DNA of 33,102 bases, from the NCBI GenBank assembly GCA_035546535.1, contig DASZWQ010000084.1:1-33102 (forward strand), written 5' to 3'. The stretch is from Pirellulales bacterium. Its GTDB lineage: Bacteria > Planctomycetota > Planctomycetia > Pirellulales > JACPPG01. The notes beneath the pieces are model-generated. The model was not told the DNA's origin. It saw nothing but the letters and a program-made list of their open reading frames with translations, and did not search any database. This document shows, in pieces, positions 1 to 33,102 of the stretch; the stretch's first letter is position 1; each line of letters begins with the position of its first letter. Position numbers and translations under genes: made by a program.

Positions 1-549
1 GATTCGCTGATCAATCACATGCTCGACACGGCTCGCCTGAACGTGGCGCCGCCGCGCGACGAAGCGGTCGACGTGGAAGTGGCCGACGTGCTGCGCAGTT
101 GCGCCAAAACCGCCTGCATGCACTACCGACTGCCCGACGAAACGATCACGCTCGACTTGCAGCCCGCCCTGGTGCGCGCTCAGCCGATCGACGTGGAAAT
201 CGTGTTTCGCAACCTGATCGACAATGCGCTGAAGTATTCCGGTGACAAGCCGGAGGTCACGGTGCAATCGTGGGTGGCCGGCGGCGGCACCGTGGTCACG
301 CGGATCATCGATAACGGGCCCGGCATTCCGATCAACTTGCGCCGCAAGATTTTCGGCCGCTTCTTTCGCATCGGCAGCGAGCTGGAGCGATCGAAGACCG
401 GCACCGGCCTGGGACTGTTCATCGTCCGTACGCTGGTGAAACGCATGCACGGCAAAGTCCACGTGCGAGGTCGCGGATCCCAGCAAGGAAGCGTCTTCGA
501 AGTCGAGCTGCCGGGCCGCGCCGTGGTTCCCCAACAATCCGCCGCATAA
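1..549 (+). CDS. Sensor histidine kinase, C-terminal part (5' end outside window)
   Basis: The reading frame is open from the first base, so the gene starts upstream and only the ATP-binding half is seen. The HATPase_c landmarks occur in order: N box (NLIDNALKYS), G1 box (DNGPGIP), F box (IFGRFFRIG) and G2 box (GTGLGLFIV). The phospho-accepting His (H box) would lie just upstream and is not visible. The protein should autophosphorylate and pass the phosphate to the response regulator that starts 28 bases downstream, so the two form a classical two-component operon. The input domain and signal cannot be told from this part. Confidence 0.93.
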   Translation, partial: DSLINHMLDTARLNVAPPRDEAVDVEVADVLRSCAKTACMHYRLPDETITLDLQPALVRAQPIDVEIVFRNLIDNALKYSGDKPEVTVQSWVAGGGTVVTRIIDNGPGIPINLRRKIFGRFFRIGSELERSKTGTGLGLFIVRTLVKRMHGKVHVRGRGSQQGSVFEVELPGRAVVPQQSAA

Positions 550-577
550 ATCGCTTGCCCCCATACCGCTTTCCGCC

Positions 578-1327
578 ATGGCCACCACGACCGACACCAA
601 GCACATTCTGATCGTCGAGGACGAGCAGCACCTGGCGATCGGTATCAAGTACAACCTCGAGGCCGAGGGATATCGTGTGTCGCTCGCGCCCGATGGCCCC
701 TCAGCCCTGAAGCTGGTCGAGCAGGACCCGGCAGCCATCGACCTGATCGTTCTCGACCTGATGCTGCCCGGCATGAGCGGCTACACGGTGTGCGAAAGCT
801 TGCGCGAGCAGGGGAACGACGTGCCGATCCTGATGCTCAGCGCCCGCACGCTGACCGAGGACCGCATCCGCGGCATGGACGTCGGCGCCGACCAGTACCT
901 GGAAAAGCCGTTCGATCTGGACGAGCTCTTGGCGATGGTCCGCAACCTGCTTTCGCGGCGGGCGCGCGCGCCCGGTCGCGCCACGTCGCAAAAGATCGGC
1001 AACGAGTTCGAGTTCGGCCGCGCCAAAATCAACTTCGACACGTTCAAGGTTACCGTCGACGGCAAGAGCCTGCGGCTGACCTCGATGGAGATGAAGCTCC
1101 TGCGCTACTTCATCGAAAACGAAGGCTCGGTTATTACCCGCGCGCAGTTGCTCGACGAGGTATGGGGGTTGTCCGCCAGTCCCACGACGCGCACCGTCGA
1201 TAATTTCATTTCGCGCCTGCGCCGGTATTTCGAAATCGACCGCGATCACCCGCGCCATTTTTTGTCGGTGCGCGGAACGGGATATCGGTTCGTCTCGAAA
1301 GAAGAGCCGGATGAAGCCCCGGGATAA
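578..1327 (+). CDS. OmpR/PhoB-family response regulator
   Basis: The 249-residue protein has a receiver domain (about residues 8-120) followed by a winged-helix DNA-binding domain (about 145-243). The receiver has the acidic pair E14/D15, the phospho-acceptor D60 in VLDLMLPG, the switch residue S88 and the conserved K110. The C-terminal domain has the OmpR-type features LTSMEMKLLRYF, a recognition helix region with TRTVDNFISRLRR, and the wing ending in RGTGYRFV. It lies directly after the kinase and is almost certainly its partner. It probably acts as a DNA-binding transcription regulator. Regulated genes cannot be inferred from the window. Confidence 0.96.
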   Translation: MATTTDTKHILIVEDEQHLAIGIKYNLEAEGYRVSLAPDGPSALKLVEQDPAAIDLIVLDLMLPGMSGYTVCESLREQGNDVPILMLSARTLTEDRIRGMDVGADQYLEKPFDLDELLAMVRNLLSRRARAPGRATSQKIGNEFEFGRAKINFDTFKVTVDGKSLRLTSMEMKLLRYFIENEGSVITRAQLLDEVWGLSASPTTRTVDNFISRLRRYFEIDRDHPRHFLSVRGTGYRFVSKEEPDEAPG

Positions 1328-1414
1328 TTTTACCCCTGGCCGCGCAACGTGCTGATCGGGCAAAAATCGCCCAAGCGACGCACCCAAGAAATGGCGCGGC
1401 GGTATTCATGCTTT

Positions 1415-1654
1415 TTACAGCATGCTCGGGGTGGGGTTGTAAGCGACGCTGGCTGGGTCCTCGTCGGTGAGCGCCTGCGACGAGTAACTCCAGGCGTCAT
1501 AACTGGCCAGCGCGCTCCCCTGCTCGAACTTCGCATGCTCTCCGGCGTCGGAAAGGGTCGCCCACCGCACATAGGCCAATAGCTGCTGCTCCGAGCCGAA
1601 CGTCGCCACCAGTTTCAGCGGCACGCGCGGCTTCGAGCCGTAGAGATAGTACAT
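1415..1654 (-). CDS. Small conserved-looking protein of unknown function (79 aa)
   Basis: I do not recognise a named family. The reading starts at ATG 1654, with an AGGTG ribosome-binding site six bases upstream (plus-strand 1661-1665); a GTG at 1663 is in frame but forms part of that site. The 79-residue product has ordinary globular composition (YYLYGSK, LKLVATF, LLAYVRWATL, KFEQGSALASYD) and no signal peptide or membrane segment. It looks coding because the composition is balanced, aromatic residues are well spaced, and no other gene occupies 1328-1985. It points towards the response regulator tail to tail. From memory, similar short proteins with the YVRWATL and FEQGS elements occur in other planctomycetes; this needs a database search. 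Confidence 0.62.
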   Translation of the reverse strand: MYYLYGSKPRVPLKLVATFGSEQQLLAYVRWATLSDAGEHAKFEQGSALASYDAWSYSSQALTDEDPASVAYNPTPSML

Positions 1655-1985
1655 CAATCGCACCTGGACTTTTTTTGCGCGCCAAGACGCCGTTTTGCCC
1701 CGACTCCGTTACAGGCAGCGACCAATAACTTGACTTGCAAGCGGCGTGCCGCGCGCAGACGTAGATCAGACGCCGCTGGAGCGATTTCGCTCTAAGTTAA
1801 ACCCTAGCTCGCATCCGTCGGTTTCGTGGGCTCAGCCGCCACTTTTTGGCGAAAAATCGGTCCGCAAGGCGTGAGCCCATCTCGGCCTGAGAATCTGTTT
1901 GCCTTGGGGCGGATTGTCATGGCACAATGACACTCACTCGATTTCCCCGGCGCGCCCCGAGACGCCCCCTGCCGCAATCAAGCCC
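1655..1985. other. Intergenic stretch, no gene seen
   Basis: This region separates the small minus-strand gene from the sigma-factor gene and must hold both promoters. The reading frame of the sigma factor extends back to a TTG at 1899, but the residues before 1986 (Pro/Arg-rich) look non-coding. I see a TTGACT near 1731 but no convincing -10 at a normal distance. No RNA gene or repeat was recognised. Confidence 0.5.
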
Positions 1986-2681
1986 ATGCACGACTCCGAC
2001 GTCCAGCTCATGCGCCGAGCCAACCTTGGTGACCGCGCGGCATTCGCCGAGATCGTGCGTCGCTACCAAGGGGCTTTGCGGCGCGTCGCCGAAAGCCGGC
2101 TGGGAACCGTCGAGGCCGCCGAAGACGTCGTGCAAGAGACCTTCTTCGCGGCCTACAAATCGCGCCACAGCTATGACGAACGCTTCGGCTTCCGCACCTG
2201 GTTGTGGACCATCCTGTTGAATCAATGCCGCCGCTACGCGGGCCGGCAGGCCCGCCACGCCCGCACGATTTCCATTGACCGTGGCGAGCCTAGCGAATCG
2301 TCGCAACGACGTTGCGAACCGACCGCTCCGGCCGATGCGGCGCTGGCCGGGCTCATGGCTCATGAGCGCCGCGAGGTTCTGGAGCGATTGCTGCTGCGTT
2401 TAAGCGCGGTGCAAGCCGACGCGCTGCGGTTGCGGTTTTTCGGCGGCCTGAAATTCCAGGAAATCGCCGACACCATGCAATGCAGCCTGTGTACCGCGAA
2501 AAACCGGGTTCGTTGGGGCCTGCTAAAACTGAGCGAGCTCGTCCACGAGGAGGCTGCTGCCTCCGAGCCGTCCGACGGTCGCCGGCAATCCGGATCATCG
2601 ATGCTACCTCCACACGAGCTAACTCCCGACGGGCTACGTCTCGACAGGCGTCCCGATTCCTCCGATTCCATGAATTCCTAG
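1986..2681 (+). CDS. ECF-type RNA polymerase sigma factor
   Basis: The 231-residue protein has region 2 at about residues 8-80 (AFAEIVRRYQGAL, EDVVQETFFAAYK, FRTWLWTILLNQCRRY) and region 4 at about 120-175 (LSAVQADALRLRFFGGLKFQEIADTM, then a TAKNRVRWGLLKL recognition helix). There is no region 1 or 3, which defines the ECF class. I chose ATG 1986 over an upstream TTG at 1899 because similarity to sigma-70 proteins begins only there. The last ~50 residues are a Ser/Pro-rich tail without family features. The next gene begins 15 bases later and encodes a membrane anti-sigma factor, so the pair is probably co-transcribed and self-regulating. Confidence 0.93.
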   Translation: MHDSDVQLMRRANLGDRAAFAEIVRRYQGALRRVAESRLGTVEAAEDVVQETFFAAYKSRHSYDERFGFRTWLWTILLNQCRRYAGRQARHARTISIDRGEPSESSQRRCEPTAPADAALAGLMAHERREVLERLLLRLSAVQADALRLRFFGGLKFQEIADTMQCSLCTAKNRVRWGLLKLSELVHEEAAASEPSDGRRQSGSSMLPPHELTPDGLRLDRRPDSSDSMNS

Positions 2682-2696
2682 AAACGATTTTCGACA

Positions 2697-3515
2697 ATGA
2701 CCTGCGACGACGTATTCGACATTCTGACGCGCGGTCCATTTCCTTCCGGCGCAGCCGACGACGACGACCAGGTCGAGCGCCATCTGGCGCGCTGCGCGGA
2801 ATGCCGCCGCCTGGCCACGGCGTTGCGTCCGGCCGTCGAGCTGTTTCAGGAATCGATCGAGCCGGACGAGACGAGCGCGCTACCGGGCTATCGTGGCCGC
2901 GTTGCCTTGCCCGGCGCCGAGGATTTGCTGGAAACTTGTGAGGAACGATCGAACGACGAATCGCAAGGGCTATTTGCCGCCGGTTGGCGGCCGGCTTGGA
3001 TTCGCGCCGACGCCGCGGCGCGGCGCTTTGGCGCGCGGCCTGCGCCCTCTTCCGCATTGAGGAACGTTCGGGGGGAACCGCCGGCGTCGTTTGGCCATTC
3101 GGCAACCACTGCGCGGACGAACCTCTTCAGGTTCGCGGCAGCCGTCATGCTAGGCGTGGCGGCGGCTGCCGGGGCGCGCTCTTGGATGCAGGATCAAGCG
3201 ACGTCGGCGGGCATCCCGCCCTCGGGTCCCACGGAGCTCGTTGCCACCCACGACGGCCACGGGGAACCAGGCAAGCATGACCTGCGCTGGCTGGCCGGCC
3301 TGGCGTTGCCTGCAACCTGCCTACCCTCAGAGGCGAGAGCCGCTTTACGAGATTCGGCCCAGTACCGCCGCTTCGAAGGTATCCAGTTGGCCTCGGCCGA
3401 CCATGCCGTTCGCCTGACCTGCTGCACCGACTGCCACAACGCGACGCGGGCGGGATTACTTCCCGGCGCCGGGGCAACGGTTCTCATGCAGGCCTGTGTG
3501 GCTTGCCACGATTAG
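2697..3515 (+). CDS. Membrane anti-sigma factor with two C-terminal CxxCH motifs
   Basis: The 272-residue protein starts with a zinc anti-sigma (ZAS) pattern: C3, then H29-x3-C33-x2-C36 (HLARCAEC), which normally binds zinc and the cognate sigma factor. Residues about 142-160 (LFRFAAAVMLGVAAAAGA) form one membrane segment, placing the rest outside the cytoplasm. The outer part ends with C243-TD-C246-H247 and, at the very terminus, C267-VA-C270-H271. CxxCH is the covalent haem-c attachment motif, so this part may bind two haems or sense redox state; this is inference. It sits 15 bases after the ECF sigma gene and is its likely inhibitor. The residues between 60 and 140 are low in recognisable features. 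Confidence 0.8.
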   Translation: MTCDDVFDILTRGPFPSGAADDDDQVERHLARCAECRRLATALRPAVELFQESIEPDETSALPGYRGRVALPGAEDLLETCEERSNDESQGLFAAGWRPAWIRADAAARRFGARPAPSSALRNVRGEPPASFGHSATTARTNLFRFAAAVMLGVAAAAGARSWMQDQATSAGIPPSGPTELVATHDGHGEPGKHDLRWLAGLALPATCLPSEARAALRDSAQYRRFEGIQLASADHAVRLTCCTDCHNATRAGLLPGAGATVLMQACVACHD

Positions 3516-3804
3516 CACCCGTTCGGACAGCCAATCTTCGGGGGGAAGCTGCCCTCTTTTCTCGCCGGGCCGTATCGCCTGCGCGGATTCTTCCGACGGG
3601 CCCAAAAGGTGCCTCGAAACAGGCAAAAATGCCTCCGGGACCAGCGGCTTTTTTGGTTTACAACTTCGCAAGCCATGGTCAAACTGGAACTTCGGTTGCC
3701 ATGATGTTGACAATGGCGACCAGCGCCTACCCGCAGGCGCCCTTCGTGGCGCTGCGCGGACGGCACTCAAGTCGATGCGTGACATTTTTTCGCGGAGCCT
3801 AGCA

Positions 3805-6087
3805 ATGATCTCCCGGTTTGCCGGCCTTTTGGCTTGTGCGTTCATGCTTTTGGCTGTTACGCGCGCCCAAGGGGATAGCGCAGCGCTGGACCAGCTTTAC
3901 GGCGATGGCGTCCACAGTTACTTCTCAGGCGATTTCCTGGGCGCGCACCAGTCGCTCACCTCGGCGGCGTTGTCCGGCAGCAAAGACCCGCGCGTCTATT
4001 ACTACCGCGGGCTGGCCTGCCTGCATTTGGGGCGTGAACCGGACGCGGTGCTGGATTTCCAACGGGGTGCGAAGCTCGAGAACAGCGAGAACGACCGCTT
4101 CTACGACATCAGCCGCGCCTTGGAGCGCATCCAGGGGCGCGAGCGCATGATGCTCGAGCGCTCGCGGTCGCAGGCTCGCTTGCTCGCCCAGCAAGAATTG
4201 CAACGTCGGCGGTACGAACGCTACGAGCGCATTCGCAAGGCCGAGCCCGACGTACTCATGAAGCCGGCTCCGGCCGCGGCCAAGAAGCGCCCTGCCGCCG
4301 CTCCCCCGGTAGTGGCCAACGACGATCCGTTCTCGGACGACGTGACAGGCGCCGAAGCACCCGCGCCTGACGCAGCGGAAGCAGCCGCGGAAAACGAAGC
4401 GGCGACCGAGATGCCCGCCGATGAGCCCGCCGCGGAAGAAGCTGCCGCGGACATGCCGGCCGACGAACCCGCTGCTGACATGCCCGCTGACGAACCGCCG
4501 CCGGATGCTCCGGCGGAGGAAGCGCCGGCGGACGAGCCCCCCGCGACGGCGCCGGCGGACGATCCCTTTGGCGATGAATCGCCGGCCGCGGCCCCGGCCG
4601 CTCCGCCAGCGCGTGCGGCAGCCCCCGCGACTGATCCGGCCGTCGCAGCCGCGGAGGCCGCCGCACAGCAAGCGATCAAGGAAGGCGAGGCCGAGGCGAT
4701 CAACGAAGTCGCCGCCGAAGAGGCCGCCGCCGATCAAGATTTGCCCGGCGAGATGCCAGCCCGCAGTCGGTTGACGCCGAAGCCCACCCAACCTCCTTTG
4801 TCCGAGGCGATGCCCGGCGTCGAGGCGGGCGAAGCTCAACCTTCGGAAGCGCTACCTGGCGTCGAGCGCGGCGAGGCGCAACCTTCCGAGGCGCTGCCTG
4901 GCGTGGAGCGCGGCGAAGCGGAACCGGCGGAGGCCATGCCAGGCGAATCGGCCGGCGATGCTCTTTCCTCGGAAGCGATGCCGGGCGAAGAGGCGGGTGA
5001 ACCGTTGCCGTCGGAAGAAATGGCTGATGCCCCGCCCGCCACGGAGGAACCCGCTGACTCGGCAGTTGCTGCGACACCGAACGATGATCCCTTCGGCAAT
5101 GCGCCAGGCGCGGACGAGCCGGCTGCCGATGCGCCGGCTGTTGCGGAAGCGGCGCCTGCCGAATCGGACGCAGCGCCGGGTGATGATCCCTTTAACGCTG
5201 ATCCGGCCGCGGATGACGCGCCGGCTGACGCGCCCGCCGATGCGATGGCCACCGACACGGACGAAGTCGCGCCGAGCGACGAACCCGCCGATGCCGTTGC
5301 GTCCGATACGGACGCGCCGGCGAGCGAACCGGCCGGCGACGACCCTTTCAACGCTCCGCCCGCCGAAGAAACGGCCGCCAGCGCGCCGCCTGACGCCGAA
5401 CCGGACGCCGCAGACACGAACGATCCCTTTGCCGGTGATGAATCACCTGCCGCGCCTGCGGACGAGGCGACAGAAGCCCCTGCAATGGCTGCCGAGGATG
5501 CGACCGACGATCCCTTCAACGAGCCGGCAGCCGATGAGGCGATGAAGGACGAGCCGGCGACCGAAACAGCGACGGACGAAAACGCCAAGCCGGCGGACGA
5601 TCCGTTCGCTGACGATGACGCAACGCCGGCCGCGCCGCCTGCTGCGAGCGATGGCCCGGAGATGCCAGCCGCCGACGCTGAGAAGCCGGCCGAAGAGGTC
5701 GCGACGGATGATCCGTTTGCTGAGCCCGCGCCGAAGGCTTCCGCGGCACCTCCGCCCGCAGCAACTCCCGCGGCAAGTGATCCTTTCGCCGAGCCGCTTC
5801 CCGCGCCTACGGAATCGGTGGCCGCGCCGGCCGGAAAGCCGGTGCTGACAGCAGGTGCCGGCGGCCAAGGGGCGAAACAGGTTCAGGGTCGTGGGCGTGC
5901 GGCCGCTGGCCGGCCCACCGCCAACCGCACGCCAGCCGGACCGCCGGTGATCAAGAATCCGTACGCGACGGGCCCTGCGAAACAGCCCGTTAAGCCGGGT
6001 AGCCAGCCTGCCGCAGGACAAGCAGTGCCACCGGCGGCCAAGCCGGCCGCACCGGCGAACACGACGGGTGAAGATCCCTTCAAATAA
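3805..6087 (+). CDS. Secreted TPR-start protein with long acidic Ala/Pro/Glu/Asp tail and DPF repeats
   Basis: The start is ATG 3805, preceded by GGAG seven bases upstream and followed by a signal peptide (ISRFAGLLACAFMLLAV). The open frame runs back to 3496 but that part looks non-coding. The product is 760 residues. Residues ~25-95 look like two TPR helical pairs (DQLYGDGVHSYFSGDF; YYYRGLACLHLG). Residues ~105-150 are a charged helix rich in Arg/Gln. The remaining ~600 residues are low-complexity Ala/Pro/Glu/Asp, with the tripeptide DPF occurring eleven times (usually DDPF followed by G, N, A or S), including the C-terminus GEDPFK. It also has five copies of a 14-residue repeat (4801-5010). 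Function unknown; a disordered surface or envelope scaffold is plausible. Confidence 0.8.
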   Translation: MISRFAGLLACAFMLLAVTRAQGDSAALDQLYGDGVHSYFSGDFLGAHQSLTSAALSGSKDPRVYYYRGLACLHLGREPDAVLDFQRGAKLENSENDRFYDISRALERIQGRERMMLERSRSQARLLAQQELQRRRYERYERIRKAEPDVLMKPAPAAAKKRPAAAPPVVANDDPFSDDVTGAEAPAPDAAEAAAENEAATEMPADEPAAEEAAADMPADEPAADMPADEPPPDAPAEEAPADEPPATAPADDPFGDESPAAAPAAPPARAAAPATDPAVAAAEAAAQQAIKEGEAEAINEVAAEEAAADQDLPGEMPARSRLTPKPTQPPLSEAMPGVEAGEAQPSEALPGVERGEAQPSEALPGVERGEAEPAEAMPGESAGDALSSEAMPGEEAGEPLPSEEMADAPPATEEPADSAVAATPNDDPFGNAPGADEPAADAPAVAEAAPAESDAAPGDDPFNADPAADDAPADAPADAMATDTDEVAPSDEPADAVASDTDAPASEPAGDDPFNAPPAEETAASAPPDAEPDAADTNDPFAGDESPAAPADEATEAPAMAAEDATDDPFNEPAADEAMKDEPATETATDENAKPADDPFADDDATPAAPPAASDGPEMPAADAEKPAEEVATDDPFAEPAPKASAAPPPAATPAASDPFAEPLPAPTESVAAPAGKPVLTAGAGGQGAKQVQGRGRAAAGRPTANRTPAGPPVIKNPYATGPAKQPVKPGSQPAAGQAVPPAAKPAAPANTTGEDPFK
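4801..5010 (+). repeat. Five tandem 42-base (14-residue) in-frame repeats
   Basis: Inside the preceding gene, the units SEAMPGVEAGEAQP, SEALPGVERGEAQP, SEALPGVERGEAEP, AEAMPGESAGDALS and SEAMPGEEAGEPLP follow each other without gaps. Units two and three are nearly identical, suggesting recent duplication; the outer ones have diverged. Confidence 0.85.
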
Positions 6088-6124
6088 GGCGTCGGGACAG
6101 CGGCTTCTAGAAGTAATTCAGAAG

Positions 6125-6454
6125 ATGGATCGCGTCGAGCTGTGCAGCGTCACCAACGCCTTCGAGATCCATGGTCGCGGACTGGTCCTAGTTCCCGATT
6201 TCTCGGTGCCCGACGGGTGGAAAGACCGCGAGGAGGTTGTCGTCCTCGAACACCCGGAAGGCAATCGAATCGAATCGCGCGCCATCTTTAATCTCACGCA
6301 TTTCAATATCTCGGATCCGACGATTCCGTTGGACCGGCGCTGGCGGGTCGTTCTTCTTTTGCCTGATCTTAAGAAGCGAGACGCGCCCGCTGGGACCAAG
6401 ATTTTTGTTTCTGCCGAAATACGTAATGTTTTGATCGGCCGAAATCCGTCCTGA
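6125..6454 (+). CDS. Small protein resembling a stand-alone EF-Tu domain 2 beta-barrel
   Basis: The 109-residue reading from ATG 6125 (MDRVELCSVTNAFEIHGRG) is followed by alternating beta-type segments: GRGLVLVPDFSV, EEVVVLEHPEGN, SRAIFNLTHFNI, RWRVVLLLPDL and GTKIFVSAEI. This order (F-x-I-x-GRG-x-VL, then a charged strand, then a hydrophobic strand and a final GT-x-IF element) resembles domain 2 of EF-Tu-type translation GTPases without the GTPase. A GTG start at 6068, overlapping the preceding gene by 20 bases, would add 19 residues and would couple translation to it; I prefer 6125 because the added residues are unlike the rest. No signal peptide. Function unknown. No strong ribosome-binding site is seen for either start. 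Confidence 0.7.
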   Translation: MDRVELCSVTNAFEIHGRGLVLVPDFSVPDGWKDREEVVVLEHPEGNRIESRAIFNLTHFNISDPTIPLDRRWRVVLLLPDLKKRDAPAGTKIFVSAEIRNVLIGRNPS

Positions 6455-6605
6455 CGATGGAATTACGGCCGGACGCAGGGCTCGATTAATATGATCTTCG
6501 CCCTTGCCCGGTGGTTGCTTCGCCGCTTGGCTTGTTTCAAGATAGACACGCACGAATCGCTCGTGCGCCCGCCTCGCATTTCCCGCCCCCTGCGATAACC
6601 CAACG

Positions 6606-9600
6606 ATGACTCGCAATCTTCGCACTGCCACACTCTCACCACTTTGCTCGGCAGCGGCCGTTCTGCTCCTGGTCGCGCCGGTCCGCGCGGTGCCGGCGAT
6701 CAGTCAGCTTTCGCTGCGCGGCCTGCAAACCGGCGCCACTACGACACTGGTTATCGAAGGCGCCGATCTGCCCGCCGACACGCGCGTGCTGCTACCGGTG
6801 CCGATCGCGCGGCAAGAACCCAGGCCAGCAAGCACCGCCAATCGCCTGGAGATCGACATCACGCTCGATGCTACGGTCGTGCCGGGCATCTATCCTTTGC
6901 GCGTCGGCAACGGCCACGGCGTGTCAAATGCGATGCTCGTCGGCATCGATCATCTGCCTGAGCGACCGTTTGCTCTAGAAACCGGCGCCCTGCCGGTCGC
7001 GCTCGATGGCACGCTCGCAGGCGGCACCATCTTACGCACCGCCTTCGACGGCAAGGCCGGAGAGCGCATCGTGGTTGACGTCGAAAGTCATCGGCTGGGC
7101 AGCAAGCTCAACCCGGTCGTGCACCTGCTCGACGCGCGGAACGCCCAGTTGGCCTGGGGACAGATGAATCCGGCTATTGCCGGCGATGCGCGCTTGCAGG
7201 CGATTCTTCCTGCCGACGGACGATACACCGTCGAACTGCACGATGCTCTCTATCGTGGTGAGGGACCTGGCGCATTTCGCTTGAAAATCGGCGACATCCA
7301 TTTCGCCGACCACGTTTTTCCACTCGGCGGACGCCGCGGCACGCACGGACTGTTCGAATTGACGGGCACGAACCTCGCGCCGGGACAAATGGTCGAAGCG
7401 GATCTTGCCGGCGGAGCCGCGGCGCTCCCCGCGCGCTGGCCCGTGGGCCAGGTACTCACCGGATCGCGGCCGCAAATCCTCGTGGGCGATCTGCCCGAGG
7501 TCTCCGAACACAACGCCGGTCCGAACCTGCAGGCGGCCACCGCGCCGGTGGTCATCAACGGGCGTTTACTCGCCGCGCGCGAAGAGGATCGCTACCTCGT
7601 CAACGTCACGCCGGGGCAAACTTTGCGATTCGATTGTATAGCCGCGCAGGCCGGCTCGCCTCTGGACGGTGTGCTCGACATTCGCAAGGAATCGGGCGAG
7701 CAACTGGCTTCGGCCGACGACGCGCCGACTACGACCGATCCTACGCTCGACTTCAAAGTGCCCGACGGCGTGACGAAAGTAGTGGCTGCCGTTCGCGACT
7801 TGCAGCGGCGTGGCGGCACGGAGTACGCCTATCGCTTGAGCATCGCCCCCGCGGATCGCCCTGACTTCCGTTTGGAAATCTTCGCAGACCGAGAGCAAGT
7901 TCCCACCGGCGGCGCCGAGATCGTCCGCGTTCGCGCGCAGCGCATGGGCTACCAGGGGGCGATCAAGCTCGCTGTCGAGGGACTGCCACCGGGCGTGACC
8001 GTGGCCGGGGACGAAATTCCCGCCGGCGCGACCGATGCGCTTCTGACACTTGCCGCCTCGGGTGCGGCCTCGCAAGCGATTGCCACGATCACCGGCACGG
8101 CCGCGGACCCTAACGTGGCGCTTGTGCGGACTGCCCAAACGCCGGAGAGCCCGGGCGCTCGGTCGCAACCCTGGTTGCGTAGCGAATTGGCCGTGGCGGC
8201 AACCGGCGCCGCCTCGCTTTCGGTCCGTTGGGACGCGGATTCGGCCGGGGTGCAGTTGCCGCTGGGCAGCCGGGTGCCGGCCCGAGTGAAGATCACGCGC
8301 GCCCCCTTCGCCGGCGGCGCCGTGCGATTGTCGCTGCTCACCAGTCAGATCACGCCCAAGAAAGTGGTCACGAAGAACAATCAAAAGCAGCAAGTCGACG
8401 ACACGGACCGTACGCTGCGCTTCGACGGCATGCCGACCATCGCGCCGGATCAGTCCGATCTCGTAGCCACGATCCTCGTTCCCGGCGACTTGCCGAACAT
8501 TCCGTACGACCTGGCGATCCGCGCCGAGCTATTGGCCGCCGATGGAAAGAACGTAGTCGCCAGCGTCGTTACTCCAGCGCGGCGTCTGACGACCGTTCAG
8601 CCGCTGCGGCTTGCGCTCGTGGGCGAAGCCAAAGTGGCTGCCAAGGCCGGCACGGGCGACACCGGCAAGCTCACAGGCAAGATCGAGCGCATCGGCGACT
8701 TTCCGCATCCCGTCACGGTAACGCTCACTGGCTTGCCGGCCGATTACCTGGCTCCGACCGTGGAAGTGCCGGCCGGCGCCAGCGACTTCTCGCTACCCGT
8801 GGCGTTTCCTTACAACAGCGCACAGGGCGAGCTGGCCGGTGTGTCGATCGTAGCCACGGCGCGCCCTGGTGGCGGCGCGGCAATCAACTCGAACGCCGTG
8901 CCCGTGGCTGTGAACGTCGTGGCCGGCGGGCCGCCGCCGGCACTCTATCGCATCTTCGAGGACGAACCGCATTTCGTCACGCTCTTGAACGAAGGGGGCG
9001 GCGCCGCAAACTTGGAATCGACCGATCGTTATTCTGGTCCGGCGGCATTGAGAGTAACGCCGGATCAGAAGTTCCGCGCCAAGCTACCGGGTCTGTCGAT
9101 CAAGATCGCCGAGCATCCCGCCGAGGGCGAATACCGGTACCTGCGCTACGCGTGGAAAAAGATCGGCGGGGGCAGCGTGCTGTTGCAACTCAACGCTAAT
9201 GGCACCTGGGGCCCGACACGCGGACAAGGCAAACCCGGCTACCGGTACGAGGCAGGCCCGGCCGGCAACACGTTCAATGCCGAGGCCATCCGCACGAGCG
9301 ACCGGTTGCCCTATGGTTGGACCGTCGTCACGCGCGACCTGTTCGCGGATTTCGGTGCGTTCGAGCTGGATGGGCTGGCGTTCACGCCCGGTGATGGTAC
9401 CGCCGCGCTCTTTGATAGCATTTACCTGGCGCGGAGCATGGACGATTTCAAAGATTGCCCAGCGCCGCTGCCGGCCGAACAGCCGTTGGCCGTTTTCGAG
9501 GACCAGCCCGAGTTCATCGCGAATCTGAGTCAGGGGGCCGGCACCGCGAGCTTGGACACGGCTGACCGATTCACGGGCGCAACCAGCGTGAAGATCACGC

Positions 9601-10007
9601 CGGAACAGCGCTACAATCCGGCCCTGCCTGGACTGGGGGTTAAGATCCGCCAGAACCCGGCCGCCGGCGAGTATCGCTACTTGCAATTCGCCTGGAAGAA
9701 GCACGGAGGCCAGCGCCTGTGCGTGCAATTGAATCACGACGGGCAGTGGGGGCCTGTGCCGTCGACCAATCCGCTCAAGTTCCGTTACGACGCCGGTGCC
9801 GCGCCGGGTGAGACGTTCGGCGGCGCCATGCGGATCGATGGCAGCTTGCCGAACGATTGGGTCGTGGTCACGCGCGACCTGTTCGCCGACTTCGGCGAAT
9901 TCACTTTGACGGGGCTGGCCCTGGCGCCGGTCGATGGCGATTTTGCCCTTTTCGATCACATCTATCTGGGGCGCACGCCGCGCGATTTCGACCAGGTTGC
10001 CCAATGA
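6606..10007 (+). CDS. Large secreted pre-peptidase (PPC)-type beta-sandwich protein with duplicated C-terminal module
   Basis: This 1133-residue protein starts with a signal peptide (LCSAAAVLLLVAPVRAVPA). An IPT/TIG-like beta domain follows (SLRGLQTGATTTLVIEGADL). Two PPC-like segments come next, with the family's wording (GERIVVDVESHRLGSKLNPVVHLLD; VTPGQTLRFDCIAAQAGSPLDGVLDI). The middle is further immunoglobulin-like beta sheet. The end is two copies of a ~182-residue module, beginning FEDEPHF (from about 8952) and FEDQPEF (from about 9498). Each carries VTPxQxF/Y, GEYRYLxxAWKK, LNxxGxWGP, WxVVTRDLFADFG and an xDxIYLxR ending. Such proteins are exported by planctomycetes and probably bind surfaces or glycans; no catalytic residues are recognised. 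No clear ribosome-binding site precedes ATG 6606. Confidence 0.85.
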   Translation: MTRNLRTATLSPLCSAAAVLLLVAPVRAVPAISQLSLRGLQTGATTTLVIEGADLPADTRVLLPVPIARQEPRPASTANRLEIDITLDATVVPGIYPLRVGNGHGVSNAMLVGIDHLPERPFALETGALPVALDGTLAGGTILRTAFDGKAGERIVVDVESHRLGSKLNPVVHLLDARNAQLAWGQMNPAIAGDARLQAILPADGRYTVELHDALYRGEGPGAFRLKIGDIHFADHVFPLGGRRGTHGLFELTGTNLAPGQMVEADLAGGAAALPARWPVGQVLTGSRPQILVGDLPEVSEHNAGPNLQAATAPVVINGRLLAAREEDRYLVNVTPGQTLRFDCIAAQAGSPLDGVLDIRKESGEQLASADDAPTTTDPTLDFKVPDGVTKVVAAVRDLQRRGGTEYAYRLSIAPADRPDFRLEIFADREQVPTGGAEIVRVRAQRMGYQGAIKLAVEGLPPGVTVAGDEIPAGATDALLTLAASGAASQAIATITGTAADPNVALVRTAQTPESPGARSQPWLRSELAVAATGAASLSVRWDADSAGVQLPLGSRVPARVKITRAPFAGGAVRLSLLTSQITPKKVVTKNNQKQQVDDTDRTLRFDGMPTIAPDQSDLVATILVPGDLPNIPYDLAIRAELLAADGKNVVASVVTPARRLTTVQPLRLALVGEAKVAAKAGTGDTGKLTGKIERIGDFPHPVTVTLTGLPADYLAPTVEVPAGASDFSLPVAFPYNSAQGELAGVSIVATARPGGGAAINSNAVPVAVNVVAGGPPPALYRIFEDEPHFVTLLNEGGGAANLESTDRYSGPAALRVTPDQKFRAKLPGLSIKIAEHPAEGEYRYLRYAWKKIGGGSVLLQLNANGTWGPTRGQGKPGYRYEAGPAGNTFNAEAIRTSDRLPYGWTVVTRDLFADFGAFELDGLAFTPGDGTAALFDSIYLARSMDDFKDCPAPLPAEQPLAVFEDQPEFIANLSQGAGTASLDTADRFTGATSVKITPEQRYNPALPGLGVKIRQNPAAGEYRYLQFAWKKHGGQRLCVQLNHDGQWGPVPSTNPLKFRYDAGAAPGETFGGAMRIDGSLPNDWVVVTRDLFADFGEFTLTGLALAPVDGDFALFDHIYLGRTPRDFDQVAQ

Positions 10008-10096
10008 ACCCTGGTTAAGCTCCCCAGCGGCCGGCGGTTTATCTCACGGATAACCCTGCGCGCTACCTGGCGCGATCGTCGCCCCTTAGTGACGAT

Positions 10097-10130
10097 GGAT
10101 GCTTTTTAGGGCGCGGCCGAATAAGCATCC
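10097..10130. other. Imperfect-loop hairpin after the large secreted gene
   Basis: The arms GGATGCTT (10097-10104) and AAGCATCC (10123-10130) are perfectly complementary over eight bases, with an 18-base loop. It lies ~90 bases after the stop of the large secreted gene and ~150 bases before the epimerase. There is no T-run, so terminator function is uncertain. Confidence 0.35.
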
Positions 10131-10278
10131 CGGTTCCGGCACAAATGCGCCGTTCGGCAGGTGATTTGCTGTCTGGAGTGTCTGAAGTCCGGTCCATTGC
10201 AGTAAGATTTCAACAGGGGATCAAGGCGCGGTCCTCCGAAAGTCAACAGCCTCCAAGCCCTGGGGGCAGGAGTTTCCG

Positions 10279-11211
10279 ATGAGGGCACTCGTCACCGGAG
10301 CCACGGGATTTGTCGGCAGCCGGCTCGCTGCTCAGATCGCCGAGCCGATCGTACTATCGCGCGATCCAAAGCGGGCGCGGGAAAAGCTGCCGCGGGCGAC
10401 GCATCATTACTGGGATCCGCTGGCAGCCACGCCGCCGGCCGATGCCTTTGCCGGCGTCGATGCCGTTTTCCACCTGGCGGGCGAATCGGTCGGCGAAGGG
10501 CGCTGGTCAGCCGCCAAGAAGCAGCGCATTCGCGACAGCCGCATTCTCGGCACTCGACACCTGGTCGAAGGCCTGGCCACACTCGAGCAGCGGCCCCGCG
10601 TGCTGGTCGTGGCCTCGGCAATCGGCTACTACGGTTCGCGCGGCGACGAAACGCTCGACGAATCGTCTTCGCCAGGCAATGACTTTCTCGCCCAGGTGTG
10701 TCGCGACTGGGAGGCCGAGGCCCGGGCGGCGGAGAAACTCGGCATGCGCGTGGTGTGTACACGATTCGGCATCATCCTTGGTCAGGGAGGGGCGCTTGCG
10801 AAAATGCTCCTGCCCTTCAAGCTGGGCCTCGGCGGCCGGTTGGGCAGTGGACGCCAATGGATGTCGTGGGTTCATATCGATGACGTGGTGGGCATTCTGC
10901 TGGCAAACGCCACTGACGAGCAGTATCAAGGTCCGGTAAACATCGTCGCGCCGCAGCCGGTGACAAACCGCGAGTTCACGCGGGCACTGGCGAGTGTGCT
11001 GCACCGGCCGGCGATCTTTCCCGTACCTGCGCTCGCTTTACGACTGGCCGTCGGCGAGTTCGCCGAAGTCTTGCTCGGTTCGCAGCGCGTGCTTCCGAAG
11101 GTGGCGCAGCGCGCCGGCTACGGTTTCCGTTATTCGTCGTTGGACGAAGCGCTGCGGGCCGTCGTCGACGAGCGGCCCGCACAAATCGCCGCGCCGGTGC
11201 AAGTTTCTTGA
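10279..11211 (+). CDS. TIGR01777-family NAD(P)-dependent epimerase/dehydratase (YfcH/SulA-like)
   Basis: The 310-residue protein has an N-terminal Rossmann fold with the dinucleotide-binding motif G7-ATGFVG13. The TIGR01777 landmarks VFHLAGESV, RWSAAKKQRIRDSRILGT, ASAIGYYGSRGDE (active-site Tyr region), CRDWEAEA and GSGRQWMSWVHIDDV all follow in the expected order, and the protein ends in a C-terminal region (FPVPALALRL, LLGSQRVLP) typical of the family. AGGAG lies 7-8 bases before ATG 10279. The length matches the family. The physiological substrate of the family is not settled. The gene ends in TGATG, overlapping the following SRPBCC gene by one base, so the two are translationally coupled. 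Confidence 0.94.
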   Translation: MRALVTGATGFVGSRLAAQIAEPIVLSRDPKRAREKLPRATHHYWDPLAATPPADAFAGVDAVFHLAGESVGEGRWSAAKKQRIRDSRILGTRHLVEGLATLEQRPRVLVVASAIGYYGSRGDETLDESSSPGNDFLAQVCRDWEAEARAAEKLGMRVVCTRFGIILGQGGALAKMLLPFKLGLGGRLGSGRQWMSWVHIDDVVGILLANATDEQYQGPVNIVAPQPVTNREFTRALASVLHRPAIFPVPALALRLAVGEFAEVLLGSQRVLPKVAQRAGYGFRYSSLDEALRAVVDERPAQIAAPVQVS

Positions 11212-11693
11212 TGCGGGCGATGGGATTCTTCAGTAGCTACGTCGGCCATCTCGAGCGCCGGCAATTCGTGCCCCGTCCGCGCAGCGCCGTCTTCGCGTTC
11301 TTTTCGGACGCCGCAAACCTGGAGACGCTGACGCCGGCCTTTCTGAAGTTCCATATTCTCACGCCGCGCCCCATCGCGATGCAGCCCGGCACACGCATCG
11401 ACTACGAGTTGACGCTCGCGGGAATTCGCTTTCATTGGCAATCGCTGATCGAGCAATTCGAGCCCGAGGCGCGCTTTGTCGACGTGCAGCTGCGAGGCCC
11501 TTACCGGCGCTGGCATCACGAGCACATCTTCGAGGAGGATGCCGGCGGCACATGGGTCATCGATCGGGTCGATTACGAAATGCCGTTGGGCTTGCTGGGG
11601 CGCGCGGTCCATGCGCTGTGGGTCAAGCGATCGCTGGCGGGGATTTTCGCGTTTCGCGCCGTGAAAATGCAGGAGCTTTTCGGTTCGAGATAG
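11211..11693 (+). CDS. SRPBCC (START/Bet v1-like) ligand-binding protein
   Basis: The 160-residue product begins at ATG 11211, overlapping the stop of the epimerase gene by one base (another ATG at 11220 is possible). It shows the SRPBCC pattern: an N-terminal strand with PRPRSAVFAFFSDAANLETLTPAFLKF, then antiparallel strands (GTRIDYELTLAGIRFHWQSLI, FVDVQLRGPYRRWHHEHIFEE, GTWVIDRVDYEMP) and a long C-terminal helix ending in FRAVKMQELFG. The fold forms a hydrophobic ligand cavity. In other bacteria an SRPBCC domain is fused to or encoded beside TIGR01777 epimerases, which fits the coupling seen here. The ligand is unknown. Confidence 0.9.
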   Translation: MRAMGFFSSYVGHLERRQFVPRPRSAVFAFFSDAANLETLTPAFLKFHILTPRPIAMQPGTRIDYELTLAGIRFHWQSLIEQFEPEARFVDVQLRGPYRRWHHEHIFEEDAGGTWVIDRVDYEMPLGLLGRAVHALWVKRSLAGIFAFRAVKMQELFGSR

Positions 11694-11894
11694 CGATCCT
11701 CTCGTCGCCCCCCTTTCGGGCTGGAAGCAGCGCCCATTCGACAGTCCGCGCGCTGCTGCGCATTCGCGCAAGAAACTCGCGCCGGTCCGCCCGCATAATC
11801 GGAACTTCGGCGCACTATGTTTGCAATAGCTGCGGGCGCGATTGCGCGCTCGAGCAGCGGTGTATCGCCGACACCCACCCCGAGGCCCCGCACC

Positions 11895-13205
11895 ATGACT
11901 CTCGCATCGCCGGCACAACCCGTTTCGACCGATCCTGGTGGCTCGACCAATTCCAAACAAAAGCTCTACCTGGTGGCGTTCGCGTCACTCGGCCTGCTGA
12001 TTTCTGTTCAATTCCGTCACCTTTTTGCGCGTCCGGATGTCGCGCCTGCGCAAGACAATATCGTAACGAGCGAGCAGACCTCGCCGTCTGAAAGCGACGC
12101 GCAAGCCGATAACGCCGTCGCGAACAGCAACACGTCGCCACAATCGACGTCGACCGCTGCGCAGTCCTCTGCGCCGGTCAGCACGGAAGCGCCGCCCGCG
12201 GAGAGCGCTGCTACCGACTCGCCGGGCGACGTGCTGATCGTGGAGCGCCAGATCACGATCGAAAACGACGCTGACGCCGCTCCTGCCACCACGGATCCGG
12301 AGCAGCCCTCCAGCGAACAGTCGAAGGCGACGCCGCGGGTCGATACCGACAGTCCAAGCAACGCCGGTGCCGGCTATGCGCCGCGGAACGGCTCGCCCGA
12401 TTCGGTGGCCCTGTTTTTCGCAGCGCTTCGCGCGCCGGAAGGCGACGTACCGGCGGCGACCGCTGGCGACAGCTTCAGCCCGGCCGATCTGAAACGATTC
12501 CTGGCCTTCGAAAGCCAGGCCGAGCAAGGGCTCGACGCCGCGACCGTGGAAGCCCATCACCACGATGGCGAGGCGCTCGCGCGTCTGTTCGCCTTTCAGG
12601 CCGTGGGCGACGCGCCGGCCCAGGCGGTCGAGTCGGTGCCACTCACAGACGAAGAGATCGCCCATTGGACGCAGTTCTTGACGCAGCTGCAGAATGCGAC
12701 CTCGCGCCGCGCCGCCGATGCGACCGAGGCGGCCAACGCGGCGGGGCCTTCGTCCAACGATGCAAACGCTGCCCAGAATGAATCGGCCGAAGCCTCTCCA
12801 GCACTGGCCACCAAGAGTGACAACGATTCGCCACCGGCTGTGGATGGCACGCCGAACGATGTTCCGTCGTTCCAGCCGCCGGCCGAGCTTTCCGCACCCG
12901 CGGCCGAAGCTCCGGCGGACGAAGGTGCGAAGAGTGCCAGCCCGACGGACTCTGCAACGGCCGAGGAATTAGTTCTCGCGAACCCGGCGGAGAGCGGTGG
13001 CACGATCTTGTATCTGGTCGAGGGGCGCGCGTTCGCCTTAGCACCCGGGCAGGAGCATCGCTTGCCGGCCGACCGGCCGTGGCGAATCGCGTTTCATCGC
13101 GGCGATGATTTTGGGGATACCGAGCAAGTGCTCAGCAATGGAGCGTTCCGGTTCGTCGTCGGGTCCGAGGGTTGGCAGTTGATTCCGGCGGACAATGCTC
13201 CCTAA
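11895..13205 (+). CDS. Membrane-anchored low-complexity protein with a small conserved-looking C-terminal domain
   Basis: I do not recognise a named family. The start ATG 11895 gives 436 residues; the frame is open back to 11817 but that part looks non-coding. One membrane helix lies at about residues 24-40 (LYLVAFASLGLLISVQF), with most of the protein presumably on one side as a Ser/Thr/Ala/Asp/Glu-rich, probably disordered stretch. A more ordered patch lies around residues 173-245 (SPDSVALFFAALRAPEG; LKRFLAFESQAEQGL). The last ~65 residues (GTILYLVEGRAFALAPGQE, RPWRIAFHRG, FRFVVGSEGWQLI) read as a compact beta domain that I have seen, from memory, at the ends of other planctomycete proteins. 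It converges on the Cys-rich gene with nine bases between stops. Confidence 0.78.
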   Translation: MTLASPAQPVSTDPGGSTNSKQKLYLVAFASLGLLISVQFRHLFARPDVAPAQDNIVTSEQTSPSESDAQADNAVANSNTSPQSTSTAAQSSAPVSTEAPPAESAATDSPGDVLIVERQITIENDADAAPATTDPEQPSSEQSKATPRVDTDSPSNAGAGYAPRNGSPDSVALFFAALRAPEGDVPAATAGDSFSPADLKRFLAFESQAEQGLDAATVEAHHHDGEALARLFAFQAVGDAPAQAVESVPLTDEEIAHWTQFLTQLQNATSRRAADATEAANAAGPSSNDANAAQNESAEASPALATKSDNDSPPAVDGTPNDVPSFQPPAELSAPAAEAPADEGAKSASPTDSATAEELVLANPAESGGTILYLVEGRAFALAPGQEHRLPADRPWRIAFHRGDDFGDTEQVLSNGAFRFVVGSEGWQLIPADNAP

Positions 13206-13214
13206 GCGAAACCG

Positions 13215-13940
13215 CTATTTGCGGAACCAATCCGATTTGCCCAGCGCCGAAGGCATGGAAATCTTAGGCAGCTTGTTGCGCGGCGGAGATTTCTTCGTCG
13301 TCTCGTCGTCGCTGTTCGACGGCGGCAGTGTATCGACCTTCGCCTTGGCGGACGGTTCCGCGACCGGCTGCGGCATGCTCGTCGGCTGCCCGCTATAGGA
13401 CATGTTTGGGCCATTGCCGCACGATGCACAGGTGCCGCAGGCAGCACACGTCCCGCCGTTGCCGCACTCGTTGCACTTGCTGCACTTGCCCCCCCAGGTC
13501 ACGAGCTCGGGCGTGCAGGTATCGTGATTGCAGCGGAAGTACAAGTACCGACCGCGGCGGCAACTGCAATGGTTGCAGCGTGGTTCGCCGCAATATCCCA
13601 GCCACGGATCGCAGCACGCCGGCACGCCAGGCCAGACGGACATGCCGCCGGGCATGATCCCGAAATCGGGGTTGTATCCGTAGATGCTCACGCCGCCAGC
13701 GCCGTAACCGACACCGCCACCGCCCGCGACGTACCCTCCCGTACCAATATCGCCGGCCGCGTAGGAGCTTTCCTCGGCAACCGCGACTTGCGAGGTCAGC
13801 CTGGGGGAGGGCTGTGACGTGGGCTTCCCCGCTGGACGCCCGCCGGCCATCGCCACGTAGCGAATCCCACTTTGCGCAAGCGCAGGGTCGGTGAGCAACA
13901 AGGCCGCCGCGACGGCGACCGGCAACGCGAATACCTTCAT
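13215..13940 (-). CDS. Secreted Gly/Cys-rich protein (241 aa)
   Basis: The product starts with a clear signal peptide (MKVFALPVAVAAALLL, cleavage near ALAQS). Residues ~65-105 are Gly/Tyr-rich (YVAGGGGVGYGAGG). Residues ~108-180 hold fifteen cysteines, many spaced as CxxC (KCSKCNEC, CAACGTCASC), which could bind metal or form a disulfide knot. The tail is Pro/Ser/Lys-rich. GGGAA lies about six bases before the ATG at 13940. No family is recognised. An outer-envelope or cell-surface structural role is plausible for a planctomycete but is only inference. Confidence 0.8.
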   Translation of the reverse strand: MKVFALPVAVAAALLLTDPALAQSGIRYVAMAGGRPAGKPTSQPSPRLTSQVAVAEESSYAAGDIGTGGYVAGGGGVGYGAGGVSIYGYNPDFGIMPGGMSVWPGVPACCDPWLGYCGEPRCNHCSCRRGRYLYFRCNHDTCTPELVTWGGKCSKCNECGNGGTCAACGTCASCGNGPNMSYSGQPTSMPQPVAEPSAKAKVDTLPPSNSDDETTKKSPPRNKLPKISMPSALGKSDWFRK

Positions 13941-14212
13941 AGCGATTTCCCGTGCGCTTCGGTAAACCGTGCGACCTTTGCCAACCGCAACGATCGACCC
14001 CGACCTTGCCCGTGACGAAGGATGTAAGAGCGTGGCGCGGCCACGGCACCCACACCGGCGACCGCGCCACTTTGTTCGAGTCGGTCAATTCTCAAGCGAC
14101 GGTGAGAAATCAGCCGAGCGCCGGCACAAGAGGCCCGTCGACAACAACCCGGGCAAATCGCGTAGAGAATTCCAGGCCACTCGATCCGGGCCAGGCAAGG
14201 CTTCAGGAAGAG

Positions 14213-16372
14213 CTACGAGACGGGGGCCACCACGGGCGGCCGCGCGCAGCGAGCCAGCCCGCGCGCGATTTCATCCAACGACAAGCCCAGGGCCCACGCC
14301 GCACCGGCCGCGGGAGCCGCATAATCGGCCAAGTCCGCCGCGCACTTGTCCCCTTCGGCCGAGGACAGCACGATTTCTTCCGGCAGCTTATCGCCGGCAA
14401 ACATTCGCAGCCGACCCGCCGCCGCCAACACCACGCGCCCCCCCTTGGCTCGATGGGCCAGGGCGATCGGGTTGCGCGGGTCGCGCGTGAAATAAATCAG
14501 TGAGCCGCGGCAATACTCGGCCATCGCGGCCGTTGTCGGGTTGTCGGCATTCAGGACCGCCCAGCCGCGCTGTTTGGCCACCGCTTCCACAATGCAGCGT
14601 TTGAGGACTGACACTTGTTCAGCCCGTTCGGCGTCATCCAGATCGTCGCGATGCTCGTAGTCGACGCCCGTGACCACGGCCACCTCGCAATCGTCGAAGC
14701 CGAGTCCCTCGTCACGGACACTCTCGGCACTCACTTCGCAGACGGCCCACTCAACCAGCGGATGCTGTAAGATTGCCTGCGCGCCGTCGTAGCCGCTTGC
14801 ATCGCCGGGCTTCACGAGACGGCCGTCGCGAAAGACGCCGTCGCTGGTGGCCACGGCCACCGGACCTGCGCCGCGTTCGAGGATCGTCCCAATCAGACGC
14901 ACCGTGGCCGTCTTGCCTTTGCTGCCCGTTACGGCCACCAAGGGAATCCGTCCGTATTCGCCCGGCGGAAACATCGTGGCCACGATGGCTTCGCCGACGG
15001 GGCGTGGCTTGCCGGATGCCGGTTGTACGTGCATTTGCAAACCCGGGCCGGCGTTCACTTCGACGATCGCGCCTCCCTGATCCTCGAGCGGGCGGCCGAT
15101 GTCCTCGGCCACCACATCCAGGCCGGCGATGTCGAGCCCGACGACGGCGGCCGCTTCGACAGCCCGCGCCGCGACCTCGGGATGGACGCGCTCGGTGACG
15201 TCGGTATCGACGTTGCCATTGCGCTTGATGAGGATGCGCGTGCCGGCCGGTGGAATCGAATCGGCACGATAGCCTTGCTGTTCGAGCGCCAGGCTCGTGA
15301 TCGGATCGAGTTCGATGGTGTAGAGCAGGCTCGAGCAATCTTCGCCGCGGCGCGGATCGGAATTCAATTGCTCGTCGATCAATTGCGCCACGTTGCGTGC
15401 GCCGTCGCCGACGATCACGGCCGGCTCCCCGCGCGAAGCAGCAATCACGCGCCCATCCACGACCAATAGCCGATGTTCCGCGCCGGGCGCGAACCGCTCG
15501 ACCAGCACGCCGCTGCCGATACCGTCGGCATAGGCAAACGCACTCGCTACCTGCTCGCGGGTGGTCAGCCCGGTGAACACACCGCGACCGTGATTGCTGT
15601 CGCGCGGCTTGACGACCACGGGAGGCCCGATTTCTTGCGCGGCTTTCCAGGCGTCGTCGACGTCGGTGACCGGGCGCCCCTCGGGGACGGGCGCGCCGAT
15701 GGTCCGCAGCAGCCGCCGTGTCAGCTCTTTATCGTGCGCGATCGATTCGGCGATGGCACAGGTGCGATCGGTCTCGGCCGTGAGAATGCGCCGCTGCCGC
15801 GCGCCCCAGCCCAACTGCACGAGGCTTCCGGTATTCAGCCGGTGAATGGGAATGCCGCGCGCTTCGGCGGCGTCGACGATGGCACGCGTGCTCGGTCCCA
15901 GGCACACGTCGTCCGCTATGTCGCGCAGGCGCCCGAGCTCTTCTTTGATGTCGAACGGCGTTCCATACACGGCGGCCTGATTCAGACGGACCGCCGTGCG
16001 GAAGCATTCCAAACCAAGCGACGCGTCTTCGAATTCGATGACGACTTTGTAGACGCCCTCTTCGGTCGTCTCGCGCGCTTTGCCGAAGCCGACGTTGCAG
16101 CCGCACAGTTGTTGCAGCTCGAGCGAGACATGCTCGAGGATATGTCCCTGGTAGGTGCCGCGCCGCAAGCGCTCGAAAAAGCCACCTCGCTCGCCAATGC
16201 TGCATCGATGCTCGATCATCGACGGCAGCCAGGACATCACCCGCTCGTTGAAGCCGGGCAGGATGTTCGAGGGGGAATCCTTAAGTTCCTGCAAGTCGAC
16301 GAGCACTTCCAACACGGGGAACCAGGCCCAGGTATTCGAGCCGCGCAGGACGCGAATGCGGCGGATTTCCAT
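14213..16372 (-). CDS. Cyanophycin synthetase-like ligase lacking the Mur C-terminal domain
   Basis: From ATG 16372 the protein has 719 residues; cyanophycin synthetases (CphA) are usually ~870-900. Residues 1-135 match the CphA N domain (RVLRGSNTWAWFPVLEV, SMIEHRCSIGERGGFFERL, HILEHVSLELQ). Residues ~210-470 are the ATP-grasp domain (VVVKPRDSNHGRGV, VERFAPGAEHRLLVV, DIAGLDVVAEDI, GGAIVEVNAGPGLQMH). From ~475 there is a Mur ligase centre with P-loop VTGSKGKT (481-488) and VLNADNP (606-612). The chain stops at RPPVVAPVS where the Mur C-terminal domain should begin, and the downstream sequence in any minus frame shows no remnant of it. It would join Asp/Arg-type units to a peptide backbone using ATP; activity and substrate are uncertain. 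It is divergent from an ABC transporter/DUF1854 pair. Confidence 0.88.
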   Translation of the reverse strand: MEIRRIRVLRGSNTWAWFPVLEVLVDLQELKDSPSNILPGFNERVMSWLPSMIEHRCSIGERGGFFERLRRGTYQGHILEHVSLELQQLCGCNVGFGKARETTEEGVYKVVIEFEDASLGLECFRTAVRLNQAAVYGTPFDIKEELGRLRDIADDVCLGPSTRAIVDAAEARGIPIHRLNTGSLVQLGWGARQRRILTAETDRTCAIAESIAHDKELTRRLLRTIGAPVPEGRPVTDVDDAWKAAQEIGPPVVVKPRDSNHGRGVFTGLTTREQVASAFAYADGIGSGVLVERFAPGAEHRLLVVDGRVIAASRGEPAVIVGDGARNVAQLIDEQLNSDPRRGEDCSSLLYTIELDPITSLALEQQGYRADSIPPAGTRILIKRNGNVDTDVTERVHPEVAARAVEAAAVVGLDIAGLDVVAEDIGRPLEDQGGAIVEVNAGPGLQMHVQPASGKPRPVGEAIVATMFPPGEYGRIPLVAVTGSKGKTATVRLIGTILERGAGPVAVATSDGVFRDGRLVKPGDASGYDGAQAILQHPLVEWAVCEVSAESVRDEGLGFDDCEVAVVTGVDYEHRDDLDDAERAEQVSVLKRCIVEAVAKQRGWAVLNADNPTTAAMAEYCRGSLIYFTRDPRNPIALAHRAKGGRVVLAAAGRLRMFAGDKLPEEIVLSSAEGDKCAADLADYAAPAAGAAWALGLSLDEIARGLARCARPPVVAPVS

Positions 16373-16676
16373 AGCAGATTTCGACTCTTTGGAACGGTGT
16401 TTGCAACCCGTTGGGGCCGGTCGGGTTGCGTCGACCGCGATCGTGCCTTGGGCCCCCTGCCGGCAAACCCTATGCGGCGGAAACATTTACCCCAGGTCAG
16501 CTTTACGGGCCTGTCGCAGGCGGTCAAGGGCAGCACAAGCGAAACCGTTGGAATCGTCGGAATTGAGAGGCTTTTAACGATCTGATTTGTCCGCGCGAGT
16601 TTAGGGTTTAGAATTGAGCAGTCTGCTCGATACGCCCTCCCCGCTCGCGCTTGCCCTGGCCTGATGGGCCCCTGCC
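16373..16676. promoter_or_regulatory. Divergent promoter region of the cyanophycin-like locus
   Basis: This 304-base gap lies between the ligase (leftward) and the ABC exporter (rightward). For the rightward gene I see a possible sigma-70 promoter, TTGTCC (16587-16592), 16 bases, TAGAAT (16609-16614). A 13-base palindrome, GAGCAG-T-CTGCTC (16616-16628), follows at once, placed where a repressor would cover the start of transcription. No leftward promoter could be singled out. All of this is by eye. Confidence 0.4.
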
Positions 16677-18983
16677 TTGGAGCCACAACCGTTGGACGAC
16701 GTACCTTTCATTCTGCCCGCGCTGCCCGATGCTTGGCGCCGCACGGCGTTGGAACAGTTGGAAACCGGCGAGGTCATTCACGCCTGGTTCACGCCCGATC
16801 TTGCCAAGCCGCTGCGCTACGCGGCCGGCTTGGTGCTGTTAACCGATCGGCGCATCCTGGCAGCCGAAGCGCCATCGACGTCTGCTGGCGATGAGGTGCA
16901 GGGCGCCCGTTGGAGTTCTTGGTCGCTGGCGAACGTAGCCAACGTGCGCGCCAAGGAACGGAGCGGCCTGGGCACGCTCGATCTCTTGGGCACGGACAGC
17001 CGCCTGGCCAGTTGGCGATACACGAACGGCTTGGCGCGCGACGCTCACGAGTTCGTGCGCTCGTTCGACGCAGTGCGCCGCGGATTGCCTTTAGAGAGCA
17101 TCGAGTCCGAAGACGGCGAAAGCTTTGCCGAACCCGCTGCCGCGCCGGTCAGCACCAAGGCCCTGTGGCGGCTGGCCCGCTTCGCGCGGCAGCGCTGGAG
17201 CATGGTGCTGTTCGGCTTCGTGCTGACCGTGGCCACGACCGCAGTCGGCCTCGTACCGACGTACCTCACCGTGCCATTGATGGGGGGCTTACGGCAACAC
17301 TACGAAGAATTCGAGAAGATCACCGAGCAGCCCCGCCTGACGCCTGCGATGCGCGAAAAAGCGCTCGATCTGCTGCAAGACCACGACGGACCGACATTCG
17401 GTCGACTGGTCAGCTTGTGCCTGCTGGGAATGGCCGGCGCGGCCGTCGCCGCGTGGCTGTTGGGCTGGGCGCAGGGCATCGTGATGTCGCGCGTCAGCGA
17501 GCGCATCGCCGGAGACCTGCGCAACCAAACGTATACGCATCTGCAGAAACTGTCGTTGGACTTCTTTGGCGGTAAGCGCACCGGCGACCTCATTGCGCGC
17601 ATATCGAGCGACACCGACCGCATCTGCAATTTTCTGGCGGACAATGTCGTCGATTTCGCCAGCGACATCCTCTTGTTCATCGGCATGTCGTGCATCCTGT
17701 TCAGTTGGGATCCGCTGTTGGCCGTGGCGGGCTTGCTGCCGCTGCCGCTGGTGGGTTGGCTGGTGTATTACGTGCGCGGGCAATTGCAGCACGGCTTTAC
17801 CCGTGGCGGCCGCGCCTGGTCGGAAATGACCAACGTGCTGGCCGATACGATTCCCGGCATCCGCGTCGTCAAGGCGTTCGCCCAGGAGAAGCGCGAAGTC
17901 GGCCGCTTCGAAGCTGCCAACGATCGCGTGATCCAGGCCAATAACCGCGTCAACATGGTATGGGCCTTCTTCTGGCCACTGGTGCTGTTCTTGAACACGG
18001 CCGGACTGCTGGTCGTGTGGGCCTTCGGCGCCTGGCGGGTGTTCGATTTCCGCATCGAGCCGGAGTATGTGTGGGGCTTTTACCTGTTCATCATGCGTTT
18101 CTATACCCGGCTGGAATCGATGAGCCGGATGTTCTCGATGACGCAGCGCGCCGCGGCCAGCTCGCAGCGCATCTTCGAGATTCTCGATCGCGTTCCCAGC
18201 GTGCCCGAACCGGCCGTGCCGGTCCATCCCGGCCGCATTCGCGGTGAGATCGAGCTGCGCGGCATCTGCTTCCGCTATGGCAACCGGCAGGTGATCGAGA
18301 ACGTCGATCTGTCGATCGAGCCGGGCGAGATGATCGGCCTGGTTGGTCCCAGCGGCTCGGGCAAGAGCACGCTCGTGAACCTGGTATGCCGCTTCTACGA
18401 CGTGACACAGGGCTCGATTCTGGTCGACGGCGTCGACGTGCGGCAATTCCCGGTGTCGGAGTATCGCCGCAACATCGGCATGGTTCTGCAGGATCCGTTC
18501 CTGTTCTACGGCACAATCTTCGAGAACATCGCCTACGGCCGGCCCGATGCCACGCGCGAGGAGGTGGTCGCGGCGGCCCGCGCGGCCAAGGCGCACGAGT
18601 TCATCATGCGGCTGCCCGACGGTTACGATTCGCTGGTCGGCGAGCGCGGTCAGACACTGTCGGGCGGCGAGCGGCAGCGGATCTCGATCGCGCGCGCGAT
18701 CTTGATCGATCCGCGGATTCTGATCCTGGACGAAGCCACGAGCTCGGTCGACACGGAAACCGAGCGCGAGATTCAAGAGGCGCTCGACAATCTGATTCAA
18801 GGGCGCACGACGATCGCCATCGCGCATCGTCTGAGCACGCTGCGACGTGCCAGCCGACTGATCGTGATGGATCGTGGGCGCATTGTGGAAACCGGACAGC
18901 ATCAGGATCTGGTGCAATCGCCCGGCATGTACGCTCGCCTGCACAGGGCGCAAGTGGCCCTGGCGCGCGAAGCAATTGAATAA
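16677..18983 (+). CDS. ABC exporter (fused permease/ATPase) with N-terminal PH-like domain
   Basis: The 768-residue protein begins at a TTG (16677, or the TTG at 16692); an in-frame stop at 16662 rules out anything further upstream. Residues ~25-135 are a bacterial PH-like domain (HAWFTPDLAKPLRYAAGLVLLTDRRIL, GLGTLDLLG, RLASWRYTNG). The six-helix ABC permease domain spans ~165-490 (DFFGGKRTGDLIARISSDTD, GIRVVKAFAQEKRE). The ATPase domain follows, with Walker A GPSGSGKST (~557-565), signature LSGGERQR (~661), Walker B ILILDEATS (~681-689) and the H-loop IAHRLST. Half-transporters of this build work as homodimers and export substrates. A DUF1854 gene follows 54 bases later; with the divergent ligase this suggests a cyanophycin-linked transporter. 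Confidence 0.93.
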   Translation: MEPQPLDDVPFILPALPDAWRRTALEQLETGEVIHAWFTPDLAKPLRYAAGLVLLTDRRILAAEAPSTSAGDEVQGARWSSWSLANVANVRAKERSGLGTLDLLGTDSRLASWRYTNGLARDAHEFVRSFDAVRRGLPLESIESEDGESFAEPAAAPVSTKALWRLARFARQRWSMVLFGFVLTVATTAVGLVPTYLTVPLMGGLRQHYEEFEKITEQPRLTPAMREKALDLLQDHDGPTFGRLVSLCLLGMAGAAVAAWLLGWAQGIVMSRVSERIAGDLRNQTYTHLQKLSLDFFGGKRTGDLIARISSDTDRICNFLADNVVDFASDILLFIGMSCILFSWDPLLAVAGLLPLPLVGWLVYYVRGQLQHGFTRGGRAWSEMTNVLADTIPGIRVVKAFAQEKREVGRFEAANDRVIQANNRVNMVWAFFWPLVLFLNTAGLLVVWAFGAWRVFDFRIEPEYVWGFYLFIMRFYTRLESMSRMFSMTQRAAASSQRIFEILDRVPSVPEPAVPVHPGRIRGEIELRGICFRYGNRQVIENVDLSIEPGEMIGLVGPSGSGKSTLVNLVCRFYDVTQGSILVDGVDVRQFPVSEYRRNIGMVLQDPFLFYGTIFENIAYGRPDATREEVVAAARAAKAHEFIMRLPDGYDSLVGERGQTLSGGERQRISIARAILIDPRILILDEATSSVDTETEREIQEALDNLIQGRTTIAIAHRLSTLRRASRLIVMDRGRIVETGQHQDLVQSPGMYARLHRAQVALAREAIE

Positions 18984-19037
18984 GCATGCCGACGATGGAA
19001 ATCGCCGTGATCGAAGCGCGCGGAGGCGCATGCGCAA

Positions 19038-19538
19038 ATGCCAGCCGGAAATAATTCCGAGCGTTCAGCACAAGTCGACGGGATCACGCTGCAATACGAT
19101 TCGTTCGGCCGGCTGGTGCTCACCGAGGCGAATGGCCGTCGACATGTCGGTGTCGAGCCGATCCGGTCATTTCCCTTGTCTTCCCCACAGCATGGCATCT
19201 CGATCTGCAACACCGAGGGAGTCGAGGTGCTGTGGATCGAGGATCTGCAATCCCTCCCTGACGCCCCGCGGCAATTGATCGTCGAGGAGCTCAGCCGCCG
19301 CGAGTTCATGCCCGTCATCGAACGGATCGTCAGCGTCTCGTCCAATACGGACCCTTCGCGATGGGCGGTGGAAACTGACCGCGGGCAGACCGAGTTCCTT
19401 CTGAAAAGCGAAGACGACGTGCGTCGCGTCGGGCCGCGGGGCGCCATTCTGCTCGACGCCGCCGGCATGCGGTATCTCGTGCCCGATACCAAGAAGCTCG
19501 ATGCCGCCAGCCGTCGGGTCCTCGAGCGGTATATGTAA
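19038..19538 (+). CDS. DUF1854 family protein
   Basis: The 166-residue product has the DUF1854 pattern throughout: LVLTEANGRRHVGVEPIRSFPLS, GVEVLWIEDLQSLP, IVEELSRREFMPVIERIVSVSS, PSRWAVETDRGQTEFLLKSEDDVRR and RYLVPDTKKLDAASRRVLERY. GGAGG lies 11 bases before ATG 19038. It follows the ABC exporter by 54 bases and is probably in the same operon. In other bacteria DUF1854 genes sit beside this type of ABC transporter and cyanophycin synthesis genes (from memory of family annotations). Biochemical function is unknown; no signal peptide or membrane segment is present, so it acts in the cytoplasm, perhaps as a transporter partner. Confidence 0.92.
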   Translation: MPAGNNSERSAQVDGITLQYDSFGRLVLTEANGRRHVGVEPIRSFPLSSPQHGISICNTEGVEVLWIEDLQSLPDAPRQLIVEELSRREFMPVIERIVSVSSNTDPSRWAVETDRGQTEFLLKSEDDVRRVGPRGAILLDAAGMRYLVPDTKKLDAASRRVLERYM

Positions 19539-19827
19539 TTCTAAAGCGCAGGCGCTGCTGTCATCGCGTTTAGCCGTTCTTGGCCCGGCTCGTTGGGCTG
19601 ATTCGGCCGCTGGAAGGATCGTCTGGAGAAGCACTTCGGTCCCGTACAGCGCTCGCGCCGCTCGTTTGTGTGTGCCGCGCAAAATTTCGCAGTTGGCGAG
19701 TTTGCAATTTTCGAGTACGAGTAGCTTTGCCAGGCCAGGGCGCATCGAAACCCACCTCGTATGCCGTTTGGAGGTAGCGGTCAGGGCGCGGTTTCGAGAT
19801 AGTACGACCTTCTTCGTGGATCGCCCG

Positions 19828-19860
19828 CGCGCCAAGCCATTCGCCAGGGCGCGTTTTTTT
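19828..19860 (+). terminator. Possible intrinsic terminator downstream of the DUF1854 gene
   Basis: A six-base-pair GC stem with a 14-base loop is followed by a run of seven T. The stem is short and it lies ~290 bases after the stop codon, so the call is weak. Confidence 0.35.
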
Positions 19861-19932
19861 CTCCTGCCGTCGCTCCGTTGTGTTCGGAACGAAGTCTCGG
19901 CCACAACTTCTGTAGAGCCTGACTTGTCGCAA

Positions 19933-19959
19933 CGAGCGCGGAGGAGCGCTCCGCGCTCG
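19933..19959. promoter_or_regulatory. Perfect 11-bp hairpin upstream of the protease start
   Basis: CGAGCGCGGAG (19933-19943) is exactly complementary to CTCCGCGCTCG (19949-19959), with loop GAGCG. It ends 29 bases before the ATG at 19989. It could be an mRNA leader hairpin, an operator or a terminator without a T-run; the sequence alone does not decide. Confidence 0.45.
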
Positions 19960-19988
19960 CAATGGCGGCTCAGGGATGAAACCGTCGC

Positions 19989-21110
19989 ATGCGGTACTTC
20001 GTAATTTGCGCTGGATTGTTGTTGCCTTGTAGCGAAGCCAATGCCGTGCTGATCGGCACCGGCACGGGAAAGGGAAACACGACGGCTCCGGCGAACGATT
20101 TCGGTTTTGAAAACGTCGGCGTCTTTGGCAGCGGCAGCGCCGTCTACCTCGGTAACGGTTGGGTGCTTACCGCGGCCCATGTCTATGACGGCAGCAGCGG
20201 CGGCGGAACGCCGACGCAGGCGCTGTTCGACGGTTCCTTCTATCAGGCGGTCCCCAACTCCGGCGTGCAATTGAAGAACCCGGTGGGCGTAGCGGGTACG
20301 CAATTTACCGATCTCGAGATGTTCAAGCTGGCGACGGCGCCACCCCTCCCAACGTTGACGATCACGCCAACCCCGCCCACCGCAGGCTGGCAAGTGGTGA
20401 TGGACGGCAACGGACGTGATCGCACCAACAACCAAGTGGGATACTGGACGCCGACCTGGCAACCCTCATCGACGCCCACGGCGCTCGCCGGAGATGTCTG
20501 GGGTACCATGCCAACCCTACGCTGGGGCACGAACGTGATCGATCTGGCAGGGGCCACACAAGGCGTCAATGGAAACAACGAAGTATCGTTCATGACCACC
20601 TTCGACGCCAAGGGGACCACGTACGAGGCGCAAGGCACGCCGGGAGATTCCGGAGGCGGGGTGTTTCATCAAGATCCCACCACCGGAGCATGGAGCCTGG
20701 CGGGGATCATGTTCTCTACGACGTCACTGCCAGGTCAGCCTTGGGGCACCGCCGTTTTTGGCAATTCGACCTGGTCGGCCGATCTCTACTACTATCGCAC
20801 GCAGATCTATCAGACGATGGCCATTCCAGGCGATCTCAACTTCGACGGGATCGTCAACACGCAGGACCTGGCCATTATCTCGAGCACCTGGCTGCAAACC
20901 GGTCGCGGAAGCAAGATGCCGGCCGGCGACGTGAACCACGATGGCATCGTCAACAGCCAGGATTTAGCGCTCATTGCCAGCCTCTCCGCGACCGCCCAAA
21001 CATCCTACGGGAACACTCTCGTCGCTGTGCCCGAGCCGGCAACCGCACTGCTGACGATCATCGCATTGACATGCTGGCTGGCCGCCGCGGGCCGGCGATC
21101 AGCCAGATAG
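19989..21110 (+). CDS. Secreted trypsin-like serine protease with dockerin-like repeats and PEP-CTERM tail
   Basis: The 373-residue protein begins with a signal peptide (RYFVICAGLLLPCSEANA). The chymotrypsin-fold catalytic triad is recognisable: H64 in VLTAAHV, D108 in FTDLEMFKL and S221 in GTPGDSGGGVF. Residues 281-302 and 313-333 are two dockerin type I-like calcium loops (GDLNFDGIVNTQDLAII; GDVNHDGIVNSQDLALI). The C-terminus is a PEP-CTERM signal: VPEP at 347-350, a hydrophobic helix (ALLTIIALTCWLAAA) and basic GRRSAR. The protein is therefore predicted to be exported and anchored or sorted by an exosortase. The upstream sequence has no strong ribosome-binding site (CAGGGA 13 bases before). 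The substrate is unknown. Confidence 0.9.
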   Translation: MRYFVICAGLLLPCSEANAVLIGTGTGKGNTTAPANDFGFENVGVFGSGSAVYLGNGWVLTAAHVYDGSSGGGTPTQALFDGSFYQAVPNSGVQLKNPVGVAGTQFTDLEMFKLATAPPLPTLTITPTPPTAGWQVVMDGNGRDRTNNQVGYWTPTWQPSSTPTALAGDVWGTMPTLRWGTNVIDLAGATQGVNGNNEVSFMTTFDAKGTTYEAQGTPGDSGGGVFHQDPTTGAWSLAGIMFSTTSLPGQPWGTAVFGNSTWSADLYYYRTQIYQTMAIPGDLNFDGIVNTQDLAIISSTWLQTGRGSKMPAGDVNHDGIVNSQDLALIASLSATAQTSYGNTLVAVPEPATALLTIIALTCWLAAAGRRSAR

Positions 21111-21135
21111 AACAAGTGGGCCGAACCCGGAAGGG

Positions 21136-22335
21136 TTATTGCGGGCTGTTCAGAAAAGCCGCGATCCGATCGAAGCCCACTTCCAAGTTCTGCAGGCTGG
21201 TGGCAAACGATAGCCGCGCATATCCTTCGGCACCGAACGCCGAACCCATCACGCTAGCCACGTTTTGCTGTGACAACAGTTCCAGACACCATTGGGCCGA
21301 GTTGTCGACTTGCACGCCGTTGTACTTGCGTCCCAGGTGTGCCTTGACATTGATGAAGGCGTAGAACGCGCCGCTCATCTGCGTCCCCGTGATTCGTGGC
21401 AGCTGCGCAATGCGCTGCTTCACGAATTCGCGCCGCTTGGCAAATTGCTCGAGCATTTCGCCCACGCATTGCTGCGGGCCCGAAAGTGCCGCGAGCGCCG
21501 CGTATTGACTGACGCTCGACGGGTTCGACGTTTCCTGGCTCTGCAGGTTATCCATCGCCTTGGCCAGCTTCTTGGGCGATAATGTCCAGCCGATCCGCCA
21601 GCCGGTCATCGCGTAGGACTTGCTCACACCGTTGACGAGCACTGTTCGTTCGGCCAAACCCGGACGCACGGTGGCAAAGCTGGCAAAGCGATTCCCGCCG
21701 TACACCAGGTGCTCGTAGATCTCGTCCGAGATCACGCCAAGGTCTTTTTCGATCACGATGTCCGCCAGTGCCGCCAATTCCTCCGGCGAGTACATGCTTC
21801 CCGTCGGGTTGGACGGCGAACACAAGAGCAACAGTTTGGTCCGCGCCGTGATCGCGCGCCGCAACTGTTCGGGCGCGAGTTTGAAGTCGCTGGCCTCGCT
21901 GGTTTCGACAATCACGGGCGCGCCGCTGGCCAGCTTCACTTGCTCGGCGTAGCTGACCCAGTAGGGAGCGGGAATGATGACCTCGTCGCCCGGGTTCAAC
22001 AGCGCCGTGAAGGCATTGTGCAACGAATGCTTGGCGCCATTGGAGATGACGACCTGATCCGGCGCGTAGTCCAAGCCGTGCCGCTCGCGATAGCTCTTCG
22101 CCACGGCGGCCTTCAACTCGGCAATGCCGCCGGCGGCCGTGTAATGTGTGTGGCCGGCCTTCATCGCCGCCACCGCCGCGGCGCAGATATGTTCGGGCGT
22201 GGTAAAGTCGGGCTCGCCCAGCGTGAAGTCGTAAACGGTCTTGCCCGTGGATTTCAGTTCCCGCGCTTTGGCGGCCATGGCGATCGTGGCCGAAGGTTCC
22301 AGGGCGTCGACGATGCGGCTCGTAGCAAGACTCAT
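21136..22335 (-). CDS. Class I PLP-dependent aminotransferase (aspartate aminotransferase-like)
   Basis: The 399-residue protein transfers amino groups between amino and 2-oxo acids, most likely aspartate/2-oxoglutarate. Family residues are present: YDFTLGEPDF near the start, N176 in CSPSNPTG, D204 and Y207 in ISDEIYEHL, the PLP-binding lysine K239 in NGVSKSYAMTGWRIGW, and a late Arg in GYARLSFATS for the substrate carboxylate. AAGGGAA lies seven bases before ATG 22335. It is most like the I-gamma branch (Thermus/Bacillus AspC type), which can also act on prephenate, so the exact substrate is not certain. The gene is monocistronic as far as seen. Confidence 0.94.
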   Translation of the reverse strand: MSLATSRIVDALEPSATIAMAAKARELKSTGKTVYDFTLGEPDFTTPEHICAAAVAAMKAGHTHYTAAGGIAELKAAVAKSYRERHGLDYAPDQVVISNGAKHSLHNAFTALLNPGDEVIIPAPYWVSYAEQVKLASGAPVIVETSEASDFKLAPEQLRRAITARTKLLLLCSPSNPTGSMYSPEELAALADIVIEKDLGVISDEIYEHLVYGGNRFASFATVRPGLAERTVLVNGVSKSYAMTGWRIGWTLSPKKLAKAMDNLQSQETSNPSSVSQYAALAALSGPQQCVGEMLEQFAKRREFVKQRIAQLPRITGTQMSGAFYAFINVKAHLGRKYNGVQVDNSAQWCLELLSQQNVASVMGSAFGAEGYARLSFATSLQNLEVGFDRIAAFLNSPQ

Positions 22336-22876
22336 GGCAAGTTCCCTTGGGCGCGCGCCGGGCGCGCGTTTTTCTGCGGAGATTCGTAGGATCGCGCGCG
22401 AGGGTGAGGTCTTCGAACGCGGCGAGAAAAATCGCTGTTGGGACCGACAATCATAGTGCTTGGCCGGTTCACGTCCAAGTAACCGGCCGGCCGCTCGCGC
22501 TAGGGGGTGGCACGGACAAACGCGCTTGTCCGTGCGCCGTCAGGCGCTCGCGATCCTCTCCACGAAAGCGCCTTCGGCGCCCTGACAACCAGTTGTCAGG
22601 GCCACAGGTGCGTGAGTCGAAGGAGCCATCCCCGACAACTCACCTTGACGCGAACCGCGGAAAACTGTTTCAATGCCCACGCCGGTCGGGGGGTTTGAGC
22701 ACCGGCTCGACGATTCTTCCGTCTCGAACGGGCAATCGGCGACTCGTTGTGAGCTCCGCGGGGCCAACGGTTCCGCCGGATGAATTCAGAATTTGGCGAC
22801 TCCCCTTTGCGGGCGCTCGAGGGGTGATTTCGCGATTTCGCAAGCGGGCGCCCTCTTGTTTCAAGGAGCCAAGGAC
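22336..22876. other. 541-base intergenic region with clustered hairpins
   Basis: This stretch separates the leftward aminotransferase from the rightward lysine-rich gene. The left part must hold the aminotransferase promoter. The middle, 22505-22610, holds three consecutive inverted repeats (listed separately). No protein-coding frame in it looks real, apart from the small gene that starts at 22877. Confidence 0.55.
22511..22602. repeat. Cluster of three inverted repeats (REP-like)
   Basis: CACGGACAA (22511-22519) pairs with TTGTCCGTG (22526-22534) across a six-base loop. GCGCC (22568-22572) pairs with GGCGC (22576-22580). GCCCTGACAA (22579-22588) pairs with TTGTCAGGGC (22593-22602) across a four-base loop. 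All are perfect stems. Similar ACAA...TTGT-centred hairpins are, from memory, common between planctomycete genes. Confidence 0.6.
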
Positions 22877-22984
22877 ATGGCTAAGAAGACCAAGAAGAAG
22901 ATCGTGAAGAGCCCCAAGGCCAAGCCTTCGCACAAGAAGACGGCCAAGAAGGCTAAGAAGTCGCTGAAGAAGACGGGCAAGTAA
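22877..22984 (+). CDS. Very small lysine-rich basic protein (35 aa), histone H1-tail-like
   Basis: ATG 22877 is preceded by AAGGAG with eight bases of spacing, which decides the start; a longer in-frame reading from 22793 has no such site. The product has 17 Lys in 35 residues (MAKKTKKKIVKSPKAKP, then SHKKTAKKAKKSLKK) and no acidic residue. It resembles the C-terminal tail of histone H1 and the Lys/Ala/Pro-rich tails of bacterial H1-like proteins. It could bind nucleic acid or ribosomes non-specifically; this is inference. A strong intrinsic terminator lies 37 bases after the stop, showing that this is a discrete transcription unit. Confidence 0.82.
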   Translation: MAKKTKKKIVKSPKAKPSHKKTAKKAKKSLKKTGK

Positions 22985-23021
22985 GCCCGACTCTCGCGTC
23001 ATTTGCTGGGAACAACGAGAA

Positions 23022-23072
23022 AGGCCGGTAGCGTCTGGGCGGAAAGCCGCGTAGACGCTCCGGCCTATTTTT
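23022..23072 (+). terminator. Strong intrinsic terminator after the lysine-rich gene
   Basis: The arm 23022-23036 (AGGCCGG, bulged T, AGCGTCT) pairs fully with 23053-23066 (AGACGCTCCGGCCT), giving 14 base pairs around a 16-base loop that itself can form a GCGG/CCGC stem. A run of five T follows at 23068-23072. Confidence 0.88.
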
Positions 23073-23208
23073 GTCGAATGAGGAGGCTTCCCTCCTCGGC
23101 CCTACGATTCGTGTCTCGTTCGGGCCGCGGGTGGCGGGAAGTTGTTGATTCAACCTCCCTTGCCGGCTATAGTTACAGCAATCGTATCGCCAGATTGAAT
23201 TAGCCAGA

Positions 23209-23232
23209 CGCCGCGGGATGTTGTTCGCGGCG
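23209..23232. promoter_or_regulatory. Hairpin in the leader of the DEAD-box helicase gene
   Basis: CGCCGCG (23209-23215) pairs with CGCGGCG (23226-23232) across a ten-base loop, ending 29 bases before the TTG start. It might shape the mRNA leader; no further support. Confidence 0.3.
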
Positions 23233-23261
23233 CACGCGAACCATCCTACAGGAAATAGTCC

Positions 23262-24539
23262 TTGTCCCACCCTCCCGTGGAGTCCGCCTCGGGATTCCAA
23301 AATCTTTCGCTCTCCGAGCCGATGATGTCGGCTCTCGAGCATGCCGGATACGTTGAGCCGACCGCGATTCAAGCTGGACTGATTCCGCGCGCGCTCGCCG
23401 GGGTCGACGTTCTGGGGCAGGCCCGCACCGGCACCGGCAAAACGGCCTCCTTCGCCATTCCGATCATTGAACGGCTGAAATCCCACCATGATCACCGCGG
23501 TCCGCAGGCCTTGATCCTGGTGCCGACGCGTGAGCTGGCCGTACAGGTCCGCGAAGAGTGTGTGAAGCTGTCGCACGGCCGCAAGACGCACGTCGTAGCG
23601 GTGTACGGGGGCAAACCGATCCGCGAGCAGATGGAAAAACTGAAGCGCGGCGTGGATATCGTGGTGGGCACACCCGGCCGGGTGCTGGACCATATCGGCC
23701 GTGGCACGTTGCACTTGGAAGGGTTGTCGGTCGTGGTGCTCGACGAAGCCGACCGCATGCTGGATATCGGCTTTCGTCCCGACATTGAAAAGATCCTGCG
23801 GCGCTGCCCCAGCTCACGGCAGACACTTTTGTTGAGCGCCACGGTGCCGCCGCCGGTCGAACGGTTGTCGAAGCGCTATATGCGCGATCCGGAGACGCTC
23901 AACTTTTCTCCGCGCGACGTATCGGTCGACACGATCGATCAGTACTACTTCACGGTCGCGCCGGACCGGAAAATGGAGTTGCTGGTCAAGCTTTTGAAGC
24001 GCGAGGACCCACGGCAGTCGATCGTCTTTTGCCGCACCAAGCGCGGCGTGGAAAAAGTCACGCGCAGCCTGGCGAAACGCCTGGAAGACGTCGATTGCAT
24101 CCACGGCGATCTGCCGCAAAAAGGGCGCGATCGCGTGATGGCCCGCTTCCGCGAAACCAAGGTTCGTCACCTGGTCGCCACCGACGTGGTCGGCCGGGGC
24201 ATTGACGTCAGCGGCATCTCGCACATCATCAACTACGACATTCCGGCCTTTTGCGACGACTACGTGCATCGCGTCGGCCGCACCGGTCGGATGGGGCGCG
24301 AAGGCGTGGCGTATACCTTCGTTACTCCCGAGGAAGGGGCCGAGCTGACGCGCATCGAAATGCGCATCGAACGGCTGCTGACGCGCGACGAGATCGAAGG
24401 CTTCGAGGGCGTCGCAAGGCCCATCGCCGCCGCCGATTCTGAGACGCAGGCCGAACCAGCCGCGGAGCCACCTAAACCGCCCGCGCCGCTGTTGGGTCGT
24501 GGCGGCCGCGGCCCACGCCGCTTCCGCCGGGCGCTATAA
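23262..24539 (+). CDS. DEAD-box ATP-dependent RNA helicase (RhlE/CsdA-type)
   Basis: The 425-residue protein has the full DEAD-box motif set: FQNLSLSEPMMSAL and the Q motif (EPTAIQAGLIP), motif I ARTGTGKT (54-61), Ia PTRELA (88-93), Ib TPGR (137-140), II DEAD (151-154), III SAT (182-184), then IVFCRTKRG, ATDVVGRGID (motif V) and HRVGRTGRMGR (motif VI). The tail after ~residue 380 is Ala/Pro then Gly/Arg-rich (GRGGRGPRRFRR), typical for RNA contact. It unwinds structured RNA in ribosome assembly or mRNA decay. The start is TTG 23262, preceded by AGGA with eight bases of spacing. It converges on the solute-binding protein gene with eight bases between ends. Confidence 0.95.
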   Translation: MSHPPVESASGFQNLSLSEPMMSALEHAGYVEPTAIQAGLIPRALAGVDVLGQARTGTGKTASFAIPIIERLKSHHDHRGPQALILVPTRELAVQVREECVKLSHGRKTHVVAVYGGKPIREQMEKLKRGVDIVVGTPGRVLDHIGRGTLHLEGLSVVVLDEADRMLDIGFRPDIEKILRRCPSSRQTLLLSATVPPPVERLSKRYMRDPETLNFSPRDVSVDTIDQYYFTVAPDRKMELLVKLLKREDPRQSIVFCRTKRGVEKVTRSLAKRLEDVDCIHGDLPQKGRDRVMARFRETKVRHLVATDVVGRGIDVSGISHIINYDIPAFCDDYVHRVGRTGRMGREGVAYTFVTPEEGAELTRIEMRIERLLTRDEIEGFEGVARPIAAADSETQAEPAAEPPKPPAPLLGRGGRGPRRFRRAL

Positions 24540-24547
24540 AACCCGGC

Positions 24548-25570
24548 TTAACGGCCGTTGAATTCCTTACGCAGGAACTCTTCGTTCGCTTCCCACATCT
24601 GTGCGGCTTCGCCGAAATCCACTTGCATGCGGCGCACCCGCTCCGGAACTTGCAAGCGCGAGACCGACTCGACACCCGGGCGCAGCGGAATCTGGGCGCT
24701 CGAGGATTGAGCCAGTTGCGTCTCGACCGCGGGCGACAGAATGAAACTCACCAGCCGCCGGGCCGCCTGCGGATGACGCGCTCCTTTGAGAACGCTGACC
24801 GTATTGGGAATGAACAACGTGCCGAGTTGCCCGTCGCCCTGATCAGGATAGACGATCGCCACCGGCATCAGTCGGTCGATCTCGGCGATGGCATCGTCCG
24901 AATCGGTCAGCCCGAAGGCCAACTGCCCGGCGCCCACGGCCACGGCCACTTGCTTGTTGCTCCCCATGATGTGGACGTGATTGTCCTTGATTTCGAGAAA
25001 AAACTGCTCGGCACGGTCCTGTCCCCAGGCCGCGAACAGACAGGCCGCGTGCATCGCCGACGTGCCAGTGATGGGTCGGGCCATGCCGGCCCTACCGCGA
25101 AAACGGCCGTCGACCAGGTCGCGAATCGAGCGTGGTAGTTGATCGTCTTTGGTCACTTCCGTGTTGACGAGTAACACGCGAGCTCGAGCTCCGAGCACAT
25201 GCCAGGTCCCGCGCGGCGAACGATACATCTCGGGCAGTGTTTCGTCGCTAGGGAGCGGATATTCGTCGAGCAAGCCTCGCTCGTCGAGCCGAAGGGTCTG
25301 GAGAATCTCGCCATTCCAATAGACGTCCGCATGCGGCTGACCATTCTCTTCCATGATCTGGGCCGCCAGGCCGGCCGATCGGGTCGCGCCTGTGTCGAAT
25401 GTCGGCACGACGTTGATGCCGGTCACTCGCTTGAAGTCCTGATAGACGGGCTCGGCGAATTCTCGATCAACCGAAGTATAGGCCCCGACCTCGGGCGAGG
25501 GGGCTTGCGACGCGCAGCCACCAACCAACAAGAAGATACAAGGCACAAGCGCGCGAAGCTTCGCAACCAT
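24548..25570 (-). CDS. Extracellular solute-binding lipoprotein (Fe3+-type ABC family)
   Basis: From ATG 25570 the protein has 340 residues, with an AGGGAGAG ribosome-binding site ten bases upstream. It begins with a lipoprotein signal (LVPCIFLLVGGC, lipobox LVGGC), so it is anchored at the membrane facing the periplasm. The body resembles the iron(III)/2-aminoethylphosphonate solute-binding family: VGAYTSVDREFAEPVYQDFKRVTGINV, DVYWNGEI, LLVNTEV, MARPITGTSAMHAACLF, QLAFGLTDSDDA, LFIPNTVSVLKGARHPQAARRLVSFILSP. No permease or ATPase gene is next to it, so it is an orphan binding protein here and the ligand is uncertain. Confidence 0.9.
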   Translation of the reverse strand: MVAKLRALVPCIFLLVGGCASQAPSPEVGAYTSVDREFAEPVYQDFKRVTGINVVPTFDTGATRSAGLAAQIMEENGQPHADVYWNGEILQTLRLDERGLLDEYPLPSDETLPEMYRSPRGTWHVLGARARVLLVNTEVTKDDQLPRSIRDLVDGRFRGRAGMARPITGTSAMHAACLFAAWGQDRAEQFFLEIKDNHVHIMGSNKQVAVAVGAGQLAFGLTDSDDAIAEIDRLMPVAIVYPDQGDGQLGTLFIPNTVSVLKGARHPQAARRLVSFILSPAVETQLAQSSSAQIPLRPGVESVSRLQVPERVRRMQVDFGEAAQMWEANEEFLRKEFNGR

Positions 25571-25896
25571 GTGGATGGCGCTCTCCCTGGGGCGCTTTCG
25601 TTCCTCCACGTCCTCCCCTGAATTCAGTCTATCGTCACGCCAAGACCCGGAGTAGCCGGCGCCGGACCAGGCGACGATGAGTCGACCGTTAATAGGAACC
25701 TTTCGCATCGCGAATCGATCGCCCTGTCCGGCTTAACTCCCACGAGAAGCCAACTAGTACCTGGTGCGGCCGCTGCCGGATTCCCCACTCGGCACGATTC
25801 TGCATTACCGGTCGCGATCGCCAGGCGGAAAGTACAATAGAACGTTGGACTTCAGGTCCGATCGCTAACCATCAGGACACGAGCAGAACGGCCGGT
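25571..25896. other. 326-base divergent intergenic region, no gene seen
   Basis: It separates the leftward solute-binding lipoprotein from the rightward peptidase-like gene and must contain both promoters. The frame of the lipoprotein is open back to 25708, but the lipobox and ribosome-binding site place the start at 25570. No convincing promoter, repeat or RNA was singled out. Confidence 0.5.
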
Positions 25897-27231
25897 ATGT
25901 CGAAATCCACTGCGTTGCTGGTGCTGCTGGCCGCATGGTCGATTCTTACCATGAGCGGCGCGGCCGAAACCGAGCCGGCCGCCGGACCATCGGGCGCGGC
26001 CAAGGCACGCCCAGATCTCCGCCCCACGCCGGCCCAACTCAAGGTGGCCAAGATCCGTGAACTTAAGGGGCGACATCTCACCCTGTACACCGACCTGCCG
26101 GCCGGTCCCGGCGTCGATTCCTTACCCGACGCCTTCGACCAGGCTTTCGATCAATGGCTCGCCTACTTCCATATCGAGATCACAAAGTCGTCGGCTCCGA
26201 TCGTGGCCTGCTTGATGCGCGAGAAGCCGCGTTTCGCGGCCGTCGGCCTGCTGCCGGCCGATCTGCCGGCCTTCGATCACGCGTACTTTCGTGGCAACCG
26301 TATTTGGGTCTTCGATCAGAAAGACGATTACTACCGCCGGCACCTACTCCTGCACGAAGGAACGCACGCCTTTATGAACACGAACCTCGGCGCCTGTGGT
26401 CCGCCGTGGTTCATGGAGGGCATCGCCGAGCTATTGGCTACGCACGCGCTCGTTGACGGCCAAGTGGCGCTCAACCAGTTCCCCGCCGATGCCGAGGATG
26501 TGCCGGGCTGGGGGCGCGTGCGCCTGGTGCGCGACGCGCTCGCCGCCGGTCGCCGCATGCCGATCGACGATATCCTCACCTACGACGCGCGGGCCCACGA
26601 AGAGGTCGAGCCCTATGGCTGGTGCTGGGCCATTGCGGCGTTTCTAGACGGCCATCCGCGCTATCAGGAACGCTTTCGCGAGCTGGCGCGGCATCCGGAC
26701 CCCAAAGATTTCAATGATCGCTTCCGCAAGGCATTCGACGCCGACTGGCGGGAATTGGCCGAAGAGTGGCAACTCTTCGTAGCGCACCTGGAATATGGTT
26801 ATGACCTCGTGCGCGAAGCGATCAACTTCCGTCCCGGAAAACCGCTTCCCGCGGCCGGTGCAAAAGTGAAAGTCGCCGCCGACCGTGGTTGGCAAGCAGC
26901 CGGCGTCACGCTCGAAGCGGGCAAGACGTACCACCTCCGCGCCACCGGGCGCTTTCAAGTTGCCGCCGATCCGCGCCCCTGGCCCAGCGGACCCGAGGGG
27001 GTCACGATTCGCTACTGGGAACGCAAACCGTTGGGCATCTTGCTGGCAGCGGTCCATCCCGAACCCTTCGATCCCGACTCGGCGAGCACGCTGTTGAGTC
27101 CCCTTGCGATCGGCGCAGAAGGGACGATTCGGCCCGAGGCGACCGGCACGCTGTACCTGCGGATCAACGACTCGCCGGCCGAGCTGGATGACAATAAAGG
27201 ATCGTTGGACGTGCAGATTCGGCCGGAGTAA
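25897..27231 (+). CDS. Secreted peptidase MA-like metalloprotease with lectin-like C-terminal domain
   Basis: The 444-residue protein has a signal peptide (STALLVLLAAWSILTMSGAA). The central domain has a gluzincin-type zinc site: HEGTH (an HExxH) within LLLHEGTHAFM at about residues 152-156, with a downstream Glu in WFMEGIAELLATH as a likely third ligand. The C-terminal ~110 residues (GWQAAGVTLEAGKTYHLRATGRF, GVTIRYWERKPLGILLAAV, IRPEATGTLYLRINDSPAELDDNKGSL) resemble the PA-I (LecA)-type galactose-binding beta domain, including the ND...DN calcium/sugar-binding residues. It probably cleaves or binds glycan-carrying proteins outside the cell; substrate unknown. It precedes a hairpin repeat and miaB. 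Confidence 0.82.
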   Translation: MSKSTALLVLLAAWSILTMSGAAETEPAAGPSGAAKARPDLRPTPAQLKVAKIRELKGRHLTLYTDLPAGPGVDSLPDAFDQAFDQWLAYFHIEITKSSAPIVACLMREKPRFAAVGLLPADLPAFDHAYFRGNRIWVFDQKDDYYRRHLLLHEGTHAFMNTNLGACGPPWFMEGIAELLATHALVDGQVALNQFPADAEDVPGWGRVRLVRDALAAGRRMPIDDILTYDARAHEEVEPYGWCWAIAAFLDGHPRYQERFRELARHPDPKDFNDRFRKAFDADWRELAEEWQLFVAHLEYGYDLVREAINFRPGKPLPAAGAKVKVAADRGWQAAGVTLEAGKTYHLRATGRFQVAADPRPWPSGPEGVTIRYWERKPLGILLAAVHPEPFDPDSASTLLSPLAIGAEGTIRPEATGTLYLRINDSPAELDDNKGSLDVQIRPE

Positions 27232-27328
27232 GCACCAAAGTTGGCGTCCGGGCCGCGCATCCCCCCTCGCCCGGCCGGCCACTGGCGCGTTACTATTTGG
27301 GTTCGCCCGCCCCAAGTCGCCATCCCTA

Positions 27329-27383
27329 TCAGCCCGAAGCGCCAGCGAGGGAAACGGGGCTCCTCGCTGGCGCTTCGGGCTGA
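27329..27383. repeat. Perfect 22-bp inverted repeat (planctomycete-type intergenic hairpin)
   Basis: The arm 27329-27350 (starting TCAGCCCGAAGCG) is exactly complementary to 27362-27383 (ending CGCTTCGGGCTGA), with an 11-base loop. It lies 97 bases after the peptidase stop and 99 before miaB. The core GCCCGAAGC...GCTTCGGGC is, from memory, one of the commonest dispersed elements in planctomycetes. As RNA it would be very stable and could end transcription or protect 3' ends, although there is no T-run. Confidence 0.8.
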
Positions 27384-27482
27384 GTAAGGAAACGGGCCGC
27401 AACAACGAACTTTGCGTGCCATGCATTTCGGCCACAGGCCGATAAGCATGCAGCTCGACAATCGGTCAATACGCTCCAGCCC

Positions 27483-28886
27483 ATGCCCAAGCTGTATATC
27501 GAAACCGTCGGCTGCCAGATGAACATGCTCGATAGCGAGCTGGTCGTGGCCAGTCTGCGCAAACAGGGTTATGAGCTGGTCGCCAGCGCGCGCGAGGCGG
27601 ACACGATCCTCTTCAATACGTGCAGCGTCCGGCAACACGCCGAAGACAAGATCTACAGCGCCCTGGGCCGGCTTAAGCACGCCAAGACCCACAACCCGAA
27701 GAAGATCATCGGCGTCTTGGGCTGTATGGCCCAGAAAGATCAGCAACTGATTTTCGACCGCGCTCCGTACGTCGACCTGGTCGTCGGGCCGGGTCAGTTG
27801 CACCAGATTCCCACGCTGATTTCCGAGATCGCCGCCGGCAGCGGCCCGCGGATGGAAGTCAGTCTCGACCGCACGGCCGGCAGCCGTGCCGAGGTCGAGC
27901 GCAGCTTCGAAAGCTACGATCCCTTGCGCGACGAGCAGATGCGCCCCTCGCCGTACCAGGCCTTCGTGCGGATCATGATCGGCTGCGACAAGTTCTGCAC
28001 CTATTGCATCGTGCCGAAGGTACGCGGGCCCGAGCAGAGCCGGCCGGCCGCGCAGATCGAAATCGAGGCGCGCCGCCTGGCCGACGAAGGCTGCCGCGAG
28101 ATCACTCTGTTGGGGCAAACCGTCAACAGCTATAAGCACACCGCCGATGGCCGCACCGCGCGCCTGTCGGACCTGCTCGTGCGTTTGCACGAAATCTCGG
28201 GGCTGGATCGCATCAAGTTCGTCACGAATTATCCTAAGGATATGACCGACGAGCTGCTGACCGCCGTCCGCGATTTGCCAAAGTGTTCCCACTACTTGCA
28301 CGTGCCCGTGCAAAGCGGCTCGGACGCGGTGCTGAAGCGGATGAAACGCGGTTACACGGTGGGCGAGTATCGCGAGATGCTCGCGCGCATTCGCGAGACC
28401 ATTCCCGACGCCGCGGTGACCAGCGATTTCATCGTCGGCTTCTGCGGCGAAACCGAAGAGGATTTTGAACAGTCGGCCGAGCTGTTGCGCGAAGGACGCT
28501 TCAAGAACAGCTTCGTGTTCAAGTACAGCGAGCGCCCCGGTACCAAGGGAGCCGAGTTGTTCCCCGATGACGTGCCGGACGACGTCAAGCGCCGCCGCAA
28601 CAACGAACTCTTGGCACTGCAGGCCGCGATCAGCGAAGAAGACAACCAGGCATTCCTCGGCCGCCAGGTGGAAGTGTTGGTCGAAGGGCCAAGCAAAATG
28701 AACCGCGCCACCGACGGCAAGCTTCAGTTGACCGGTCGTACCAACTGTGATCGAATCGTTGTGTTCGACGGGAACGAGCGTCTCGTCGGGCAATTCCTTC
28801 CTGTCGTGATTTACGACGCCAATGCGTGGACGTTGTTCGGCAGCGTCGTCACCAGCCACGTCGGCCCCGAAGTCTACAGCTTGTAA
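27483..28886 (+). CDS. miaB: MiaB, tRNA-2-methylthio-N6-dimethylallyladenosine synthase
   Basis: This 467-residue radical-SAM enzyme adds a methylthio group to N6-isopentenyladenosine 37 of tRNAs. It has three domains. The N-terminal UPF0004 domain carries the [4Fe-4S] ligands C11 (VGCQMN), C47 (NTCSVR) and C81 (GCMAQ). The radical-SAM domain carries C168-x3-C172-x2-C175 (GCDKFCTYC), with LLGQTVNSY and HVPVQSGSD after it. The C-terminal TRAM domain ends the protein (LVEGPSK, GRTNCDRIVVFDG, GQFLPVVIYDANAWTLFGSV). Length and motif order match the family. The start is ATG 27483. The glnE gene follows 42 bases later and is probably co-transcribed. Confidence 0.97.
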   Translation: MPKLYIETVGCQMNMLDSELVVASLRKQGYELVASAREADTILFNTCSVRQHAEDKIYSALGRLKHAKTHNPKKIIGVLGCMAQKDQQLIFDRAPYVDLVVGPGQLHQIPTLISEIAAGSGPRMEVSLDRTAGSRAEVERSFESYDPLRDEQMRPSPYQAFVRIMIGCDKFCTYCIVPKVRGPEQSRPAAQIEIEARRLADEGCREITLLGQTVNSYKHTADGRTARLSDLLVRLHEISGLDRIKFVTNYPKDMTDELLTAVRDLPKCSHYLHVPVQSGSDAVLKRMKRGYTVGEYREMLARIRETIPDAAVTSDFIVGFCGETEEDFEQSAELLREGRFKNSFVFKYSERPGTKGAELFPDDVPDDVKRRRNNELLALQAAISEEDNQAFLGRQVEVLVEGPSKMNRATDGKLQLTGRTNCDRIVVFDGNERLVGQFLPVVIYDANAWTLFGSVVTSHVGPEVYSL

Positions 28887-28928
28887 GCGCCCCCTCCGCA
28901 GGCGGCTCCCCGGCGCGACGGAATAAAG

Positions 28929-31900
28929 ATGGAAATCGGCCGACTGCATCATTTCCTCGATAATCCCGCCGAGGCGGACGGCTGGCTGCGCTCGTGGGGC
29001 CTGGAGAATCTCGAGCGCGGCCACGCCAACCTGGTGAACATGGCCACGGCCGGCATCCCGCTCGATCTCTTGGCCACGCTCTGCGATCAATTGGCCGAGC
29101 ACCTGCCGCGCTCCAGCAATCCTGACATGGCGCTCAACAACCTGGATCGATTCATCCAGGCGTCGCGCAGTCCGCTCGCAATCGGCTCCTTGTTCGAACG
29201 TGATCTCGAAGCGCTGCCGGATCTGCTGCAGATCATGGCCACGAGCCAGTATCTAAGTGACCTGTTGGTGCTCGATCCCGGTGCTTACGACTTGCTCCGG
29301 ATCACCGAAGGGCAGCCGGTGGCGCGCGACGTGCTGGTCGAGGAATTGGCCGCGGAGGTTGCGGCTCTGGACGACGATCATGCGGTGATGACGGCGCTGC
29401 GGCGTTACAAGCGGCGCGAGACTTTGCGCATCTCGTACGGCGACATCATCCGCAATCAGCCGCTGTCGACGGTGACGGCGCAAATCTCGTACCTCGCGGA
29501 CGCCATCGTGGAAAGCGCGGTCCGTTTCGCGCGCCGCCGGCTGATTGAAAAGCGCGGACACCCGCGCGGCCCCGATGGCAGCCCGGCCCGCTTTGTCGCG
29601 CTGGCGATGGGCAAGCTCGGCGGTGTGGAGCTGAACTATTCGAGCGACATCGATCTGGTGTTTCTCTACGAAATCGACGGCAAGACCGACGGCCCGCGCG
29701 CGATCGACAACGTCGAATTCTTCGATCGGCTGGTACGCGACGTCGTGCGCCTGCTGTCCGAAGCGACGGACCTGGGCGTGCCGTATCGCGTCGATTTGCG
29801 CTTGCGACCGCTGGGCGATCGCGGCCCCTTGGTGCAGAGCGTCGAGCAATCGACCCACTACTACGACGTGCTCGGCCGCACGTGGGAGCGGCAAGCGTAC
29901 GTCAAGGCGCGGGCCGTGGCCGGTGACCTCGATCTCGGCCAGGAGTTTCTCGCCCATCTCGAACCGTGGATCTATCGCCGCTATCTGGCGCTTGCCGATA
30001 TCACGGGCATCAAAGCGCTCAAGCGCCGCATCGAGCACCGCACCCACACGCAGGGCAAAGACGCCTTCGACGTGAAGACCGGCGAAGGCGGCATCCGCGA
30101 TGTCGAATTCGTCATTCAGTTTCTACAACTGCTGAACGGCGCCGACATGCCGCAGCTGCGTACGGGCAATACGCTCGAGGCGATCGCGCAACTGGAAAAC
30201 ACCGGTTGCCTGACGCACCAGGAGCGCTCGCTCTTGGAGGAAAACTACAGCTTCCTCCGCAAAATCGAGCATCGCCTGCAAATCATGTTCGATCTGCAGA
30301 CTCACAGCATGCCCAGCGATCCGCAGGAATTGCGGCGCCTGGCCATACGCATGGGCTACACGGATCAAAAAGGCAAAACGGCGCTCGCCGGCTTCGAAAA
30401 CGACTATCGCACCAAGACCGCGCTCAACCGCAAGATTCTCGATCATTTGCTGCACGACGCTTTCGGCGACGACGCCGAAACCGAGCCCGAGGTCGACCTG
30501 GTACTCGATCCCGATCCGCCTCCCGAGCAGATCGAAAGCGTGTTGGGGCGGTATCCTTTCCGCGACGTGCAACTGGCATATCGCAATCTGCAGGCGCTGG
30601 CGAGCGAGAAGATCCGCTTCTTGTCGACGCGCCGCTGCCGGCACTTTTTGGCATCAATCGCGCCACGCCTGCTCAAAGCCATTGCCGCCACGCCCGACCC
30701 CGATTCGACTTTGACCAATCTGGAAAAGGTCAGCGACTCGCTCGGCGGTAAAGGCGTCTTGTGGGAATTGTTCAGCTTCAATCCTCCCTCGATGACGCTG
30801 TACGTCGAAATCTGTTCGTTCAGCGAGTTGCTCTCGGGCATGTTGATCAGCAATCCGGGCATGATCGACGAATTGATGGACAGCCTGGTGCTGAACAAGC
30901 TGCCCTCGCGCGACGATTTGGGCACGATGCTAGCCGAGCTGAGTCGCGGCGCCGAGGATCTCGACCCGATCCTGCACAGCTTCAAGAACACGCAGCAGTT
31001 GTACGTCGGGGTGCGCAACATTCTGGCCAAGGAAGATATTGCATCAACGCTCGCAGCGCTGACGAATATCGCCGAGGTCTGCCTGGAGCGGATCGCGCTC
31101 GTGGAGTACGAAAAGCTCACCGCCAAGCTTGGCACGCCCACCATCGGCGAAGGTTCGCGCGCTGGCGAACCCTGCTCGTGGACCATCCTGGGCATGGGCA
31201 AGCTGGGCGGCCGCGAGCTGAATTTTCACAGCGATCTGGACGTCGTCTTTCTGTACGAAGCCGACGGCATGACGACCCATGCCCGCCGCCGCCAGGCCGA
31301 AACCACGACGAATCAACATTTCTTCAGCGAACTTGGACAGCGCATCATCAAGATCGCCAGCCGCCTCAGCCCTTACGGCAAACTGTATGAAGTCGATCCG
31401 CGGTTGCGTCCGACAGGCCGCTCGGGGGCGCTCGCGACCAGCTTCGCCGAATTCGCGCGCTACTTCGCCGAAGGAGAAGGGCAACTCTGGGAGCGGCAGG
31501 CGCTGACCAAGGCACGCCCGGTCTTTGGCACCGACGACGCCGCGATGGAAGCCGCCGAGCTGGTGCTGCACGCCGCCTACGATCAACCGTGGCAGTCGCA
31601 ATACGCCCGCGACATTCACGCGATGCGGTTACGGCTCGAAGAAAACGCACCGCAATGGAACCTGAAGCGCGGCCGCGGCGGCATCGTCGATATCGAGTTC
31701 ACCGCGCAAATGCTGCAACTCGCGCACGGCCGCAAACACCCCAGCCTGCGCGTGGCCAACACGCTCGACGCGCTGGCGGCGCTACGGGCCGCGGGCGTGC
31801 TCTCGGCTAAGGACGCCGATTTTCTCACCGCCAGCTACCGTTATCTGCGCAGCGTCGAAGGGGGTTTGCGCTTGATGAACTCGCGCGCCCGCAACACGCT

Positions 31901-32042
31901 GCCGCAAGAGCCGCTCGACCTGGCCAAGCTGGCCAAACGCCAAGGCGCCGCCGACCCGCAAGCCCTCTTAGACCAGTGCGGGCAATACATGGCCGGCAAC
32001 CGCGCCTGCTTCGAACGCGCGGTAGCGACGGCGGGCAAGTAA
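28929..32042 (+). CDS. glnE: Bifunctional glutamine synthetase adenylyltransferase/adenylyl-removing enzyme
   Basis: This 1037-residue enzyme adds and removes AMP on glutamine synthetase in response to nitrogen state. Two nucleotidyltransferase domains are recognised. The first has MGKLGGVELNYSSDIDLVF (about residues 227-245), followed by VPYRVDLRLRPLG and KTGEGGIRDVEFVIQ. The second has MGKLGGRELNFHSDLDVVF (about 756-774), followed by LYEVDPRLRPTGRSG and RGRGGIVDIEFTAQ. The two active sites and the connecting helical region are intact, and the length is slightly over the usual ~950 residues. ATG 28929 is preceded by GGAA. It lies 42 bases after miaB. No PII or glutamine synthetase gene is in the window. 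Confidence 0.96.
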   Translation: MEIGRLHHFLDNPAEADGWLRSWGLENLERGHANLVNMATAGIPLDLLATLCDQLAEHLPRSSNPDMALNNLDRFIQASRSPLAIGSLFERDLEALPDLLQIMATSQYLSDLLVLDPGAYDLLRITEGQPVARDVLVEELAAEVAALDDDHAVMTALRRYKRRETLRISYGDIIRNQPLSTVTAQISYLADAIVESAVRFARRRLIEKRGHPRGPDGSPARFVALAMGKLGGVELNYSSDIDLVFLYEIDGKTDGPRAIDNVEFFDRLVRDVVRLLSEATDLGVPYRVDLRLRPLGDRGPLVQSVEQSTHYYDVLGRTWERQAYVKARAVAGDLDLGQEFLAHLEPWIYRRYLALADITGIKALKRRIEHRTHTQGKDAFDVKTGEGGIRDVEFVIQFLQLLNGADMPQLRTGNTLEAIAQLENTGCLTHQERSLLEENYSFLRKIEHRLQIMFDLQTHSMPSDPQELRRLAIRMGYTDQKGKTALAGFENDYRTKTALNRKILDHLLHDAFGDDAETEPEVDLVLDPDPPPEQIESVLGRYPFRDVQLAYRNLQALASEKIRFLSTRRCRHFLASIAPRLLKAIAATPDPDSTLTNLEKVSDSLGGKGVLWELFSFNPPSMTLYVEICSFSELLSGMLISNPGMIDELMDSLVLNKLPSRDDLGTMLAELSRGAEDLDPILHSFKNTQQLYVGVRNILAKEDIASTLAALTNIAEVCLERIALVEYEKLTAKLGTPTIGEGSRAGEPCSWTILGMGKLGGRELNFHSDLDVVFLYEADGMTTHARRRQAETTTNQHFFSELGQRIIKIASRLSPYGKLYEVDPRLRPTGRSGALATSFAEFARYFAEGEGQLWERQALTKARPVFGTDDAAMEAAELVLHAAYDQPWQSQYARDIHAMRLRLEENAPQWNLKRGRGGIVDIEFTAQMLQLAHGRKHPSLRVANTLDALAALRAAGVLSAKDADFLTASYRYLRSVEGGLRLMNSRARNTLPQEPLDLAKLAKRQGAADPQALLDQCGQYMAGNRACFERAVATAGK

Positions 32043-32078
32043 TGCTTGTATCCCACCAAGTCTAGGAATCTTGGGTGC

Positions 32079-32102
32079 CATGCTCACGCTGGTGTGAGCA
32101 TG
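32079..32102. repeat. Perfect 9-bp hairpin after glnE
   Basis: CATGCTCAC (32079-32087) pairs with GTGAGCATG (32094-32102) across the loop GCTGGT. It begins 36 bases after the glnE stop and may act at the 3' end of the glnE transcript. From memory, closely related GGGTGCCATGCCCACGC elements are dispersed in planctomycetes. Confidence 0.6.
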
Positions 32103-32124
32103 TGTCGCGAGACGTTGTGATCTC

Positions 32125-32335
32125 TTTTGTGGTGCGCCCGTCTCGGCTGCAAAGCCGTTGCTCTCGTGGCACTCCGCCGCTTCATGCAGAGCAAATCAGA
32201 ACTCGTCCACGGATTCCGCAGATTGACGCAGATTTTCAGAACCGGATTGAGCCTCGCTCTTCTGTCTGCGAAATTTGTGTAATCTGCGGATGCATTCGTG
32301 CTTTTGCTTTTTGTGGTGCGGCCGTCTCGGCTGCA
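32125..32335. repeat. Direct repeat pair flanking an inverted repeat
   Basis: A 27-base unit beginning TTTTGTGGTGCG occurs at 32125-32151 and 32309-32335, with a single C/G difference. Between the two copies, 32215-32235 (TCCGCAGATTGACGCA...) is nearly complementary to 32271-32290 (...TGTGTAATCTGCGGA). The arrangement repeat-IR-IR-repeat resembles a small non-coding mobile unit. Confidence 0.65.
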
Positions 32336-32379
32336 CAGTTTTTCAGTGCATTGCGCACCTGAAACGGCTCGGCGCGTAG

Positions 32380-32994
32380 TGCAAGTGGCCAATTCTGCGC
32401 GCTGACACTAACGTCGCAGCATTTGCAAGGAGCGAGGCGTCGACCATAGGTACTAAAGGATCATTCGTCACAGACGCCGCAAAGAAGATCGTCGAGAACA
32501 TTCCTCCGAAGCGTCTGGCGGGATTCATTGGCCGCAACGTACTTCGCGTGATTCCGATCATTAGCACCGGCCTCGCGGTACTCGAGTTCTCCGACAATGT
32601 CGAAGCCCATGGTATAGGCGGGGCCGTTGCGCGGGCCACGCCGGTCCTCGGCGATCTCATTTCCGCGCATGACCTTGGCAGCGACATGGCGCGCCAAATC
32701 ATGGACGATGCGAACGCAGCTGGTGATGAACGTATTAAGGAAATTAACAAGCCAGTCTCCGATGCCTGGCAAAAAGCCAGCGAGCAAACGGCAGATGCCT
32801 TCAAGGACTTGGCCCCGAATATCAAGGTAACGAATACTTATGGTGAAAACGGACTAGTCAACCCGCACGAGGTTTCAGACGCGTTGCGGAAATACCGTGA
32901 CAAGATGTACACGGCGAATTATCTTCAAGCCCATAACGTCGCTGGGCACAACCACGCGACTAAGACCGTGTTTTCAAATTGCATGAATCGATGA
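32380..32994 (+). pseudogene. Probable C-terminal fragment of a larger protein (RHS/polymorphic toxin-like?)
   Basis: The frame is open from after a TAG at 32377. Protein-like residues (TNVAAFARSEAST, then AAKKIVENIPPKRLAGFIGRN) precede the first possible start, a GTG at 32548, so the visible part is probably a 3' remnant. From the GTG it would be 148 residues. A hydrophobic/glycine segment (LRVIPIISTGLAVLEF; GGAVARATPVLGDLIS) is followed by a charged helix and an Asn/His-rich tail (YLQAHNVAGHNHATK). The hydrophobic part resembles the pre-toxin linker of RHS-type proteins, from memory only. The stop is five bases before the insertion-sequence end. Codon use is more AT-rich than in the genes to the left. 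Confidence 0.5.
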
Positions 32995-32998
32995 AAAA

Positions 32999-33102
32999 CG
33001 TTACGACTCCGCCGTCTTGGTTCTCAAGTCAAGGAAGACGGAGCCGTAACGATGTGCGCGAATTATCCCAGCGACCTGACGGACGAACAATGGCAATTGA
33101 TC
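32999..33102 (+). mobile_element. Left end of an insertion sequence (IS5-like), continues beyond window
   Basis: A 53-base imperfect inverted repeat (32999-33051) is followed at once by a transposase start. The repeat starts CGTTACGACTCCG and ends CGGAGCCGTAACG, so the element's end probably begins near 32999. The other end and any target duplication lie outside the window. Confidence 0.6.
33052..33102 (+). CDS. Transposase N-terminus, IS5/DUF4096-type (truncated by window end)
   Basis: The frame from ATG 33052 reads MCANYPSDLTDEQWQLI and is open to the window end. The YPSDLTDEQWxLI pattern is the characteristic beginning of IS5-family transposases with a DUF4096 N-terminal domain. A GGAG ribosome-binding site lies eight bases before the ATG, inside the right arm of the hairpin 32999-33051. 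Only 17 residues are visible, so the exact IS subgroup and integrity cannot be told. Confidence 0.75.
   Translation, partial: MCANYPSDLTDEQWQLI

Follow-up and report, generated by a model that had tools for sequence, protein, structure and literature searches.

In the window, a stretch of 33,102 nucleotides from a Pirellulales bacterium, the gene at positions 2697 to 3515 of the forward strand encodes a 272-residue putative membrane anti-sigma factor whose outer domain carries two CxxCH motifs, and this CxxCH tail is a real and strongly conserved feature of the protein's family. The protein is probably a single-pass ECF anti-sigma factor with a small periplasmic domain that binds c-type haem and senses redox state or a gas. 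It would add a new type to the membrane ZAS anti-sigma factors, and we regard its haem character as likely from the sequence comparisons presented here.

The open reading frame begins with ATG at 2697 and ends with TAG at 3513-3515. It lies 15 bp behind the gene of its presumed partner, a 231-residue ECF sigma factor (1986-2681, same strand) matching Pfam Sigma70_r2 (3e-16), r4_2 (2e-8) and TIGR02937 (1e-24); the start codon of the sigma gene was set by alignment of homologues, the start methionine being kept in L058-L060. Elsewhere the ECF and ZAS genes usually overlap by 4 bp (ATGA). The ZAS (class I anti-sigma) domain occupies residues 1-65 (2697-2891), with the zinc motif H29-x3-C33-x2-C36 and C3 as its ligand set, and is followed by a single transmembrane helix at about residues 142-160 (3120-3176), placed by hydropathy and charge bias and lying inside an AlphaFold helix of residues 136-170. 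Near the end of the protein stand motif 1, CTDCH (residues 243-247; 3423-3437), and motif 2, CVACH (residues 267-271; 3495-3509), which stops one residue short of the C-terminus. Two CxxCH motifs arise by chance in 0.0045% of shuffles of the outer domain's own residues. The initial annotation of this DNA had described the reading frame, the ZAS Hx3Cx2C motif, the one membrane helix and both CxxCH motifs exactly as we find them. Its inventory of cysteines was right about the two motifs and overlooked C242 (3420-3422), immediately preceding motif 1, and the upstream C208 (3318-3320), which could be a distal ligand to haem or pair in a disulfide. CxxCH is absent from L175, an ordinary ZAS-membrane protein encoded in this genome.

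Relatives of the protein are spread across the order Pirellulales. Homologues are present in 20 of 40 related genomes searched, and when 396 Pirellulales genomes were searched with a profile, 61 were recovered, one per genome. A scan of named genomes found nothing with a single sequence and 24 loci with an alignment; Blastopirellula marina DSM 3645 has a family member (L139). Across an alignment of 44 full-length Pirellulales members (A2), the six motif residues (C, C and H, twice) are identical in every sequence. Mean pairwise identity in this set is 57% for the ZAS domain, 13% for the linker and 23% for the outer domain, the last value becoming 17% once the six motif positions are set aside. 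C3, H29, C33 and C36 are likewise invariant in the 44, so that the Hx3Cx2C motif and its upstream ligand occur throughout. The position of C242 is a cysteine in 42 of 44 members, and 43 have an upstream cysteine like C208; L069 lacks both equivalents, and L077 lacks that of C242. Motif 1 and motif 2 are 20 to 35 residues apart, with motif 2 at or near the protein end. Three relatives with CxxCH (L134, L135, L137) have an extra extension of 70-150 residues beyond motif 2. The initial annotation had proposed looking for the motifs in homologues that adjoin ECF genes, and had named their loss in close homologues as evidence against its reading. Conservation proved strict, both in the 44 and in all eight additional members from named assemblies, which have two or three CxxCH motifs and an adjoining sigma gene; the motifs disappear only together with the entire outer domain, in 16 short proteins.

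The same plan recurs in a sister lineage within the class, family label f21. All 30 loci read there encode a ZAS domain, a membrane helix, an upstream cysteine (usually in CLW) and one or two CxxCH motifs, the second being present in two of them; the lineage has no partner equivalent to C242. A cysteine plus CxxCH is thus the core shared by both lineages, and doubling of the motif is typical of Pirellulales. Motif copies were added in L104 and L143, Pirellulales members with three motifs, and in L160 and L172, and each added copy is a complete CxxCH with its histidine, as in multihaem cytochromes. Judged from sequence, this completeness suits haem attachment better than binding of zinc or formation of disulfides.

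Profile comparisons point, though weakly, in the same direction. When the order profile was compared with the PDB, the best matches of the outer domain were c-type cytochromes (E-values 2e-4, 0.012 and 0.033), and the inner domain matched ChrR (0.6); for the sister-lineage profile, RslA ranked first (0.11). Pfam Cytochrome_C7 matches 12 of 44 members and Paired_CXXCH matches 7, all weakly, and the NCBIfam "anti-sigma factor" model matches 27 (best 5e-6). The window protein itself scores 16.4 bits with Cytochrome_C7 (curated cut-off 24.8) and 16.8 bits with zf-HC2 (cut-off 22.2); such low scores are expected of short cysteine-rich motifs, and the cytochrome signal is in part the motif itself. 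In the first AlphaFold model, quality is good for the ZAS domain and helix alone, the outer domain of about 110 residues being poorly modelled and having no confident fold; compared with known structures by Foldseek and VIA-align, this model found no meaningful match. Confidence in a model of a sister-lineage protein is limited to these same two parts, the ZAS domain and helix, and its sole Foldseek match is RslA, a weak one (E-value 5.7).

In 57 of 68 family members, more lysine and arginine lies N-terminal to the helix than C-terminal to it; in 9 the bias is reversed. By the positive-inside rule, this bias predicts that the C-terminus and its motifs lie outside the membrane, the opposite of the cytoplasmic C-terminus that had been named as a finding against the initial reading. 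That reading had also called for a search for cytochrome c maturation genes, and a candidate is present: a single open frame of 1169 codons (G000:C37) matches both ResB (E-value 7e-8) and a CcsA-type protein (2e-24), and may encode a fused CcsBA cytochrome c synthase. An exported CxxCH in a cell with CcsBA is the usual target of haem attachment. ResB matches occur in most of the genomes of the group that were tested, those with the short, motif-free version of the protein included, so the presence of the synthase does not discriminate between the two versions. A distal histidine or methionine ligand forms no conserved column in the 44 members of the order or in the f21 lineage; the conserved residue is instead a cysteine, a ligand found in some c-haem proteins. 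Our claim is therefore that the protein works like a c-haem sensor, not that it belongs to a named cytochrome family.

The cysteines could serve purposes other than haem. The outer motifs might bind zinc or another metal through Cys3His-type sites, formed by the upstream cysteine, the CxxC and the histidine, and so make a periplasmic metal or thiol sensor; the single cysteine plus CxxCH that is universal in the f21 lineage would suffice for such a four-ligand site, and neither lineage conserves a distal histidine or methionine. We nevertheless consider metal binding unlikely, because the histidine is fixed at the haem position of both motifs in 44 of 44 members, the added copies are again CxxCH, the profile matches are cytochromes, and an exported motif of this kind alongside a CcsBA synthase ordinarily receives haem. 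Still less probable, in our estimate, is a cofactor-free disulfide switch in which C208, C242 and the CxxC pairs gate the sigma factor. C208 and C242 do supply two cysteines outside the motifs, and both are gone in L069 and C242 in L077; this arrangement, however, leaves the invariant histidine of each motif unexplained, and C242, as one of the partners, is missing from the f21 lineage.

The relation of the protein to the sigma factor next to it is close, with exceptions. A sigma gene lies immediately upstream of 46 of the 51 members with CxxCH, mostly with the 4-bp overlap, and of none of the 16 members (families f7 and f13) that stop just past the membrane helix. The resulting table (46 and 5 with CxxCH, with and without sigma; 0 and 16 for the short proteins) gives a Fisher p of 2e-11, a value that ignores relatedness: in a ZAS tree with few columns and many unresolved forks, 14 of the 15 f7 rows group in a single clade, with the f13 row in another place, so that few independent loss events stand behind it. 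A genome-wide search for a cognate sigma in 15 genomes with short proteins gave nothing but background ECF paralogues (at most about 72 bits); control cognate sigmas in the same search scored 160-312 bits. The short ZAS-plus-helix proteins are L091, L093, L094, L097-L103, L107, L109-L111, L113 and L114, all of family f7 except L099 in f13. Several f7 genomes have an AhpC/TSA peroxiredoxin gene just upstream of the short ZAS gene, and in several ArgS/RsfS genes are found near it on the opposite strand.

The exceptions are five members (L065, L072, L073, L075, L082), in at least three places of the ZAS tree, that retain CxxCH and have no cognate sigma, either adjoining or at any other place in the assembly. 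Two of the five genomes reach only 80-81% completeness, but the local absence was read directly. At L072, for example, the ZAS gene comes straight after that of the response regulator, with no sigma between them. Sigma loss without motif loss is what the simplest model has most trouble explaining, and it indicates that the motifs are not retained solely for that sigma. The proposal of the initial annotation that the protein controls the adjacent ECF factor needs qualifying in view of the five genomes that keep the CxxCH protein alone. These five, scattered as they are, together with the 16 short proteins without sigma and the strong conservation of the ZAS domain (57% mean identity), would also suit a haem protein that is mainly an electron carrier or has another partner, the ZAS domain being a tether and the adjoining sigma not its main target. 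We think this improbable in view of the sigma gene directly upstream of nearly all CxxCH members, mostly in translational overlap. Inspected by eye, the regions upstream of the sigma genes contain no recognisable ECF-type autoregulatory motif; their conserved elements resemble the sigma-70 type.

Among the gene clusters examined, no regular neighbour with a cytochrome, oxidase or haem function was recognised, and the neighbourhood therefore gives no hint of the signal. The contig starts with the C-terminal fragment of a histidine kinase, and an OmpR-type response regulator gene immediately precedes that of the sigma factor (both within 19-1327 of the window). In the genus (L058-L060) the succession of regulator, sigma, ZAS and TPR protein is repeated, and L072 and L099 have kept the regulator and lost the sigma. 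Two further genes are conserved beside the locus in the genus, one for a protein that begins with TPR repeats and continues in a very long Ala/Pro/Asp-rich tail (3805-6087) and one for a large secreted protein (6606-10007) whose L058 homologue has no Pfam match. A secreted open frame at 13215-13940 of the reverse strand contains a stretch of closely packed cysteines in CxxC and CxC patterns (for example CSKCNECGNGGTCAACGTCASCGNG).

For the redox- or gas-sensing haem anti-sigma factor that we favour, the course that we infer, from haem attachment through sigma binding and inhibition to signal and release, would be as follows. The protein would insert in the membrane with its N-terminus in the cytoplasm, after which CcsBA would attach haem to both CxxCH motifs, and the ZAS domain would retain at the membrane the ECF sigma encoded with it. 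The haems may then change their oxidation state or bind a gas, NO for instance, and the outer domain would in response be altered or become open to proteolysis. The ZAS-sigma complex would thereby be weakened and the sigma set free; conformational change and proteolysis are both compatible as the route of release. The conserved upstream cysteine is a candidate distal ligand, which would give Cys/His ligation by analogy with Tll0287-type domains. We favour redox state or a haem ligand as the most likely signal.

It is an even bet, in our view, that the proteins constitute an ECF anti-sigma family found across a planctomycete class, with covalent c-type haem as the periplasmic sensor, perhaps with one Cys/His-ligated haem ancestrally that was doubled in Pirellulales; these would be the first anti-sigma factors with a cytochrome of their own for the direct sensing of redox state or NO outside the cytoplasm. 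Few ECF systems have a known signal, the planctomycete ones least of all. The conserved haem motif narrows the candidates to redox state, NO and other haem ligands, and the member in Blastopirellula marina DSM 3645 brings the question within reach of work on cultured strains. If the proposal is true, covalent haem, already familiar from chemoreceptors and kinases, joins the ECF route of bacterial signalling as well.

The sensing parts of known ZAS anti-sigma factors are based on a cupin, on thiols or on proteolysis, and the literature searched describes no ZAS member with CxxCH on the outer side. With the class I proteins (ChrR, RslA, RsrA, RsiW; PMC7406223) the window protein has in common the N-terminal Hx3Cx2C with its upstream cysteine, a gene right behind that of its ECF sigma, and one membrane helix as in the RslA/RsiW type; the words heme and cytochrome do not occur in the text of PMC7406223. 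In the searchable literature on planctomycete ECF systems and on anti-sigma factors that carry CXXCH, a cytochrome or c-type haem, the architecture is undescribed, provisionally so, an earlier mention in work on planctomycete ECF factors or on ECF reclassification being possible. Cytochrome c7 and doubled-CXXCH modules (PF14522, PF09699, TIGR01905) resemble the outer domain in their CxxCH pairs 20-35 residues apart and in the weak profile matches, and differ in that the window protein falls below the curated cut-offs and has no conserved bis-His ligands. The haem-binding RsbR of the Vibrio stressosome (PMC4976288) also joins haem sensing to an anti-sigma-type cascade, but it is a cytoplasmic globin of unrelated sequence that holds its haem in the globin pocket and acts in the stressosome pathway.

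Similar in layout are the c-type-haem sensor domains of chemoreceptors and kinases (Geobacter GSU0582 and GSU0935; sCache_heme, DUF3365 and Tll0287; PMC12889525, PMC3460858), in which a strictly conserved extracytoplasmic CXXCH is combined with a membrane helix and a cytoplasmic output. Cys/His ligation has been reported for Tll0287-type haem domains, and relatives fused to signalling modules act as NO sensors (PMC12889525, a preprint that mentions neither sigma factors nor Planctomycetes). We take this analogy as a lead for Cys ligation and NO sensing in the anti-sigma factor. The outputs of the c-haem sensor domains are chemoreceptors, kinases and cyclic-di-GMP enzymes, whereas here the output is an anti-sigma domain; the window protein also differs in having two motifs at its extreme C-terminus.
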